Of a DNA stretch of 58,588 bases, positions 1-58,588 are shown piece after piece (position 1 is the first letter of the stretch; every line of letters starts with the position of its first letter). Location of the stretch: positions 1-58,588 of the forward strand of contig CAMDKR010000001.1 in assembly GCA_945901225.1 (NCBI GenBank). The letters are read 5' to 3'. A model generated the notes under the pieces. That model saw nothing but the letters and a program-made list of their open reading frames with translations. It searched no databases and was not told the origin of the DNA. The stretch is from Bordetella parapertussis. GTDB lineage: Bacteria > Pseudomonadota > Gammaproteobacteria > Burkholderiales > Burkholderiaceae_C. A program made the translations under genes and the position numbers.

Positions 1-740
1 CCCAGTTTTCGATGGTCACGCTTTTCAGCTTCTTCCAACATCGTCAGGTACTGTTGCAAATCGTCTTTGCTGGCCCAGGCCGTGCCATAAATGCGCTGAA
101 GCATTTCATTGCGATGGTCGCCCCGCCAATAAGCACCTGCCACCTTCATCAACTTGAAATGCTTGAGCTTGCCGGTACTAGGCACATGGGGGCCACGACA
201 CAAATCGGTGAAGTCACCCTCGCTGTAAAGCGATACATCTTCATTGGCAGGAATAGAGGTGATGATCTCGGCTTTGTAGTGCTCGCCAAGTTTTTTGAAA
301 TAGGCAACGGCTTGGTCTCTTGGCATGACTTGACGCGTGACGGTCTCGTCCTTAGAAGCCAACTCGGTCATTTTCTTTTCAATCAGCTGAAGGTCATCAG
401 GTGTGAACGGGCGGCTGTATGAAAAGTCATAGTAAAAACCGTTCTCTATCACGGGTCCGATAGTGACTTGTGCTTCAGGAAATAAAGACTTCACAGCGTA
501 GGCAAGTAAATGGGCTGTGGAATGGCGAATGACTTCCAAGCCTTGGGCATCTTTGGCCGTCAATATGGCCAAACGAGCGTTTTCTTGAATCACATAGCTG
601 GTGTCGACCACCTCGCCATTGACATTACCCGCCAAAGCCGCTTTGGCCAAGCCTGCGCCGATAGACAGCGCAACATCTGCAACCGTGACAGGGCCAGGGT
701 ATTCTCGAAAAGAGCCATCCGGCAGGGTAATTTGGAGCAT
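1..740 (-). CDS. thrS: Threonine--tRNA ligase, N-terminal part (cut by window edge)
   Basis: This is the first 246 codons of threonyl-tRNA synthetase, which charges tRNA-Thr in the cytoplasm and edits mischarged Ser. Reading from the ATG at 740 the protein begins [10 protein letters not shown], the TGS domain that opens this family. The editing-domain signature [13 protein letters not shown] follows near residue 75, and [13 protein letters not shown] near residue 175. The gene runs off the left edge before the catalytic core. In related genomes infC, rpmI and rplT usually follow, but they lie outside the window. A terminator-like hairpin sits 34 bases upstream of the start, so expression may be controlled in the leader. 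The identity is secure. Confidence 0.95.
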
Positions 741-773
741 AGGTTGGATCAGTTAGCCGTGAAAGTAAAACAA

Positions 774-795
774 AAGCGCGGTGAGAACCGCGCTT
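774..795 (-). terminator. Terminator-like hairpin in the thrS leader
   Basis: A perfect 9-bp stem (AAGCGCGGT / ACCGCGCTT) with a 4-base loop is followed on the minus strand by the T-rich run TTGTTTTACTTTC. It lies between the aceA terminator (821-850) and the thrS start at 740, inside what should be thrS leader RNA unless the thrS promoter lies in the 33 bases between. It could be a second terminator backing up aceA or an attenuator of thrS. The seen part is the hairpin; the role is inferred. Confidence 0.55.
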
Positions 796-820
796 ACATG
801 CTTGCAAATGTCATTTTCCC

Positions 821-850
821 ATAAAAAACAGGCCCCTAGAGGCCTGTTTT
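821..850 (-). terminator. Rho-independent terminator of aceA
   Basis: A 10-bp perfect stem (AAAACAGGCC / GGCCTGTTTT) with a 6-base loop is followed on the minus strand by a T run. It starts about 20 bases after the aceA stop codon. The flanking A and T runs would let it act in both directions. Confidence 0.85.
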
Positions 851-872
851 GTGGATCACCTAGCTCTGCAAA

Positions 873-2192
873 TCAATGGAATTGCTCTTCTTCGGTAGAA
901 CCTGTCAAAGCTGTAACGCTGGATTGACCGCCTTGAATGACAGTGGTGACGTCATCAAAGTAGCCGGTTCCCACTTCTTGTTGGTGTGAAACAAAACTGT
1001 AACCACGGTCACGGGCCGCGAATTCTGGCTCTTGAACCTTCTCAACATACGCAGACATGCCACGTGCGGCGTAGTCTTGCGCCAAGTCAAACATGTTGAA
1101 CCACATAGAGTGAATACCCGCCAAAGTGATGAACTGGTATTTGTAACCCATGGCACCCAGTTCACGCTGGAACTTAGCAATGGTTGCGTCATCAAGATTT
1201 TTCTTCCAATTGAAAGAAGGTGAGCAGTTGTATGCAAGCATCTTTCCAGGATGAACCTTGTGGACTGCCTCTGCAAATTTACGCGCAAATTCCAAGTCGG
1301 GTGTGCCTGTTTCGCACCACACCAAATCCGCGTAATAGGCATAAGCAATCGCACGAGAGACCGCTTGGTCCATGCCTTTTTTGGTTTTGTAGAAACCTTC
1401 TGCTGTGCGTTCGCCTGTGATGAAAGGCTTGTCATTGGCGTCGTAATCGCTGGTCAGCAAATCAGCGGCTTCAGCGTCGGTACGTGCAATCACGAGCGTG
1501 GGAACACCACACACATCGGCAGCCATACGCGCAGCAACCAACTTTTGCACCGCCTCAGCAGTAGGCACCAAGACCTTGCCGCCCATGTGACCGCATTTTT
1601 TGACCGAAGCCAATTGATCTTCAAAGTGCACACCGCCTGCACCTGCACGGATCATGGCTTTCATCAATTCAAACGCATTCAACACACCACCAAAACCCGC
1701 TTCTGCATCAGCAACGATGGGGGCAAAGTAATCGATATAGCCTTTGTCTGAAGGATTAACGCCTTTGGACCACTGGATTTCATCAGCACGACGGAAAGTG
1801 TTGTTGATGCGCTCAACCACCGTAGGAACAGAGTCCACAGGGTACAAAGACTGGTCAGGGTACATGGAGGCATAAGAGTTGTTATCAGCAGCGACTTGCC
1901 AGCCAGACAGGTAAATGGCCTTGATGCCTGCTTTGACTTGCTGCATGGCTTGACCACCGGTCAATGCACCAAGGCAATTGACATAGGCTTCGTTATTCAC
2001 CAAGTCCCACAGCTTTTCTGCACCACGACGTGACAAGGTGTATTCAATAGGAAAAGAACCACGCAGACGCACCACATCAGCAGCGCTGTAACCCCGCTTG
2101 ATGCCCTTCCAACGAGGGTTGGTTGCCCAGTCTTTTTCGAGGGCACTGATCTGTTGTTCGCGGCTTAATTGCTCTGTGATGTCTTGTGGCAT
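873..2192 (-). CDS. aceA: Isocitrate lyase
   Basis: Isocitrate lyase splits isocitrate to glyoxylate and succinate, the first step of the glyoxylate shunt used for growth on acetate and fatty acids. The 439-residue protein is close to the usual length of about 435. It carries the family signature KKCGHMGG with the catalytic cysteine at residue 200, and the metal-site stretch DAEAGFGG near residue 162. The ATG at 2192 is preceded by GGAG at a good distance. It stands alone, with a terminator behind it (821-850) and a 355-base AT-rich region in front. Three TCTTAT boxes in that region may be regulatory. Malate synthase is not in this window. Confidence 0.97.
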
Positions 2193-2547
2193 GTGTCACT
2201 CCAAGTGGAAGTTATGAATAAAAACGTTTCTAAGGGTTTATTCTATATCTTATATAAGAGTTAAATCATCTCTTATGTCTTATACATGAAATAAATTTAA
2301 TCATTCAAAAACATAAGCTTACAAAAAATATTTTGTATAGTGGAATATAAAATCGCAATACCAAAAAAATAAACCCATCAATTCCCCCCAATCGGGGTGA
2401 AAGCCAAAAAAAAGGAGAAAACAACATCCTCATTGGGAAAAGCCACTATTTCTTCGAAAAAAAGGCTTTTTCTCCCTTACGATAAGCACTGCCGACAAAA
2501 GCAATAAAGCTAGCGGCGTTTCACTCACTTCTAGAAGGAAAATGAAA
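2193..2547. other. AT-rich divergent intergenic region between aceA and the H1-SWIB gene
   Basis: This 355-base stretch holds no convincing gene. It must contain the promoters for aceA (leftward) and the H1-SWIB gene (rightward). Visible structure includes the TCTTAT boxes at 2248-2285. There is also an imperfect stem formed by GGGAAAAGCC (2436-2445) and GGCTTTTTC (2464-2472), which would lie in the leader of the H1-SWIB mRNA. An AAGGAG at about 2413 is not followed by a normal start codon. I could not pick a confident -35/-10 pair. Confidence 0.6.
2248..2285. promoter_or_regulatory. Candidate operator: TCTTAT boxes upstream of aceA
   Basis: A perfect 12-base palindrome TCTTATATAAGA lies at 2248-2259. 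Two further TCTTAT copies follow at 2271 and 2278. The cluster sits 56-93 bases upstream of the aceA start, where a repressor or activator of the glyoxylate shunt would be expected. No regulator is identified, and in AT-rich DNA such motifs can arise by chance. Confidence 0.35.
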
Positions 2548-3030
2548 ATGGCAACTGCAAAGAAAGCAGCAAAAAAAACTGCTGCAAAAAAATCTCCCGC
2601 TAAAAAAGCCGCCGCTAAAAAACCTGTTGCAAAAAAAGCTCCAGCTAAAAAAGTAGCAGCGAAAAAAGCTCCCGCAAAAAAAGCACCCGCGAAAAAGCCA
2701 GTAGCTAAAAAAGCGCCTGCCAAAAAAGCAGTTGCTAAAAAAGCAGCAAAGAAAGTCGCAAAAAAGTCGCCCGCTAAAAAGCGCACGCCTAATGCCGCCT
2801 TCATGAAACCACTGACACCCAGCGCGGCCTTGGCTGCAGTTGTAGGGTCCACTCCTTTGGCTCGCACCGAAGTTGTCAGTAAATTGTGGACATACATCAA
2901 AAAGCACGCTTTGCAAGACAAAGTCAATAAGCGCAACATCAATGCAGATGACAAGCTCAAAGCCGTGTTTGGTAAATCGCAAGTCACCATGTTTGAACTT
3001 GCAAGCCTGATTGGTAAGCACTTGTCATAA
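2548..3030 (+). CDS. Histone H1-like Lys/Ala-rich protein with C-terminal SWIB/MDM2 domain
   Basis: The 160-residue protein has two parts. Residues 1 to about 80 are an almost pure run of AKK units at roughly five-residue spacing, with Ala, Pro and Val between them, as in histone H1 tails and bacterial H1-like nucleoid proteins. Residues from about 85 onward fit a SWIB domain: [15 protein letters not shown], then [26 protein letters not shown] and a C-terminal [12 protein letters not shown]. It probably binds DNA or nucleoid through the basic tail. SWIB domains are otherwise known from chromatin remodellers and chlamydial topoisomerase. An ATG also occurs at 2542, but AGAAGG (2533-2538) is too close to it; the ATG at 2548 has normal spacing. 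Such fusions recur in betaproteobacteria, but the function is not established. Confidence 0.85.
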
Positions 3031-3043
3031 GTTCTTCCAGCAT

Positions 3044-3073
3044 AAAAAAGGGACGCATTGCGGCCCTTTTTTT
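3044..3073 (+). terminator. Bidirectional terminator between the H1-SWIB gene and clpB
   Basis: The stem AAAAAAGGG / CCCTTTTTT with an inner CGCA/TGCG pairing lies between two convergent genes. It has a T run on each strand, so it can end both transcripts. Confidence 0.85.
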
Positions 3074-3084
3074 ATTTAAACCCC

Positions 3085-5679
3085 TCACGACTTTGTGAAG
3101 GTAAATTCCCCTGGGGAAAGAATGGGGTCTACATTGATTTGTATGATGTCATGAGGCCCAAATTGACCTTCAAGCAACATCTTAGACAGCGGATTTTCAA
3201 TGCGCTGTTGTATTGCTCTCTTAAGTGGCCTAGCGCCAAAAACCGGGTCAAATCCCACTTTAGCCAACTCCTCCAAAGCTGCCACAGACACGTCCATACC
3301 TAAGTCCATACGGGCAAGCCGGTCTGAAAGAACTTTCAATTGGATCTCTGCAATCTTGGCAATGTGTTTAGCATCAAGGGAATGGAAGACGACCGTTTCA
3401 TCGATTCGATTTAAAAATTCTGGTCTAAAGTGGTTTTTTAACTCGTCCCACACCGCCTCCTTGATATCGAGGTAATCTGCGCCTGTCATTTTTTGGATCA
3501 ATTGCGATCCAATGTTTGAAGTCATGGCTATGACCGAGTTCTTAAAATCCACGGTGCGACCTTGACCATCGGTCAATCGCCCATCGTCAAGAACCTGCAA
3601 AAGAATATTAAAAACATCTGGATGGGCTTTTTCAATTTCATCCATCAAGATCACGGAATAAGGTTTGCGCCGAACAATTTCAGTTAAGTAGCCCCCTTCT
3701 TCGTAACCCACGTAGCCAGGTGGCGCGCCAATGAGTTTGCTCACCGAGTGCTTCTCCATGAATTCGCTCATATCGATGCGAACCAAATGGTCCTCGCTGT
3801 CAAACAAAAACCCAGCGAGCGCCTTGCAAAGCTCTGTTTTACCGACGCCTGTAGGACCTAAAAACAGAAATGAGCCTGTTGGTCGGGAAGGATCACTCAA
3901 TCCTGCCCGACTGCGGCGAATGGCGTTGGACACCGCCACGATGGCTTCATCTTGTCCCACAACCCGTGCGTGAAGCCGCTCCTCCATTAGAAGCAATTTT
4001 TCCCGCTCGCCTTGCATTAACTTAGAGACAGGAATACCAGTGGACCGGGCAACAACTTCAGCAATTTCTTCAGCACCCACTTGGGTCCTTAGAAGGCGCA
4101 TAGCAGGGGCTTGTCCATCGGGAGCGTCGACTGCATTCGCTGCTTTCATACGCTTTTCCAATTCGGGCAATTTGCCATATTGAAATTCGGCCACTTTATT
4201 GAAGTCACCTTTGCGTTTGAGCTCTTCAATTTGAAAACGCGTACGGTCAATTTCCTCTTTGATGACAGCGCCGCCTTGCGCTTGGGCTTTTTCGGACTTC
4301 CAAACCTCCTCAAGGTCGGCATATTCTTTTTGAAGCTTGAGAATCTCTTCTTCAATAAGCGACATGCGTTTTTGGGAGGCATCGTCTTTTTCTTTGCGAA
4401 CCGCCTCTCTTTCAATCTTCAATTGAATGAGTCGACGCTCCAACTTGTCCATGATCTCAGGCTTGGAGTCGATTTCAATTTTGATTTTGGCGGCTGCCTC
4501 GTCGATTAGATCAATGGCCTTGTCTGGCAGAAAGCGGTCGGTGATGTAGCGGTGCGAAAGTTCTGCTGCTGCAACAATGGCGGGGTCGGTAATTTCTACA
4601 CCATGATGTACTTCATATTTTTCTTGCAATCCACGCAAGATGGCAATAGTGGCTTCCACAGAAGGTTCACCCACAATGATTTTTTGAAAACGTCGCTCTA
4701 AGGCAGCATCTTTTTCGATGAAGCGACGGTATTCGTCAAGGGTCGTCGCACCTACACAATGCAACTCACCCCTGGCCAACGCAGGCTTGAGCATATTGCC
4801 TGCATCTATGGCACCTTCAGCTTTGCCAGCACCCACCATGGTATGGATCTCATCGATGAAGACAATGGTTTGTCCTTCATCCTTGGCCAACTCATTCAAG
4901 ACGCTTTTGAGTCGCTCTTCAAAATCACCCCTGAACTTAGCACCAGCTAAAAGGGATGCCATGTCCAAGGACAAAACACGCTTTCCTTTTAAAGAATCCG
5001 GTACCTCACCAGACACGATGCGCTGAGCAAGACCTTCAACAATTGCAGTCTTTCCAACGCCTGGCTCGCCAATAAGCACAGGGTTATTTTTACTGCGTCT
5101 TTGAAGGACTTGGATAGCTCTGCGAATTTCATCATCTCGTCCAATGACCGGATCGAGCTTTCCCATTCTGGCTCGCTCAGTCAAGTCAAGTGTGTATTTT
5201 TTGAGAGCACCTCGCTGACTCTCTTCATCAGCAGACTTGACCGTTTCACCACCCCTTAAAGACTCGACAGCTGCTCCCAGGTTTTGCCTGCTCAAGCCGT
5301 GCCGTCTGGCAAGCTGTCCCAAATCAGACTTTGAATCGGATAAGGCCAGTAAAAACATTTCGCTGGCTACGAATTGGTCTCCCCTCTTGAGGGATTCCTT
5401 TTCAGCTGACTGCATCAAAGTGACCAAATCACGCCCAACTTGAACTTGGTCTTGACCGTGAACTTCGGGTAACTTTGCAATTTCCTCTTCACTGTCCTTC
5501 AAAAGTCCAGCGATATTGACGCCTGAGCGCATCAACAAGGTACGCGGGCCATCGTCTTGGCGCAACATAGCGACCAATAGATGACATGGCTCTATATAAG
5601 CTTGATCTTTGGCAAGTGCAAGTGACTGCGCATCAGACAGCGCTTCTTGGAATTTGGTGGTTAGTTTGTCGAGCCGCAT
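3085..5679 (-). CDS. clpB: ATP-dependent disaggregase ClpB
   Basis: ClpB is the hexameric Hsp100 chaperone that pulls proteins out of aggregates together with DnaK. The 864-residue length is typical. The order seen is the N-terminal Clp repeat domain (residues 1-145), first AAA+ module with Walker A GEPGVGKT at Lys210 and Walker B VFIDEIH, then the Lys/Glu-rich middle coiled coil (about 410-520). The second AAA+ module follows with GPTGVGKT near residue 610 and Walker [11 protein letters not shown], and then the D2-small domain. It lies behind moaE with a 74-base gap containing a good sigma-32-like promoter (5712-5740), which fits a heat-shock gene that is transcribed separately from the molybdopterin genes. 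Confidence 0.97.
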
Positions 5680-5711
5680 ATTTATCCTTTGAGACCTAAG
5701 CCATTTACTTC

Positions 5712-5740
5712 AGGTGAGGCGGTCGACAGAGAATTCAAGA
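5712..5740 (-). promoter_or_regulatory. Sigma-32-like heat-shock promoter of clpB
   Basis: Read on the minus strand, TCTTGAA (5740-5734) is followed after 14 bases by CCTCACCT (5719-5712). This resembles the RpoH consensus CTTGAA and CCCCATNT at the right spacing. It lies 33 bases upstream of the clpB start. The family knowledge that clpB is RpoH-controlled supports the reading; the -10 match is imperfect. Confidence 0.55.
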
Positions 5741-5753
5741 TGGACTAAAGGCC

Positions 5754-6239
5754 CTAACTCTGTGGTGAAGCATTGTTGGCCTCAATGCCCCATCTTGCCA
5801 AGGCTTGATCATCACTTAATCTGGCGTCTACCCAATGTGAGCCTTTAGGCCCTGTTTCTTTCTTCCAAAATGGTGCTTGCGTTTTCAAATAGTCCATTAA
5901 AAATTCACATGCTTGAAAACTTTGACCTCGGTGGGCAGAGGTCACAGCAACCATCACGATTTGATCTAGAGGATTTAAGATGCCTACCCTGTGTATTACT
6001 TTTGCAGAGATAATATCGAATCTTGCTTTAGCCGCATTCAGCATTTGCTCGATAGATTTTTCGGTCATCCCAGGGTAATGCTCCAACTCCAAAGTGGCTA
6101 CTTTGTCGCCGTCGTTTCTGTCCCTGACCGTACCGACAAAAACACATACGGCACCTACATCAGCCTTTGCCGAACGCAATGTCTGCACTTCTCGGCTTAC
6201 ATCAAAGTCTTCAGCTTGTATAAGCACTGAAAAAGTCAT
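5754..6239 (-). CDS. moaE: Molybdopterin synthase catalytic subunit
   Basis: MoaE forms a heterotetramer with MoaD and moves sulfur onto precursor Z (cPMP) to make molybdopterin. The 161 residues contain the MoaE core ELEHYPGMTEKSIEQM, the HRVG motif, TSAHRGQSFQAC and the active-site lysine stretch YLKTQAPFWKKE. The frame also allows a GTG at 6248 inside moaD. The ATG at 6239 has AGGTGG five bases upstream and follows the moaD TGA by one base, so it is chosen here. It is last in the thrC-mobB-moeA-moaD-moaE series. Confidence 0.95.
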   Translation of the reverse strand: MTFSVLIQAEDFDVSREVQTLRSAKADVGAVCVFVGTVRDRNDGDKVATLELEHYPGMTEKSIEQMLNAAKARFDIISAKVIHRVGILNPLDQIVMVAVTSAHRGQSFQACEFLMDYLKTQAPFWKKETGPKGSHWVDARLSDDQALARWGIEANNASPQS

Positions 6240-6240
6240 A

Positions 6241-6492
6241 TCAGCCACCTGTTACAGGAGGAAAAAAGGCAACCTCACAGCCTTCAGACAACAAGGCATT
6301 GTCGTCACAGACCTCATGGTTAACAGCGACACGAATAGCCTTGCCAGAGGCCAAGGCCTGGTCATATTTTGGGTTTAAGTGCATCAATTCAGCGCGCAAC
6401 TGAGCCACGTTGAGGGCCAAAGTGTCATGCTCTTGAACACTCAGGCCAAGTTGCTCTCTCAAGGATGAGAAAAATCTAAGCGTAACTTTCAT
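6241..6492 (-). CDS. moaD: Molybdopterin synthase sulfur carrier subunit
   Basis: MoaD is an 83-residue ubiquitin-like protein whose C-terminal Gly-Gly is thiocarboxylated and donates sulfur in molybdopterin synthesis. The sequence ends in PPVTGG, as required for function, and starts MKVTLRFFSSLREQLG, typical of the family. The start overlaps the end of moeA by four bases (ATGA) and the stop is one base before the chosen moaE start, so translation of the three is likely coupled. Confidence 0.95.
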   Translation of the reverse strand: MKVTLRFFSSLREQLGLSVQEHDTLALNVAQLRAELMHLNPKYDQALASGKAIRVAVNHEVCDDNALLSEGCEVAFFPPVTGG

Positions 6493-7733
6493 GACATTAA
6501 ATCTTTGAATGAAAGAAAATTGACCATGTCCCCAGGTGCAATGATGGTTGATGGTGGGTTATCAACCAAGCCATCAGCCCACACCGCAGAAGTCAGGACG
6601 CCGGAACTTTGGTTGTGAAACAAGTCCAATCCATCGTTTTGATTTCGCTTTACGCGTAAAAATTCTCTGCGCTTATCGGACTTTGGCAAAGCAAAGTCTG
6701 CTCTGGTCAACGTAGGCTTGACTGTTAAATACAGACATCCTTGAAGGGATAAAACAAAGGGTCTGACTAACAGCAAGAAAGTCACCAAGCTTGATACAGG
6801 GTTTCCTGGCAAGCCAATAAAGTGCGCCTGTTTATCTGGGTCGGATTGGTTTTTGACATGGCCATAGGCAAAAGGTTTGCCGGGCTTGATCGACAAGGCC
6901 CAGAGATGAAGCTCCCCAAGCGTCTGAATAGCAGGTTTGACAAAATCAGCTTCACCAACAGAAACCCCGCCACTGGTGAGAATCAAATCATGATCTAGCG
7001 CAGCCTGAGACAGGGCTTTGACAGTTTTTTCAGGATCGTCCGGCACATTCCCCATGTCGGTGACAAGACATCCCAAACGTTCAAGCAAAGAACGTAAAAA
7101 AAATCGATTTGAATTGAAAATAGAACCTGTTGGCAAAAGATGCGGTTCGATGTCCCCAGGCATGACCAATTCATCGCCAGTGGAAAACAACGCGACTTTA
7201 GGACTGTCAGCTACATTCAAAGAAGACAAGCCAATGCTGGCGGCCAAGCCCAATGAGCCAGGGTCTAAGCGAGTACCTTTGGGAAGCAGCACAATGTCTT
7301 TATCAATGTCTTCACCTTTTTTGCGAATACATTGACCTACCGCAGGCGAAGTTTGAAAACGCACATGCGAGTCATCAACCAAGGTCACCTCTTCTTGCAT
7401 CACCACGGCATCGGCTCCCATAGGGACTGGTGCACCTGTAAAAATTCGTGCCACTTCGCCAGCATTCAATGGTGAGGCTGAATGGCCAGCAAGAATGCGT
7501 TGACCTAACTTTAAAACACCACCATTTAAAGATAAATCTGCAACTCGTAAGGCGTATCCGTCCATCGCTGAATTATCAAAAGATGGGACTTGAATTGCTG
7601 ACACCAAGTCTTGCGCCAAAACATAACCATCTGCCCTAAAGGTTGACACATTCAAAGCTCTGTTCAGCGGCATGGCACATAGCAACAGCTTTTTCAGAGC
7701 TTCATCTAATGAAATTAAGGAAGATGGGTTCAT
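6489..7733 (-). CDS. moeA: Molybdopterin molybdenumtransferase MoeA
   Basis: MoeA inserts molybdate into adenylylated molybdopterin. The 414 residues are the normal length. The N-terminal region has the MoeA signature PSFDNSAMDGYALR. The central MogA-like fold shows SGGVSVGEADFVK, with KPGKPFAYG and GLPGNPVSS after it, and a short beta-barrel domain IV closes the protein. It overlaps mobB by four bases at its start and moaD by four at its end. The window lacks moaA, moaB and moaC, so the pathway is completed elsewhere in the genome. Confidence 0.96.
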   Translation of the reverse strand: MNPSSLISLDEALKKLLLCAMPLNRALNVSTFRADGYVLAQDLVSAIQVPSFDNSAMDGYALRVADLSLNGGVLKLGQRILAGHSASPLNAGEVARIFTGAPVPMGADAVVMQEEVTLVDDSHVRFQTSPAVGQCIRKKGEDIDKDIVLLPKGTRLDPGSLGLAASIGLSSLNVADSPKVALFSTGDELVMPGDIEPHLLPTGSIFNSNRFFLRSLLERLGCLVTDMGNVPDDPEKTVKALSQAALDHDLILTSGGVSVGEADFVKPAIQTLGELHLWALSIKPGKPFAYGHVKNQSDPDKQAHFIGLPGNPVSSLVTFLLLVRPFVLSLQGCLYLTVKPTLTRADFALPKSDKRREFLRVKRNQNDGLDLFHNQSSGVLTSAVWADGLVDNPPSTIIAPGDMVNFLSFKDLMS

Positions 7734-8266
7734 GGAAGTGGCGATGCGTAAACGAATCTATCTTGGTTTTTGATGAGCCATTCAGCAATGGCTTCAGGAT
7801 CGTCTAGAGGCAAGACTGGCAGGGCTGTAGGCACTGGGAAATCAGCTGTTGCAGAACAAGCAACGGCCACAACAAAATCATCGGAGAACAACAAGGGATT
7901 CTGTGAAGACACCTGCGGTCTGATAACTTCGACTTTCAACAGATCACTGCTTTTGAATCCTTCTACAAAAATCCAATCAACCCTATCATACATTTGGGCA
8001 ATTACCTCATGGATGGACATATGAGAGGTTCGCTCAAAAGTTCTTTGCAAACTCATGCTGCGATCAGAAACCAATACCACCTCAAACGAACCCGCCTGCT
8101 TCATTAGCCAACTGTCTTTTCCTGGGTGATCAATCTCAACCGAGTGGTGAGAGTTCTTCACTGTAGACACTCGCATGCCACGTTCTTTGAACAACCGAAT
8201 CAGATGTTCAATCAGGGTCGTTTTCCCGGAACCGGAAGCACCCACAAATGCAAGCACATGCATCAT
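7730..8266 (-). CDS. mobB: Molybdopterin-guanine dinucleotide biosynthesis adaptor MobB
   Basis: MobB is a GTP-binding P-loop protein that assists MobA in adding GMP to the molybdenum cofactor. The 178 residues begin MMHVLAFVGASGSGKTT, so the Walker A lies directly at the N-terminus as in the family. VSTVKNSHHSVEID and FVEGFKSSD follow, also typical. The frame is open further upstream inside thrC, but that extension has no MobB similarity. The ATG at 8266 overlaps the thrC stop codon (ATGATG with TGA) and has GGAG upstream. This gene links the threonine genes to the Moco genes in one transcript. Confidence 0.93.
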   Translation of the reverse strand: MMHVLAFVGASGSGKTTLIEHLIRLFKERGMRVSTVKNSHHSVEIDHPGKDSWLMKQAGSFEVVLVSDRSMSLQRTFERTSHMSIHEVIAQMYDRVDWIFVEGFKSSDLLKVEVIRPQVSSQNPLLFSDDFVVAVACSATADFPVPTALPVLPLDDPEAIAEWLIKNQDRFVYASPLP

Positions 8267-9705
8267 GAAGGAGAGTCTCCATCGACATGGACAGCAATGA
8301 AATTTTTTAAAGCTGGGAGGTCTGCAGGCATCAAACTCACAAATTGTGGCAACGCTTCGATCTCTGCAAAAGCTGGAGGGCATGGTGGTTGTATCCCAAT
8401 AGCCTCCAGAATTGTTTGGGAGAATTTAATGGGCAACGCTGTTTCCAGCACCAACATCGGAATATTTTGATCGTGAAATTCGAGCGCAACTTTTAAGCCA
8501 TCAGCGGTGTGCGGGTCTATCAACTCACCCATCACTTTGTGGACATGACGAATTGTTTTTAGCCTGTCTTGATGTGTGCTTTTGCCGCTTAAAAAACCAA
8601 ACTGTTCTTTTGCAAAAGCAAATGACGGATGCTCAGTGAGTGAGAACTGACCCGTGCGGACTAACTCCTCGGCAAAGAGGTTTTTTACAGTCTTGGCATC
8701 TTTACGCAGGAGGTCAAAAATAAATCGTTCAAAGTTACTTGCCTTTGAAATATCCATTGAAGGACTTGATGTCTCGAATGTATTTTTACCAGAACGTGCC
8801 TTATAGGTGCCAGTTCGAAAAAACTCGTCGAGAACATCGTTTTCATTGGTGGCGACAATGAGGTTTTGAATTGGCAGCCCCATCATTCGCGCGACATGAC
8901 CAGCACACACATTGCCAAAGTTTCCACTGGGAACAGTGAAACTCACCTTTTGTTTTGAGTTTTGAGTCGCCTGAAAGTAACCTGAAAAATAATAAACAAC
9001 TTGAGCCAATAACCTAGCCCAATTGATGGAATTCACAGTGCCAATTTGGTACTTGCGCTTGAAACTCAAGTCATTAGAGACGTACTTGACCAAATCTTGA
9101 CAGTCATCGAAAACCCCTTGAATTGCAATATTGTGAATATTGGGTTCATTCAAAGAAAACATTTGGGCTTGTTGAAACTTACTCATGCGCCCATGCGGAC
9201 TGGTCATGAATACTTGAATCCCTTTTTTACCCTTCATGGCATATTCAGCAGCGCTTCCTGTGTCCCCTGAGGTGGCTCCCAAAATATTCAATGTTTGCTG
9301 GCGTCTTTCAAGTTCATATTCAAACAAATTGCCAAGCAACTGCATTGCCATATCTTTGAAAGCCAAGGTTGGCCCATTGGACAAAGCAAGCACAAAAACA
9401 TTGTCAGGGTAAGCTCTCAATGGCGTTATCAGCGAACTGCCAAACACTTCTTTTGTATATGTCTTAAAACACAGCCTTCTTAAATCATCAGCAGGAATAT
9501 CATCAATGTACAAAGACAAAATTTCAAATGCCAGTGAGGCATAACCTTCACTGTGAAAAATGTGTCGCCAATGCTCGAGTTTCTCTTCATTGACTGAAGG
9601 GTAAGACTCTGGAAGGTACAAACCACCATCAGGGGCTAGACCTTCGAGCAAAATATCGCAAAACCGCTGTCGCTCAGCATAGCCTCGCGTAGAAACATAA
9701 AACAT
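8263..9705 (-). CDS. thrC: Threonine synthase
   Basis: Threonine synthase is the PLP enzyme that converts O-phosphohomoserine to threonine. The 480-residue protein begins MFYVSTRGYAERQRF, matching the long proteobacterial form. The PLP lysine lies in GPTLAFKDMAMQ at residue 117, and the phosphate/PLP-binding stretches GATSGDTGSAAEYA and VPSGNFGNVCAG are intact. Its start overlaps the hom stop by one base (TGATG) and its end overlaps mobB. It clearly works with the upstream homoserine dehydrogenase. Confidence 0.97.
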   Translation of the reverse strand: MFYVSTRGYAERQRFCDILLEGLAPDGGLYLPESYPSVNEEKLEHWRHIFHSEGYASLAFEILSLYIDDIPADDLRRLCFKTYTKEVFGSSLITPLRAYPDNVFVLALSNGPTLAFKDMAMQLLGNLFEYELERRQQTLNILGATSGDTGSAAEYAMKGKKGIQVFMTSPHGRMSKFQQAQMFSLNEPNIHNIAIQGVFDDCQDLVKYVSNDLSFKRKYQIGTVNSINWARLLAQVVYYFSGYFQATQNSKQKVSFTVPSGNFGNVCAGHVARMMGLPIQNLIVATNENDVLDEFFRTGTYKARSGKNTFETSSPSMDISKASNFERFIFDLLRKDAKTVKNLFAEELVRTGQFSLTEHPSFAFAKEQFGFLSGKSTHQDRLKTIRHVHKVMGELIDPHTADGLKVALEFHDQNIPMLVLETALPIKFSQTILEAIGIQPPCPPAFAEIEALPQFVSLMPADLPALKNFIAVHVDGDSPS

Positions 9706-11015
9706 CAGATCAACTCTTCTTTTCGAATTCGAATAATGGGTTCAATCACTGTCGCTAAAGATTGAATTTTTACCAACGCACCATTCATTTGGGATTCAGG
9801 GCATTGATGCGTCAAGATGATCAGTTCAGTACTCTCCTCCCTGTTGTGAGAAGGTTGTTGAAGCATGGCATCAATGCTGATATTGAACTCTGCGAGGATT
9901 CCTGTCACGCTTGCCAGTACGCCAGCTTGGTCAGCCACACCTAAGCGCAAATAATAAGCGGTCAAAACCTGATCGATCGATAAGATAGGAATATCTCGCA
10001 TTTCTTGAGGCTGAAAAGCCAAATGAGGAACCCTGTTCAAAGGGTCTGCGGTATGCAATCGGGTGATGTCTACCAAGTCTGCGATCACAGCACTGGCGGT
10101 AGGCTCACTGCCCGCCCCTTTGCCATAGTAGAGCGTGGTTCCTACGGCATCGGCTTGAACCATCACCGCATTCATGGCCCCTTCCACATTGGCAATGATC
10201 GATTTAGCCGGTACCAAGCAGGGATGAATTCTCAGCTCTATGCCATCCGAGGTTTGTTTGGCGATACCAAGAAGTTTTATACGGTACCCGAGTTGCTCAG
10301 CAAAACGAATATCTTGTGATTGAAGCTGAGTGATACCTTCAATATAGGCATTTTTAAATGGCATCCGAACGCCAAATGCGATAGCCGCCATGATGGAGGC
10401 CTTGTGCGCCGCATCAATGCCTTGGATATCAAAAGTCGGGTCAGCCTCCGCATAACCAAGGCTTTGCGCCATCTCCAGTGCTTGCTGGAAAGACCAATTT
10501 TTCTCTCTCATCTGTGAAAGGATGAAATTGGTGGTCCCGTTGATGATGCCTGCAATCCACTCAATTCGGTTGGCGGTCAAACCCTCTCGCAAAGCTTTGA
10601 TGATGGGAATCCCACCAGCCACAGACGCTTCAAAAGCAACCATGACGCCTTTACGGTGCGCAGCCTCAAAAATTTCAGTCCCATGAACAGCCAATAAAGC
10701 TTTGTTCGCAGTGACCACGTGCTTTCCCGACTCAATCGCTGCCATCACCAATTCGTAAGCGATGCCATAGCCACCAATGAGCTCAACCACGATATCAATT
10801 TCAGGGTTGGCAATGATTTGTCGACCATCACTCACGACAACGCAGTCAGGGCCAACAAGAGACCGCGCCCTTTCGACATCGATATCTGCAACCATTGAAA
10901 TACGAATGTTGCGTCCGGCTCTTCGCTGAATTTCCTCTTGATTCCGATTCAAAACTTGGTAAGTTCCAAGCCCAACAGTACCTATTCCCAGAAGACCAAT
11001 ATTCATGGGCTTCAT
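9705..11015 (-). CDS. hom: Homoserine dehydrogenase
   Basis: This NAD(P)-dependent enzyme reduces aspartate semialdehyde to homoserine, the branch point to Thr, Met and Ile. Its 436 residues show the Rossmann motif GLLGIGTVGLG at the N-terminus, the substrate domain with GIINGTTNFIL and YAEADPTFDIQGIDAAHK, and a C-terminal ACT domain (from about residue 355, LGVADQAGVLASVTGILAE). The ACT domain implies feedback control by threonine. It is a monofunctional enzyme, not fused to aspartokinase. The start overlaps the alaA stop by four bases. Confidence 0.97.
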   Translation of the reverse strand: MKPMNIGLLGIGTVGLGTYQVLNRNQEEIQRRAGRNIRISMVADIDVERARSLVGPDCVVVSDGRQIIANPEIDIVVELIGGYGIAYELVMAAIESGKHVVTANKALLAVHGTEIFEAAHRKGVMVAFEASVAGGIPIIKALREGLTANRIEWIAGIINGTTNFILSQMREKNWSFQQALEMAQSLGYAEADPTFDIQGIDAAHKASIMAAIAFGVRMPFKNAYIEGITQLQSQDIRFAEQLGYRIKLLGIAKQTSDGIELRIHPCLVPAKSIIANVEGAMNAVMVQADAVGTTLYYGKGAGSEPTASAVIADLVDITRLHTADPLNRVPHLAFQPQEMRDIPILSIDQVLTAYYLRLGVADQAGVLASVTGILAEFNISIDAMLQQPSHNREESTELIILTHQCPESQMNGALVKIQSLATVIEPIIRIRKEELI

Positions 11016-12238
11016 GCTGTTGGGTGCTTTCTGTATTGGTCAAGGAATTTAGCGATACGTGCTAATGCAATACGCAGATCGTCTTCATGGGGCAAAAAAA
11101 CAATCCGAAAATGATCTGTGCTTGGCCAGTTGAAGCCTGTACCTTGCACCAATAAGACTTTTGTCTCCTGCAATAGCTCGTTAATGAATTGCTGATCATC
11201 CTTAATGGGGTACATCTTGGGATCTAGCTTTGGAAACATATAAAGCGCAGCTTGGGGCTTAACGCATGTGACACCGGGGATGGCGGTAATGAGCTCATAG
11301 GCCAAGTCTCTTTGCCGACGCAACCTACCACCTGGCTTGATTAAGTCGTTAATCGTTTGATAACCACCTAAGGCAGTTTGAATGGCGTTTTGACCGGGTA
11401 CGTTGGAACATAAGCGCATTGAAGACAGCATATTGAGGCCTTCAATATAGTCTTTAGCGGGTTTTTTTTCGCCTGAAACCATCAACCAACCGGCTCTGTA
11501 ACCGCAAGAGCGGTAACTTTTTGACAATGAATTGAAGGTAAGGGTCAAAACATCTTTAGAGAGGCTCGCAATAGCTGTGTGCTTGACGTCTTCGTATAAG
11601 ACCTTGTCGTAGACCTCATCCGCAAAAAGTACCAAACCAAACTCACGCGCAACTTGCACAATTTCTTTAAGCAACTCATCGGAATACAAGGCCCCAGTGG
11701 GATTATTGGGATTGATCACCACAATCCCTTTGGTGTTGGGTGTGATTTTTGATCGAATATCGGCAATATCAGGCATCCATCCATTGGACTCATCGCACAT
11801 ATAGTGAACAGGTGTTCCGCCTGAAAGACTCACTGCTGCAGTCCACAATGGGTAATCTGGCGCAGGTAACAGCATTTCGTCACCGTCATTAAGCAATGCA
11901 TTGGTCGCCATGACAATCAATTCGCTGGCACCATTGCCTAGGTAAATATCATCTAAGGTGACGCCGTCCACGCCCTGCTCTTGACTGTATTGCATGACAG
12001 CTTTTCTGGCTGCAAAAATACCTTTGCTGTCCGAATAAGCCGCCGCACTGGGCAAATTACGGATCATGTCCTGTTGGATTTCCTCGGGCGCATCAAACCC
12101 AAACACCGCTAAATTCCCAATGTTTAGCTTGATGATCTTGTGCCCTTCTTCTTCCATTTGACGGGCTTTATCTAAAACAGGCCCACGAATGTCGTAGCAG
12201 ACATTGGCAAGCTTGGCAGACTTATGGATGGTTTTCAT
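11012..12238 (-). CDS. alaA: Alanine transaminase AlaA-type, class I aminotransferase
   Basis: This 408-residue fold-type I PLP enzyme matches the AlaA (YfbQ) family, which makes alanine from pyruvate and glutamate. Visible signs are NPNNPTGALY, FADEVYDKVLYE and the PLP lysine at residue 240 in NSLSKSYRSCGYRAGW, a stretch characteristic of AlaA/AlaC enzymes. It heads the alaA-hom-thrC-mobB-moeA-moaD-moaE transcript. A strong purine-rich site (AGGGAGAG) precedes the ATG at 12238. Substrate choice is taken from the family and not proven by the sequence. Confidence 0.9.
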   Translation of the reverse strand: MKTIHKSAKLANVCYDIRGPVLDKARQMEEEGHKIIKLNIGNLAVFGFDAPEEIQQDMIRNLPSAAAYSDSKGIFAARKAVMQYSQEQGVDGVTLDDIYLGNGASELIVMATNALLNDGDEMLLPAPDYPLWTAAVSLSGGTPVHYMCDESNGWMPDIADIRSKITPNTKGIVVINPNNPTGALYSDELLKEIVQVAREFGLVLFADEVYDKVLYEDVKHTAIASLSKDVLTLTFNSLSKSYRSCGYRAGWLMVSGEKKPAKDYIEGLNMLSSMRLCSNVPGQNAIQTALGGYQTINDLIKPGGRLRRQRDLAYELITAIPGVTCVKPQAALYMFPKLDPKMYPIKDDQQFINELLQETKVLLVQGTGFNWPSTDHFRIVFLPHEDDLRIALARIAKFLDQYRKHPTA

Positions 12239-12325
12239 AGACTCTCCCTATGCGTGTGCAGGGCTAAAACCTATAATTTGACCATACTTCAAGGGCTTTC
12301 CGCCTTTCTATTTCCCTTAAACACA

Positions 12326-12715
12326 ATGAAATTACAACCTGACCGCATCCTTGGGCAAACCGTTACTGGACACGGCAGTGGCTGGTTAGCCATAGACGGT
12401 GAGAGGTTCCACCAAAATTTGGTGATAGCTTGGAATGGACTCCGATTACCTTGTCAAGTCAGTTTTGAGGATTTACTTGTCTCAACCGAATTAACTTCAT
12501 TGCTTGACTTGAAACCTGAGATTTTGTTGGTAGGGGGTGGAACACAAAAGATCAATATTGCACCTGCAAAATTAGCCAGATTGTCTGCTCTGAACATAGG
12601 CGTAGAGTCTATGGACACCGCTGCTGCTTGCAGGACTTACAACATACTGGCCTCAGAAAACAGAAAAGTGGCGGCAATTCTTTTGCTCTATCAGACTATT
12701 GAGGAAAAGACTTAG
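12326..12715 (+). CDS. Mth938-like domain protein (COG3737 type)
   Basis: The 129-residue protein belongs to the small Mth938/NDUFAF3-like family of uncharacterised proteins. Its fold markers are a central LLVGGGTQ and later GVESMDTAAACRTYNIL followed by AAILLL, near the C-terminus. The frame is open back to 12224, but that part overlaps the alaA start region and looks random. The ATG at 12326 gives the family N-terminus MKLQPDRILGQTVTGHG. It is divergent from alaA and 72 bases upstream of bcp. Mitochondrial relatives assist complex I assembly, but no role is assigned in bacteria. Confidence 0.85.
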   Translation: MKLQPDRILGQTVTGHGSGWLAIDGERFHQNLVIAWNGLRLPCQVSFEDLLVSTELTSLLDLKPEILLVGGGTQKINIAPAKLARLSALNIGVESMDTAAACRTYNILASENRKVAAILLLYQTIEEKT

Positions 12716-12787
12716 GCATTTTCAGGATAAAATGGCTTTCTTTTCGAAGTAACTCTTCGGACTTTATGTCACACCGGACTATGAACC

Positions 12788-13273
12788 ATGGCGATTGTTG
12801 TCAATAAACACCTCCCCGAATTTGAAGCCAATGCAACTGGAGGCGTAAAAGTAAGCCATCAGTCGCATGTCGGCCAAACAGTTATTCTGTACTTTTACCC
12901 CAAGGACAACACGCCTGGATGCACCACTGAAGCCATGCAGTTCAGAGATAAGTTTAAGGACTTCACAAAAGCTGGCGCTGTTATTTTTGGAGTCTCCAGA
13001 GACAATATGCGCTCCCACGATAGCTTTAAAGAGAAGCTAGAACTGCCTTTTGAGCTTATTGCAGACACTGAAGAAAAAATGTGCCATATGTTTGGCGTTG
13101 TAAAAAACAAAATCATGTACGGAAAAAAAGTTAAGGGAATTGAAAGAAGTACTTTTCTTGTCGGAGCAGATGGTGTTCTGAAGCAAGAATGGCGAGGCCT
13201 CAAGGTTCCCGGGCATGTGGATGAAGTATTAAAGGCAGTCAAAGCATTGAAAAAAGCAACTGCCACTGCCTAA
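12788..13273 (+). CDS. bcp: Thioredoxin-dependent thiol peroxidase (Bcp/PrxQ)
   Basis: Bcp reduces hydrogen peroxide and organic peroxides with electrons from thioredoxin. The 161 residues contain the peroxidatic cysteine Cys45 in YFYPKDNTPGCTTEA. The position five residues later, the resolving cysteine in E. coli Bcp, is methionine here (EAMQF), so this is a one-cysteine or atypical version. Cys99 in EKMCHMFGV corresponds to the third cysteine of E. coli Bcp. The stop is five bases before the PhoH-like gene, so the two are probably cotranscribed. Confidence 0.94.
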   Translation: MAIVVNKHLPEFEANATGGVKVSHQSHVGQTVILYFYPKDNTPGCTTEAMQFRDKFKDFTKAGAVIFGVSRDNMRSHDSFKEKLELPFELIADTEEKMCHMFGVVKNKIMYGKKVKGIERSTFLVGADGVLKQEWRGLKVPGHVDEVLKAVKALKKATATA

Positions 13274-13278
13274 CTCTC

Positions 13279-14943
13279 ATGCCTTTACCACCAGCCCCTA
13301 CAAAACGCGCATCAACGCTTCAGCCAAAAAACAAAGCCTTATCTGAGAAGCCTTTTAAGCTCTCCGGTAAAAAGGCCCTGTCAGAGAAAAGTTCTGATCT
13401 TTTTTTGAATGAGCCTGTCAAACATCGTTCATCGGCAGATGAAACAGCCACCGATTTTTCCTTAAAGACCTTCCAACCACCTCGTCTGAAAACAATGGCT
13501 GAAGTCCCGCCCGTTCAGGTCAAGCCTAAAAAAACCAAAAAATTGAGCTCTGTGGGGCCTGCCAAACTTTTTGTCCTTGACACCAATGTTTTGATGCACG
13601 ACCCCATGTGCCTTTTCCGGTTTGAAGAGCATGATGTTTTTCTCCCCATGATTGTTCTTGAGGAGTTAGACAGCAACAAAAAGGGGATGACTGAAGTTGC
13701 CCGTAATGCCCGACAAACCAGCAGAACACTTGATGCACTGGTTGGTTTAAAAGACTCTGACATATCTCTTGGCATTTCTCTCAGTGGTACGGGACATTCC
13801 GATGTCGGCGGAAAGCTTTTTTTCCAAACAAAACCATTGGAGTACGCCCTTCCAACCAGCCTGCCGCAAGGGAAAGCTGACAACCAGATTTTGGGGGTTG
13901 TTCAGGCACTGGGAAAGCTCTACTACGAGAGACAAGTAGTTCTTGTTTCTAAAGATATCAATATGCGGGTCAAGGCTCGCGCACTGGGATTGCCCGCTGA
14001 GGACTATCAAAACGATAAAACCCTAGAGGACGGCGATCTTCTCTACTCTGGATCTTTGGCGCTTCCCATAGACTTTTGGTCTAAACAAGCTAAAACGGTT
14101 GAAAGCTGGCAAGCAAGTGGCAATACCTTTTACAGAATTGGTGGCCCTATTGTTTCTAGTATGCACATCAACCAATTCATCTATTTCGAGGCCCCTGGCG
14201 AACCAAGTCTGTATGCCCGCGTCACAGAAATCCGAGGGAAAACTGCTGTTTTTAAAACGCTTAAAGACTTTGGCCATGTCAAAAATGCAGCATGGGGTGT
14301 GACCGCTCGCAACAGAGAGCAAAATTTTGCGCTCAATATGCTGATGGATCCTGAGATTGATTTCGTGACGCTCACCGGCACAGCAGGGACTGGTAAAACC
14401 CTGTTAGCCCTTGCCTCGGGTCTGATACAAGTGCTGGATGAGAGAAGATATTCTGAAATCATCATGACGCGAGCAACTGTCAGCGTTGGTGAAGATATTG
14501 GCTTTTTACCCGGTACAGAAGAAGAAAAAATGGGTCCATGGATGGGCGCACTCGATGACAATCTTGAAGTCTTAGCCAAAACAGATACAAGCACAGGCGA
14601 ATGGGGCAGAGCTGCAACCAACGAGCTTATCCGCAGCAAAATTAAAATTAAAAGCCTGAACTTTATGCGTGGACGAACTTTCATGAATAAGTTTGTCATC
14701 ATTGACGAAGCTCAAAATCTGACGCCTAAACAAATGAAGACATTGATCACGCGCGCAGGTCCAGGAACAAAAATTATTTGCATGGGCAACCTAGCCCAAA
14801 TCGACACGCCCTACCTCACTGAAGGATCATCAGGATTAACTTTTGCGGTTGATCGCTTCAAAGCTTGGCCCCACGGAGGTCACATCACGCTTGCCAGAGG
14901 GGAACGTTCCAGATTAGCGGACTATGCGAGCGATGTCCTGTAA
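13279..14943 (+). CDS. PIN-domain PhoH-family ATPase (PhoH2/YlaK type)
   Basis: This 554-residue protein joins an N-terminal PIN nuclease domain to a C-terminal PhoH helicase-like ATPase, the arrangement called PhoH2. After a basic, low-complexity first 90 residues the PIN domain starts with KLFVLDTNVLMHD (Asp101), then LEELDSNKKG and the acidic region around KADNQILGV. The PhoH part has Walker A TGTAGTGKT near residue 370, MTRATVSVGEDIGFLPGT, and Walker B FVIIDEAQNLTPKQMKTLITR. PhoH2 proteins unwind and cut RNA in studied cases. It follows bcp by five bases. It is convergent with dnaB, and no terminator is visible between them. Confidence 0.92.
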   Translation: MPLPPAPTKRASTLQPKNKALSEKPFKLSGKKALSEKSSDLFLNEPVKHRSSADETATDFSLKTFQPPRLKTMAEVPPVQVKPKKTKKLSSVGPAKLFVLDTNVLMHDPMCLFRFEEHDVFLPMIVLEELDSNKKGMTEVARNARQTSRTLDALVGLKDSDISLGISLSGTGHSDVGGKLFFQTKPLEYALPTSLPQGKADNQILGVVQALGKLYYERQVVLVSKDINMRVKARALGLPAEDYQNDKTLEDGDLLYSGSLALPIDFWSKQAKTVESWQASGNTFYRIGGPIVSSMHINQFIYFEAPGEPSLYARVTEIRGKTAVFKTLKDFGHVKNAAWGVTARNREQNFALNMLMDPEIDFVTLTGTAGTGKTLLALASGLIQVLDERRYSEIIMTRATVSVGEDIGFLPGTEEEKMGPWMGALDDNLEVLAKTDTSTGEWGRAATNELIRSKIKIKSLNFMRGRTFMNKFVIIDEAQNLTPKQMKTLITRAGPGTKIICMGNLAQIDTPYLTEGSSGLTFAVDRFKAWPHGGHITLARGERSRLADYASDVL

Positions 14944-14954
14944 TTGACTCATCT

Positions 14955-16370
14955 TCAATAATCAGACGAGGCGCCTGCATACGACTCAAACTTTGTAATA
15001 GGTTTTAGGAAAGTTAATTTAACGGTTCCTGTCGGGCCATTTCGCTGCTTGGCAATAATGATTTCTGCCACGCCGGGCTCCTTTGATTCCTTGTTGTAGT
15101 AATCATCTCGGTAGATGAACATAATCACATCCGCATCTTGCTCAATAGCACCAGACTCACGCAAATCGCTCATCATGGGGCGCTTATCGGTTCTTTGTTC
15201 AACACCGCGGTTAAGCTGAGATAAGGCGATCACAGGACATTGCAATTCCTTTGCCAACATTTTCAACCCACGAGAAATCTCACCTAACTCGGTTGCACGA
15301 TTTTCACCATCGCCACCACCGCTTCCACTCATCAACTGCAAATAATCTACAACAACCAACCCAAGCTTGCCACAACTACGTGCAAGTCTTCTGGCACTTG
15401 CGCGAAGTTCACTGGTGGTAAGTCCTGGCGTCTCATCGATAGAGAGAGAAACGGTTTTTAATCTTTCGATGGCATCTGATAACCGAGGCCATTCATCGTC
15501 AATAAGTTTGCCAGTTCGTAAACGGCCTTGGTCAATTCGACCGATGGATCCAACAATACGAATCGCAAGCTGTGATGCCCCCATTTCCATCGAAAAAACC
15601 GCGACAGGCAAGTCCTCTTTCAATGCAACATGCTCTGCAATATTGATCGCCAATGCAGTTTTCCCCATGGAGGGACGAGCGGCAAGAACAATCAAATCGC
15701 CTGCTTGCATACCTGAAGTCATTCGATCAAGGTCAAAAAAGCCAGTGGGAACACCCGTAATGTCATTCGGATTTTGAGACATTTCCTCAACTCGGTCCAA
15801 GAGTTGAACAACCAGTTTGTCCATGCTCTGAAACCCTTGGCGCATTCGAGAGCCCTCTTCGCCAATGCTAAAAATCTTTTGCTCAGCTTCATCCAAAATA
15901 TTTGTCACTGGACGACCATTGGTATTCAATGCGGAAGTAGCAATTTCATCGCTGACACTGACTAATTTCCGCAATATGGATCGCTCCCTGACGATCTCTG
16001 CGTAACGGCGAATATTCGCAGAACTAGGCACATACTGCGCCAAAGAATTCAAGTAAGCAAGTCCACCAATTTCTTCTGCCTTGCCTTGGCTTTGCATTTG
16101 CTCAAAAACAGTGATCACATCAGCAGGTCTGTTGGTATTTACCAATGACGTAATCGAGGCAAAAACCAAGCGATGCTCGTAGCGATAGAAATCTGCCTCT
16201 ACCAAAAGATCAGCAACCTTGTCCCAAGAGTTATTGTCTAGCAGCAAGCCACCCAGGACACTGGATTCAGCTTCTTGTGAATGTGGGGGTATACGCAACT
16301 GAGCAACTTGCTTATCACTTGAAGAAACATAGTTTTCTTCAGATGCAGAAAAAATAGCAGACATCATCAA
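14955..16370 (-). CDS. dnaB: Replicative DNA helicase DnaB
   Basis: DnaB is the hexameric helicase that opens the replication fork. The 471 residues include the N-terminal DnaB domain (PPHSQEAESSVLGGLLLD near residue 28) and a RecA-like C-terminal domain with Walker A ARPSMGKTALAINIA, LVVVDYLQLMSG and SQLNRGVEQR. The DNA-binding block DLRESGAIEQDADV is also present. There is no intein. Three ATG codons stand in a row at the start; 16370 is given. It lies behind the rpsF-priB-rpsR-rplI operon but is separated from it by a terminator, so it probably has its own promoter. Confidence 0.97.
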   Translation of the reverse strand: MMMSAIFSASEENYVSSSDKQVAQLRIPPHSQEAESSVLGGLLLDNNSWDKVADLLVEADFYRYEHRLVFASITSLVNTNRPADVITVFEQMQSQGKAEEIGGLAYLNSLAQYVPSSANIRRYAEIVRERSILRKLVSVSDEIATSALNTNGRPVTNILDEAEQKIFSIGEEGSRMRQGFQSMDKLVVQLLDRVEEMSQNPNDITGVPTGFFDLDRMTSGMQAGDLIVLAARPSMGKTALAINIAEHVALKEDLPVAVFSMEMGASQLAIRIVGSIGRIDQGRLRTGKLIDDEWPRLSDAIERLKTVSLSIDETPGLTTSELRASARRLARSCGKLGLVVVDYLQLMSGSGGGDGENRATELGEISRGLKMLAKELQCPVIALSQLNRGVEQRTDKRPMMSDLRESGAIEQDADVIMFIYRDDYYNKESKEPGVAEIIIAKQRNGPTGTVKLTFLKPITKFESYAGASSDY

Positions 16371-16490
16371 TCCTCTAATTTGTTGATCCTACTTTTTCCA
16401 CCCCATTCAGTCACCGCATAAGTATGTGCAATTTGAGTGAATAAGCAGGGGATAACCAGCTGGTATCGATTGAAAGTAATGCTTTAGAAA

Positions 16491-16516
16491 GAAAAAACCG
16501 CTCCACAGAGCGGTTT
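16491..16516 (-). terminator. Terminator of the rpsF-priB-rpsR-rplI operon
   Basis: A perfect 9-bp stem (AAACCGCTC / GAGCGGTTT) with a 4-base loop is followed by TTTTTTC on the minus strand. It begins about 20 bases after the rplI stop. Confidence 0.88.
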
Positions 16517-16535
16517 CGCATAAAGAGAACGAAAA

Positions 16536-16988
16536 TTAATTCGTTTCGCCATAAACAGATACATTGATATCTACCAATACATCTGTGTGCAGAGCAACGC
16601 TCACAGAAGAGTCACCAACAGTTTTGATGGGTCCTTTAGGCATGCGAATCTGTGCTTTGCTGACTTGGTATCCAGCCTTGACCAGCTCTTCAGAAATGTC
16701 AAAGTTGGTGACAGAGCCAAACAAACGTCCATCAACACCCGCTTTTTGCGTTATCTTGACGGTGGTTCCACTCAATTTTTCGCCTTGCGTTTGCGCTGCA
16801 GCTAATTTTTCCTGGGCTGCTTTTTCTAGCTCCGCACGACGCGCCTCAAATTCTTTGATAGCTATAGCTGTTGCACGTCTAGCTTGACCGGAGGGGATCA
16901 AAAAATTACGCGCATAGCCATCTTTGACTTTGACAACTTCACCTAAATTACCAAGGTTAACTACCTTTTCTAGCAGAATAATTTGCAT
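16536..16988 (-). CDS. rplI: 50S ribosomal protein L9
   Basis: L9 binds domain V of 23S rRNA and reaches towards the next ribosome. The 150 residues are the full length. The N-terminal domain has the signature [21 protein letters not shown], then a long helix rich in Ala, Glu and Lys, and the C-terminal domain with [19 protein letters not shown] lies at a normal distance before the ATG at 16988. It is last in the S6-PriB-S18-L9 operon and is followed by a terminator. Confidence 0.98.
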
Positions 16989-17000
16989 GGAATTAACTCC

Positions 17001-17282
17001 TTAGATTTTGTGTTGGTCAGTGTAGGGAAGCAATGCCAAGAATCTTGCACGCTTGATCGCTGTGTTGAGCTGGCGCTGATAAATAGCCCGAGTACCCGTG
17101 AGCCGAGCAGGAATAATTTTCCCATTCTCAGCAATAAAGTCTCTCAATGTATCGATATCTTTATAGTCGATTTCCTCGACATTTGTCACGGTAAATCGAC
17201 AAAATCTCTTGCGCTTAAAAAGCAATGACTGTGTGTTGCGCTTAGGGCGTTTGTCTTTGTTGAACTTCTTGAATGTGGCCAT
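17001..17282 (-). CDS. rpsR: 30S ribosomal protein S18
   Basis: S18 is a platform protein of the small subunit that pairs with S6. The 93 residues contain the family core [15 protein letters not shown] followed by [19 protein letters not shown] and [18 protein letters not shown]. The ATG at 17282 follows TAGGAGG at ideal spacing. It lies nine bases after priB and twelve before rplI. Confidence 0.98.
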
Positions 17283-17291
17283 CGTAGCCTC

Positions 17292-17582
17292 CTATTTAAC
17301 TGTATGAATTTCTTGAATGTGATAAACAACGGATTTCAAATTTTTGGAAGAACTTAGAAACCCATGAAATAACCAAGTGCTACCCAAATCAAAGCGATTA
17401 ACGCGCTCAGCAAGTATGCCCATGGCAATTGATTTCATTGTTAGCTGAATTTTTCTTGATAAGCCTGCTTCTAACACCGTTGATTCATGCAAAAGCGTGA
17501 AATCTAAAACGGGAACACCACCAGGTGAATAACGCAAAACTGATATTGAATCTATTTGCGCGTTCAACTCAAGGCGATTCAC
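17292..17582 (-). CDS. priB: Primosomal replication protein PriB
   Basis: PriB is a single-stranded-DNA-binding OB-fold protein of the replication restart primosome, related to SSB. The 96 residues start MNRLELNAQIDSISVLRYSP and continue with PVLDFTLLHES and KSIAMGILAERVNRFDLGST, as in beta- and gammaproteobacterial PriB. Its place between rpsF and rpsR is the conserved one and confirms the call. Confidence 0.94.
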   Translation of the reverse strand: MNRLELNAQIDSISVLRYSPGGVPVLDFTLLHESTVLEAGLSRKIQLTMKSIAMGILAERVNRFDLGSTWLFHGFLSSSKNLKSVVYHIQEIHTVK

Positions 17583-17597
17583 AAGCCAAGAGCAAAA

Positions 17598-17963
17598 TCA
17601 GGCTTGAAATTCTGCGTGCTGTGTTTTGCGAGCCTCTTCGCGCTCAACAGTTTTCATCATCAAGGAAGGCGCAGTTTCAGCCTTTTTCTTTGAAACTGTC
17701 AGATGACGTAAGACCGCGTCGTTGAACTTGAATGCATGCTCAAGCTCAGACATAACGTCTTGGTTCGCCTCAATGTTTAAGCACAGGTAATGGGCCTTGG
17801 CAAGTTTGTTGATCATGTAGGTCAGCTGGCGACGACCCCAATCTTCTAAACGATGTACCTTGCCACCACCTGTGGTGATTAAGCTTTTGTAACGCTCAAG
17901 CATAGCCGGAACTTGCTCACTTTGATCCGGATGAATAAGCAAAATGATTTCATAATGACGCAT
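17598..17963 (-). CDS. rpsF: 30S ribosomal protein S6
   Basis: S6 binds S18 and the central domain of 16S rRNA. The 121 residues show [19 protein letters not shown], then [23 protein letters not shown] and HYLCLNIEA, all typical, and end in a charged tail rich in Glu, Ala and Lys. AAGGAG precedes the ATG at 17963. It heads the operon. A possible promoter lies at 18029-18057. Confidence 0.98.
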
Positions 17964-18028
17964 GAATTCTCCTTATGGTTAAAGCTGCCCATAGCGTCAT
18001 GCATGGATACAGCAAGGTCAAGCCCACT

Positions 18029-18057
18029 ATTGTATTAGATTTTCTACTCATGCTGAA
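18029..18057 (-). promoter_or_regulatory. Candidate promoter of the rpsF operon
   Basis: On the minus strand TTCAGC (18057-18052) and TACAAT (18034-18029) are separated by 17 bases. The -10 matches the sigma-70 consensus at five of six positions and the -35 at three. It lies 66 bases before the rpsF start and overlaps the ppsA stop codon. The assignment is tentative. Confidence 0.35.
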
Positions 18058-20447
18058 TTTATTGCCAGCGCCTGCCAAGTGGATACAACGCTGTCAGGGT
18101 TCAAAGAAATGGATTGAATACCTTGTTCTACCAACCACTGGGCAAAGTCGAGATGGTCACTGGGCCCTTGCCCGCAAATTCCGACATATTTATTTTGTCT
18201 TTGGCAAGCTTGAATAGCTTGTGACAAGAGGATTTTGACTGCTTCATCTCTTTCATCAAAATCAGCAGCCAGCAAAGGCATTCCCGAGTCTCTGTCCAAG
18301 CCCAACGTCAGTTGTGTGAGGTCATTAGAGCCAATGGAAAAACCATCAAAAAACTCTAAAAATTGATCGGCGAGCAAGGCATTGCTAGGAATTTCACACA
18401 TCATGATCAGCTTCAGATCATTTTCACCACGCTTAAGTCCTTTTGAACTTAACAGATCAACCACTTTAGATGCCTGTCCTAAAGTCCGCACAAATGGAAC
18501 CATGATTTGCACATTGGTCAGTCCCATGTCATTTCTGACACGCTTTAAAGCCTCACACTCCATAGAGAAAGCTGCAGAAAAATCCTCGCTCAAGTAGCGA
18601 ACTGCCCCTCTGAAACCAAGCATTGGATTTTCTTCTTCTGGCTCATAGCGGTTTCCACCAATCAATTTTCTGTATTCATTCGATTTGAAGTCAGACAGGC
18701 GAACAATCACAGTTTTGGGCCAAAAAGCAGCGGCAATGGTCGCGATACCTTCAGCAACCTTGTCAACAAAAAAGGCGCGAGGTGAGGCATGACCTCTGGC
18801 AACAGATTCCACAGCTTTTTTAAGGTCTGCATCAATTTGCGGGTAATCCAAGATGGCTTTGGGATGGACACCAATGTTGTTGTTGATGATGAACTCCAGC
18901 CTGGCTAATCCAACACCTGAATTGGGGAGTTGTGCAAAATCAAAAGCCAAGCTTGGATTTCCGATATTCATCATGATTTTGGTTGCAATAGGTGGCATAA
19001 CACCCCGCTCAACCTGCGTCACTTCTGTGTCTAACAACCCATCATAGATATAACCAGTGTCTCCCTCAGAGCAACTCACTGTCACCAAAGCTTGGTCTAT
19101 CAACTTCAAGGTTGCATCGCCGCACCCAACGACGGCAGGAATCCCAAGCTCTCTGGCAATAATGGCTGCGTGACACGTACGTCCCCCTCTGTTGGTGACG
19201 ATGGCACTGGCCAATTTCATCACTGGCTCCCAATTAGGGTCAGTCATGTCGGTAACCAAAATATCACCTGCCCTCACAAGCCCCATTTCTGCAGAGCTAC
19301 TCACCAATCTCACAGGTCCAGTGCCGATTTTTTGCCCTATTGCCCTACCTTGGGCAAGCACACTGCCTTTAGATTTCAATTTATAGCGAACTTCTGTTTT
19401 CCCTAGCTGTTGACTTTTCACTGTCTCAGGTCGAGCTTGCAAAATATAGAGCAGGCCATCGTTGCCATCTTTCCCCCACTCGATGTCCATTGCACGCTTG
19501 TAGTGTTTTTCAATCAAAACTGCATATTTAGCGAGTTGGACAACGTCTTCATCCGACAGAGAAAATCTGTTTCTCATTTCTGCAGGAACATCCACCGTGG
19601 TGACTGCATGGCCTGATTGCGTTTTTTCGCTAGAAGATGCGAAACGCATTTGAATCAATTTGGAGCCCAAATTTCGTCTCACAATCGATTTTTTATCTTT
19701 GGCAAGCATGGGTTTATGTACATAAAACTCATCAGGGTTGACAGCCCCCTGCACCACTGTCTCACCTAAGCCATAACTTGAGGTAATAAAGACAACGTCC
19801 TCAAACCCTGACTCAGTATCGATGGTGAACATCACTCCAGAGGCAGCCAAATCCGATCTGACCATGCGCTGAACGCCCGCAGACAAAGCCACATCTGCGT
19901 GTGCAAAACCCTTGTGAACTCTGTAACTGATGGCTCTATCGTTATAGAGAGAAGCAAAAACTTCTTTTACCTTTACCAACACTTGGTCAATGCCCTCGAC
20001 ATTTAAAAAACTTTCCTGCTGACCTGCAAACGAGGCATCGGGAAGATCCTCGGCTGTAGCCGAAGATCTCACAGCATAGGAGGCAGATGATGTCTGACCA
20101 TTGAGTTGGGTGAAATGAAATCTAATCGCATCCTCAAGGTCCTTTTGGAAGGGTTGCGACAGTATCGATTCTCGAATTTGCTGGCCCACATCAGATAACT
20201 GCACCAAATTATTTGTATCCAAACCTTGTAGCAAGCTATGGATGCGATTGCCTAAATCACCATGGTTTAAAAATTGTTTAAACGCATATGAGGTGGTGGC
20301 GAATCCAGTTGGAACACGAACGCCCTCAGGAAGTTGAGAAATCATTTCGCCCAGGCTGGCATTTTTGCCCCCTACAGATTCAACATCTGTCATGCGTAAT
20401 AATTCAAAAGGCACGACTAGATCTGTCGCATGAAAAAGTGCTGACAT
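18048..20447 (-). CDS. ppsA: Phosphoenolpyruvate synthase
   Basis: PEP synthase makes PEP, AMP and phosphate from pyruvate, ATP and water for gluconeogenesis. The 799 residues match the E. coli enzyme in length. The N-terminal ATP-grasp domain has [13 protein letters not shown] and [23 protein letters not shown]. The swivelling domain carries the phosphohistidine in [20 protein letters not shown]. The C-terminal TIM barrel shows [15 protein letters not shown] and a CGQGPSD motif. The frame is open to 20492, but the ATG at 20447 has GGAG upstream and gives the family N-terminus. Its divergent neighbour is the kinase/phosphatase that switches it off. Confidence 0.96.
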
Positions 20448-20619
20448 AGAAAACTCCAAAGTTAAAATACGGCTAATTGCAATCGGATGCAATCAGTTTT
20501 CAACGTGAATCAAGGACTCTTATGTTGTTGTGCTTTGAAGAGTACGAATCCGTCAAAAAAATCTGTAATTGTTTAGATTTTAGACTTGATTCTTTTCACT
20601 TTATGAATTTTTCCTGATC

Positions 20620-21441
20620 ATGACCAACAGATCTGTTTTTTTTGTTTCAGACGGAACAGGCATCACCGCGGAAACATTTGGCAATGCCATATTGGCTCAA
20701 TTTGAGTTTGAATACCGACATATTCGTCTGCCATTTATTGATACGGTTGAAAAGGCACATCTGACGGTTGAGCGAATTAACTCTTGCTTTGAACAAGATG
20801 GTCTCAAACCCATTGTTTTCACCACATTAGCCAATGAAGAAGTATTGAAAGTTGTAAGTCAAGGGTGCAAGGGAATGATCCTTGATATGTTCAGTAACTT
20901 TGTTAACCCTTTAGAGACAGAATTTAAAACAAGGTCAAACCACCGAATCGGTCGTTTTTCTGATGCAAGCAAAAGCAAGGCTTATCAAAACAGAATAGAA
21001 GCCATCAATTTCAGCTTGGCCCACGATGATGGGCAAACACAAGTAGATTTAGAAAAGTCAGATGTGATTTTGGTAGGTGTCAGTCGAAGCGGAAAAACAC
21101 CCACCAGTTTGTATTTGGCCATGCAACATGGATTGAAGGCGTCAAACTATCCTTTAATTCCAGAGGATTTTGAAAGGCAAATGTTTCCACCAGCTTTGCT
21201 GCCACATTTACCTAAGATATTCGGCTTAACGATTCACCCTGATCGCTTGAGCGAAATCAGGAATGAACGCCGACCGCAGTCTCGGTATGCAAGTCTTGAC
21301 AATTGCAAAATGGAAGTTCGTGAAGCAGAGTCAATGATGCGACGGTATGGCATTCGTTGGCTTTCAACCACCACCAAAAGTATTGAAGAAATTGCAACAA
21401 CGATTTTGCAAGAAATCAAACCCGAAAGGTTGATTTACTGA
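20620..21441 (+). CDS. ppsR: PEP synthase regulatory kinase/pyrophosphorylase (PSRP, DUF299)
   Basis: This bifunctional protein inactivates PEP synthase by ADP-dependent phosphorylation of a threonine next to the catalytic histidine and reactivates it by pyrophosphorolysis. The 273 residues start with the family motif FFVSDGTGITAETFGNA. The P-loop-like GVSRSGKTPTSLYLA lies near residue 152 and PERL near the C-terminus. It is divergent from ppsA over 172 bases, the usual arrangement, which fixes the substrate as PpsA and not PPDK. Its last seven bases overlap the convergent GlcG-like gene. Confidence 0.95.
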   Translation: MTNRSVFFVSDGTGITAETFGNAILAQFEFEYRHIRLPFIDTVEKAHLTVERINSCFEQDGLKPIVFTTLANEEVLKVVSQGCKGMILDMFSNFVNPLETEFKTRSNHRIGRFSDASKSKAYQNRIEAINFSLAHDDGQTQVDLEKSDVILVGVSRSGKTPTSLYLAMQHGLKASNYPLIPEDFERQMFPPALLPHLPKIFGLTIHPDRLSEIRNERRPQSRYASLDNCKMEVREAESMMRRYGIRWLSTTTKSIEEIATTILQEIKPERLIY

Positions 21442-21854
21442 GCAGATGAATTGTCTAGCGCCGATATCGCTGCTTTTGCTATCTGTGCATCCTCATTGGA
21501 CTTAACACCACTGACACCAACAGCACCAATCGTGTGTCCGTCTTTGATGATAGGTACGCCCCCTTCAAGCAAGCCCTCTAGAAGAGGTGCACTCAAAAAT
21601 GAGTAGCGACCAGAATTGATAATGTCTTCGTAAACTTTACTTTCTCTGCGCCCCAATGCCGCCGTGTGCGCTTTAGCTGGGGCAATGTGGGCAGATACTG
21701 GCGCAGCGCCATCTAACCTTTGTAGCCACAACAAGTGTCCACCATCGTCAACAATGGCAAAAGTCACAGCCCATTGGTTCTTGTTGGCTTCTGCCTCTGC
21801 AGCTGCGGCCATGGCCTTGACATCAGACAATTGAAGAAAATATTTAGTTTGCAT
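21435..21854 (-). CDS. GlcG/HbpS family protein (heme-binding-like)
   Basis: The 139 residues match the small GlcG/HbpS family, found beside glycolate utilisation genes or as heme-binding proteins. Markers are AMAAAAEAEANKNQW, FAIVDDGGHLLWLQRLDGA, KAHTAALGRRES and the glycine-rich GGVPIIKDGHTIGAVGVSG. There is no signal peptide, so it is cytoplasmic here. It stands alone between convergent ppsR and the divergent BI-1 gene. The exact ligand is unknown. Confidence 0.85.
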   Translation of the reverse strand: MQTKYFLQLSDVKAMAAAAEAEANKNQWAVTFAIVDDGGHLLWLQRLDGAAPVSAHIAPAKAHTAALGRRESKVYEDIINSGRYSFLSAPLLEGLLEGGVPIIKDGHTIGAVGVSGVKSNEDAQIAKAAISALDNSSAQ

Positions 21855-21972
21855 TTGAGTTTTTGAATATTAAAAAAGATGATTAGCTTATCATTCACCT
21901 TATATTCAATATGGACTTGATTTATATACAATAGTCCCTAACTTATCAGCACATATCTTTAAGGAGATTAGG

Positions 21973-22665
21973 ATGACAGAAAAAGTTGAAACCATTGGTT
22001 TTCGCGACCTAAGCGTTGACTCAATTGACAGTAACAAAGTTCTTCGCAATACCTATTGGCTTCTCACCTTGACCCTGCTCCCCACTGTTTTGGGTGCTTG
22101 GTTTGGTATTGCCAGCGGCGTGAGCCAATACCTTTCAGGTGGACTGGGTTTGGTTTTCTTCTTGGTCGGAATTTTTGGATTTGTTTACGCCATAGAGAAA
22201 AACAAAAATTCCTCCATGGGAATTGTTTTTTTGCTTGGATTCACCTTCTTCATGGGACTTATGCTTTCGCGGCTCATCGCGATGGTTTTGGGCTTTAAGA
22301 ATGGAACCGAGCTTGTGATGACCGCCTTTGGTGGCACTGCAGGTGTCTTTTTTGTGATGGCCAGTTTGGCAACAGTCATCAAGCGCGATTTATCCAGCAT
22401 GGGCAAATGGCTCTTTGTCGGCGTCATCGTTTTGATGGTTGCCAGCATCATCAACATCTTTGTGGGTTCAAGTGCTGCAATGCTCGCGATATCCGTTTTG
22501 TCGATTGGCATATTCAGCGCCTTTATGCTCTACGATATCAAGCGAATCATTGATGGCGGAGAAACCAACTACATCAGCGCCACCCTCGCTTTGTACATGA
22601 ATGCCATCAATATCTTTCAAAGCCTCCTCGTCCTCTTGGGCGTCATGGGCGGCGATAAAGAATAA
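21973..22665 (+). CDS. Bax inhibitor-1/YccA family membrane protein
   Basis: The 230-residue protein has about seven membrane segments and belongs to the BI-1/YccA family of the inner membrane. Family signs are VLRNTYWLLTLTLLPTVLGAW near the N-terminus, a conserved FMLYDIKRIIDGGETNYISA near the end, and the final ALYMNAINIFQSLLVLLG. E. coli YccA modulates the FtsH protease, and other relatives are pH-sensitive calcium leak channels. AAGGAG precedes the ATG at 21973. A strong bidirectional terminator follows. Confidence 0.92.
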   Translation: MTEKVETIGFRDLSVDSIDSNKVLRNTYWLLTLTLLPTVLGAWFGIASGVSQYLSGGLGLVFFLVGIFGFVYAIEKNKNSSMGIVFLLGFTFFMGLMLSRLIAMVLGFKNGTELVMTAFGGTAGVFFVMASLATVIKRDLSSMGKWLFVGVIVLMVASIINIFVGSSAAMLAISVLSIGIFSAFMLYDIKRIIDGGETNYISATLALYMNAINIFQSLLVLLGVMGGDKE

Positions 22666-22689
22666 AAGTTTTTTTAGATTTTTAAAGTT

Positions 22690-22715
22690 AAAGGCCTCTT
22701 TCAGAGGCCTTTTTT
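22690..22715. terminator. Bidirectional terminator between the BI-1 gene and rlmD
   Basis: A perfect 10-bp stem (AAAGGCCTCT / AGAGGCCTTT) with a 3-base loop and a following T run separates two convergent genes. It reaches the rlmD stop codon. Confidence 0.88.
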
Positions 22716-24147
22716 AATTGAGTTCAAATACAGCCATGCTTTCCACATGTGCTGTATGCGGGAACATATTGAGCATTCCGGCCGATTTACACACATAGCC
22801 AGCTTGGTGGACCAATAAGCCGGCGTCCCTTGCAAGGGTTGCAGGATTGCAGCTTATGTAAACAATCCTTTTCGGTGCAGACCAATTTTTTAAATCAATT
22901 TTTAGCATCAGGCTCACAAGCGAGTTAATCAAAGCATGGGCTCCCTCTCTAGGTGGATCAATCAACCACTTATCGGCTGTTCCAAGCTCATAAAGTTTTT
23001 CGTCTGTCATTTCAAAAAGATTTTGGGAATAAAAATCAACACCACAAAGTCGATCCGGGTAAAGGGATGCGGCTTTTGAGTTGATACTCAAATTCAATTG
23101 AGCCAACTCCACCATCGATTGACTGCCCTCGATTCCCACCACTTCTCTGGCCAAGGTTGCAATGGGTAAGGTAAAGTTTCCTAATCCACAAAACCAATCG
23201 ATGATGCGATCGGTCTTTGCGATGCCTAGCAAATTGACTGCTTTAGACACCATGACTTCATTGATAAATGGATTGACTTGCGTAAAGTCAGTTGGTCGAA
23301 AATTCATCACAAGGTCAAAATCAGGTAACTCGTAGCTGAGCATTTGCAATTCAGGTGCAAGCTCCTCTGCGTCCATTAACTTTACCGACTCCGGACCTTT
23401 GGACTGCAACCACCACTGAACCCCATGCTCAGAAGAAAAACGTCTCAACAGATCAGTGTCATGCGCACTTAATGGTTGCATGTGGCGAAGTACAAAAGCA
23501 ATGGTGGTTTTGGTACACGCCAATTCAAGCTGAGGACAATTCTCTTTGGCCTCTAGACTTTCAATTAAAGCGCGAAGTGGTAGAAGCAACTGGGATACCT
23601 TGGTTGGGAGAACCTCACAACTAGACATATCCGCAACATAACTGCTTTTTCGCTCATGAAAACCAATCAGTACTTTTGCTTTTTTTCTCACATATCGAAC
23701 TGAAAGTCTGGCTCTGTAGCGGTAGGCCCAATCTAAGCCTTGAATCGGTCTTAAGATGAACTCAGGTTTAACCTTACCAAGGTGCCAAAGATTATCTTCA
23801 ATGACTCGCTGTTTAACAGCGACTTGGGCGCTTGGATTGAGGTGTTGCATCTTGCAACCACCGCATGCATTTGAATGTAAACCGAAGTAAATGCATTGAG
23901 GCTTTACCCGCTGAGAAGATTCATGGTGAATACGACTGAGCGTACCCAATTCCCAATTATTTTTTTTCTTGTGAACATTCACATTCACTGATTCAAATGG
24001 CAAGGCCCCTTCAACAAACACCACTTTTCCATCTGCTCTATGGGCTATCCCTTGAGCATCGAGATCAAGAGATTCAATCCATACAGGCAAGTTCTTTTCT
24101 TGTGGTGAGTCACTCAGGCTCTCATCTGAAGAATTCTTATTCGTCAT
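22714..24147 (-). CDS. rlmD: 23S rRNA (uracil(1939)-C(5))-methyltransferase RlmD
   Basis: RlmD (RumA) methylates U1939 of 23S rRNA using S-adenosylmethionine and holds a [4Fe-4S] cluster. The 477 residues comprise an N-terminal TRAM domain ([20 protein letters not shown]) and the cluster cysteines around [19 protein letters not shown]. The methyltransferase has [14 protein letters not shown], the [11 protein letters not shown] motif and the catalytic cysteine in [12 protein letters not shown]. It starts nine bases after nlpD, in the place where rpoS stands in many relatives. Confidence 0.95.
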
Positions 24148-24156
24148 TGGAGAGAA

Positions 24157-25041
24157 TTAGCGCTGAGGTAAAAACTTCAAAGGATCAACTGGCTTACCCA
24201 GGCGTCTCAACTCAAAATGCAACTTAACTTGCTCAGAATCTGAATTACCCATTTCGGCAATTTTTTGGCCTTTTTTAACCGACTGATCTTCTCTTACCAA
24301 CAAGGTCTGATTGTGTGCATACGCCGTCAAATAGGTATTGCTGTGTTTGACAATGATCAAATTCCCATATCCTCTCAACCCTGCGCCGGAATAAACGACT
24401 TTTCCATCAGCTGCAGCAAGAACTGGGTCACCATTTTTCCCTGAAATATCAATACCCTTGTTTTTGGAATCATCAAAGCTTGATGTGATCTGGCCTTGGG
24501 CTGGCCAAATTAACTGAAAAGACTCGTCAGATCCCTCATTCCTAACCGAGCTGACTGTTGGCTGCTCAGCGGGAGGTGTAATTTTCTTTTCGTCAGCTGG
24601 GCTTGAAACGTTACCGAGTTGGACAGGTTTGGCGACAGCGATTTCTTGGCTTGGATCTGCGGATGGAGGCGCAATTCTCAACACCTGCCCCACATCAATG
24701 ATATTCGGATTATCAATATTGTTCCAACGAATGATGTCGCGCCAATTTTGCCCATGATCGAGACCTATACGAATCAAGGTATCGCCTGGTTTGACTGTGT
24801 AGTACCCAGGTTTATTCAAACTTTCGGGCGTCGACACTGGCTTTGGCTGTGGGGTTGGACTGACTGCAGATGGAGTATTTGCCGAAGAGGCGACTGCTGT
24901 AGGCGACTTAGCTTTTCCAGTTGGTCTTTCTTCAACAGGTGCAGGAACGCTTCTTCCGAAACCGACACAACCTGACACAAATAACAAAGTCAAAACTGCT
25001 GTCAAGCGAAGTGTTGAATAAGTGAAAAAAACTGTACGCAT
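24157..25041 (-). CDS. nlpD: NlpD-like LysM/M23 lipoprotein (murein hydrolase activator)
   Basis: The 294-residue outer-membrane lipoprotein has a signal peptide ending in the lipobox LFVSGC (Cys25). A Pro/Ser/Ala-rich linker follows, then one LysM repeat (YYTVKPGDTLIRIG to VGQVLRI, about 78-125), and a C-terminal LytM/M23 domain. The metal ligands are degenerate: the usual NHG(x)D is NKGIDISG and the HxH is KLH. It is therefore probably an activator of AmiC-type amidases, like E. coli NlpD. A TTG at 25050 overlaps the pcm stop. The ATG at 25041 gives a normal lipoprotein signal and is preferred. The order surE-pcm-nlpD is conserved. Confidence 0.9.
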   Translation of the reverse strand: MRTVFFTYSTLRLTAVLTLLFVSGCVGFGRSVPAPVEERPTGKAKSPTAVASSANTPSAVSPTPQPKPVSTPESLNKPGYYTVKPGDTLIRIGLDHGQNWRDIIRWNNIDNPNIIDVGQVLRIAPPSADPSQEIAVAKPVQLGNVSSPADEKKITPPAEQPTVSSVRNEGSDESFQLIWPAQGQITSSFDDSKNKGIDISGKNGDPVLAAADGKVVYSGAGLRGYGNLIIVKHSNTYLTAYAHNQTLLVREDQSVKKGQKIAEMGNSDSEQVKLHFELRRLGKPVDPLKFLPQR

Positions 25042-25046
25042 ATAAC

Positions 25047-25844
25047 TCAAGCCACACCTGAACGTAAGGGCACAAAATGTACCGGCTCTAAAAAAGATCG
25101 CTTGTAACTGTTTTCCATTTTATCGATAACAACCAAGACCTGAGAGCCCTGTGCGTTTGCAACAGGTGCAACCAAACGACCTCCCACGGCGAGTTGCTCA
25201 AGCCATGCTGGCGGAATATTCTCCCCACCTGCAGCAGAAATAATACCGGCATAGGGTGCACCTTGCTCAAAGCCCAACATACCATCACCTAAGATTAAAT
25301 GAATATTTGGTAAGCGCATAGGACGCAAGTTTTCCTTTGCTTTTTCATAGAGACCTTGTATTCGCTCGATGCTATAGACCTCTTTTGAGACTTGACCCAA
25401 AATTGCCGCTTGGTAACCACAACCTGTTCCAATTTCGAGAACACGCGAGAGCTTGCCTGTGATCATCAGATTTTTACCTTGCCGCAAAAGTTCTATCATT
25501 CTTGCGATAACGTTGGGCTTTGATATGGTTTGCCCAAATCCTATGGGCAAACTTGTATCTTCATACGCTTGATTTGCCAGCGCTGTGTCAATAAATTTAT
25601 GCCTTTCTATGTTGGAAAAGGCTCTTAGCAGCATCTCATCCTGAACGCCTTGTTCGGCCAATTTTTGAACCATGCTTTGCCTGACTTTTGTCGAATCCAG
25701 ACCAACGCCAGAAGCCAAAGTTGCGAATGAATCTAATGCAGATGATTTGTTAGAGCTGCGAAACTGGGTAGAGCCTTTTGCAAGCTGCGCCTTTTTTGGC
25801 GCTAGCCCATCAACCTTAGCTGGGAAGCTAGGTTTTTGCTTCAT
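25047..25844 (-). CDS. pcm: Protein-L-isoaspartate O-methyltransferase
   Basis: Pcm methylates abnormal L-isoaspartyl residues to start protein repair. The 265 residues include the SAM-binding motif VLEIGTGCGYQAAILG, the substrate-loop PIGFGQTISKPNVIARM and the conserved PYAGIISAAGGENIPPAW. The N-terminus is about 50 residues longer than in E. coli Pcm and is rich in Lys, Ser and Ala. Such extensions are known in betaproteobacteria, and no better internal start was found. The ATG overlaps the surE stop by four bases (ATGA). Confidence 0.94.
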   Translation of the reverse strand: MKQKPSFPAKVDGLAPKKAQLAKGSTQFRSSNKSSALDSFATLASGVGLDSTKVRQSMVQKLAEQGVQDEMLLRAFSNIERHKFIDTALANQAYEDTSLPIGFGQTISKPNVIARMIELLRQGKNLMITGKLSRVLEIGTGCGYQAAILGQVSKEVYSIERIQGLYEKAKENLRPMRLPNIHLILGDGMLGFEQGAPYAGIISAAGGENIPPAWLEQLAVGGRLVAPVANAQGSQVLVVIDKMENSYKRSFLEPVHFVPLRSGVA

Positions 25845-26605
25845 GCAATTTTTTCCCAGTTTTCAGCTGCTGTCTTCCAATGCATTAATTGATCATGCTC
25901 AGTCAAGTCCACTTGAAGCGGTGTGATGGAAACATGCCCTTGTGATGTCGCAAAAAAATCTGTGTCGTGCGCTTCATCTCTGGCGGGTCCGGCACCACCA
26001 ATCCAATACATCGTTTCCCCACGGGGGCTTTCCTGCGTAATGACACGCTCAGCGGGGTGTCTACGGCCAAGTCGACATACTTTGGGTGGCCCTAATTGAC
26101 CAACAGGTAGGTTGGGAATATTGACATTCAAAAGCCAGGGCGAAGAACTGGCCTGATGAGATGACATTAATTGTGTCACCAAATGCTTTGCATACGCAGC
26201 AGCGTCTTGAATACGTACCCAATCTCTGTCAACTTGCGAAAATGCGATGGCTGGAACCCCCATCAGATAACCCTCCATGGCAGCGCCAACCGTGCCGGAG
26301 TAAATCGTATCGTCTCCCATATTGGCACCATTATTGATGCCAGAGACAACCAAGTCAGGTTTGTAGCCGAGCAATCCAGTCAATGCAATATGAACGCAAT
26401 CCGCAGGTGTACCTGTGACGTATCTAAAACCATTGCTTGCAGTGCGAATATAGATAGGTGAATGCAAAGTCAGCGCATTTGATTTGGCGCTGTTGTTTTG
26501 CTCAGGTGCGACCACCTCAACTTGAGCAATGTCCTTCAGGGCTTCATACAAAGCAACGATTCCAAGCGCTTGGTAACCATCATCATTGGAAATAAGTATT
26601 TTCAT
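25841..26605 (-). CDS. surE: 5'/3'-nucleotidase SurE
   Basis: SurE is a metal-dependent nucleoside monophosphatase linked to stationary-phase survival. The 254 residues start MKILISNDDGYQALGI, the metal-binding Asp-Asp signature, and continue with the family stretches PEQNNSAKSNALTL and VSGINNGANMGDDTIYSGTVGAAMEG. It is first in the surE-pcm-nlpD-rlmD transcript. Confidence 0.96.
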   Translation of the reverse strand: MKILISNDDGYQALGIVALYEALKDIAQVEVVAPEQNNSAKSNALTLHSPIYIRTASNGFRYVTGTPADCVHIALTGLLGYKPDLVVSGINNGANMGDDTIYSGTVGAAMEGYLMGVPAIAFSQVDRDWVRIQDAAAYAKHLVTQLMSSHQASSSPWLLNVNIPNLPVGQLGPPKVCRLGRRHPAERVITQESPRGETMYWIGGAGPARDEAHDTDFFATSQGHVSITPLQVDLTEHDQLMHWKTAAENWEKIA

Positions 26606-26720
26606 GCTGTATCCAGTAAAGTGGCATTGTAAGGTTTGAGCATACAGGTCCCAAAATCCTCATCAACAATGTTTAGCTATTACTTACAATGAACTCTATA
26701 TCAATTTAAGAAAGATGACA

Positions 26721-27695
26721 ATGAAAGCTTGGCTATGTGAAAACCCTATTGGTGTAGACGCACTTAAATGGACATATGTGCCTACCCCCAGTCCTTCCCC
26801 TGATGAAGTACTCGTTGAAATTAAAGCGGCAAGTTTGAATTTCCCTGACATCCTCATTGTTCAAAACAAATACCAAATGAAGCCCAGCCTACCTTTTGTG
26901 CCTGGCTCGGAGTACGCTGGCGTTATTCAAGCGATAGGCTCAAACGTCAAACACTTGGCTGTAGGCCAGTCGGTGGCGTGTCTCTCAGGTACAGGCGGGT
27001 TTGGCACACACACCTTGGCCCCCGCCAAGCTTTGCGTCCCACTTCCCCCTCAATTTCCCATGGTGGATGCCGCAGCTTTCATCATGATTTATGCAACGTC
27101 ATACCATGCTTTGATTGATCGCGCTCAACTGAAGGCAGGTGAAACAGTCTTGGTACTGGGAGCCGCTGGTGGCGTTGGATCGGCGGCCATACAAATCGCA
27201 AAAGCAGTGGGGGCCAAAGTGATTGCCGCCTCATCCACGCAAGACAAGTGTGATCTTTGCAAAAGTTTAGGCGCTGATGAAGTGATCAACTACAGCCAAG
27301 ATAATTTACGCGATCAAATCAAATCATTGACCCAAGGCAAGGGGCCTGACGTCATTTACGACCCCGTGGGCGGCGATTTTGCAGAACCTGCTTTCAGATC
27401 CATTGCGTGGCGCGGCAGGTATTTGGTTGTCGGTTTTGCTGCGGGCCCTATTCCATCTTTACCCTTGAATTTGGCGCTTCTTAAAGGTGCCTCCATCGTT
27501 GGAGTTTTTTGGGGAGATTTTGCAAAACGCGAGCCTGAAGCAAATGTCCAAATGATGGGTACGTTACTGGATTGGTACAGTAGCAAAAAAATCAAACCTC
27601 ATATTGATTCGACCGTGAATATGGAAGATCTTCCTGCTGCGTATTTACGAATGGGATCTCGTGAAGTTATGGGAAAGCTGGTACTTGTCAACTGA
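26721..27695 (+). CDS. NADPH:quinone oxidoreductase family protein (MDR superfamily)
   Basis: The 324-residue zinc-free medium-chain dehydrogenase/reductase matches the QOR type. It has an N-terminal GroES-like domain (SLNFPDILIVQNKYQ, PFVPGSEYAGVI), then the nucleotide-binding VLVLGAAGGVGSAAIQIAKA and the ADEVINYSQDNL stretch. The zinc-ligand residues of alcohol dehydrogenases are absent. Two in-frame ATGs lie at 26715 and 26721; AAGAAAG touches the first, so the second is preferred. It is monocistronic and divergent from surE. The physiological substrate is unknown. Confidence 0.88.
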   Translation: MKAWLCENPIGVDALKWTYVPTPSPSPDEVLVEIKAASLNFPDILIVQNKYQMKPSLPFVPGSEYAGVIQAIGSNVKHLAVGQSVACLSGTGGFGTHTLAPAKLCVPLPPQFPMVDAAAFIMIYATSYHALIDRAQLKAGETVLVLGAAGGVGSAAIQIAKAVGAKVIAASSTQDKCDLCKSLGADEVINYSQDNLRDQIKSLTQGKGPDVIYDPVGGDFAEPAFRSIAWRGRYLVVGFAAGPIPSLPLNLALLKGASIVGVFWGDFAKREPEANVQMMGTLLDWYSSKKIKPHIDSTVNMEDLPAAYLRMGSREVMGKLVLVN

Positions 27696-27780
27696 ACTGT
27701 CTCGGCAGAAAAATGGCAAAATCGCGGTTTGATACAAAGTTTTTTTCTAGGTGTTTTTTGTTCAACTTCTAAGGTGCTCA

Positions 27781-28374
27781 ATGAGTCAAATTTTGCAATC
27801 TCTTTATAAAACCCTCTTCGCAGGATTGGTCCTGCTTATTCTGGTTATCGTGATAGCCTCGTCTGTCTCAGGTCAGACCATTCAGTTTGGTCATGCTTGG
27901 GGAACATTTGTGATGAGATGGCTGCATGTCGTTTCTGGAATCATGTGGATTGGTTTACTGTGGTATTTCAATTTCGTTCAAATTCCTTCAATGGCCAGTA
28001 TTCCTGATGAGCAAAAGCCCGCCATCAGCAAAGTCATTGCGCCCACTGCCTTGTTTTGGTTTCGTTACGGCGCGTTGGCAACGGTCATCACAGGTTTGCT
28101 TTTGGCGTGGATGCAGAAATATCTTTTCCTTGCCTTGACGCTTCAAATGCCATTTGCGGCCATTGGCATAGGTATGTGGATTGCACTCATCATGGCTTTT
28201 AATGTTTGGTTCATCATTTGGCCGAATCAGAAAAAGGCTTTAGGCATGGTTGTCGTTGAACCCGCTGAAAAAGCCAAGGCGGCCAGAACAGCGATGCTCA
28301 CTTCACGTATCAACACCATGCTCTCCATCACCATGCTATATATGATGGTTGCCCAACAAAATGGTGGACTATAA
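27781..28374 (+). CDS. PuuD-type (DUF989) inner-membrane protein without cytochrome domain
   Basis: The 197-residue protein has about four membrane segments and resembles the membrane part of urate hydroxylase PuuD. The matching stretch is MRWLHVVSGIMWIGLLWYFNFVQIP, with FWFRYGALATVITGLLL and FNVWFIIWPNQKKAL further on. Classical PuuD carries a C-terminal cytochrome c domain with CxxCH. This protein ends before it, so it is the short form and need not act on urate. No purine-catabolism genes surround it. AAGG lies upstream of the ATG at 27781. A strong terminator follows. Confidence 0.8.
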   Translation: MSQILQSLYKTLFAGLVLLILVIVIASSVSGQTIQFGHAWGTFVMRWLHVVSGIMWIGLLWYFNFVQIPSMASIPDEQKPAISKVIAPTALFWFRYGALATVITGLLLAWMQKYLFLALTLQMPFAAIGIGMWIALIMAFNVWFIIWPNQKKALGMVVVEPAEKAKAARTAMLTSRINTMLSITMLYMMVAQQNGGL

Positions 28375-28395
28375 GTTTTAAGTTAATTTATATGT

Positions 28396-28439
28396 AAAAA
28401 AACCGCACCAAGTTTTGAAAGACTTGGTGCGGTTTTTTA
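28396..28439. terminator. Strong bidirectional terminator
   Basis: A 17-bp perfect inverted repeat, core ACCGCACCAAGT / ACTTGGTGCGGT, has an 8-base loop and is flanked by A and T runs. It ends the PuuD-type gene on the plus strand. It can also end the minus-strand transcript of the class V aminotransferase and the 50-aa gene, whose stop codon lies in its T run. Confidence 0.9.
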
Positions 28440-28589
28440 TTTGTTGATAGCTTCAGAAGGATTTACCTGAGCCTGTTCTTGCTCTCGTGCTTTCTCTCGT
28501 TTGAGCTTCTCTTGCTTAAGTTCTTTCATTTGAAAATAAGCAAAGACAAAGACAAGAAGAAATATACCGAGTTCAATCCAAATTCCCAT
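28437..28589 (-). CDS. Small 50-residue membrane protein, single N-terminal membrane helix
   Basis: Reading from the ATG at 28589 gives a 50-residue protein starting MGIWIELGIFLLVFVFAYFQ. This is one hydrophobic helix followed by a highly charged Lys/Glu helix (MKELKQEKLKREKAREQEQ) and a short tail NPSEAINK. The pattern of a membrane anchor plus amphipathic charged helix is protein-like, and the frame fills the gap between the class V aminotransferase (ends 28610) and the terminator. No strong Shine-Dalgarno is visible, so translation may depend on the upstream gene. I do not recognise a family. It is shorter than most gene-finder cut-offs. Confidence 0.6.
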   Translation of the reverse strand: MGIWIELGIFLLVFVFAYFQMKELKQEKLKREKAREQEQAQVNPSEAINK

Positions 28590-28609
28590 GGTCAGACCAA
28601 ACCAGAAAC

Positions 28610-29767
28610 TTAGGCTGCGACAGCCAAATTTTCAGTGAAGCCCAATTTGGTCAATGCAACTTCTAGTTGGGCAACGCTTCTGTCGATGTTGTGGAGCTTT
28701 TCCAGTCCAAATAAACCAATACGAAAAGTCATAAAGTCTGGTCGCTCATCGCATTGCAGGGGAACCCCAGCAGCGGTCTGAAGCCCCAATGCTAGAAATT
28801 TCTTACTGTTTTGAATATCAGGATCCGTTGTAAAACTAACGACAACACCGGGAGCCTTGAAGCCATCGGCAGCAACACTGACAATGCCTCGACTTTCCAA
28901 AAGATGTCTGACACTAGCGCCCAAGTCGATTTGCTCTTGCCGAACCTTGGCAAAACCATAGGAGCGGGTCTCTAACATGACTTCGCGCAAACGGGTTAAA
29001 GCGTCTGTAGGCATGGTTGTATGGTAAGAATGGCTACCCTTTTCGTAGCCTTCCATGATTTGGAGCCACTTTTTAAGATCACAAGCAAAACTGGAGCTTT
29101 GGGTGGAATCGATATGTTTTCTAGCACGTTCGCTCAGCATGACCATTGCGCAACATGGGGAGCCACTCCATCCTTTTTGAGGAGCGCTGACAAGTACATC
29201 CACACCTGTAGAAACCATGTCTACCCACATGGCGCCAGAAGCGATGCAGTCTAAAACGAGCAAGCCACCAACTTGATGAACCGCATCAGAGACAGAGCGC
29301 AAATAATCATCAGGCAATATCATCCCTGCGGAGGTTTCAACATGGGGAGCAAAAACAACTGCTGGCTTATGCAACGCAATGGATGCAACAACCTCTTCGA
29401 TTGGGGCTGGAATCCAAGCAGATTGAGGGTTTTGCGCAAAAATTGGCCGAGCTTTCATCAAAATTGTTTCAGAGGGAATTTGTCCCATATCAAAAATTTG
29501 TGACCAACGATAGCTAAACCAACCATTGCGGATGACCATGACTTTTTGGCCATGGGCAAATTGCCGTGCCACTGACTCCATTCCGAAAGTACCACTTCCA
29601 GGTACCAACACACACGAAGGAGCGTTATAAACCTCTTTTAAGATAGAGGAAATATCTTTCATGACCCCTTGAAATTTCTGGGACATATGGTTAAGCGCTC
29701 TATCGGTATAAACAACAGAGAACTCTAAAAGTCCATCGGGATCAATATCAGAGAGTAAGCCAGCCAT
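28610..29767 (-). CDS. Class V aminotransferase (alanine/serine--glyoxylate aminotransferase-like)
   Basis: The 385-residue fold-type I PLP enzyme resembles alanine-glyoxylate and serine-glyoxylate aminotransferases. Family signs are VLVPGSGTFGMESVARQF at the start of the PLP site, VETSAGMILP, LVLDCIASGA and the PLP lysine in SAPQKGWSGSP. The frame is open up to 29833, but that extension begins MSRVRVPSATP, which is just the tRNA-His gene read in the wrong frame. The ATG at 29767 has GGAG upstream. With isocitrate lyase making glyoxylate, a role in glyoxylate/glycine metabolism is possible but inferred. Confidence 0.88.
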   Translation of the reverse strand: MAGLLSDIDPDGLLEFSVVYTDRALNHMSQKFQGVMKDISSILKEVYNAPSCVLVPGSGTFGMESVARQFAHGQKVMVIRNGWFSYRWSQIFDMGQIPSETILMKARPIFAQNPQSAWIPAPIEEVVASIALHKPAVVFAPHVETSAGMILPDDYLRSVSDAVHQVGGLLVLDCIASGAMWVDMVSTGVDVLVSAPQKGWSGSPCCAMVMLSERARKHIDSTQSSSFACDLKKWLQIMEGYEKGSHSYHTTMPTDALTRLREVMLETRSYGFAKVRQEQIDLGASVRHLLESRGIVSVAADGFKAPGVVVSFTTDPDIQNSKKFLALGLQTAAGVPLQCDERPDFMTFRIGLFGLEKLHNIDRSVAQLEVALTKLGFTENLAVAA

Positions 29768-29800
29768 AGAAATACTCCAGTGAAATGGGGGGAGGAAAAG

Positions 29801-29877
29801 TGGGGTGGCTGACGGGACTCGAACCCGCGACAACAGGAATCACAATCCTGGACTCTACCAACTGAGCTACAGCCACC
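29801..29877 (-). tRNA. tRNA-His (GUG)
   Basis: The minus strand reads GGTGGCTGTAGCTCAG at the 5' end, an anticodon loop ATTGTGATT with anticodon GTG, the T-arm GGGTTCGAGTCCC, and the encoded CCA end. The acceptor stem GTGGCTG pairs with CAGCCAC, leaving an extra 5' G opposite C73, the identity element of tRNA-His. The gene lies between ppiD and the class V aminotransferase. Confidence 0.97.
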
Positions 29878-29916
29878 ATCTAGCTTAATTATAAGACTTG
29901 ATGCAAATAAAGAAAA

Positions 29917-31836
29917 TCAAGGTTGTTTCAAAAGGTTACCTGAAGCGGGTTTTTCAACCAGATACTCGACTTTAAGCGAGTTCTTCAAAAAGCTGAAATA
30001 GGCCATGCTTTCAGCCGAAGTCCAAGCTTTGGCATATTTACCTACAGAATCTTTCCGGTCAGCGACTGGAAGAGCAGGCAAAACAGAATTGATCTTAACG
30101 ACACCATAACCTTTGGCGCCCAAGTCCACGCCTACCAACAGTGGAAGTTTCGCGGTGTCAGAGCGCATAGCAGCCTCAACTAAAGCTGTAGGGAGTTTTT
30201 GGGTTTGTTCACGCGAAATAACCACGGGAGCTTGAAATTTTGCTGAAGACAGATCCTTTTGCCAAGCTGCAAAATTTTGCTTGCCATCTGATTTTGCAAG
30301 TTGCAATGATTTTTCAGACAGAACAGCTTGGACAATCACGGGCTTGACGTCTTCAATTTCAAGGCTCACTGAAGGCTTGTGGGCAACCACCCTTGCTGAT
30401 ACCAATTGATTGGGCGATGTTTCAATAGCTTCTGTATTGTGCTTTTTTTCGATAGCATCTGCGCTAAAAATCGACTGCAAAAGCTTAGGGTTGGACCAAA
30501 GGGCTTTGGAGGCACTTGCAGACTGCTTTGAAATATCTCTTGCAACTTGGACATCCAATTTCAATTTCTGAGCGACAGGTTTCAAACTATCAGATTGTTC
30601 GTAAACCATATTTGAAAACTGATCCGCAAATTCTGCATATTTCTTTTTGGCCAGATCACGTTTTAAATCTTGCTCGACAGAAGCCCTAGCTTCTTGAAAG
30701 GACGATTTTGCAGAGGACTTGATGTCGGTTACATGAATGAGATGGTATCCAAATTCAGTTTCAACAACATCGCTGATTTCGCCTTTTTTCATAGCGAAAG
30801 CAACATCTTCAAAAGATTTCACCATGGCGCCACGGGCAAAGAAATCAAGATCTCCGCCTTTGGCTGAAGAACCAGGGTCTTGAGAATTCTTTTTTGCCAA
30901 ATCAGCAAATAACTCAGGCGATTTTCTAAGAGTTACCAGAAGTGCTTGAGCTTTTTCGAGCGCAATTTTTTTATCTGCAGCGCTTGAATCTTTGGCCGCT
31001 GAAATCAAAATGTGACTTGCCCGTCGCTCTTCTTTGGCGTTAAGTAAATTTTGATTCTGATCGAAATAGGTTTTTAAATCCGATTCAGTTACTGAGATGG
31101 TTTTTTCAATAGCAGAAAGATCCAAAACTACATATTCAATATCGACTGTCTCAGAGGTCTGATAGTCCTTTGAATGCGCAGCGAAATAGTTTTTGATTTC
31201 TTCATCGCTTGGCTTAGCAGAGTCCAAATAATCAGAAGCAGAAAAAATAGCTACTTGAATTTCGCGTTGCTGCAAAAAAGCATCAAGGGTTGTCGTTGCT
31301 TGTGATGTAGGAGAAAAGCTGCTTGAGCCAACACTGCCAATGACTTGTCTAACAGACAAGTCAGACCTGACACGGGACTCGAAAATTTCAGGTGTCATTC
31401 CCTGCGCACTGAGAAAAGATTTATATTTTTCAATGTCAAAGGAACCATCTGGCTTTTTGAGAGAAGCAAACGAATCAACCTCACCGATAGCCTTGGCTAA
31501 CTTCTGATCTGAAATTTTGATATTCAGTTTGGAGGCACTGGCTTCCAAAACTTTTGAACGAATGATTCTTTCAAGGGCCATGAATTTCATGGCTGGTGTA
31601 TCGAACATGGCCACATCCATTCCAGGCATGGACGCTGACATGCGATCAACCTCAGCCTTATGGGCTTGGTCCCACTCTGCAACTGAAATTTCACGTCCAT
31701 CTACCAAGGCTGCTTTAGCGCTTCCGTCATTAAACCGCGAGTATCCGTCTACGCCAAAGAAAACAAAGGCGGGAAAAATCAAAATAATCAGCAGAATATG
31801 CATGATTTTTTTGTTGCGCTGAATATATTCGAACAT
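29917..31836 (-). CDS. ppiD: Periplasmic peptidyl-prolyl isomerase PpiD
   Basis: PpiD is an inner-membrane-anchored chaperone near the SecYEG exit that helps outer-membrane proteins fold. The 639 residues begin with MFEYIQRNKKIMHILLIILI, a single membrane anchor. A SurA-like N-terminal domain with the conserved FFGVDGYSRF and VDGREISVAEW follows. One parvulin domain spans roughly residues 265-365 (ERRASHILISA to DPGSSAKGGDLDFFARG and EFGYHLIHVTDI), and the C-terminal half is a helical chaperone part. It sits between tRNA-Val/HU and tRNA-His. The order hup-ppiD is conserved in proteobacteria. Confidence 0.94.
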   Translation of the reverse strand: MFEYIQRNKKIMHILLIILIFPAFVFFGVDGYSRFNDGSAKAALVDGREISVAEWDQAHKAEVDRMSASMPGMDVAMFDTPAMKFMALERIIRSKVLEASASKLNIKISDQKLAKAIGEVDSFASLKKPDGSFDIEKYKSFLSAQGMTPEIFESRVRSDLSVRQVIGSVGSSSFSPTSQATTTLDAFLQQREIQVAIFSASDYLDSAKPSDEEIKNYFAAHSKDYQTSETVDIEYVVLDLSAIEKTISVTESDLKTYFDQNQNLLNAKEERRASHILISAAKDSSAADKKIALEKAQALLVTLRKSPELFADLAKKNSQDPGSSAKGGDLDFFARGAMVKSFEDVAFAMKKGEISDVVETEFGYHLIHVTDIKSSAKSSFQEARASVEQDLKRDLAKKKYAEFADQFSNMVYEQSDSLKPVAQKLKLDVQVARDISKQSASASKALWSNPKLLQSIFSADAIEKKHNTEAIETSPNQLVSARVVAHKPSVSLEIEDVKPVIVQAVLSEKSLQLAKSDGKQNFAAWQKDLSSAKFQAPVVISREQTQKLPTALVEAAMRSDTAKLPLLVGVDLGAKGYGVVKINSVLPALPVADRKDSVGKYAKAWTSAESMAYFSFLKNSLKVEYLVEKPASGNLLKQP

Positions 31837-31856
31837 AGATAGACTCTGATGGTAAG

Positions 31857-31880
31857 AAAGGCGAACCCAAGTTCGCCTTT
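31857..31880 (-). terminator. Terminator after tRNA-Val
   Basis: A perfect 10-bp stem (AAAGGCGAAC / GTTCGCCTTT) with a 4-base loop lies nine bases beyond the tRNA-Val 3' end and before the ppiD start. The stem ends in a short T-rich stretch (CTTTCTT) on the minus strand. Confidence 0.8.
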
Positions 31881-31888
31881 AAAAAGAT

Positions 31889-31964
31889 TGGTGGGTGCTG
31901 ACGGGCTCGAACCGCCGACCTACGCCTTGTAAGGGCGCCGCTCTACCAACTGAGCTAAGCACCC
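31889..31964 (-). tRNA. tRNA-Val (UAC)
   Basis: The minus strand reads GGGTGCTTAGCTCAG, then a 5-bp anticodon stem around the loop CTTACAA with anticodon TAC, a T-arm with GGTTCGAGCC, and the acceptor AGCACCC plus ACCA, so CCA is encoded. It follows the HU gene by 12 bases and is probably cotranscribed with it. Confidence 0.97.
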
Positions 31965-31976
31965 AACCTTAACGCT

Positions 31977-32249
31977 TCAGTTTAAAGCATCTTTCAATGC
32001 TTTGCCGGCTCGAAATTTAGGAGCTTTAGAAGCTTTGATGGTAATAGATGCACCAGTGGCTGGGTTGCGACCGTTACGTTCTTCGCGATGGGACACCTCA
32101 AAAGTTCCGAAGCCAACCAAGGAAACAGCATCACCTTTTTTCAATGCAGAGGTAATGGTGTCTAAAGCAGATTCCAAGGCTCGCGTAGCAGCCGCTTTAG
32201 AAATATCGGCATCAGCCGCAATGTGTTCGATCAATTCAGTTTTGTTCAC
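31977..32249 (-). CDS. hupB: DNA-binding protein HU
   Basis: HU is the small dimeric nucleoid protein that bends DNA. The 90 residues contain the HU signature [21 protein letters not shown] and start [17 protein letters not shown]. The start codon is GTG at 32249, preceded by GGGGA. The symbol hupB is by family position, since only one copy is visible here. The window also holds a second nucleoid-type protein, the H1-SWIB protein at 2548-3030. Confidence 0.96.
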
Positions 32250-32370
32250 AAAAGTCCCCTTGACATCAGGTGTGATTATTGGGTTAAGTTAAGCAGGATG
32301 GTTGCGTGGAGATTGCCGCGCTTTCATATTCTAGTAGGTTTTATCTGAACGAATTGTCACGAGTGTGAAG

Positions 32371-33465
32371 CTACATCTTGCCAAGAAAGCCTGCAATAGC
32401 AAGCCCTACATCAGTACATTTCGCATTACCTCCCAAGTCAGGGGTGCGAGGGCCATTGTTTTTGGGGTCTAAGCAAGCTTCGATAGCGGCAATCACTTTA
32501 TCGTGAGCATGCTTAAAACCTAAAAATTCAAGCATCATTGCAGCACTCCAAATTTGGCCAATAGGGTTGGCGACTCCTTTTCCTGCAATGTCAGGAGCTG
32601 AGCCATGAACTGGTTCAAATAATGAGGGAAATGTCTTTGCAGGATTGATGTTTGCGCTTGGTGCAATAGCGACGGTGCCTGTACATGCGGGACCAAGATC
32701 ACTCAAGATATCGCCAAACAAATTACTGGCAACAACAACATCGAAAAAATCAGGGCGTTGTACAAAGTGGGCAGTCAAAATATCAATATGGAATTTATCC
32801 AAACGGACATGCGGAAAATTTTGTGACATTGCAAGGACGCGTTCGTCCCAATAGGGCATGGTGATGGCAATACCATTGGATTTTGTAGCACTGGTCAGGT
32901 GTTTTTTAGGTCGTGACTGCGCTAACTCAAAAGCAAATTTCAAAACGCGATCGACGCCAACACGCGTCATCACAGTTTCTTGCATGACAATTTCTCGCGG
33001 TGTTCCTTCGAACATTCGGCCACCAATGCTCGAATACTCACCTTCGGTGTTCTCTCGAACAATATACATATCAATCTCACCGGGACTTCTGGGTGATCCG
33101 TCAGGACGAACAACAGGTGCGATCACGCCAGGCATCAGCTTGGCTGGTCGAAGATTGATGTATTGATCAAACTCCCGCCTGAACAATAAAAGGGAATTCC
33201 ATAAAGAAATATGGTCAGGAATTTTTTCGGGCCAGCCTACAGCACCAAAGAAAATAGCATCGTGCCCCGTTAACAACTCTCGCCAGTTGTCAGGCATCAT
33301 CTTTCCATGCTTTTCAAAATACGGCCAACATGCAAAGTCGAAAACATCAAACTCTAATGGGATATCAAAACGAGTTGCCACAGTTTCCAGGACACGTAAA
33401 CCTTCAGGCATGACCTCCTGCCCGATGCCATCACCCGCAATAATTGCAATGCGCTTTTTTGTCAA
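32371..33465 (-). CDS. Tartrate/D-malate dehydrogenase (isopropylmalate dehydrogenase family)
   Basis: The 364-residue NAD-dependent beta-decarboxylating dehydrogenase resembles TtuC/DmlA enzymes, which act on tartrate and D-malate. Visible are IAIIAGDGIGQEVMPE, the substrate region NLRPAKLMPGV, the loop VRENTEGEYSSIGGRMFEGT, the catalytic metal site VVVASNLFGDILSDLGP and FEPVHGSAPDIAGKGVANP. It differs from LeuB in the RPAKL segment. The start is TTG at 33465, with GAGGTGA upstream. The gene stands alone between HU and pgsA. Confidence 0.87.
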   Translation of the reverse strand: MTKKRIAIIAGDGIGQEVMPEGLRVLETVATRFDIPLEFDVFDFACWPYFEKHGKMMPDNWRELLTGHDAIFFGAVGWPEKIPDHISLWNSLLLFRREFDQYINLRPAKLMPGVIAPVVRPDGSPRSPGEIDMYIVRENTEGEYSSIGGRMFEGTPREIVMQETVMTRVGVDRVLKFAFELAQSRPKKHLTSATKSNGIAITMPYWDERVLAMSQNFPHVRLDKFHIDILTAHFVQRPDFFDVVVASNLFGDILSDLGPACTGTVAIAPSANINPAKTFPSLFEPVHGSAPDIAGKGVANPIGQIWSAAMMLEFLGFKHAHDKVIAAIEACLDPKNNGPRTPDLGGNAKCTDVGLAIAGFLGKM

Positions 33466-33494
33466 AAATCACCTCAATGGGAATGTAGGAATGT

Positions 33495-34061
33495 TTACTT
33501 CATGGCTGTACGAATATGCGGCACAGCTTTTTTCAAATAGTAAAACATTGACCAAATGGTCAAAAAAGCAGCAAGCCAAATCAGCACTGTTCCATAAAGT
33601 CTGGTGTCTAGCAAACCCCATAAGTTTCCATCAAACAGTAAAAAAGGAATTGCAACCATCTGCAGCGTCGTCTTTATCTTTCCCAGCATATTAACGGCAA
33701 CACTTTTGGCGGCTCCTATCATTGCCATCCACTCTCTGAGTGAAGAAATGGCTATTTCACGACCGATGATGAGTAAAGCCACAATGACATCGACTCGCCC
33801 TAAGTCGACCAACACCAACAAGCTGGCACAAACCAGAAATTTATCCGCCACAGGGTCTAAGAATGCACCGAAAGCGGATGTCTGATTCAGTTTGCGGGCT
33901 AAAAATCCGTCTAGCCAGTCTGTAAAGGCAAAAAGAATGAACAACACTGTGGCAATTAAATTTTTTGTATCGCTCTCTAGAGGAACATCAAAAATAAAGA
34001 CAATGAACGGAATAGCGGCAATTCGCGTCCATGTCATTATGTTGGGTATGCTGAAAAACAT
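33495..34061 (-). CDS. pgsA: CDP-diacylglycerol--glycerol-3-phosphate 3-phosphatidyltransferase
   Basis: PgsA makes phosphatidylglycerol phosphate, the committed step to PG and cardiolipin, in the inner membrane. The 188 residues carry the CDP-alcohol transferase motif DG-x2-AR-x8-G-x3-D-x3-D, seen as DWLDGFLARKLN followed by GAFLDPVADK, and about five membrane segments. The frame is open into dnaE, but the ATG at 34061 gives the family start MFFSIPNIMTWTRI and lies just after the dnaE stop. No strong Shine-Dalgarno is seen. Confidence 0.94.
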   Translation of the reverse strand: MFFSIPNIMTWTRIAAIPFIVFIFDVPLESDTKNLIATVLFILFAFTDWLDGFLARKLNQTSAFGAFLDPVADKFLVCASLLVLVDLGRVDVIVALLIIGREIAISSLREWMAMIGAAKSVAVNMLGKIKTTLQMVAIPFLLFDGNLWGLLDTRLYGTVLIWLAAFLTIWSMFYYLKKAVPHIRTAMK

Positions 34062-34065
34062 TTTG

Positions 34066-37000
34066 TTATTCGTAGGCAATAAATGCTTTACCTTCAAGCG
34101 GACCAGTCACCAATTTTTGTACCCGCTCTTCAGTGGGTATGAACACAATCTTATCCCCTAATAGTATTTCAGCTTCACAGTGCTGCAACTGAAAAACGAT
34201 ACGAACCCCAAGACCTTTGACTGGGCTTGAAGAATTTAGGTTGGAATGTGTATCTTGAGTTTTATGATGATCAATGTGAATGATTTCTTCTAAATCGCGA
34301 AGGTCTTCTTGTAAATTGCACTGAAGGTATTTGCCAAACTTACATCTAGCCTCGATTAAATTCAAGGACTGAATGAGGCTTAGACGCAATTGAGTAGGAT
34401 CGCGTCGATCGGATTGAACCTTGACTTGCGCAACCAAGATTTGATCCTCCTGAATTTTGTCTTTGTTCGCATTGAAAATATTTTCATCAGTGCTAATTTC
34501 CAGAACGTCACTCATATCATCAAGTTCAAAAATATACAATTTTCCTCGTGTCGTATTGATAAATCGTTGGTTTTTGACCATCCCTACAACCCACTGCGGA
34601 TCCTTCGATTCAGTTAGGGTTTGCAAAGAGGTCTTGATAAACTTTCTAAGCTCTGCTGCATATTCTTCAAATAAGTGGCCTGAAAGATGAAAACCTAGTG
34701 CAGATTTTTCATGGGTTAAACGCTCACGAATGGTCCAAGGGGTTGCAGATTTAAGCGGTGGCTCTTGCGAATGAGCCCCATGCCCTGCATCAAATAGCCC
34801 TACCTGATGCAGATTGTTTGCCTGCGATTGTGCGTAATCCCAGGCCAAATCCACCGAAGACAAGACAGATGATCTGTCGCCAGAAATACAGTCAAATGCG
34901 CCAGATTTAATCAGGGCTTCTAAAGATCGTTTATTGACTTTGGTTCGATCAACGCGCGTACAAAAATCAAACAGGCTGGTGAAGTTTCCGCCAACACGAC
35001 GAACTTCAACAATCTCTGTAATAGCTAACTGTCCTGTCCCTTTGACAGCGCCCAAACCATAGCTGATCTTTTGTCCACCAAGCGGAATAAAAACATAGTC
35101 ACCCGTGTTGATGTTGGGATTTTCAAAACTTATGCCAAATGAAACGGCGTCATCAAAAAGAATTTTCAGCTTATCTGTGTCCCCCATTTCAACCGTCATA
35201 TTGGCGCAAAAAAATTCAGCGGTATGGTGGACTTTGATCCATGCGGTTTGATAAGCCAATAAAGAATAGGCTGCAGCATGAGATTTGTTAAAACCGTATC
35301 CAGCAAATTCCTCCATTAAATCGAAAATGGCATCTGCTTGATCGGTTGATATGCTATTTTTCTCTGCGCCTTGACGAAATACAGAGCGGTGCAAGGCCAT
35401 TTCATCTGCTTTTTTCTTGCCCATTGCCCTGCGCAATAAATCCGCACCCCCCAAGCTATAGCCGCCTAATATTTGGGCTGTCTGCATCACCTGCTCTTGA
35501 TAAACCATGATTCCATAGGTCTCCTCTAGCACGTATGCAACCAAAGGGTGGGGGTAAACAACAGGCTCTCGGCCATGTTTACGCGCCACAAAACTTGGGA
35601 TAAGTGCCATAGGTCCAGGTCTGAAAAGCGCATTCAAAATAATCAGATCTTCAAGACGCGAAGGCTTTGCATCTTTGAGCATGGCTTGCATACCCCGACT
35701 TTCAAATTGGAATACAGCCTCGGTTCTTCCCTCGGAAAATAATTTGTAGGTGATGGCGTCATCAAGGGGTATGTCATCCAAGGACCAATGTGACGATACC
35801 CCTTCTTTTTTCACGATCAAATTTTTTGCGTTTTCTAGGATCGTTAATGTTGCCAAGCCTAAGAAGTCAAATTTCACCAAGCCAACCGCTTCAACATCAT
35901 CCTTGTCAAATTGGCTGACTGACGAAGGACTGCCTGACTGTTGATAAAGAGGACAAAAGTCAGTCAACTTGCCAGGCGCAATCAGGACACCACCTGCATG
36001 CATGCCCACATTTCGCATCAAACCTTCTAAATTTTGTGCGAGGTTAAGAAGTATCTTGACTTCATCTTCATTGGCATAGCGCTGGGCCAACAGTGGCTCC
36101 TGTTCCATCGCCAAGGCAATCGTTATGTGCTGACCGGGCTTGTTGGGGATGAGTTTAGACAAGCCATCACAAAACGGGTAGCTCATATCGAGTGTGCGTC
36201 CAACATCGCGTATCGCAGCCCTAGCAGCCATTGTGCCGAAAGTCACGATTTGGCTAACAGCTCCTCTGCCGTATTTTTCTTTGACGTAGTCAATCACGCG
36301 GTCTCTGTTTGTTTGACAGAAATCAATATCAAAGTCGGGCATGGATACGCGTTCTGGGTTCAAAAAACGCTCAAAAAGTAAGCCATACCGCAAAGGGTCA
36401 AGGTCAGTGATTTTGAGCGAGTACGCAACCAAGGAACCTGCGCCTGAACCCCTGCCAGGCCCAACAGGGCAACCATTGTTTTTGGCCCAATTGATGAAGT
36501 CACTGACAATTAAGAAATACCCTGGAAAACCCATCTTCAAAATGGTTTGAATTTCGAACTCAAGCCGTGCTTCATAGCTTGCTTGCGCCTCCAACCTTTC
36601 GTGTGCGCTTGGAAAGAGTTTGTTCAATCTTTCCGACAAGCCAGCCTGAGAAACTTGTCTGAAATAAACGTCGATTGGAATTCTTTGGCCATCTTCCAGT
36701 GGTGTGGGGTACTCAGGAAGTTGCGGTTTCCCTAGGGAGAGTTGCATATGGCAACGCTTTGCAATGTTCACAGTGTTGATAATTGCACTGGGAATATCTG
36801 CAAATAACGCCTTCATTTCCTCTGAACTTTTAAAGTATTGCTCACGTGTAAACAACCTCAAGCGTTTGGAATTACCAAGAATCTCGCCTTGAGAAATGCA
36901 GACTCTGGCTTCGTGGGCCTCATAGCCTTGGGCCTCTAAAAATTGAACGGGGTGAGTTGCAACCACTGGGAGATTTAGCCTAGACGCCAAGGCTACAGCC

Positions 37001-37548
37001 GAGGCAATATAACGCTCCTCATTGGCTCTTCCTGCTCTTTGCAATTCCACATAAAACCGATTAGGGAATAACCTTGAGAAGTCATTGCAGATTTTTTCGG
37101 CCTGTTCTTCATTGCCGAGCAGCAAGTTCTGTCCGATATGACCAAGTTGTCCACCAGACAAAAAAATCAAGCCCTCGGACAACTCTGCCAACCAATCCCA
37201 TTTAACGCTAGGTTGATGAGATTTCACATCCTGCTGAATCCATGAACGTGTAAGCAACTCACACAAGTTCAAATAGCCTTTTTGCGACTGGACTAAAAGT
37301 AAGATTTTGCAATTTGCAGCGGTTATGCTGATGTCGCTAAGTGTCAAATGCACTTCAGCACCTAAGATAGGCTGTACACCCGAATGCCTGCTTGCCGAAT
37401 AAAATTTAACCGCACCAAATAAGTTATGTATGTCGGTGATGGCTAAAGCAGGTTGTGAGAATTCAACTGCACGCTTGACCACATCGTCAATTCGGCATGT
37501 GCCATCTGCGACAGAGTATTCAGTATGGAGTCGGAGATGAACAAACAT
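34066..37548 (-). CDS. dnaE: DNA polymerase III alpha subunit
   Basis: DnaE is the catalytic subunit of the replicative polymerase. The 1160 residues match the usual length of about 1160. The N-terminal PHP domain starts FVHLRLHTEYSVADG. The polymerase catalytic aspartates lie in SMPDFDIDFCQTNRD, with GPGRGSGAGSLVAY just before. The fingers, helix-hairpin-helix and OB-fold regions follow. It is not the short ImuC/DnaE2 form. The ATG at 37548 is chosen because the eight codons upstream are not family-like. It is divergent from trxA. Confidence 0.97.
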   Translation of the reverse strand: MFVHLRLHTEYSVADGTCRIDDVVKRAVEFSQPALAITDIHNLFGAVKFYSASRHSGVQPILGAEVHLTLSDISITAANCKILLLVQSQKGYLNLCELLTRSWIQQDVKSHQPSVKWDWLAELSEGLIFLSGGQLGHIGQNLLLGNEEQAEKICNDFSRLFPNRFYVELQRAGRANEERYIASAVALASRLNLPVVATHPVQFLEAQGYEAHEARVCISQGEILGNSKRLRLFTREQYFKSSEEMKALFADIPSAIINTVNIAKRCHMQLSLGKPQLPEYPTPLEDGQRIPIDVYFRQVSQAGLSERLNKLFPSAHERLEAQASYEARLEFEIQTILKMGFPGYFLIVSDFINWAKNNGCPVGPGRGSGAGSLVAYSLKITDLDPLRYGLLFERFLNPERVSMPDFDIDFCQTNRDRVIDYVKEKYGRGAVSQIVTFGTMAARAAIRDVGRTLDMSYPFCDGLSKLIPNKPGQHITIALAMEQEPLLAQRYANEDEVKILLNLAQNLEGLMRNVGMHAGGVLIAPGKLTDFCPLYQQSGSPSSVSQFDKDDVEAVGLVKFDFLGLATLTILENAKNLIVKKEGVSSHWSLDDIPLDDAITYKLFSEGRTEAVFQFESRGMQAMLKDAKPSRLEDLIILNALFRPGPMALIPSFVARKHGREPVVYPHPLVAYVLEETYGIMVYQEQVMQTAQILGGYSLGGADLLRRAMGKKKADEMALHRSVFRQGAEKNSISTDQADAIFDLMEEFAGYGFNKSHAAAYSLLAYQTAWIKVHHTAEFFCANMTVEMGDTDKLKILFDDAVSFGISFENPNINTGDYVFIPLGGQKISYGLGAVKGTGQLAITEIVEVRRVGGNFTSLFDFCTRVDRTKVNKRSLEALIKSGAFDCISGDRSSVLSSVDLAWDYAQSQANNLHQVGLFDAGHGAHSQEPPLKSATPWTIRERLTHEKSALGFHLSGHLFEEYAAELRKFIKTSLQTLTESKDPQWVVGMVKNQRFINTTRGKLYIFELDDMSDVLEISTDENIFNANKDKIQEDQILVAQVKVQSDRRDPTQLRLSLIQSLNLIEARCKFGKYLQCNLQEDLRDLEEIIHIDHHKTQDTHSNLNSSSPVKGLGVRIVFQLQHCEAEILLGDKIVFIPTEERVQKLVTGPLEGKAFIAYE

Positions 37549-37644
37549 AGGTAGCGTTATTTTAGGGATCAAAACTGCCGAAAATGACTTAACACCAGGG
37601 GAAGCAGAATTATTCTAAAATTGCCCAAAACAAAGGACTACTAT

Positions 37645-37977
37645 ATGGCTAGCGAACTCATTCAGCATATTTCTGACAGCAACTTTGAAACCGTTGTTCT
37701 TCAATCAGATCAACCTGTTTTGGTCGACTTCTGGGCAGAATGGTGCGGCCCCTGCAAGATGATTGCACCTGCCTTGGATGAGGCCGCCTCAACCTACCAA
37801 GGAAAGCTTCAGATAACCAAACTCAATGTTGATGAGAACAAAGATGTTCCGTCTAAATTTGGTATCAGAGGCATTCCAACACTCATGATTTTTAAAAATG
37901 GGCAGTTGGCTGCCACCAAAGTAGGCTCCTTAAGCAAGGCTCAATTGACTGAGTTTATTGATCAACAGTTGGCTTAA
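37645..37977 (+). CDS. trxA: Thioredoxin 1
   Basis: Thioredoxin is the general dithiol reductant of the cytoplasm and supplies Bcp, ribonucleotide reductase and others. The 110 residues contain the active site [15 protein letters not shown] and the cis-proline stretch [12 protein letters not shown]. The ATG at 37645 has AAGGA eight bases upstream, and a TTG further up (37621) has no support. The order trxA-rho is conserved in proteobacteria. Confidence 0.97.
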
Positions 37978-37998
37978 GGCCTTTTTTCCTGTCATAAT
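37969..37998 (+). promoter_or_regulatory. Candidate promoter for rho
   Basis: TTGGCT (37969-37974) and CATAAT (37993-37998) are separated by 18 bases, overlapping the trxA stop. This would give a leader of roughly 115 bases before rho. That leader contains a weak hairpin (CAAGAC at 38048 with GTCTTG at 38068). In E. coli rho is autoregulated in its leader. The evidence here is only motif similarity. Confidence 0.3.
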
Positions 37999-38121
37999 CC
38001 CCACAGCTTCAGCGATTCTTGCTCCCAAGCACATCGCCTGACTACTCCAAGACTATCCCGTGGACTGGTCTTGTTTCATCCCCCTCGTTAGCTATCAAAA
38101 CTCCCTTAATGGAGTACTCCT

Positions 38122-39384
38122 ATGCACCTGAATGAACTCAAGGCACTGCATGTGTCAGAAGTATTAAAGCAAGCTGAAGAGCTTGAAATTGAAAATACAG
38201 GCCGCATGCGCAAACAGGAGCTGATGTTTGCCATCATTAAAAAAAGGGCCCGTGCAGGAGAACAAGTTTTCGCTGATGGCGTGCTTGAAATTTTGCCTGA
38301 TGGATTTGGTTTTTTACGAAGCCCAGACACCAGTTACACGGCAAGCACAGATGATATTTACATCAGTCCAAGCCAAGTCAGGCGCTTCAACCTGCACACT
38401 GGCGACATGATTGAAGGTGAGGTACGAATTCCTAAAGACGGCGAGCGCTATTTCGCACTGACTAAACTTGATCAAGTCAATGGTGATCTGCCTGAAAATA
38501 ACAAGCACAAAGTCATGTTTGAAAACTTGACACCTTTGTTTCCCAAGGAGCAGATGCGTTTAGAGCGTGATATCAAGGGCGAAGAAAATATCACGGGTCG
38601 CATCATTGACATTATTGCCCCGATTGGTAAAGGACAAAGAGCGCTGTTGGTGGCACCTCCAAAGAGCGGCAAAACAGTCATGATGCAGCATATTGCCCAT
38701 GCCATTACCGCCAATTACCCTGACAGCCATGTCATGGTTTTGCTGGTGGATGAGCGGCCTGAAGAAGTGACAGAAATGCAGCGCAGCGTCAAAGGTGAAG
38801 TGATTGCGTCCACATTTGATGAACCCGCAGCCCGTCACGTGCATGTGGCAGAAATGGTCATTGAGCGAGCTAAGCGCTTGGTAGAGTTAAAAAAAGATGT
38901 GGTCATCTTGCTCGATTCGATCACGCGACTTGCGAGGGCCTACAACAACGTGGTGCCCAGTTCGGGCAAAGTGCTCTCAGGCGGTGTCGACTCCAACGCC
39001 CTTCAACGTCCCAAACGTTTTTTTGGTGCTGCGCGCAAAGTTGAAGAAGGCGGCTCTTTGACCATCATTGCAACGGCCCTGATTGACACCGGCAGCCGAA
39101 TGGATGAGGTTATTTTTGAAGAGTTCAAAGGTACCGGAAATTGTGAGATTCACTTAGACAGACGCCTTTACGAGAAACGGGTGTTCCCAGCGATTCAACT
39201 CAATCGAAGCGGCACCCGCAAAGAAGAGCTGCTACTGTCACCTGAAATTCTTCAGAAATCAAGAATTCTGAGGCAGTTTATTTACAATTTAGATGAAATT
39301 GAATCTATGGAATTGATGCTCAAGAACATGAAGTCCACCAAAACCAATGTCGACTTCTTTGACATGATGCGTCGGGGCGGATGA
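38122..39384 (+). CDS. rho: Transcription termination factor Rho
   Basis: Rho is the hexameric RNA helicase that ends transcription at unstructured C-rich RNA. The 420 residues show the N-terminal helical domain ([20 protein letters not shown]), the RNA-binding cold-shock-like domain ([10 protein letters not shown]), Walker A APPKSGKT near residue 184, and the Q- and R-loop regions with [24 protein letters not shown]. There is no extra N-terminal insertion as in high-GC Gram-positives. It lies 144 bases after trxA. Confidence 0.98.
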
Positions 39385-39468
39385 CCAATCTAAGCTAGAA
39401 TCTGCCTCTTTTGCGAAAAGTGCATCGGAATGGCCGGTGTGGCTGTCGTAACGACACAAGGAATAACC

Positions 39469-39726
39469 ATGAAACAGGGAATACACCCCCAGTACCGCGA
39501 AGTTTGCTTTATCGATCTTTCCAACGGTTTCAAATTTGTGACCCGCACCTGTGCGAATACCAAAGAAACCATCAAAATGGATGATGGTCGCGAACTTCCT
39601 TTGTACAAGCTTGACACTTCTAGCGAATCGCACCCTTTCTACACAGGAACACAAAAATCAGTCGATACCATGGGTGGACGCGTTGAACGTTTCCGCAACA
39701 AATACGGCAAAACAGCAGCCAAGTAA
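39469..39726 (+). CDS. rpmE2: 50S ribosomal protein L31 type B
   Basis: L31 bridges the two ribosomal subunits. The 85-residue protein is the longer, zinc-free type [21 protein letters not shown] followed by [14 protein letters not shown] and [12 protein letters not shown]. It lacks the four-cysteine zinc ribbon of type A. AAGGA lies seven bases before the ATG at 39469. A small hairpin (TGTCG/CGACA at 39444-39456) precedes the ribosome binding site. The order rho-rpmE is conserved. Confidence 0.95.
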
Positions 39727-39742
39727 GCTTTGTTTGCGTTAC

Positions 39743-39773
39743 AAAAACAGCCTTTCCACAGGCTGTTTTTTTT
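39743..39773 (+). terminator. Terminator after rpmE2
   Basis: An 11-bp perfect stem (AAAAACAGCCT / AGGCTGTTTTT) with a 6-base loop and a run of eight T residues lies just after the rpmE2 stop. Confidence 0.9.
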
Positions 39774-39814
39774 GTCCACGATGGCTGTTTAAAATTTGTT
39801 AGAAATCGATTGAA

Positions 39815-41515
39815 GTGAAAACACCCAACCCAGCTATCGTTACCCAAACAGCGGCCCAACGCTTGCCGTTATGGGCATTGATATCCCTGTGCTTGGTTTA
39901 TGTTGTGACAGGTCTCATCAACCGGGACCCTTGGAAATCTCTTGATGTATCGTCTTTTGGATACATGTGGGAAATCGCTCAAGGATATTCTCCAGTTTGG
40001 TATCCCGAAATGGCTGGGAATTCGCCTGAACTTTCTGGCCCACTTGCATATGCCCTAGGTGCTGCTGCCATATCCATATTAAGTCCTTGGATATCCCCTG
40101 ACACCGCAGCAAGACTTCCTTTCATCGCAGTTTTATTCATCACCCTTATTGCAACTTGGTACGCCATTTATTTTTCAGCCAAAAACCCTCACGCACAACC
40201 TGTTACTTTTGCATTTGGTGGAGAGGCTAAACCAGAGGACTACGCAAAAGCGGTCGCTGATGCTGGCCTGCTTGCCTTGCTTGCTTGCTTGGGTATGGCA
40301 TTGCCCAGTCATGAAACAACGCCTCTGTCTTTACAGCTTTGCTCGACCGCCCTGCTCTTTTGTGCAGCGGCAATGCTTAGGACACATCCTTTGTATGCAG
40401 TTTTACTGCTTGATGTTTCATTGATCTTGTTGGCTGTAAGCGGAGCCCCCGTTCTGGCTTTAACGCTTGGCATTGGAATCATTTTTTTAATCGTTCAGCA
40501 AAAACAAGTACAGCTTGAACTTATTGCAATTGTGGCTCTAGGCTGCATCAGTGTGATTGCCATCGCATCCTGGGTCGATTTATGGCAGTGGAAACTGATC
40601 ACCCTGAATGAGGCAAGTGCCCAGTGGAAAGGCTTGCTGAGACTTTTGCTCTGGTTCACTTGGCCTGCTTGGCCCTTAGCTGCTTGGACACTCTGGACAT
40701 GGAGAAACCATTGGAGAGAAAACATTTGGCAACAGCACTTGGTTTTGCCTGTTTTCATGTGGCTTGTCATCTTGATTGCCAGCGTCACATCCAAAAACCC
40801 TGAACGCACACTTCTTCTCTCACTTCCCGCATTGGCATGTTTGGCTGCCTTCGCTTTGCCTACGTTAAAGAGAAGCGTGGCGGCATTGATTGATTGGTTC
40901 ACCTTGCTTTTTTTCTCGGGGGGTGCATTGATTATTTGGGTTGTTTGGCTGTCGCTGCAAACAGGATGGCCAGCGCAACCCGCCATCAATGTCAGCAGAT
41001 TAGCGCCAGGCTATGTTTCTGAATTCGAGTGGATTCATACGGTCATTGCATTGCTCATAACGGGCATTTGGTGCAAGTTGATCATCTGGCGATTGGGCAG
41101 AAACCCAAGGTTTGTATGGAAAAGTTTGATACTTCCAGCGACTGGAGCGCTGATGTGCTGGGTACTTTTGATGACCTTGTGGATGCCTTTGCTCAATTAC
41201 GCACGAAGTTACAAACCCTTGGCTTTGCAGGTGAAAACTTGGGTAAAAGAACCCTCCTGTGTTTTCGCGCTTAGCCTTACCCGCTCACAAATTGCAGGAT
41301 TGGGTTTTCATGGCAACTTCAAAATGATGAATTTTGAACATACAAAAGACCCAGCATCATGTGAATGGCTTATTGCAAACCCAGCGAATCTTCAACAGAA
41401 CAAAAAGGTTTTAGATGAATCATCTTGGATGAAGATCAAGGTGATTCGAAGACCCGCAGACAAGCGTGAAGACATCGTCATTTATCAACGCATAGCACCT
41501 ACCCATAATGAGTGA
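39815..41515 (+). CDS. Polytopic membrane protein, GT39/ArnT-like glycosyltransferase candidate
   Basis: The 566-residue protein has a short tail, roughly ten to twelve hydrophobic segments and a soluble C-terminal domain of about 100 residues. The region just after the first helix, GLINRDPWKSLDVSSFGYMWEIAQG, resembles the first periplasmic loop of the GT-C glycosyltransferases (ArnT/PMT, GT39), where an acidic residue after the first membrane helix is catalytic. The donor and acceptor are unknown. The start is GTG at 39815, where the membrane topology begins properly. Its end overlaps the MATE gene by eight bases, so the two are cotranscribed. Confidence 0.65.
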   Translation: MKTPNPAIVTQTAAQRLPLWALISLCLVYVVTGLINRDPWKSLDVSSFGYMWEIAQGYSPVWYPEMAGNSPELSGPLAYALGAAAISILSPWISPDTAARLPFIAVLFITLIATWYAIYFSAKNPHAQPVTFAFGGEAKPEDYAKAVADAGLLALLACLGMALPSHETTPLSLQLCSTALLFCAAAMLRTHPLYAVLLLDVSLILLAVSGAPVLALTLGIGIIFLIVQQKQVQLELIAIVALGCISVIAIASWVDLWQWKLITLNEASAQWKGLLRLLLWFTWPAWPLAAWTLWTWRNHWRENIWQQHLVLPVFMWLVILIASVTSKNPERTLLLSLPALACLAAFALPTLKRSVAALIDWFTLLFFSGGALIIWVVWLSLQTGWPAQPAINVSRLAPGYVSEFEWIHTVIALLITGIWCKLIIWRLGRNPRFVWKSLILPATGALMCWVLLMTLWMPLLNYARSYKPLALQVKTWVKEPSCVFALSLTRSQIAGLGFHGNFKMMNFEHTKDPASCEWLIANPANLQQNKKVLDESSWMKIKVIRRPADKREDIVIYQRIAPTHNE

Positions 41516-42842
41516 AAAGCGACTGGTACTTAACCATGCTCTCACAGTATTGGTTGGCCAACTTGCAGTCATTTCATTTGGTGTCACTGACACCATCGTC
41601 GCAGGAAGATACGACCCTGAGGCACTTGCGGCACTCTCCATCAGTTCAGCTATTTATATCTCCGTTTATGTTGCTCTTCTAGGCGTATTGCAAGCCATGC
41701 TGCCCATTCTTGCAGAGCTGTACGGGGCAAAATCACACCAAAGAATAGGCGAAATATTCCATCAAGGTTTGTATTTACTCGGCCTGCTAAGTCTTATAGG
41801 AATGACCGCGCTCTTATCCCCAGGACTGATCTTGAAGTGGACAAAGGTACCCGAAAACTTGCACCCCATGATTTTTGACTATCTTTTTCTTTTGGCTGTT
41901 GCACTTCCACCCGCCTTATTTTTTCGAATGTTCAGTACATTGAGTCAGAGTCTAGGCAAACCAAAGATGGTTGCGATCATCCAAGTAGCGGCTTTGGCAA
42001 TCAAAATTCCTTTGTCTGTCCTTCTGGCTTTTGGACTTGACATCCTAGAACCGAGGGGTTTGCAAGGGTGTGCATTGGCAACCGTGATTGTCAATGTCAG
42101 CATGTTGTTTGTCAGTCTTTGGTTGCTAAGAAGCAGTCCGGTCTTTGAACCTTATGGTATTTGGAAAAAGTTTTATGCGCCATGCATGAAGGATATTGGG
42201 CGTATCACACGTTTGGGAATACCTAACGGCTTAAGTGTGACTGTAGAAGTTACATCGTTCACCATGATGGCATTGTTCATTGCCAGATTGGGGACTTCAG
42301 CTTCAGCAAGCCATCAAGTCGCTGCAAATTTGGCCGCGCTTTTATATATGGTCCCCTTGTCCTTTTCGATAGCCACCAGTGCCAGAGCCAGTTATTGGAT
42401 AGGCGCTCAAAACATAGTCATGATGAAAAAAACTGTGCGCTCGGGGTTCGAACTTGTACTCCTAATTTCACTTGTTTTGACGGCTATCGTTGGGTTTGGA
42501 CAAAAGCAAATTGCTGCCATTTATGTCAGTGATCCCCATGTGCTCCAACTGACCGCGCAGCTCATTGGGCTTGTGGCCGTCTACCATTTTTTTGATGCGA
42601 TTCAAACCATGTGCTTCTTTGTATTAAGAAGCTTAAAGATTGTTTTTATCCCCTTTGTTTTGTACAGCTGTTTGCTTTGGGGCTTAGGGTTGGGGGGTGG
42701 TTTTATGCTGGCCTACGAATATGAGTTACTTTATTTTCAATCACCTTCAGCATTTTGGGTGTCCAGCAGCACTGCATTGTTCTTGGTGAGCTTATCTTTG
42801 TTGATCTTGTTAAGAATGAAACTCAAGAGATTTTCGTCTTAA
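41508..42842 (+). CDS. MATE family efflux transporter
   Basis: The 444-residue protein has about twelve membrane helices and is a Na+ or H+ coupled multidrug and toxin exporter of the NorM type. MATE marks are the N-terminal LVGQLAVISFGVTDTIVAGRYDPEALAALSI and, at the start of the second half, GIPNGLSVTVEVTSFTMMALF with ASASHQVAANLAAL. Its start overlaps the GT39-like gene by eight bases. Its last 33 bases overlap the end of phoR on the other strand. The substrate cannot be told from sequence. Confidence 0.9.
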   Translation: MSEKRLVLNHALTVLVGQLAVISFGVTDTIVAGRYDPEALAALSISSAIYISVYVALLGVLQAMLPILAELYGAKSHQRIGEIFHQGLYLLGLLSLIGMTALLSPGLILKWTKVPENLHPMIFDYLFLLAVALPPALFFRMFSTLSQSLGKPKMVAIIQVAALAIKIPLSVLLAFGLDILEPRGLQGCALATVIVNVSMLFVSLWLLRSSPVFEPYGIWKKFYAPCMKDIGRITRLGIPNGLSVTVEVTSFTMMALFIARLGTSASASHQVAANLAALLYMVPLSFSIATSARASYWIGAQNIVMMKKTVRSGFELVLLISLVLTAIVGFGQKQIAAIYVSDPHVLQLTAQLIGLVAVYHFFDAIQTMCFFVLRSLKIVFIPFVLYSCLLWGLGLGGGFMLAYEYELLYFQSPSAFWVSSSTALFLVSLSLLILLRMKLKRFSS

Positions 42843-44219
42843 CCTTGAATGTGGAAACTCCAACGTAAAGCTAGATCCAAAGTTCAATTTACTGTCTATG
42901 CGCAAATGCCCGCCATGCCTTTGGATAACATGCTTCACAATGGCTAAGCCTAAACCTGTGCCACCAGTGTCGCGCGATCTGCTTCGGTCAACTCGGTAAA
43001 AACGCTCAGTCAGTCTTGGAAGGTGTTCTGGTGCAATTCCATAACCTGTGTCTTTGACAGTGAATTCAAAATAATCCTTTCTACGCATCCAAGAAACAGT
43101 CACCTCTCCTGCGCTTGGGGTGTAGCGAAGCGCATTGCTGACAAGATTTGTAAATGCACTTTTGATTTCATTTAAGGAACCTGAAATCTGATACCCAAGC
43201 AGTTCCTCGGGCAAATCAAATCTCAGCAAGTGGGTCGAACCATCCTTTTGATTGATGACATGCATCAAACCAATTGCCTCGTCATGACAGTTCTTCCAAA
43301 GCGTATCGAAGTCAAACCACTCGGACTCACTTGGCAAGGGGCTTCCGTCGAGTTGAGACAAAGTCAATAGATCTTGGACCAAGGTCTGCATTCGCTGCGC
43401 TTGCTGCGACATCAGCTTTAAAAAGTCTTGGGTCTCAGATTCACTGAGGTTCAAGTTTTGCATGGTTTCAACAAAACCTACCAACACGGTCAAAGGTGTT
43501 CGGATTTCATGAGAAACATTTGCCACAAAATCTCGCCGCATCACCTCGGCTTGCTCTAGCGCGGTGACATCTCTGGATAAGAGCAATTTTCGACCATCAC
43601 CATAAGGAAACACTTGAACTGCAATTTTTTGTGGATGCTCTGCCCTGTTTTCACGTCCTTCAATGACAATTTCTTTTTCATAAAGACCAGAGCGTATATA
43701 CGCACTGAAAACTGGGTCTCGAAGCAAATAACCTATCAATTGCTGCACATCCTTTTCAGGGTCAATACCCAAATGGTGAGAGGCAGTTTGATTCGACCAA
43801 ACAATATGCCATTCAGTGTCTAGCAAAACAACGCCATTGGGAGAGGCTTGAATAGCGGATAAAAACTGCCGTAAGTTTTCTTCGCTGGCGCTTAGCTCTA
43901 TGCTCATTTGCCGAAACAAGCGTCGTACGCGGTCTGCCGACTCACCCCACACACCTGATTGGTCAGGTGCATGAAGAATATTGCTAGACCTCACCCAATT
44001 AAGAAAGAAAATTGAACGCCATGAATCCAAAAGAAAGAGGGACAAAGATACGATAAGAATACCGACACAAGCACCCTGCCAAGGGCCTAAGCCATGTGGA
44101 ATTAAAAACCCTAAAAGAAAACCCTGCAGGTTTAACAGTAAAAAATAAAATAAGCGCAAAAACATAAGCGTTGATGCTAGCACTGCCCACTTCATACGGG
44201 GCAGGACCAAGGAGGCCAC
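42810..44219 (-). CDS. phoR: Phosphate regulon sensor histidine kinase PhoR
   Basis: PhoR senses phosphate status through PstSCAB-PhoU and phosphorylates PhoB. The 469 residues have two N-terminal membrane helices without a large periplasmic loop, a PAS domain (FLSAIQASPNGVVLLDTEWHIVWSN onward), the H-box FVANVSHEIRTPLTVLVGFVE, and ATPase boxes NLVSNALRYTP, DTGYGIAPEHLPRL and GTGLGLAIVKHVI. It follows phoB with one base of overlap and is the last gene of the pst operon. The end overlaps the convergent MATE gene. Confidence 0.95.
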   Translation of the reverse strand: MASLVLPRMKWAVLASTLMFLRLFYFLLLNLQGFLLGFLIPHGLGPWQGACVGILIVSLSLFLLDSWRSIFFLNWVRSSNILHAPDQSGVWGESADRVRRLFRQMSIELSASEENLRQFLSAIQASPNGVVLLDTEWHIVWSNQTASHHLGIDPEKDVQQLIGYLLRDPVFSAYIRSGLYEKEIVIEGRENRAEHPQKIAVQVFPYGDGRKLLLSRDVTALEQAEVMRRDFVANVSHEIRTPLTVLVGFVETMQNLNLSESETQDFLKLMSQQAQRMQTLVQDLLTLSQLDGSPLPSESEWFDFDTLWKNCHDEAIGLMHVINQKDGSTHLLRFDLPEELLGYQISGSLNEIKSAFTNLVSNALRYTPSAGEVTVSWMRRKDYFEFTVKDTGYGIAPEHLPRLTERFYRVDRSRSRDTGGTGLGLAIVKHVIQRHGGHLRIDSKLNFGSSFTLEFPHSRLRRKSLEFHS

Positions 44220-44941
44220 TATCTAGCTTGGTTTATCGCTTCCAACTGAACTTGAGCTGTCAATCTATACCCAGTTCCACGAACAGTTTCAACCATCACA
44301 CCAGCCACGCCCAACGCTTCCCTTAATCTTTTAACGTGAACGTCAACTGTACGTTCCTCAATAAAGACATGATCGCCCCATACCTTGTCCAAAAGTTGGG
44401 AGCGGGTATGTACACGCTCAGAATGATGCATCAAAAAGTTAAGCAGCTTGAACTCGGTAGGGCCAATCTTGATGGGGGTATCCATCACAGTGACACGATG
44501 GGTAGCGCCGTCAAGTTGCAAGCAGCCAATGGTGACGCTGTCAGTTGCTTGCTCAGGGGTTCGTCTTCTCAAAACCGCCCGAATACGCGCAAGCAATTCC
44601 TGTGTAGAAAAAGGTTTGGTGATGTAGTCATCTGCCCCAGCGTCTAAACCAGAAACTTTGTCGCTTTCCGCACTCTTGGCAGTCAGCATCAATATAGGAA
44701 CTGATTTCGTCCGTGAATCATTTCGCCACTTACGCGCCCAGGTCACACCACTTTGGCCTGGCAACATCCAATCCAACAAAATAACGTCAGGCAAAACTGC
44801 ATCGATTTCTCTTTGCGCACTCTCGCCATCCTCAGCCCAAATGGGGGTCATACCGTTGTGTCGCAAGTTGACAGATATCAGCTCTGCTATTGAGGACTCA
44901 TCTTCAACAATAAGTACTTTGGGTAAATGGCGCATGGTCAC
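44219..44941 (-). CDS. phoB: Phosphate regulon response regulator PhoB
   Basis: PhoB binds Pho boxes and activates phosphate-starvation genes. The 240 residues contain the receiver domain with the phosphorylated aspartate Asp57 in VILLDWMLPG, Thr/Lys switch residues in LMLTAKSAE and YITKPFS, and an OmpR-type winged helix ending ERTVDVHVKRLREAL and TVRGTGYRL. The start is GTG at 44941, overlapping the phoU stop (GTGA); an ATG two codons later is also possible. Likely targets in this window are the Pho boxes before pstS and ppx. Confidence 0.96.
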   Translation of the reverse strand: MTMRHLPKVLIVEDESSIAELISVNLRHNGMTPIWAEDGESAQREIDAVLPDVILLDWMLPGQSGVTWARKWRNDSRTKSVPILMLTAKSAESDKVSGLDAGADDYITKPFSTQELLARIRAVLRRRTPEQATDSVTIGCLQLDGATHRVTVMDTPIKIGPTEFKLLNFLMHHSERVHTRSQLLDKVWGDHVFIEERTVDVHVKRLREALGVAGVMVETVRGTGYRLTAQVQLEAINQAR

Positions 44942-45645
44942 AAAGACTGAATAGTCGACTCAATATGCTCAATGGATGTATGCCGAACATCTTCACCTTT
45001 AACGATATAAATGATCAATTCCGCAATATTTTTTGCGTGATCGCCAATCCGCTCCAGAGCTTTGGCGACAAATAGCAAGTCAAGACTGGAGCTGATGGTT
45101 CTAGGATCTTCCATCATGTAGGTAATGAGTTTTCGAACGAAGCCATCAAACTCTTTGTCAATCAGGTCATCTTCTTTCAAAATCGTAACAGCTGTTGCGG
45201 TATCGAGACGGGCAAATGCATCTAAGGATTTTCTCAACAAACCACTGGCCATTTCTGTAGCCAGTCGCAACTCGGATGAAGGCAGAGCCCTGAATCCGCC
45301 ATGTGCCATCATGGACTTGACCATGCGGGCGATTTTCGCTGCTTCGTCTCCAGCTCTTTCCAAATTAGCCGTCGCTTTTGAGATGGCCATGAGCAGGCGT
45401 AAATCGTTTGCGGTGGGTTGTCTTCTGGCAATGATGGTGGAGAGCTCACGGTCAATTTCAACCTCCAAGGTGTTGACCTTGTGCTCGTTTTCAATCACAA
45501 CATCTGCAACATTTTCGACAAACAGGGAGAGCGCATAAACAGCTTGTTGAATTTGCGACTCAACAAGACCGCCCATCTCCATCAAGCGGGAAGAAACACT
45601 GTTGAGTTCGTTGTCGAACTGTGAGGATAAATGTTTATCAGGCAT
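44938..45645 (-). CDS. phoU: Phosphate transport system regulator PhoU
   Basis: PhoU links the Pst transporter to PhoR and keeps the regulon off when phosphate is ample. The 235 residues form two copies of the three-helix PhoU domain. Helix 2 shows ERAGDEAAKIARMV in the first copy and ERIGDHAKNIAELIIYIV in the second, the metal-binding E/DxxxD stretches. A TTG at 45666 overlaps the pstB stop, but the ATG at 45645 gives the normal N-terminus MPDKHLSSQFDNELN. It is cotranscribed with pstB and phoB. Confidence 0.95.
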   Translation of the reverse strand: MPDKHLSSQFDNELNSVSSRLMEMGGLVESQIQQAVYALSLFVENVADVVIENEHKVNTLEVEIDRELSTIIARRQPTANDLRLLMAISKATANLERAGDEAAKIARMVKSMMAHGGFRALPSSELRLATEMASGLLRKSLDAFARLDTATAVTILKEDDLIDKEFDGFVRKLITYMMEDPRTISSSLDLLFVAKALERIGDHAKNIAELIIYIVKGEDVRHTSIEHIESTIQSL

Positions 45646-45662
45646 GTTTACTTTCAATGAAA

Positions 45663-46505
45663 TCAACCAAAACGACCGGTAATGTAATCTTCAGTTTCTT
45701 TTCTTTTGGGTTTGAAAAATACCTGTTCAGTATCGCCAAATTCAACCAAATCACCCAGATACATATAAGCTGTGTAGTCTGAAACGCGAGCAGCCTGTTG
45801 CATATTGTGAGTCACGATCACCACGGTATATTCAGTTTTAAGAGTAGACACCAGTTCCTCAACCTTGCCGGTTGAAATGGGGTCCAGCGCTGAGGTGGGC
45901 TCATCCAGCAACAAAATAGCTGGTTTCACAGCGATACCTCTGGCGATACAAAGTCGCTGCTGTTGACCGCCAGAGAGTGACAAACCGCTTTGGCCCAATT
46001 TATCCTTCACCTCATTCCAAATAGCAGCTTTTTGTAAAGCCCATTCAACACGGTCATCCATTTCTGAGCGAGAAAGGTCTTCGTAGAGACGGATCCCGAA
46101 AGCAATGTTGTCGTAGATGGACATAGGGAACGGCGTAGGCTTTTGAAAAACCATGCCAATGCGAGCACGAAGCAAATTCAAATCTTGCTTGGCATCAAGA
46201 ATATTTTTACCGTTGAACATGATTTCACCTTCAGCCCGTTGGCCTGGGTAAAGGTCATACATGCGATTCAAAGTGCGCAGCAAAGTAGATTTACCGCAAC
46301 CGGAAGGCCCAATGAAGGCAGTAACCGAGTTTTTCTGGATATCAAGATTGATATTTTTAAGACTGTGAAATGAACCGTAATAAAAATTCAAATTGCGAAC
46401 TTCCAAAACGTTTTGGGAAAGTACTTCGGGTGAGGCAGTGGTTTGCATATTGCGAACTTCCAAAACGTTTTGGGAAAGTACTTCGGGTGAGGCAGTGGTT
46501 TGCAT
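45663..46505 (-). CDS. pstB: Phosphate ABC transporter ATP-binding protein, with duplicated N-terminus
   Basis: PstB powers the high-affinity phosphate importer. The protein has Walker [16 protein letters not shown], the signature [16 protein letters not shown] and Walker [14 protein letters not shown]. The odd point is the N-terminus: 19 residues, [19 protein letters not shown], occur twice in a row because 57 bp of DNA are perfectly duplicated (46392-46505). Starting at 46505 gives 280 residues; starting at the inner copy (46448) gives 261, which matches the family. The inner ATG has GGAAG eight bases upstream, created by the duplication, while the outer one has only a weak site. The shorter form may therefore be the main product. 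Confidence 0.95.
46392..46505. repeat. Perfect tandem duplication, 2 x 57 bp, inside pstB
   Basis: Bases 46392-46448 and 46449-46505 are identical over 57 bp with no base between. The length is 19 codons, so the reading frame is kept and the ATG start is duplicated too. Perfect identity implies a recent event, or an assembly error. Confidence 0.97.
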
Positions 46506-46541
46506 AATGAAGTTTTTTCAATAAGGGAGAAGTTATGGCGG

Positions 46542-47402
46542 TCAGACTGAGAATTTTTCTCTGAAAAAGGTTCTGGCAAGAATATTCAAACCCAGGACAG
46601 ACATGGTGATTAACAGCGCTCCACCCCAGGCCAAATTCACCCAGTTGTCATAAGGACTCATGGCGAACTGGAAAATCACGACCGGCAAATTGGCCATGGG
46701 CTTGCTCATATCATCGTTGTAAAACTGGTTGTTCAATGCGGTGAACAACAGCGGCGCCGTCTCACCGCTGATGCGGGCAATGGCCAGCAAAACACCAGTG
46801 ATCACACCGCTTTTGGCCGCGCGTAGGGTGACCGACAGCGACACTTTCCAACGTGGCGCACCCAAGGCGAAAGCCGCTTCGCGCAAGCTACTAGGCACCA
46901 GCCGCAGCATGTTTTCAGTGGTTCGCATGACCACAGGCACAGCAATCAAAGCCAGCGCCAGGCTGCCGGCGTAACCAGAGAACCCGCCCAAGGTGGCCAC
47001 AAGAATCGCGTAGACAAACAAACCGATCACGATCGAGGGCGCCGACAGCATGATGTCAGTCACAAAACGCGTGAGTTCGGCCGTTTTGCTCTGATCGCCG
47101 TATTCGGTGAGGTAAATGCCGGCCAAGATCCCCACCGGTGTCGCCACAAGCACCGACAAGCCCACAATCAACAAACTGCCCACTATGGCGTTGCGCAAGC
47201 CCCCGCCATCGGTGCCTGGCGCAGGCGTATCTTTAGTCAAAATGTTCCAGTCCAACGCAGCAAAACCGTTGGTAAACAAGACCACCAAAATCCAAAGTAA
47301 CACGGACAAACCCAAAGCCATGGCCAGCATGGAGGTGGCCATGCCCCAGGCATTAGCCAGGCGGCGCCTGCGGTACAGCGCGTGATTCATGTTCATCGCC
47401 AT
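46542..47402 (-). CDS. pstA: Phosphate ABC transporter permease PstA
   Basis: PstA is one of two inner-membrane permeases of the phosphate importer. The 286 residues have six membrane helices and the family regions GLRNAIVGSLLIVGLSVLVATPVGILAGIYL (in part), LSAPSIVIGLFVYAI and the EAA loop EAAFALGAPRWKVSLSVTLRAA. It directly precedes pstB, with 36 bases between. Its base composition is richer in GC than pstB and the genes to the left. Confidence 0.96.
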   Translation of the reverse strand: MAMNMNHALYRRRRLANAWGMATSMLAMALGLSVLLWILVVLFTNGFAALDWNILTKDTPAPGTDGGGLRNAIVGSLLIVGLSVLVATPVGILAGIYLTEYGDQSKTAELTRFVTDIMLSAPSIVIGLFVYAILVATLGGFSGYAGSLALALIAVPVVMRTTENMLRLVPSSLREAAFALGAPRWKVSLSVTLRAAKSGVITGVLLAIARISGETAPLLFTALNNQFYNDDMSKPMANLPVVIFQFAMSPYDNWVNLAWGGALLITMSVLGLNILARTFFREKFSV

Positions 47403-47403
47403 G

Positions 47404-48396
47404 TCAGAACCCCTTGGCCTTTTCAGCCCGATTGATCATGATTTTGGCCATAGCCAACACCACAAACGTGATCACAAACAATAAAAATCCCAGCGCAAAC
47501 AAAGACGACATGTGGAAGTCGGCGGCTTCACCGAATTCGTTGGCCAAAGTCGAGGCGATGGATGTGCCTGGCGAGAACAGCGAGGTGGGCATGCGGTTGG
47601 CATTGCCAATCACAAAGGTCACCGCCATGGTCTCACCCAGTGCCCGACCCAGTCCCAGCATGATGCCGCCGATCACACCTTTTTGGGTGTAAGGCAGCAC
47701 GATGTGGCGCACCACTTCCCAAGTGGTACAGCCCAAGCCATAGGCCGATTCGCGCAAGATGGGCGGCGTGATTTCGAACACATCGCGCATCACCGCAGCC
47801 ACAAAAGGCAAGACCATGAAGGCCAGCACAATGCCGGCTGCCAAAATGCCCATGCCGTTCGGGGCGCCACCGAACAGAAACCCAATCAAGGGCATACCAC
47901 TCAACACTTCTCGCAGCGGCACCTGGATGTAATCGGCAAACAATGGCGCAAAAACAAACAGGCCAAACATACCGTAAATGATGGAGGGCACCGCCGCCAG
48001 CAATTCAACGGCCGTACCCAAAGGGCGTCGTAACCAGACGGGGCAGGTTTCGGTCAGGAACACGGCAATGCCAAAAGCCAAAGGTACTGCCACCAGCATG
48101 GCGATGCCCGCACTGGCTATGGTGCCCACGATCGCAATGGCCGCACCAAACTCTTCGTTGATGATGTCCCACTCGACATACCAAATGAAATGCACACCAA
48201 ATTTGGCAAATGTCGGCCAAGCGTTGATGAACAAGGACACGATGATCCCAGCCAAGGCCAACAGAACCAACAAGGAGAACATCTGCGTCAGGCGATGAAA
48301 CAACACGTCTTGTAGCCGCTGGCGCTTCGCCACAACCATCAAATGACTGTTGTTGTCCACGCTGCTAGTTAGGGGGGGTTGCATGTCTTGACCCAT
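47404..48396 (-). CDS. pstC: Phosphate ABC transporter permease PstC
   Basis: PstC pairs with PstA to form the phosphate channel. The 330 residues have about six helices, with GTIASAGIAMLVAVPLAFGIA, AAVPSIIYGMFGLFVFAP and the EAA loop ESAYGLGCTTWEVVRHIVLPY. Starts at 48399 (TTG), 48396 (ATG) and 48384 (ATG) are all possible; 48396 is given. It lies one base upstream of pstA and 80 bases after pstS, with a hairpin between. Confidence 0.95.
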   Translation of the reverse strand: MGQDMQPPLTSSVDNNSHLMVVAKRQRLQDVLFHRLTQMFSLLVLLALAGIIVSLFINAWPTFAKFGVHFIWYVEWDIINEEFGAAIAIVGTIASAGIAMLVAVPLAFGIAVFLTETCPVWLRRPLGTAVELLAAVPSIIYGMFGLFVFAPLFADYIQVPLREVLSGMPLIGFLFGGAPNGMGILAAGIVLAFMVLPFVAAVMRDVFEITPPILRESAYGLGCTTWEVVRHIVLPYTQKGVIGGIMLGLGRALGETMAVTFVIGNANRMPTSLFSPGTSIASTLANEFGEAADFHMSSLFALGFLLFVITFVVLAMAKIMINRAEKAKGF

Positions 48397-48426
48397 CAAA
48401 CAAAGAGCATTAAATTAAAACAAGAG

Positions 48427-48458
48427 ATCCGTCGGTCGCTGAATTACAACCGACGGAT
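48427..48458 (-). terminator. Hairpin between pstS and pstC (partial terminator or RNA stabiliser)
   Basis: A perfect 10-bp stem (ATCCGTCGGT / ACCGACGGAT) with a 12-base loop is followed by CTCTTGTTTTAATTT on the minus strand. It starts 19 bases after the pstS stop. Such a structure would lower expression of the downstream permease genes or protect pstS mRNA, fitting the need for excess binding protein. The role is inferred. Confidence 0.65.
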
Positions 48459-48476
48459 GACAGACCAGGACCTGAA

Positions 48477-49496
48477 TTACTTCTGGATCTGTGACCAGAC
48501 TCTGGAACGGATCTGCTCGGTCAAGCTGTCAGGCAAGGGCACATAATCCAATTCAGCAGCCATTTTATTGCCATTCTTGAAGGACCAGTCAAAGAACTTG
48601 AGGGCATCGGCCGAAGCGGCTTTGTCATCTGGCGATTTGTACATCAAGATGAAAGAGGCCGTGCTGACGGGCCAGCTGTTGTCACCTTTGGCATTCACCA
48701 TGGACACGCCCATGCCTGGCACGCTGAACCAGTCGGCACCGGCTGCGGCGGCGGCAAAGGTGGTGTCGTCTGGGCTGACGTATTTGCCGTTGGCGTTTTG
48801 AACTTGCAAGAAAGTCATTTTGTTCTTTTTGACGTACGCGTATTCCACATAACCAATAGAGCCTTTGATGCGGTTCACGTTAGCTGCAACGCCTTCGTTA
48901 CCCTTGCCACCCACGGACGTAGGAGCGGGCCACTTGACAGCAGCACCCTTGCCCACAGTGTCAGCCCAGTCTTTGCTGATTGAAGTCAGATAGTCGGTCC
49001 AGTTGAACGTGGTGCCAGAGCCATCAGCGCGGTGCACCACGGTGATGGTCTCGTTGGGCAGGTTTTTGCCGGGGTTCAAGGCAGCAAACTTGGGGTCGTT
49101 CCACTTGCTGATCTTGCCCATGAACATCTCGGCCATCACGGGGCCAGTCACGCGCAATTCGCCGGGCTTGAAACCGTCTAGGTTGACAACAGGAACGGTG
49201 CCGCCAATGATCATGGGGAACTGAACCATGCCGTCTTTGTCCAAGTCAGCGCCAGAAACTGGGGCGTCTGTGGCGCCGAAAGTCACGGTTTTGGCTCGGA
49301 TTTGACGAATGCCACCGGAAGAACCGATGGACTGGTAATTCATGCCCGTACCTGTGGCCTCTTTGTAGGCTTCAGCCCACTTGGCATAAATGGGGAACGG
49401 GAAAGTTGCGCCAGCACCTGTGATATCGGCGGCCAAGGACAACACGGATGAGACTGATAAACCGGCGGCAATAAGCCAAGACTTCATTTGAAACAT
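48477..49496 (-). CDS. pstS: Phosphate-binding periplasmic protein PstS
   Basis: PstS captures phosphate in the periplasm and hands it to PstCA. The 339 residues have a signal peptide (KSWLIAAGLSVSSVLSLA) and the binding motifs ITGAGATFPFPIYAKWAEAY, SIGSSGGIRQI, FGATDAPVSG and VVHRADGSGTTFNWTDYL. GGGG lies before the ATG at 49496; an inner ATG three codons later is also usable. A Pho box sits at 49566-49583. It heads the operon pstSCAB-phoU-phoB-phoR. Confidence 0.97.
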   Translation of the reverse strand: MFQMKSWLIAAGLSVSSVLSLAADITGAGATFPFPIYAKWAEAYKEATGTGMNYQSIGSSGGIRQIRAKTVTFGATDAPVSGADLDKDGMVQFPMIIGGTVPVVNLDGFKPGELRVTGPVMAEMFMGKISKWNDPKFAALNPGKNLPNETITVVHRADGSGTTFNWTDYLTSISKDWADTVGKGAAVKWPAPTSVGGKGNEGVAANVNRIKGSIGYVEYAYVKKNKMTFLQVQNANGKYVSPDDTTFAAAAAGADWFSVPGMGVSMVNAKGDNSWPVSTASFILMYKSPDDKAASADALKFFDWSFKNGNKMAAELDYVPLPDSLTEQIRSRVWSQIQK

Positions 49497-49549
49497 TTTT
49501 TCCCCTTAAAAAACTTTGAACAACACTAAGAAACACTAATCTCGTACTT

Positions 49550-49583
49550 ACTCTAAAAAAGGAATATGACAATATCGTGTCTT
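49550..49583 (-). promoter_or_regulatory. Pho box and -10 element of the pstS operon
   Basis: On the minus strand AAGACAC (49583-49577), a 4-base spacer and TTGTCAT (49572-49566) form two direct repeats resembling CTGTCAT, matching 4 and 6 of 7. Ten bases downstream is TAGAGT (49555-49550), a fair -10 element. The distance to the pstS ATG is about 54 bases from the -10. PhoB control of pstS is well established in proteobacteria. Confidence 0.65.
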
Positions 49584-49708
49584 AATCCGAGGGAAAACGC
49601 GATACCGGTCAAAAAGTCTCATTTTTTAATCTTAAAATACGCATTCACCAGCGTTAATTTCAGTTTTTCTCTGCGAAATTCAACTTTTTCGCGCTTTATC
49701 CTCCAAGC

Positions 49709-49742
49709 CTGTCATGTATTGGTCATATTTTCGACACATAAT
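49709..49742 (+). promoter_or_regulatory. Pho box and -10 element of ppx
   Basis: CTGTCAT (49709-49715), the spacer GTAT and TGGTCAT (49720-49726) match the Pho box repeat at 7 of 7 and 5 of 7. Ten bases downstream is CATAAT (49737-49742), one mismatch from the -10 consensus. The ppx ATG lies 76 bases further on. The geometry is the same as in the pstS promoter. Confidence 0.7.
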
Positions 49743-49818
49743 TGAACATTTACTGAAAATATAATAGTAAAAAAATATACATTTTCATCTTTTCTCACAT
49801 GAATCCCTTCTCGTAGCC

Positions 49819-51321
49819 ATGAAAAATGGAACCCTGCTTGCCGCTGTTGACCTTGGCTCCAACAGCTTTCGCCTTGAAATTTGTCGCTACAGCCATGGAC
49901 TGATTCAAAGGGCTGAATACATCAAGGAAGCCGTGCGGCAAGGCAGCGGTTTGGACGAGGATCGCAACCTCAGCAAAGAAGCCATGGAACGCGGCTGGGA
50001 ATGCTTGGCACGGTTTGCTGAACGACTGGCTGGTTTCAAGGCGAGTGAAGTACGGGCCGTGGCAACCCAGACTTTGCGTGAAGCTAAAAATAGACAGGTT
50101 TTTTTGAGTAAAGCGAACCAGCTTTTGGGTTTTCCAATAGATGTGGTGTCAGGAAGAGAAGAAGCACGGCTTATTTACCAAGGTGTTTCGCATTTTTTAC
50201 CGCAAACCGATGAACGCCGTTTGGTCATCGATATTGGTGGCAGATCTACCGAGTTCATTTTGGGCGTCAAACAAGACGCCTCCAAACTTGAAAGCTACAG
50301 GCTGGGAAGCGTATCGAGCAGCCTCAAATACTTTGCAGATGGGGCGTTCACGCAAGCCGCTTTTCACAAAGCAGAAGTGGCTGCCAAGGCTGTTCTAGAG
50401 GAGGCGGTAGACATATTTCCTAGAGAAGCTTGGGACACCGCTTTTGGCTCGTCGGGAACGGTCAGCGCCGTCGCCGAGGTGCTGGGCAGCGCAGGATGGT
50501 CGGACAAAACCATCACATTGGAATCTTTGGATTGGCTAAAGCGTCACCTGATCCGTGTGGGCCATGTCGACAGTTTGCGCATGGAGGGGCTGAAAGATGA
50601 CCGCCGTGCCGTCATCGGGGGTGGCTTGGCTGTTTTGCATGCGGTACTTGAACTGTTCAAAATTGATGCACTTCAAGTCACGCCTGGTGCGTTAAGGCAT
50701 GGTTTGTTGTACGACTTGATTGAACGCGAAGATGAAACCAATGACATCCGTTCGGTGACTGTCGCTGGATTGCAAAAAGCCTTTCAAGTTGATATCGAGC
50801 AGGCTAAACGCGTGAGCAAAGTAGCTTGCCATTTTCTTGACCAATTAGAAACAAATAAACCATCAGAACAAGACTGGCCACGGCTCACAAAAAAATTGGA
50901 TTGGGCTGCTCAGCTTCACGAGATTGGTGCACAAATATCACATACTGACTCGCACAAACACAGCGCTTACATTTTGGACAATACCGATGCGCCTGGTTTT
51001 GCGCTCCATGAGCTACACCGCCTTAGCCTGCTGGTTTTGGGGCATAAAGGGAAGCTGAGGAAACTGGACGTCGATTTTACAAATGAGGGCTTTGCCTGCC
51101 AGCTTTTGTGTCTGCGATTGGCGGTCATCTTGTGCCACGCGAGACGAGAACCAGACTATAAAAAACTACAACTTCGCGTATCTGAAAAGCAGACCAACCG
51201 GTTTGAGTTGTTAATGGAACCGCTGTGGTCACAGCGGTTCCCTCAATCCCAACACCTCTTACAGCAAGAAATCGTTGCTTGGCAAAAGACGAGTTGGGAA
51301 CTTCAGATCAAGCCAGCTTAA
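49819..51321 (+). CDS. ppx: Exopolyphosphatase
   Basis: Ppx/GppA enzymes release phosphate from polyphosphate chain ends, and some hydrolyse pppGpp. The 500 residues show the ASKHA phosphate loop AAVDLGSNSFRLEI at the N-terminus, VRAVATQTLREAKN, the second loop LVIDIGGRSTEFILG, and a C-terminal HD-like domain (AAQLHEIGAQISHTDSHKHSAYIL). It is divergent from pstS with its own Pho box, so it should be induced in phosphate starvation. No ppk is in the window. The stop overlaps the next gene's end by four bases. Confidence 0.94.
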   Translation: MKNGTLLAAVDLGSNSFRLEICRYSHGLIQRAEYIKEAVRQGSGLDEDRNLSKEAMERGWECLARFAERLAGFKASEVRAVATQTLREAKNRQVFLSKANQLLGFPIDVVSGREEARLIYQGVSHFLPQTDERRLVIDIGGRSTEFILGVKQDASKLESYRLGSVSSSLKYFADGAFTQAAFHKAEVAAKAVLEEAVDIFPREAWDTAFGSSGTVSAVAEVLGSAGWSDKTITLESLDWLKRHLIRVGHVDSLRMEGLKDDRRAVIGGGLAVLHAVLELFKIDALQVTPGALRHGLLYDLIEREDETNDIRSVTVAGLQKAFQVDIEQAKRVSKVACHFLDQLETNKPSEQDWPRLTKKLDWAAQLHEIGAQISHTDSHKHSAYILDNTDAPGFALHELHRLSLLVLGHKGKLRKLDVDFTNEGFACQLLCLRLAVILCHARREPDYKKLQLRVSEKQTNRFELLMEPLWSQRFPQSQHLLQQEIVAWQKTSWELQIKPA

Positions 51322-52442
51322 CGAACGATTTTGATCATTTCGCGTTTGCCGCCTTTGTAGGTGAACAAAGTCAAAGCGCCATTTTTCACGTCGCCTTTTT
51401 CGTCAAATGTAATATTGCCAGTAACGCCTTTGTAGCCAGAGGTTTTGGCCAACACAGGCAGGTATTTGGCGGGATCAGATGAATTGGCTTTGACCATGGC
51501 ATCGACCATCAAATTGACAGCGTCATACACATAGGGTGCGTAAATTTGCACATCTGCGTCGAAGCGTTTTTTGAACTTGGCTTTGAACGCCTCATTTGAT
51601 TTACCTTCAATACCACCGGCTTCAGCACAAAACACTTGGTTGTCGCCAATGGCGTCGCCAGCGAGCTTGATGATTTCGTTGGTGCAGATGCCGTCGCCAC
51701 CGATGAATTTAGCGCTCACGCCAAGAGACTTCATTTGCTTGATCATGGGGCCCGCAACCGCATCCATACCACCGAAAAACACGGCATCAGGCTTTTTGCC
51801 TTTAAGTGTGGTCAAGATGGCTGTGAAATCGGTGGCTTTGTCGGTGGTGAACTCACGGCCAACGATGGTCGCGCCAGCAGCTTTAGCGGCTTTTTCAAAT
51901 TCATCGGCAACGCCTTGGCCGTAAGCAGTACGGTCATCAATGACCGCGATGTTTTTGCCTTTGAGATCGTTCACAGCGTAACGGCCCAGCGTGCCACCTA
52001 AATGCACGTCGTCAGCCACCACGCGGAAAGTGGTTTTGTAACCTTGGCGGGTGAATTTGGGGTTGGTAGAGGATGGGGAAATTTGGGGAATACCTGCATC
52101 GCTGTAGATTTTGGAAGCAGGGATGGAAGTGCCTGAGTTCAAGTGACCCACCACGCCATTGACTTTGGAGTCCACCAATTTTTGCGCAGCAGCTGTGCCT
52201 TGCTTGGGATCAGCGGCATCGTCTTCCGCCAACAATTCAAACTTAACCTTTTTGCCACCGATAGATACACCTTTGGCATTGAGTTCTTCGATAGCCAAAC
52301 GTGCGCCGTATTCATTGTCTTTACCCAAGTGGGCAATGGCGCCACTGAGGGGAGCAACGTGACCAATCTTGACAACTTCTTGAGCCATGCTCATGGAAGT
52401 CACGACACCCATGGCCAAGGCCACTGTTAACTTAAGCTTCAT
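51318..52442 (-). CDS. Branched-chain amino acid ABC transporter substrate-binding protein (LivJ-like)
   Basis: The 374-residue periplasmic protein has a signal peptide MKLKLTVALAMGVVTSMSMA and the Leu/Ile/Val-binding fold: VKIGHVAPLSGAIAHLGKD, ELLAEDDAADPKQGTAAAQKLVD, VVGHLNSGTSIPAS and YAPYVYDAVNLMVDAM. The real ligand may be another amino acid or amide. No permease or ATPase genes are adjacent, so the rest of the transporter is elsewhere. It is convergent with ppx. Confidence 0.93.
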   Translation of the reverse strand: MKLKLTVALAMGVVTSMSMAQEVVKIGHVAPLSGAIAHLGKDNEYGARLAIEELNAKGVSIGGKKVKFELLAEDDAADPKQGTAAAQKLVDSKVNGVVGHLNSGTSIPASKIYSDAGIPQISPSSTNPKFTRQGYKTTFRVVADDVHLGGTLGRYAVNDLKGKNIAVIDDRTAYGQGVADEFEKAAKAAGATIVGREFTTDKATDFTAILTTLKGKKPDAVFFGGMDAVAGPMIKQMKSLGVSAKFIGGDGICTNEIIKLAGDAIGDNQVFCAEAGGIEGKSNEAFKAKFKKRFDADVQIYAPYVYDAVNLMVDAMVKANSSDPAKYLPVLAKTSGYKGVTGNITFDEKGDVKNGALTLFTYKGGKREMIKIVR

Positions 52443-52515
52443 ATGGAATCTCCAAAAAATTAGAAACCCAAAGATAACCTAAAAGTGTGGAGTAAATTGT
52501 TTTTGCTGAAAAAAA

Positions 52516-52788
52516 TCAGGGGGCTTTGGGGTTATCACCCAAATGCTCCCGAATCACATCGTCCACCGACTGGCGCAGCAACTCTGGCAAGAGCTCTGCA
52601 AGTTGACTCTCCACCCGCTCAATCACCTTTTGCGCCAAAAGCTCTTGGTCTGGCAAGCCCGCCAGCGCAGAGTCGACTGTTTCTTGGGTTGACGCCCAAG
52701 GCAAAACGGCGGGTCTGAGGCTACCGTTGATCTGCACCACCTCGGTCAGCATGGGCACGGGCGACTTTGGAATATCGGGGCGACTCAT
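52516..52788 (-). CDS. Small acidic hypothetical protein downstream of holC
   Basis: The 90-residue protein is soluble and rich in Leu, Glu and Pro. It begins MSRPDIPKSPVPMLTEVV and contains an amphipathic helical half (QELLAQKVIERVESQLAEL followed by LPELLRQSVDDVIREHL). Its ATG overlaps the holC stop (ATGA), so translation is coupled. I do not recognise a characterised family. Similar short proteins stand behind holC in other Burkholderiales. The frame continues upstream to 52857 but only as a shadow of holC. Confidence 0.75.
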   Translation of the reverse strand: MSRPDIPKSPVPMLTEVVQINGSLRPAVLPWASTQETVDSALAGLPDQELLAQKVIERVESQLAELLPELLRQSVDDVIREHLGDNPKAP

Positions 52789-53237
52789 GGGTTGCCCGAT
52801 TTTGAACCAAGGTTGTGCTTGACCAAGGTATACCCGCGGTAAGCATATTGCTTCCAACGCTCGCGGGCTTGGGTTTTATCTTCTTCATTCAATCCAACCA
52901 CCTCGATCACGCGCTCAAAAGTTTCATAGCCTTGGGGCATGGTGTTTCCAAGGTTAAGCAATATATCGTGGTGCGGCATCATGGAATCATCGCTTGGATT
53001 GTCCAGGGGCTTGAGGATGACGGGACTGAGGTCGGTCTTTGGGCTGGCGTCAGATGACCAACAATGCGCCACAAAAGACTGAGGAGTGAGCGTCCAAAGG
53101 GCCTCGTCCAAGGTCTGTAAGGCCTGCTGCGGACCGGCGACCACAACCCGCGCTTTGGCTTGCGAGGCTTTTCGCAACAAACGGCAGACATAGTTCATTT
53201 TGTCTGGTACGTTGAAATGAAATGCCACTTCAGTCAT
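52785..53237 (-). CDS. holC: DNA polymerase III chi subunit
   Basis: Chi joins the clamp loader, via psi, to single-strand-binding protein. The 150 residues begin MTEVAFHFNVPDKMNYVCRLLRKA, followed by RVVVAGPQQALQTLDEALWT and FVAHCW, typical of HolC. The C-terminal half has DILLNLGNTMPQGYETFERVIEVV. It lies 13 bases after pepA, a pairing conserved widely in proteobacteria. Confidence 0.93.
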   Translation of the reverse strand: MTEVAFHFNVPDKMNYVCRLLRKASQAKARVVVAGPQQALQTLDEALWTLTPQSFVAHCWSSDASPKTDLSPVILKPLDNPSDDSMMPHHDILLNLGNTMPQGYETFERVIEVVGLNEEDKTQARERWKQYAYRGYTLVKHNLGSKSGNP

Positions 53238-53250
53238 TTGTTAATGAAAT

Positions 53251-54741
53251 TCAAGTTTTAACTTTGGCAGTGCTTCGCTTGGCGGATGCAGTGCGTTTAG
53301 CCATGACAGTGACTTGGCCCACCAAATAGGACAACAGGGCTGGCACTGGTCTACCCGTTGCGCCTTTGGCCGCCCCACTCTTCCAAGCGGTGCCGGCAAT
53401 GTCCAAATGCGCCCAAGGAAAATCTTTGGCGAAACGCTGCAAAAACTTGGCGGCAGTGACAGAGCCCGCAGCGCGGTCGGCGACATTGGCGACATCCGCA
53501 AAATTGGATTTCAAGCCCTCGGCGTACTCATCGTCCAAAGGCATGCGCCAGCACAAATCGAGGGTGCGCTCGCCTGCGTCAAGCAATGCAGTGGCTAATT
53601 TTTCGTCAGTTGCGTAAAGGCCGCTGCGCAAATGGCCCAGCGCAATCACGCAGGCCCCTGTCAACGTTGCAATATCGATCACGGCGCTGGGTTTGAAACG
53701 CTTGGCGTAGGTCAAGGCGTCGCACAAAACCAAACGTCCCTCTGCATCGGTGTTCAATATTTCGATGGTTTGCCCGCTCATGCTGGTGACCACATCGCCA
53801 GGCTTCAAGGCTTTGCCGCCAGGCATGTTTTCGCAAGCCACAATCAATCCCACCACATTGACGGCGGGCTGCAGTTGGGCCAAGGCTTCAAAAGTACCCA
53901 ACACACTGGCCGCGCCACACATATCGAACTTCATCTCGTCCATGCCGGGGCCGGGTTTGAGCGAAATACCGCCTGTGTCAAAGGTGATGCCCTTACCCAC
54001 CAACACGGTTGGCGCTTGGGCGTCTGCCGCGCCTTTGTATTTCAAAACGATAAAGCGCAGGGGCTGGGCCGAGGCTTGCGCCACCGCTGCAAAAGATCCC
54101 ATGCCAAGCTTGGTGACCTCTTTCAAGCCCATGACCTCGCAGGATATGCGTGAGTGTTTGGCGATGTTTTTGGCGACTTGGGCAAGATGGTCGGGTGTCG
54201 CATGGTTGGCGGGTCGGTTGCTCCACTCACGTGCAAGCGCAACCCCTGCCATCTGCGCTTTGGCCAAATCGAACTGGCCTTTGACAGCGCCAGCCTGTGG
54301 CACACCCAAAGTAATTTTTTTGAAGCTCAAGGCTTTTGCGCTGGGTTTGGTGGCTGTGTAGACATAGCAGGCGTCAGCTGCTGCTTGTGCAGCCACCACC
54401 AAATGTTCGGTATGCCCAGCTTGCAAAACCACGGCGACGGTCTGCGACTTTGATTTTTTCAAGGCAGCCATGCCAGCGGCAACGCCTTGGCGCACATCAA
54501 CAGCGCGGCCTTTGCCAACACCCACCAGCACCAATCGCAGAGCAGCCAAGCTTGGCGGTTTCCACCACACCATGCATTGACCAGCGGCAGTGGTGAAGTC
54601 GCCAGTTTTTTGGGCTTGGTCTAGCATGCTCGAGAGCAAACCTACCTCGCGCTGTTGGTCGTCACCCACCAACACCACCAGGGCATCGGTCTTGAGCGTG
54701 GCGGCCTTGGCCCAAGAAAGCGAGAGGAGTTCAAAGTTCAT
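53251..54741 (-). CDS. pepA: Leucyl aminopeptidase (M17)
   Basis: PepA is a hexameric zinc/manganese aminopeptidase and, in E. coli, also a DNA-binding protein at Xer sites. The 496 residues include the M17 signature NTDAEGRLVL, the metal and catalytic lysine region VGKGITFDTGGISLKPGPGMDEMKFDM, and a C-terminal AGTAWKSGAAKGATGRPVP. The tail is Lys/Arg/Ser-rich. It is divergent from lptF over only 25 bases, as in many proteobacteria. Confidence 0.96.
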   Translation of the reverse strand: MNFELLSLSWAKAATLKTDALVVLVGDDQQREVGLLSSMLDQAQKTGDFTTAAGQCMVWWKPPSLAALRLVLVGVGKGRAVDVRQGVAAGMAALKKSKSQTVAVVLQAGHTEHLVVAAQAAADACYVYTATKPSAKALSFKKITLGVPQAGAVKGQFDLAKAQMAGVALAREWSNRPANHATPDHLAQVAKNIAKHSRISCEVMGLKEVTKLGMGSFAAVAQASAQPLRFIVLKYKGAADAQAPTVLVGKGITFDTGGISLKPGPGMDEMKFDMCGAASVLGTFEALAQLQPAVNVVGLIVACENMPGGKALKPGDVVTSMSGQTIEILNTDAEGRLVLCDALTYAKRFKPSAVIDIATLTGACVIALGHLRSGLYATDEKLATALLDAGERTLDLCWRMPLDDEYAEGLKSNFADVANVADRAAGSVTAAKFLQRFAKDFPWAHLDIAGTAWKSGAAKGATGRPVPALLSYLVGQVTVMAKRTASAKRSTAKVKT

Positions 54742-54766
54742 AATTCAGCCCTTACATTTAAGGCTT

Positions 54767-55873
54767 ATGTTATTCCATTCCTCTTTTCGCGCTGAATTGT
54801 CCCGCTATTTTTGGGCCACCTTGATTATTTTGGTCAGTATTGTGATGACGGTGCTGCTGATTCGCACATTAGGTCAAGCCTCGCGTGGCAATATCGATCC
54901 GCGCGAAGTCACGCTGGTGCTGGGCTACACGGTACTTGGCAATATGCACACGATTGTCACCATGGCTTTGTACATCGCCTCGGTCGCCACTTTGTCGCGC
55001 ATGCACACCGAAAGCGAGATGGTGATTTGGCAGTCCAGTGGCGAAAGCTCTGTCGGTCTGGTCAAACCTGCGCTGGTGTTTGCTGCCCCCGTGTTGTTGG
55101 TGGTCGCAGCCCTTGCCTTGGTGGCTTGGCCGTGGACCAACGCTCAAACCCATGAAATCCGCGACCGCTATGAAAAGCGTGGCGATTTAGAACGGGTCAA
55201 GCCTGGTCAGTTTCAAGAGTCAGCCAGTGGCAACAGGGTGTTTTTCATCGACAAAGACAGCCCCTCCGACTTGGAAGGCACCCATATATTTATCGCCGCC
55301 CAAGAAAAAGGCTTGCAAACCATCACCAGTGCGCGAACCGGTCGTGTGGAGATCAAAGGCGAGGACCGGTATTTGGTGCTCAACGATGGACAGCGCATCG
55401 AAGTCAACCCCTTGAAAAATGAAATCAAAGTAATTGAATTCAAAGAGCATGGTGCCAGACTGGGAGACAACGCCCTGGCCTTGGACGAAATCGAGGCGCA
55501 GGCTACCCTGCCTTGGGATTTGCTGAAAAACCCCATCCCAGTGAACATGGGCGAGTTGACTTGGCGCATAGGTTTAGCCTTAGGCGCCTTCAATCTCGTG
55601 TTGCTAGGTATCGCCATTCCCTACGTCAATCCACGCACCGGCCGCACCGGCTCCTTAGTGATGGCCATGCTGACTTTCTTCATTTACTACAACCTGATTA
55701 ACGTTAGCCGCAATGCCGTCGCTTCGGGACAATGGGGCATGGTCAGCATGCTTTTGGGTTTGCACTTGCCTGTGCTCACACTGAGTTTGATAGGCCTGTG
55801 GTGGCGCCGGGAACAAACCACTGTGAGCCAAGTGCTAAAGAAGCTGACGTTTTTCAAGTGGGGTACGGCTTGA
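54767..55873 (+). CDS. lptF: LPS export ABC transporter permease LptF
   Basis: LptF and LptG form the inner-membrane pair that extracts lipopolysaccharide. The 368 residues start MLFHSSFRAELSRYFWATLI, with three helices, a periplasmic beta-jellyroll (about residues 125-260) and three more helices. The frame is open to 54590 on the antisense of pepA, but the ATG at 54767, with AAGG upstream, is the family start. It is followed directly by lptG. Confidence 0.93.
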   Translation: MLFHSSFRAELSRYFWATLIILVSIVMTVLLIRTLGQASRGNIDPREVTLVLGYTVLGNMHTIVTMALYIASVATLSRMHTESEMVIWQSSGESSVGLVKPALVFAAPVLLVVAALALVAWPWTNAQTHEIRDRYEKRGDLERVKPGQFQESASGNRVFFIDKDSPSDLEGTHIFIAAQEKGLQTITSARTGRVEIKGEDRYLVLNDGQRIEVNPLKNEIKVIEFKEHGARLGDNALALDEIEAQATLPWDLLKNPIPVNMGELTWRIGLALGAFNLVLLGIAIPYVNPRTGRTGSLVMAMLTFFIYYNLINVSRNAVASGQWGMVSMLLGLHLPVLTLSLIGLWWRREQTTVSQVLKKLTFFKWGTA

Positions 55874-56982
55874 ACACCATCCAACGCATGATCTACACCG
55901 AGGTGCTGGCCAAAGTGAGCTTTGCCACCATGGGTTTCGTGGGTTTGTTTTTCTTCTTCGATCTGGCGGATGAACTGAAATGGCTAGGCAAAGGCCCCGC
56001 TCAAGGCTATGCGTTTGAACACGCCGCAGCCTATGTCTTGCTGATGGTGCCATCGCATATTTATGAGTTGCTGCCCATCACAGTTTTGATAGGCACCATT
56101 TTCGTCATGGCCAAATTTGCTCAGACCTCGGAATTCACTATTTTGCGCACCAGCGGCATGGGGCCGCAATTGGCTTTGCGCAATCTTTTGGTTTTGGGCT
56201 TGGCTTTTGTGGTGCTGACCTTTGTCATTGGCGACTATGTCGCGCCGCCCAGCAGCCGTGCGGGCCAGTTACTGCGCACGCAGCACTTGGGCGTGGCCTA
56301 TACCCAAGGCGTCACTGGCGCTTGGTTGAAAGAAACCCAAAGCACGGGGCACAGTGTGGTGAATGTGGGCTCGATCACGCCCCAGTCTGAAATGAGGCAA
56401 GTCAGGATTTTTGAGTTTGACGACACCGGCCGCCTCAGCAGCATGTTGCGAGCAGAAAAAGCGGCGTTTGTGGATGATGCCAACGCTTGGACCTTGCAAA
56501 ACGTGTCTGCCGACTTTTTCAATGCCACCCAAGACGGTATGCAGCCGCTGCGGCGTGAACAACTGCCCTCTTTACGCTGGGCCTCCAACATGACCGAGGA
56601 AATGGTGTCGGTGGCGCTCCTTAAACCCGAGCGTATGGCGACCTTGGATTTGTTTCGCTACATCCGACATTTAAGTTTGAACAACCAGTCCTCACAGCGT
56701 TATGAAATTGAGTTTTGGAAAAAGCTTTTCTACCCCTTAAGTTGCTTGGTGATGGTGATGTTGGCCCTGCCATTTGCCTATTTGCATTTGCGCAGCACGC
56801 CCATCACCAGCGTGGTTTTCTTAGGCATCTTGATTGGCATCAGTTTTTTCTTGATGAACAACGTGTTCGGGCACATAGGTAATTTAAATGCTTGGCCAGC
56901 TTGGCTGGCGGCTGCCACGCCTGGGATTCTTTATATGTTGATCTCGCTGCTGGCGTTCAGCTGGCTGGTGCTGAGGCATTGA
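55870..56982 (+). CDS. lptG: LPS export ABC transporter permease LptG
   Basis: LptG is the partner of LptF. The 370 residues begin NTIQRMIYTEVLAKVSFATMGFVGLFFFFD after the start codon, in the usual LptG pattern; only its outline is given here. A periplasmic domain contains VNVGSITPQSEMRQVRIFEFD, and the last helices end in NNVFGHIGNLNAWPAWLAA. The start is taken as TTG at 55870, overlapping the lptF stop (TTGA), because it matches the family N-terminus; the first ATG is at 55888. It overlaps the CbiX gene by one base. Confidence 0.92.
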   Translation: MNTIQRMIYTEVLAKVSFATMGFVGLFFFFDLADELKWLGKGPAQGYAFEHAAAYVLLMVPSHIYELLPITVLIGTIFVMAKFAQTSEFTILRTSGMGPQLALRNLLVLGLAFVVLTFVIGDYVAPPSSRAGQLLRTQHLGVAYTQGVTGAWLKETQSTGHSVVNVGSITPQSEMRQVRIFEFDDTGRLSSMLRAEKAAFVDDANAWTLQNVSADFFNATQDGMQPLRREQLPSLRWASNMTEEMVSVALLKPERMATLDLFRYIRHLSLNNQSSQRYEIEFWKKLFYPLSCLVMVMLALPFAYLHLRSTPITSVVFLGILIGISFFLMNNVFGHIGNLNAWPAWLAAATPGILYMLISLLAFSWLVLRH

Positions 56983-57347
56983 TGCGAGCCATTGTGTTAT
57001 TTGCCCATGGGTCACGCGACCCTCTGTGGCACCGCCCCATGCAAGCGGTGGCAGATCGGGTGGCTTTACGGCTACCTGGTGCCAAGGTCGCTTGCGCCTA
57101 CCTTGAGCTGAGCACACCCAGCCTTTTGGATGCGGTGCAAGCCTTGGTTGAGCAAGGCTGTACCCAGATACGGGTGGTGCCTATGTTCTTGGGTGTGGGC
57201 AAGCATGTACGCGAAGACCTGCCTGTCATGCTGCAAGCTCTGCGAGATGCCCACCCCCAAGTGGTCTTTGAACCTTTGCCAGCCGTGGGCGAGCACCCCG
57301 ATTTGCTGGATTTGATGGCGGATATTGCGCTAGACGGCTGGCATTAG
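56982..57347 (+). CDS. CbiX/SirB-type sirohydrochlorin chelatase, short form
   Basis: The 121-residue single-domain chelatase matches the short CbiX/SirB family that inserts Fe2+ or Co2+ into sirohydrochlorin. It has the metal-binding motif IVLFAHGSRDPLWHRP with His12 by count from the ATG region, AYLELSTPSLLDAV and VVPMFLGVGKHVREDLP. The ATG overlaps the lptG stop (TGATG). It stands before cysB; siroheme serves sulfite reductase, so the link to cysteine control is plausible. Confidence 0.88.
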   Translation: MRAIVLFAHGSRDPLWHRPMQAVADRVALRLPGAKVACAYLELSTPSLLDAVQALVEQGCTQIRVVPMFLGVGKHVREDLPVMLQALRDAHPQVVFEPLPAVGEHPDLLDLMADIALDGWH

Positions 57348-57348
57348 C

Positions 57349-57404
57349 CGTCATTGCGAGCGAAGCGAAGCAACCTCCGTCATTGCGAGCGAAGCGAAGC
57401 AACC
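57349..57404 (+). repeat. Two direct copies of a dispersed 27-bp repeat
   Basis: A 27-base unit starting CGTCATTGCGAGCGAAGCGA occurs at 57349-57375 and again, identical, at 57378-57404, with two bases between. A third, inverted copy lies at 58369-58395. This sequence type is a well-known dispersed intergenic repeat in many proteobacteria. It is not a CRISPR, since the spacing is only two bases. Confidence 0.9.
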
Positions 57405-57449
57405 CCACTGAAAAGGCATAATGAACGTCTTTCTTATACGAAAAACGTC

Positions 57450-58370
57450 ATGAACTTGCATCAATTCCGTTTTGTTCAAGAGGCCGTGCGCCGCAACCTG
57501 AACCTGACCGAGGTGGCCAAGGCCCTGCACACCTCGCAACCCGGGGTGTCCAAAGCCATATTGGAGTTGGAAGAAGAGCTGGGCATTGAGATTTTTGGCC
57601 GCCACGGCAAGCGCTTGAAGCGCATCACCGAGCCGGGTGAGCATGTGCTCAAAAGCATAGAGATCATCTTGCGCGAGGTCAGCAACTTGAGGCGCATCGG
57701 CGAGCAATACAGCACCCAAGACTCTGGTACTTTGTCGATTGCCACCACCCATACCCAAGCGCGTTATGTGCTGCCCGTGTCGGTGGCCAAGCTGCGCAGC
57801 GCCTACCCGAATGTGAACATCAGCCTGCACCAAGGTGCGCCCGACCAAGTGGCTCGTATGGTGATGGACGAAACCGCTGAAATTGGCATCGCCACCGAAA
57901 GCCTGTCGGATTACCCCGAACTCATCACCCTGCCCTGCTACGAGTGGCAGCACGTGCTGGTGCTGCCCAAAGACCACCCGCTTGCCAAGATTGAGCAACT
58001 GGAGTTGGCAGACCTTGCAAACGAGCCCATCATCACCTACCACCCCTCATTCACGGGGCGCACCCGCATCGACAAGGCTTTTGCTGCCGCCCACCTGACG
58101 CCACGCATCGCCTTGGAAGCGATTGACTCAGACGTCATCAAAACTTATGTGCGGCTGGGCTTGGGTGTGGGTATCGTGGCCGAGATGGCTGTGCGCGACA
58201 TCACCGACACCGACTTGGTGGTGCGCCCCGCTGGCCGTTTGTTTGGCCACAACTTGGCACGGATTGCGTTCAAGCGCCATGCCTATTTGCGGCAGTTTGT
58301 GTATGAATTTGCGCAGTTGCTCAACCCCGAGTTGAATGCGCAAACGATTGCGGCGTCGGTGGCGAGGTGA
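57450..58370 (+). CDS. cysB: LysR-family regulator CysB/Cbl-like
   Basis: CysB controls sulfate uptake and cysteine synthesis in response to N-acetylserine. The 306-residue protein begins MNLHQFRFVQEAVRRNLNLT with the helix-turn-helix AKALHTSQPGVSKAILELEEELGIEIF. The effector domain has TTHTQARYVLP and GIATESLSDYPEL, typical of CysB and Cbl. The frame extends up to 57354, but that part is repeat DNA, and the ATG at 57450 gives the normal length. The stop codon TGA at 58368-58370 overlaps the first bases of the inverted repeat copy. Confidence 0.93.
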   Translation: MNLHQFRFVQEAVRRNLNLTEVAKALHTSQPGVSKAILELEEELGIEIFGRHGKRLKRITEPGEHVLKSIEIILREVSNLRRIGEQYSTQDSGTLSIATTHTQARYVLPVSVAKLRSAYPNVNISLHQGAPDQVARMVMDETAEIGIATESLSDYPELITLPCYEWQHVLVLPKDHPLAKIEQLELADLANEPIITYHPSFTGRTRIDKAFAAAHLTPRIALEAIDSDVIKTYVRLGLGVGIVAEMAVRDITDTDLVVRPAGRLFGHNLARIAFKRHAYLRQFVYEFAQLLNPELNAQTIAASVAR

Positions 58371-58395
58371 TTGCTTCGCTTTGCTCGCAATGACG
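58369..58395 (-). repeat. Inverted third copy of the 27-bp repeat
   Basis: Reading the minus strand from 58395, the unit CGTCATTGCGAGC(A)AAGCGA continues to AAGCAATC, differing from the copies at 57349-57404 at two positions. It overlaps the last two bases of the cysB stop codon. Together the three copies bracket cysB in opposite orientation. Confidence 0.88.
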
Positions 58396-58408
58396 AGGTT
58401 CATTAACC

Positions 58409-58588
58409 TCAATGAGTCAACTGCCCCCAAGCCTTCTCCAACCGCTTCACACTCACCGGTTGCGGGGTTTTCAGCTCTTGCGCGAAAAAGCTCACCCGCA
58501 GTTCTTCCAGTAGCCAGCGGAATTCCAGCATCCGCGCGTCCGTCTGACCTTTTCGATCGGCCACCAAGCGCCAGTACTTTTGCTCCAA
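58409..58588 (-). CDS. hrpA: ATP-dependent RNA helicase HrpA, C-terminal end (cut by window edge)
   Basis: The last 59 codons read RMLEFRWLLEELRVSFFAQE, then LKTPQPVSVKRLEKAW and a stop. This matches the extreme C-terminus of HrpA (DUF3418), a large DEAH-box helicase of about 1300 residues. The rest lies to the right of the window. It is convergent with cysB, a neighbour pair seen in Comamonadaceae. Confidence 0.85.
   Translation of the reverse strand: MEQKYWRLVADRKGQTDARMLEFRWLLEELRVSFFAQELKTPQPVSVKRLEKAWGQLTH

Follow-up and report, generated by a model that had tools for sequence, protein, structure and literature searches.

A lysine-tailed SWIB-domain protein of Burkholderiales as a candidate nucleoid-architectural protein

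Results

A small gene encoding a lysine-rich tail and a SWIB domain

The window, by which we mean the whole stretch of 58,588 nucleotides that was analysed, carries a gene for a 160-residue protein in which a lysine-rich tail precedes a SWIB/MDM2 domain. The gene lies between two larger genes, which serve here as context and are outside the system under study. The features of the locus are as follows.

873–2192, minus strand: aceA, isocitrate lyase, divergent neighbour (context)
2533–2539, plus strand: Shine-Dalgarno-like AGAAGGA, 8 nt before the ATG at 2548, found by direct reading
2548–3030, plus strand: gene of the AKK-tail SWIB protein, 160 residues plus stop
2548–2781, plus strand: lysine-rich tail, residues 1–78, with 16 AKK units, predicted disordered
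2806–3024, plus strand: SWIB/MDM2 domain (PF02201), from profile search and structure model
3044–3072, plus strand: hairpin between the convergent genes, with an A-rich 5' arm and a T-rich 3' arm (−13.1 kcal/mol, z −2.56)
3085–5679, minus strand: clpB, convergent neighbour (context)

An alternative ATG at 2542 would give an open reading frame of 162 residues (2542–3030), but we favour the ATG at 2548 because of its spacing from the AGAAGGA motif and because 129 of 185 relatives whose start was recognised open with MATAKK. The hairpin downstream of the gene is a possible terminator; it is absent from the output of the formal terminator scan, which returned seven sites; all seven are on the minus strand, and five fall within the AKK-coding repeats. 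The promoter scan found no promoter, against 1.7 expected. Two minus-strand open reading frames overlapping the gene (2430–2990 and 2521–3021) were dismissed as artefacts that read the complement of the AKK repeats.

Across 47 loci of the same genus, the isocitrate lyase gene stands divergently upstream in 29 (among the 18 without it, 9 have less than 400 bp of sequence on that side) and clpB convergently downstream in 37; neither adjoins the gene in any of 18 loci outside the family but within the order. A fixed operon partner was rejected on these counts. A phage origin was also rejected: PHROGs gave no match up to an E value of 0.1, and 50,697 phage records gave none either. Elsewhere in the window, two perfect tandem duplications were seen, one of a 57-bp unit (46392–46506) and one of a 29-bp unit (57348–57404).

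Ala, Lys and Pro make up most of the tail, which has a net charge of +32 and, in the AlphaFold model of the full-length protein, a pLDDT of about 45–58 per block and no secondary structure. At the DNA level, the stretch 2565–2748 is tandemly repeated according to Tandem Repeats Finder, with 12.3 copies of a 15-bp period and 4.1 copies of a 45-bp period. A degenerate DNA pattern for AKK(A/T)PAKK, searched with up to three mismatches and with 100 shuffles as control, matches 12 times in the window, always at 2569–2781, against a shuffle mean of 0.27. Scores of the tail against the H1-like families HC2 (PF07382) and hist_H1_lk_Burk (NF038053) are 38.2 and 38.6 bits, under the respective curated cut-offs of 40 and 80, and membership of both was rejected on that ground.

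The SWIB domain is the conserved part of the protein

The C-terminal part matches the Pfam SWIB/MDM2 profile over its full 74 positions (94.1 bits, cut-off 25, E 4.3e-27). An AlphaFold model of the domain, built with 45 aligned relatives, has a pLDDT of 90.1; its top Foldseek match is the Arabidopsis SWIB structure 1v31 (E 1.2e-6), followed by chains of the BAF/PBAF complexes and by MDM2. VIA-align gave Z scores of 12.0–12.9 against BAF60-type chains and of about 11 against MDM2, which places the model in the SWIB fold. The best solved relative by sequence is yeast UAF30. A preliminary description of this DNA, made from the letters alone, had proposed some 80 residues of AKK repeats ahead of a well-formed SWIB domain in one 160-residue protein, and both parts were found, the domain withstanding the structure-prediction check.

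We compared 83 codons, covering the SWIB domain and a short stretch ahead of it, with those of related genes. The window differs from L034, L039 and L029 by 31, 33 and 7 synonymous changes, respectively, and by no amino-acid change; in six further genomes 1–18 amino-acid changes occur beside 31–39 synonymous ones. The absence of amino-acid changes next to 31 and 33 synonymous ones in two relatives indicates a real gene. By these codon comparisons the domain is under strong purifying selection, and we regard it as the conserved core, with the tail as an adjustable accessory.

The conservation of the domain, which is far above that of the tail, would also suit a regulatory adaptor, in which a peptide of RNA polymerase or of another regulator docks in the SWIB groove and the tail only holds the protein near DNA. 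MDM2, a structural match of the SWIB model, is a peptide-binding domain according to its entry titles, and UAF30 is a subunit of an upstream activation factor. However, a peptide partner of SWIB in bacteria is not known and some SWIB proteins are reported to affect DNA packaging, so that we consider an adaptor role unlikely.

Tail length varies widely between species

The length of the tail ranges from 38 to 107 residues in the genus of the window (median 72, 42 proteins). Among all 169 distinct proteins it ranges from 3 to 107 (median 52), in a survey whose same-family loci are the best SWIB scorers and seem biased towards short tails. These 169 were collapsed from 193 open reading frames, after 17 of 210 had been dropped because their start did not match the pattern. 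The dropped frames comprised contig-edge pieces, topoisomerase fragments, a protein of 323 residues and some genuine small ones. Short tails were found in Lampropedia (6 residues, L145), Bordetella (11, L168), Comamonas (13, L134) and Brachymonas (17, L118). Five proteins (L176, L182, L186, L191 and L192) are near-tailless, with 4–7 residues ahead of SWIB, and form one group in the domain tree (support 100/98); several genomes with such proteins hold other SWIB proteins too. The SWIB domain does not offset a short tail, given that the SWIB part is slightly less basic in short-tailed proteins (mean charge +5.7, n=46) than in the longest-tailed ones (+7.0, n=16). The expectation that tail length would vary is thus borne out between species, whereas a coating of DNA by the tail, proposed from bacterial H1-like proteins, is ruled out as a function shared by all members, given the relatives with tails of 3–17 residues.

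Such a range, from 3 to 107 residues among 169 proteins, could mean that the tail is largely neutral low-complexity sequence, changing by slippage, and that SWIB alone matters. The tail DNA contains 12 A-runs of six or more, the tail of the near relative L029 has exactly one extra 5-residue, 15-bp unit compared with the window, and longer tails occur at loci of lower G+C (Spearman −0.40 over 184 loci, a value that ignores kinship and counts some genomes twice). Against neutrality, the tail pattern is kept at the protein level, because codons differ while composition stays: four Ala codons are in use in the window, and the high-G+C relatives that were read encode Lys by AAG. Moreover, the shortest of the 42 genus tails still has 38 residues and 7 KK pairs. 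We therefore hold a neutral tail to be improbable.

SWIB domains are present throughout the family

Of the 200 genomes sampled from the family of the window (115 genera), every one has a SWIB match, as do 57 of the 61 genomes of the genus sample, the four without a match being 62–84% complete. Elsewhere in the order, 40 families were sampled with one genome each, and 13 of these genomes match. The class sample comprised 281 genomes: three family members match, and among the other 278 there is one match above the cut-off and two below. The phylum sample gives 27 matching genomes in 249, of which 8 belong to the family, 2 to the rest of the order and 17 lie outside the class. Fourteen control genomes gave no SWIB match. 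Among the named matches, the best 80 of 567, are Limnohabitans and numerous Comamonadaceae, which suggests that the window belongs in or close to Limnohabitans. SWIB domains had been introduced as known from eukaryotic chromatin remodellers and chlamydial proteins; they do occur there, but are not confined to those groups, as the family and phylum genomes show and as an earlier report agrees (PMC6426960).

On plasmids, 40 of 72,556 records have a SWIB match, and relatives there already carry the annotation 'SWIB/MDM2 domain-containing protein'. Together with the 200 of 200 family genomes, this corrects the view of the gene as a rarity. The SWIB genes on plasmids of Variovorax, Microvirga and Comamonas (L282, L283 and L284) encode 84–86 residues and are tailless; they are possible plasmid-borne nucleoid proteins.

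Three further loci deserve mention. In genome G027, a protein of 323 residues (L077, 4362–5330, minus strand) ends in a SWIB domain, has no Pfam match in its N-terminal part and is a third SWIB protein of that genome. A metagenome-assembled genome labelled Singulisphaera holds a SWIB gene (L131) on what is probably a misbinned contig, since it has a tail of the Comamonadaceae type and a clpB neighbour. The SWIB domain of another, labelled Bacteroidia (L163), clusters with other Burkholderiales rows in the domain tree.

A second SWIB domain resides on DNA topoisomerase III

At least 90 of the 200 family genomes encode a topoisomerase III that matches PRK14724 (NF011313) through to the end of its SWIB domain. 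All 90 carry at least two SWIB matches, and in the 17 of them whose second SWIB locus was read, it was in every case the small protein. By match count, 93 of the 200 genomes have a single SWIB match, which argues that the small protein is independent of the SWIB topoisomerase. In the genome of the window itself, contig C72 carries a further SWIB domain, preceded by a topoisomerase C-terminal repeat, and contig C169 carries one Topoisom_bac domain; in the relative G049 a single 1010-residue protein unites Toprim, Topoisom_bac, Toprim_Crpt and SWIB. Ten hand-picked topoisomerases III without SWIB all end in a lysine-containing stretch with 1–9 KK pairs.

The SWIB domain of the topoisomerase is weakly basic (mean charge +2.2, n=39, against +5.7 to +7.0 in the small proteins), which does not favour DNA as a shared ligand and hints that such a ligand may be a protein. 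In a domain tree of 80 columns, the topoisomerase copies cluster (support 80/80; 76% of 200 bootstrap trees, the bootstrap being unconverged), so that their SWIB domain likely had a single origin. On one side of a branch with support 95/91 are 41 rows, mostly from other families; on the other are the topoisomerase copies and the majority of the Comamonadaceae small proteins. One exception, L202, the small protein of a genome with the topoisomerase III fusion (G189), is placed among the other families and counts against our reading of the tree. Identical domains were collapsed in this tree, leaving the window without a row of its own; the contig-edge topoisomerase piece L022 is labelled as such, and the long-branch sequences L203 and L077 were excluded. 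In the simplest history, topoisomerase III would first have been lysine-tailed and would later have acquired SWIB from a gene related to that of the small protein, perhaps by way of the AKK-coding DNA common to both.

Discussion

We favour the view that the protein is a small basic nucleoid-architectural protein, which we consider somewhat more probable than all other roles together. Its mechanism is argued mainly from precedents, the plant protein SWIB-4 and the Waddlia protein Wcw_0377, by analogy with which the AKK-tail SWIB protein would bind and compact DNA. The same reading is suggested by the SWIB fold, the strong purifying selection, the presence in 200 of 200 family genomes and the predicted disorder and +32 charge of the tail, as well as by the scores of the tail against the two H1-like families, though these lie under the cut-offs, and by the co-occurrence of the topoisomerase III fusion in at least 90 of the 200 genomes. 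In such a protein SWIB would be the conserved working part, making a specific contact with another SWIB protein, with a peptide held in an MDM2-like groove, or with DNA. The lysine tail would act as a flexible polycation that neutralises and compacts DNA irrespective of sequence, to a degree graded by the number of 5-residue units. On the other side, besides the weak charge of the topoisomerase SWIB and the 93 genomes with a single SWIB match, compaction driven by the tail cannot be general, since short-tailed relatives exist, and the genome does not otherwise lack a polycation, since two other H1-like proteins score above the NF038053 cut-off (G000:C2:33213-33680 and G000:C11:10295-10774, with 98.2 and 90.6 bits). 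The proposal of a nucleoid protein with an H1-like tail thus survives as the best explanation, helped by both precedents, but not with the tail as its defining part.

In the clade of the window, DNA topoisomerase III also carries this domain, preceded by a lysine-rich linker, and most simply the small protein and the SWIB-bearing topoisomerase would find the same target, or each other; this link is speculative. A wider and tentative idea, which we consider rather unlikely, is that SWIB is an address domain of the bacterial chromosome. In Comamonadaceae, the copy on a length-tunable polycation would compact DNA while the copy on topoisomerase III would go to the same sites or partner, coupling compaction to topology; Chlamydiae would have arrived separately at a similar arrangement with topoisomerase I, and tailless versions on large plasmids would compete or bridge.

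Part of this is known: the SWIB domain itself, the layout of H1 motif plus SWIB and the occurrence of SWIB in some Proteobacteria are described (PMC4154389, PMC6426960), and SWIB-fused topoisomerase III exists as an NCBIfam entry. In one open-licence library of papers, we found no report of the family-wide presence of SWIB, of the range of tails or of a topoisomerase III-SWIB partner, and no paper on SWIB with topoisomerase III or in Comamonadaceae. For Burkholderia, Bordetella, Cupriavidus, Polaromonas and betaproteobacteria the same library gave papers that mention SWIB once each and no paper focused on it; in the accessible text of a Collimonas study, one SWIB/MDM2 protein figures as a table entry only. 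In passages of two papers, SWIB is called rare in prokaryotes outside Chlamydia (PMC12445093) and the stand-alone domain is said to be the sole bacterial type (PMC4154389); proteins with tails and the fused topoisomerase III are at odds with both statements. Although each of the 200 genomes sampled from this large bacterial family has a SWIB domain, that library seems to lack a paper dedicated to it. As nature provides the domain in long-tailed, nearly tailless and topoisomerase-borne forms in free-living bacteria, the role of bacterial SWIB is directly testable.

Comparison with known systems

AlgP of Pseudomonas aeruginosa resembles the window protein in having a disordered Lys/Ala/Pro repeat tail, variable in repeat number, joined to a folded part, and is reported to associate with polyphosphate granules and to be needed for their spacing (PMC9239181). 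By this likeness the tail could mainly bind polyphosphate or RNA, and the protein would organise granules rather than DNA. However, the AlgP tail is a C-terminal KPAA repeat on a helical domain, no SWIB being mentioned in the accessible part of that account, whereas the window protein has N-terminal AKK units on a SWIB domain and so falls outside an AlgP-like family; relatives with tails of 3–17 residues also speak against a granule role, which we regard as rather remote.

HC2 and hist_H1_lk_Burk share with the window protein a tail rich in lysine and alanine, but their models contain no SWIB. PRK14724 also ends in a lysine-rich linker and SWIB, and its last 130 positions match the window protein with 116.5 bits; it is, however, an enzyme of about 1000 residues, whereas the window protein lacks catalytic domains, has no topoisomerase Pfam domain and reaches those 116.5 bits out of 1088 (NF011313), which does not make it a topoisomerase III.

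Chlamydiae, too, are described as having a small SWIB protein (CT460, Wcw_0377) together with a type IA topoisomerase carrying SWIB, TopA-SWIB (CT643, Wcw_1713) (PMC6426960, PMC12445093). Their small protein appears in the accessible passages as SWIB only and tailless, in contrast to the tailed window protein, and their enzyme is topoisomerase I instead of the topoisomerase III of the family studied here. Chlamydia TopA stripped of SWIB is reported to retain complementation. Waddlia Wcw_0377 is reported to give 1920 ChIP peaks along the genome (PMC6426960).

The nearest precedent in function is SWIB-4 of plant plastids, in which an H1 motif adjoins SWIB and which is reported to bind DNA, to compact nucleoids and to complement E. 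coli hns (PMC4154389; Melonek et al. 2012, as covered in the reviews PMC4154389, PMC8383295 and PMC7209962). Both are small proteins with a basic H1-like region beside a single SWIB domain. SWIB-4, from plants, has a mass of 12 kDa and an H1 motif where the window protein has a long AKK repeat, and the two are likened here by layout and not by descent.
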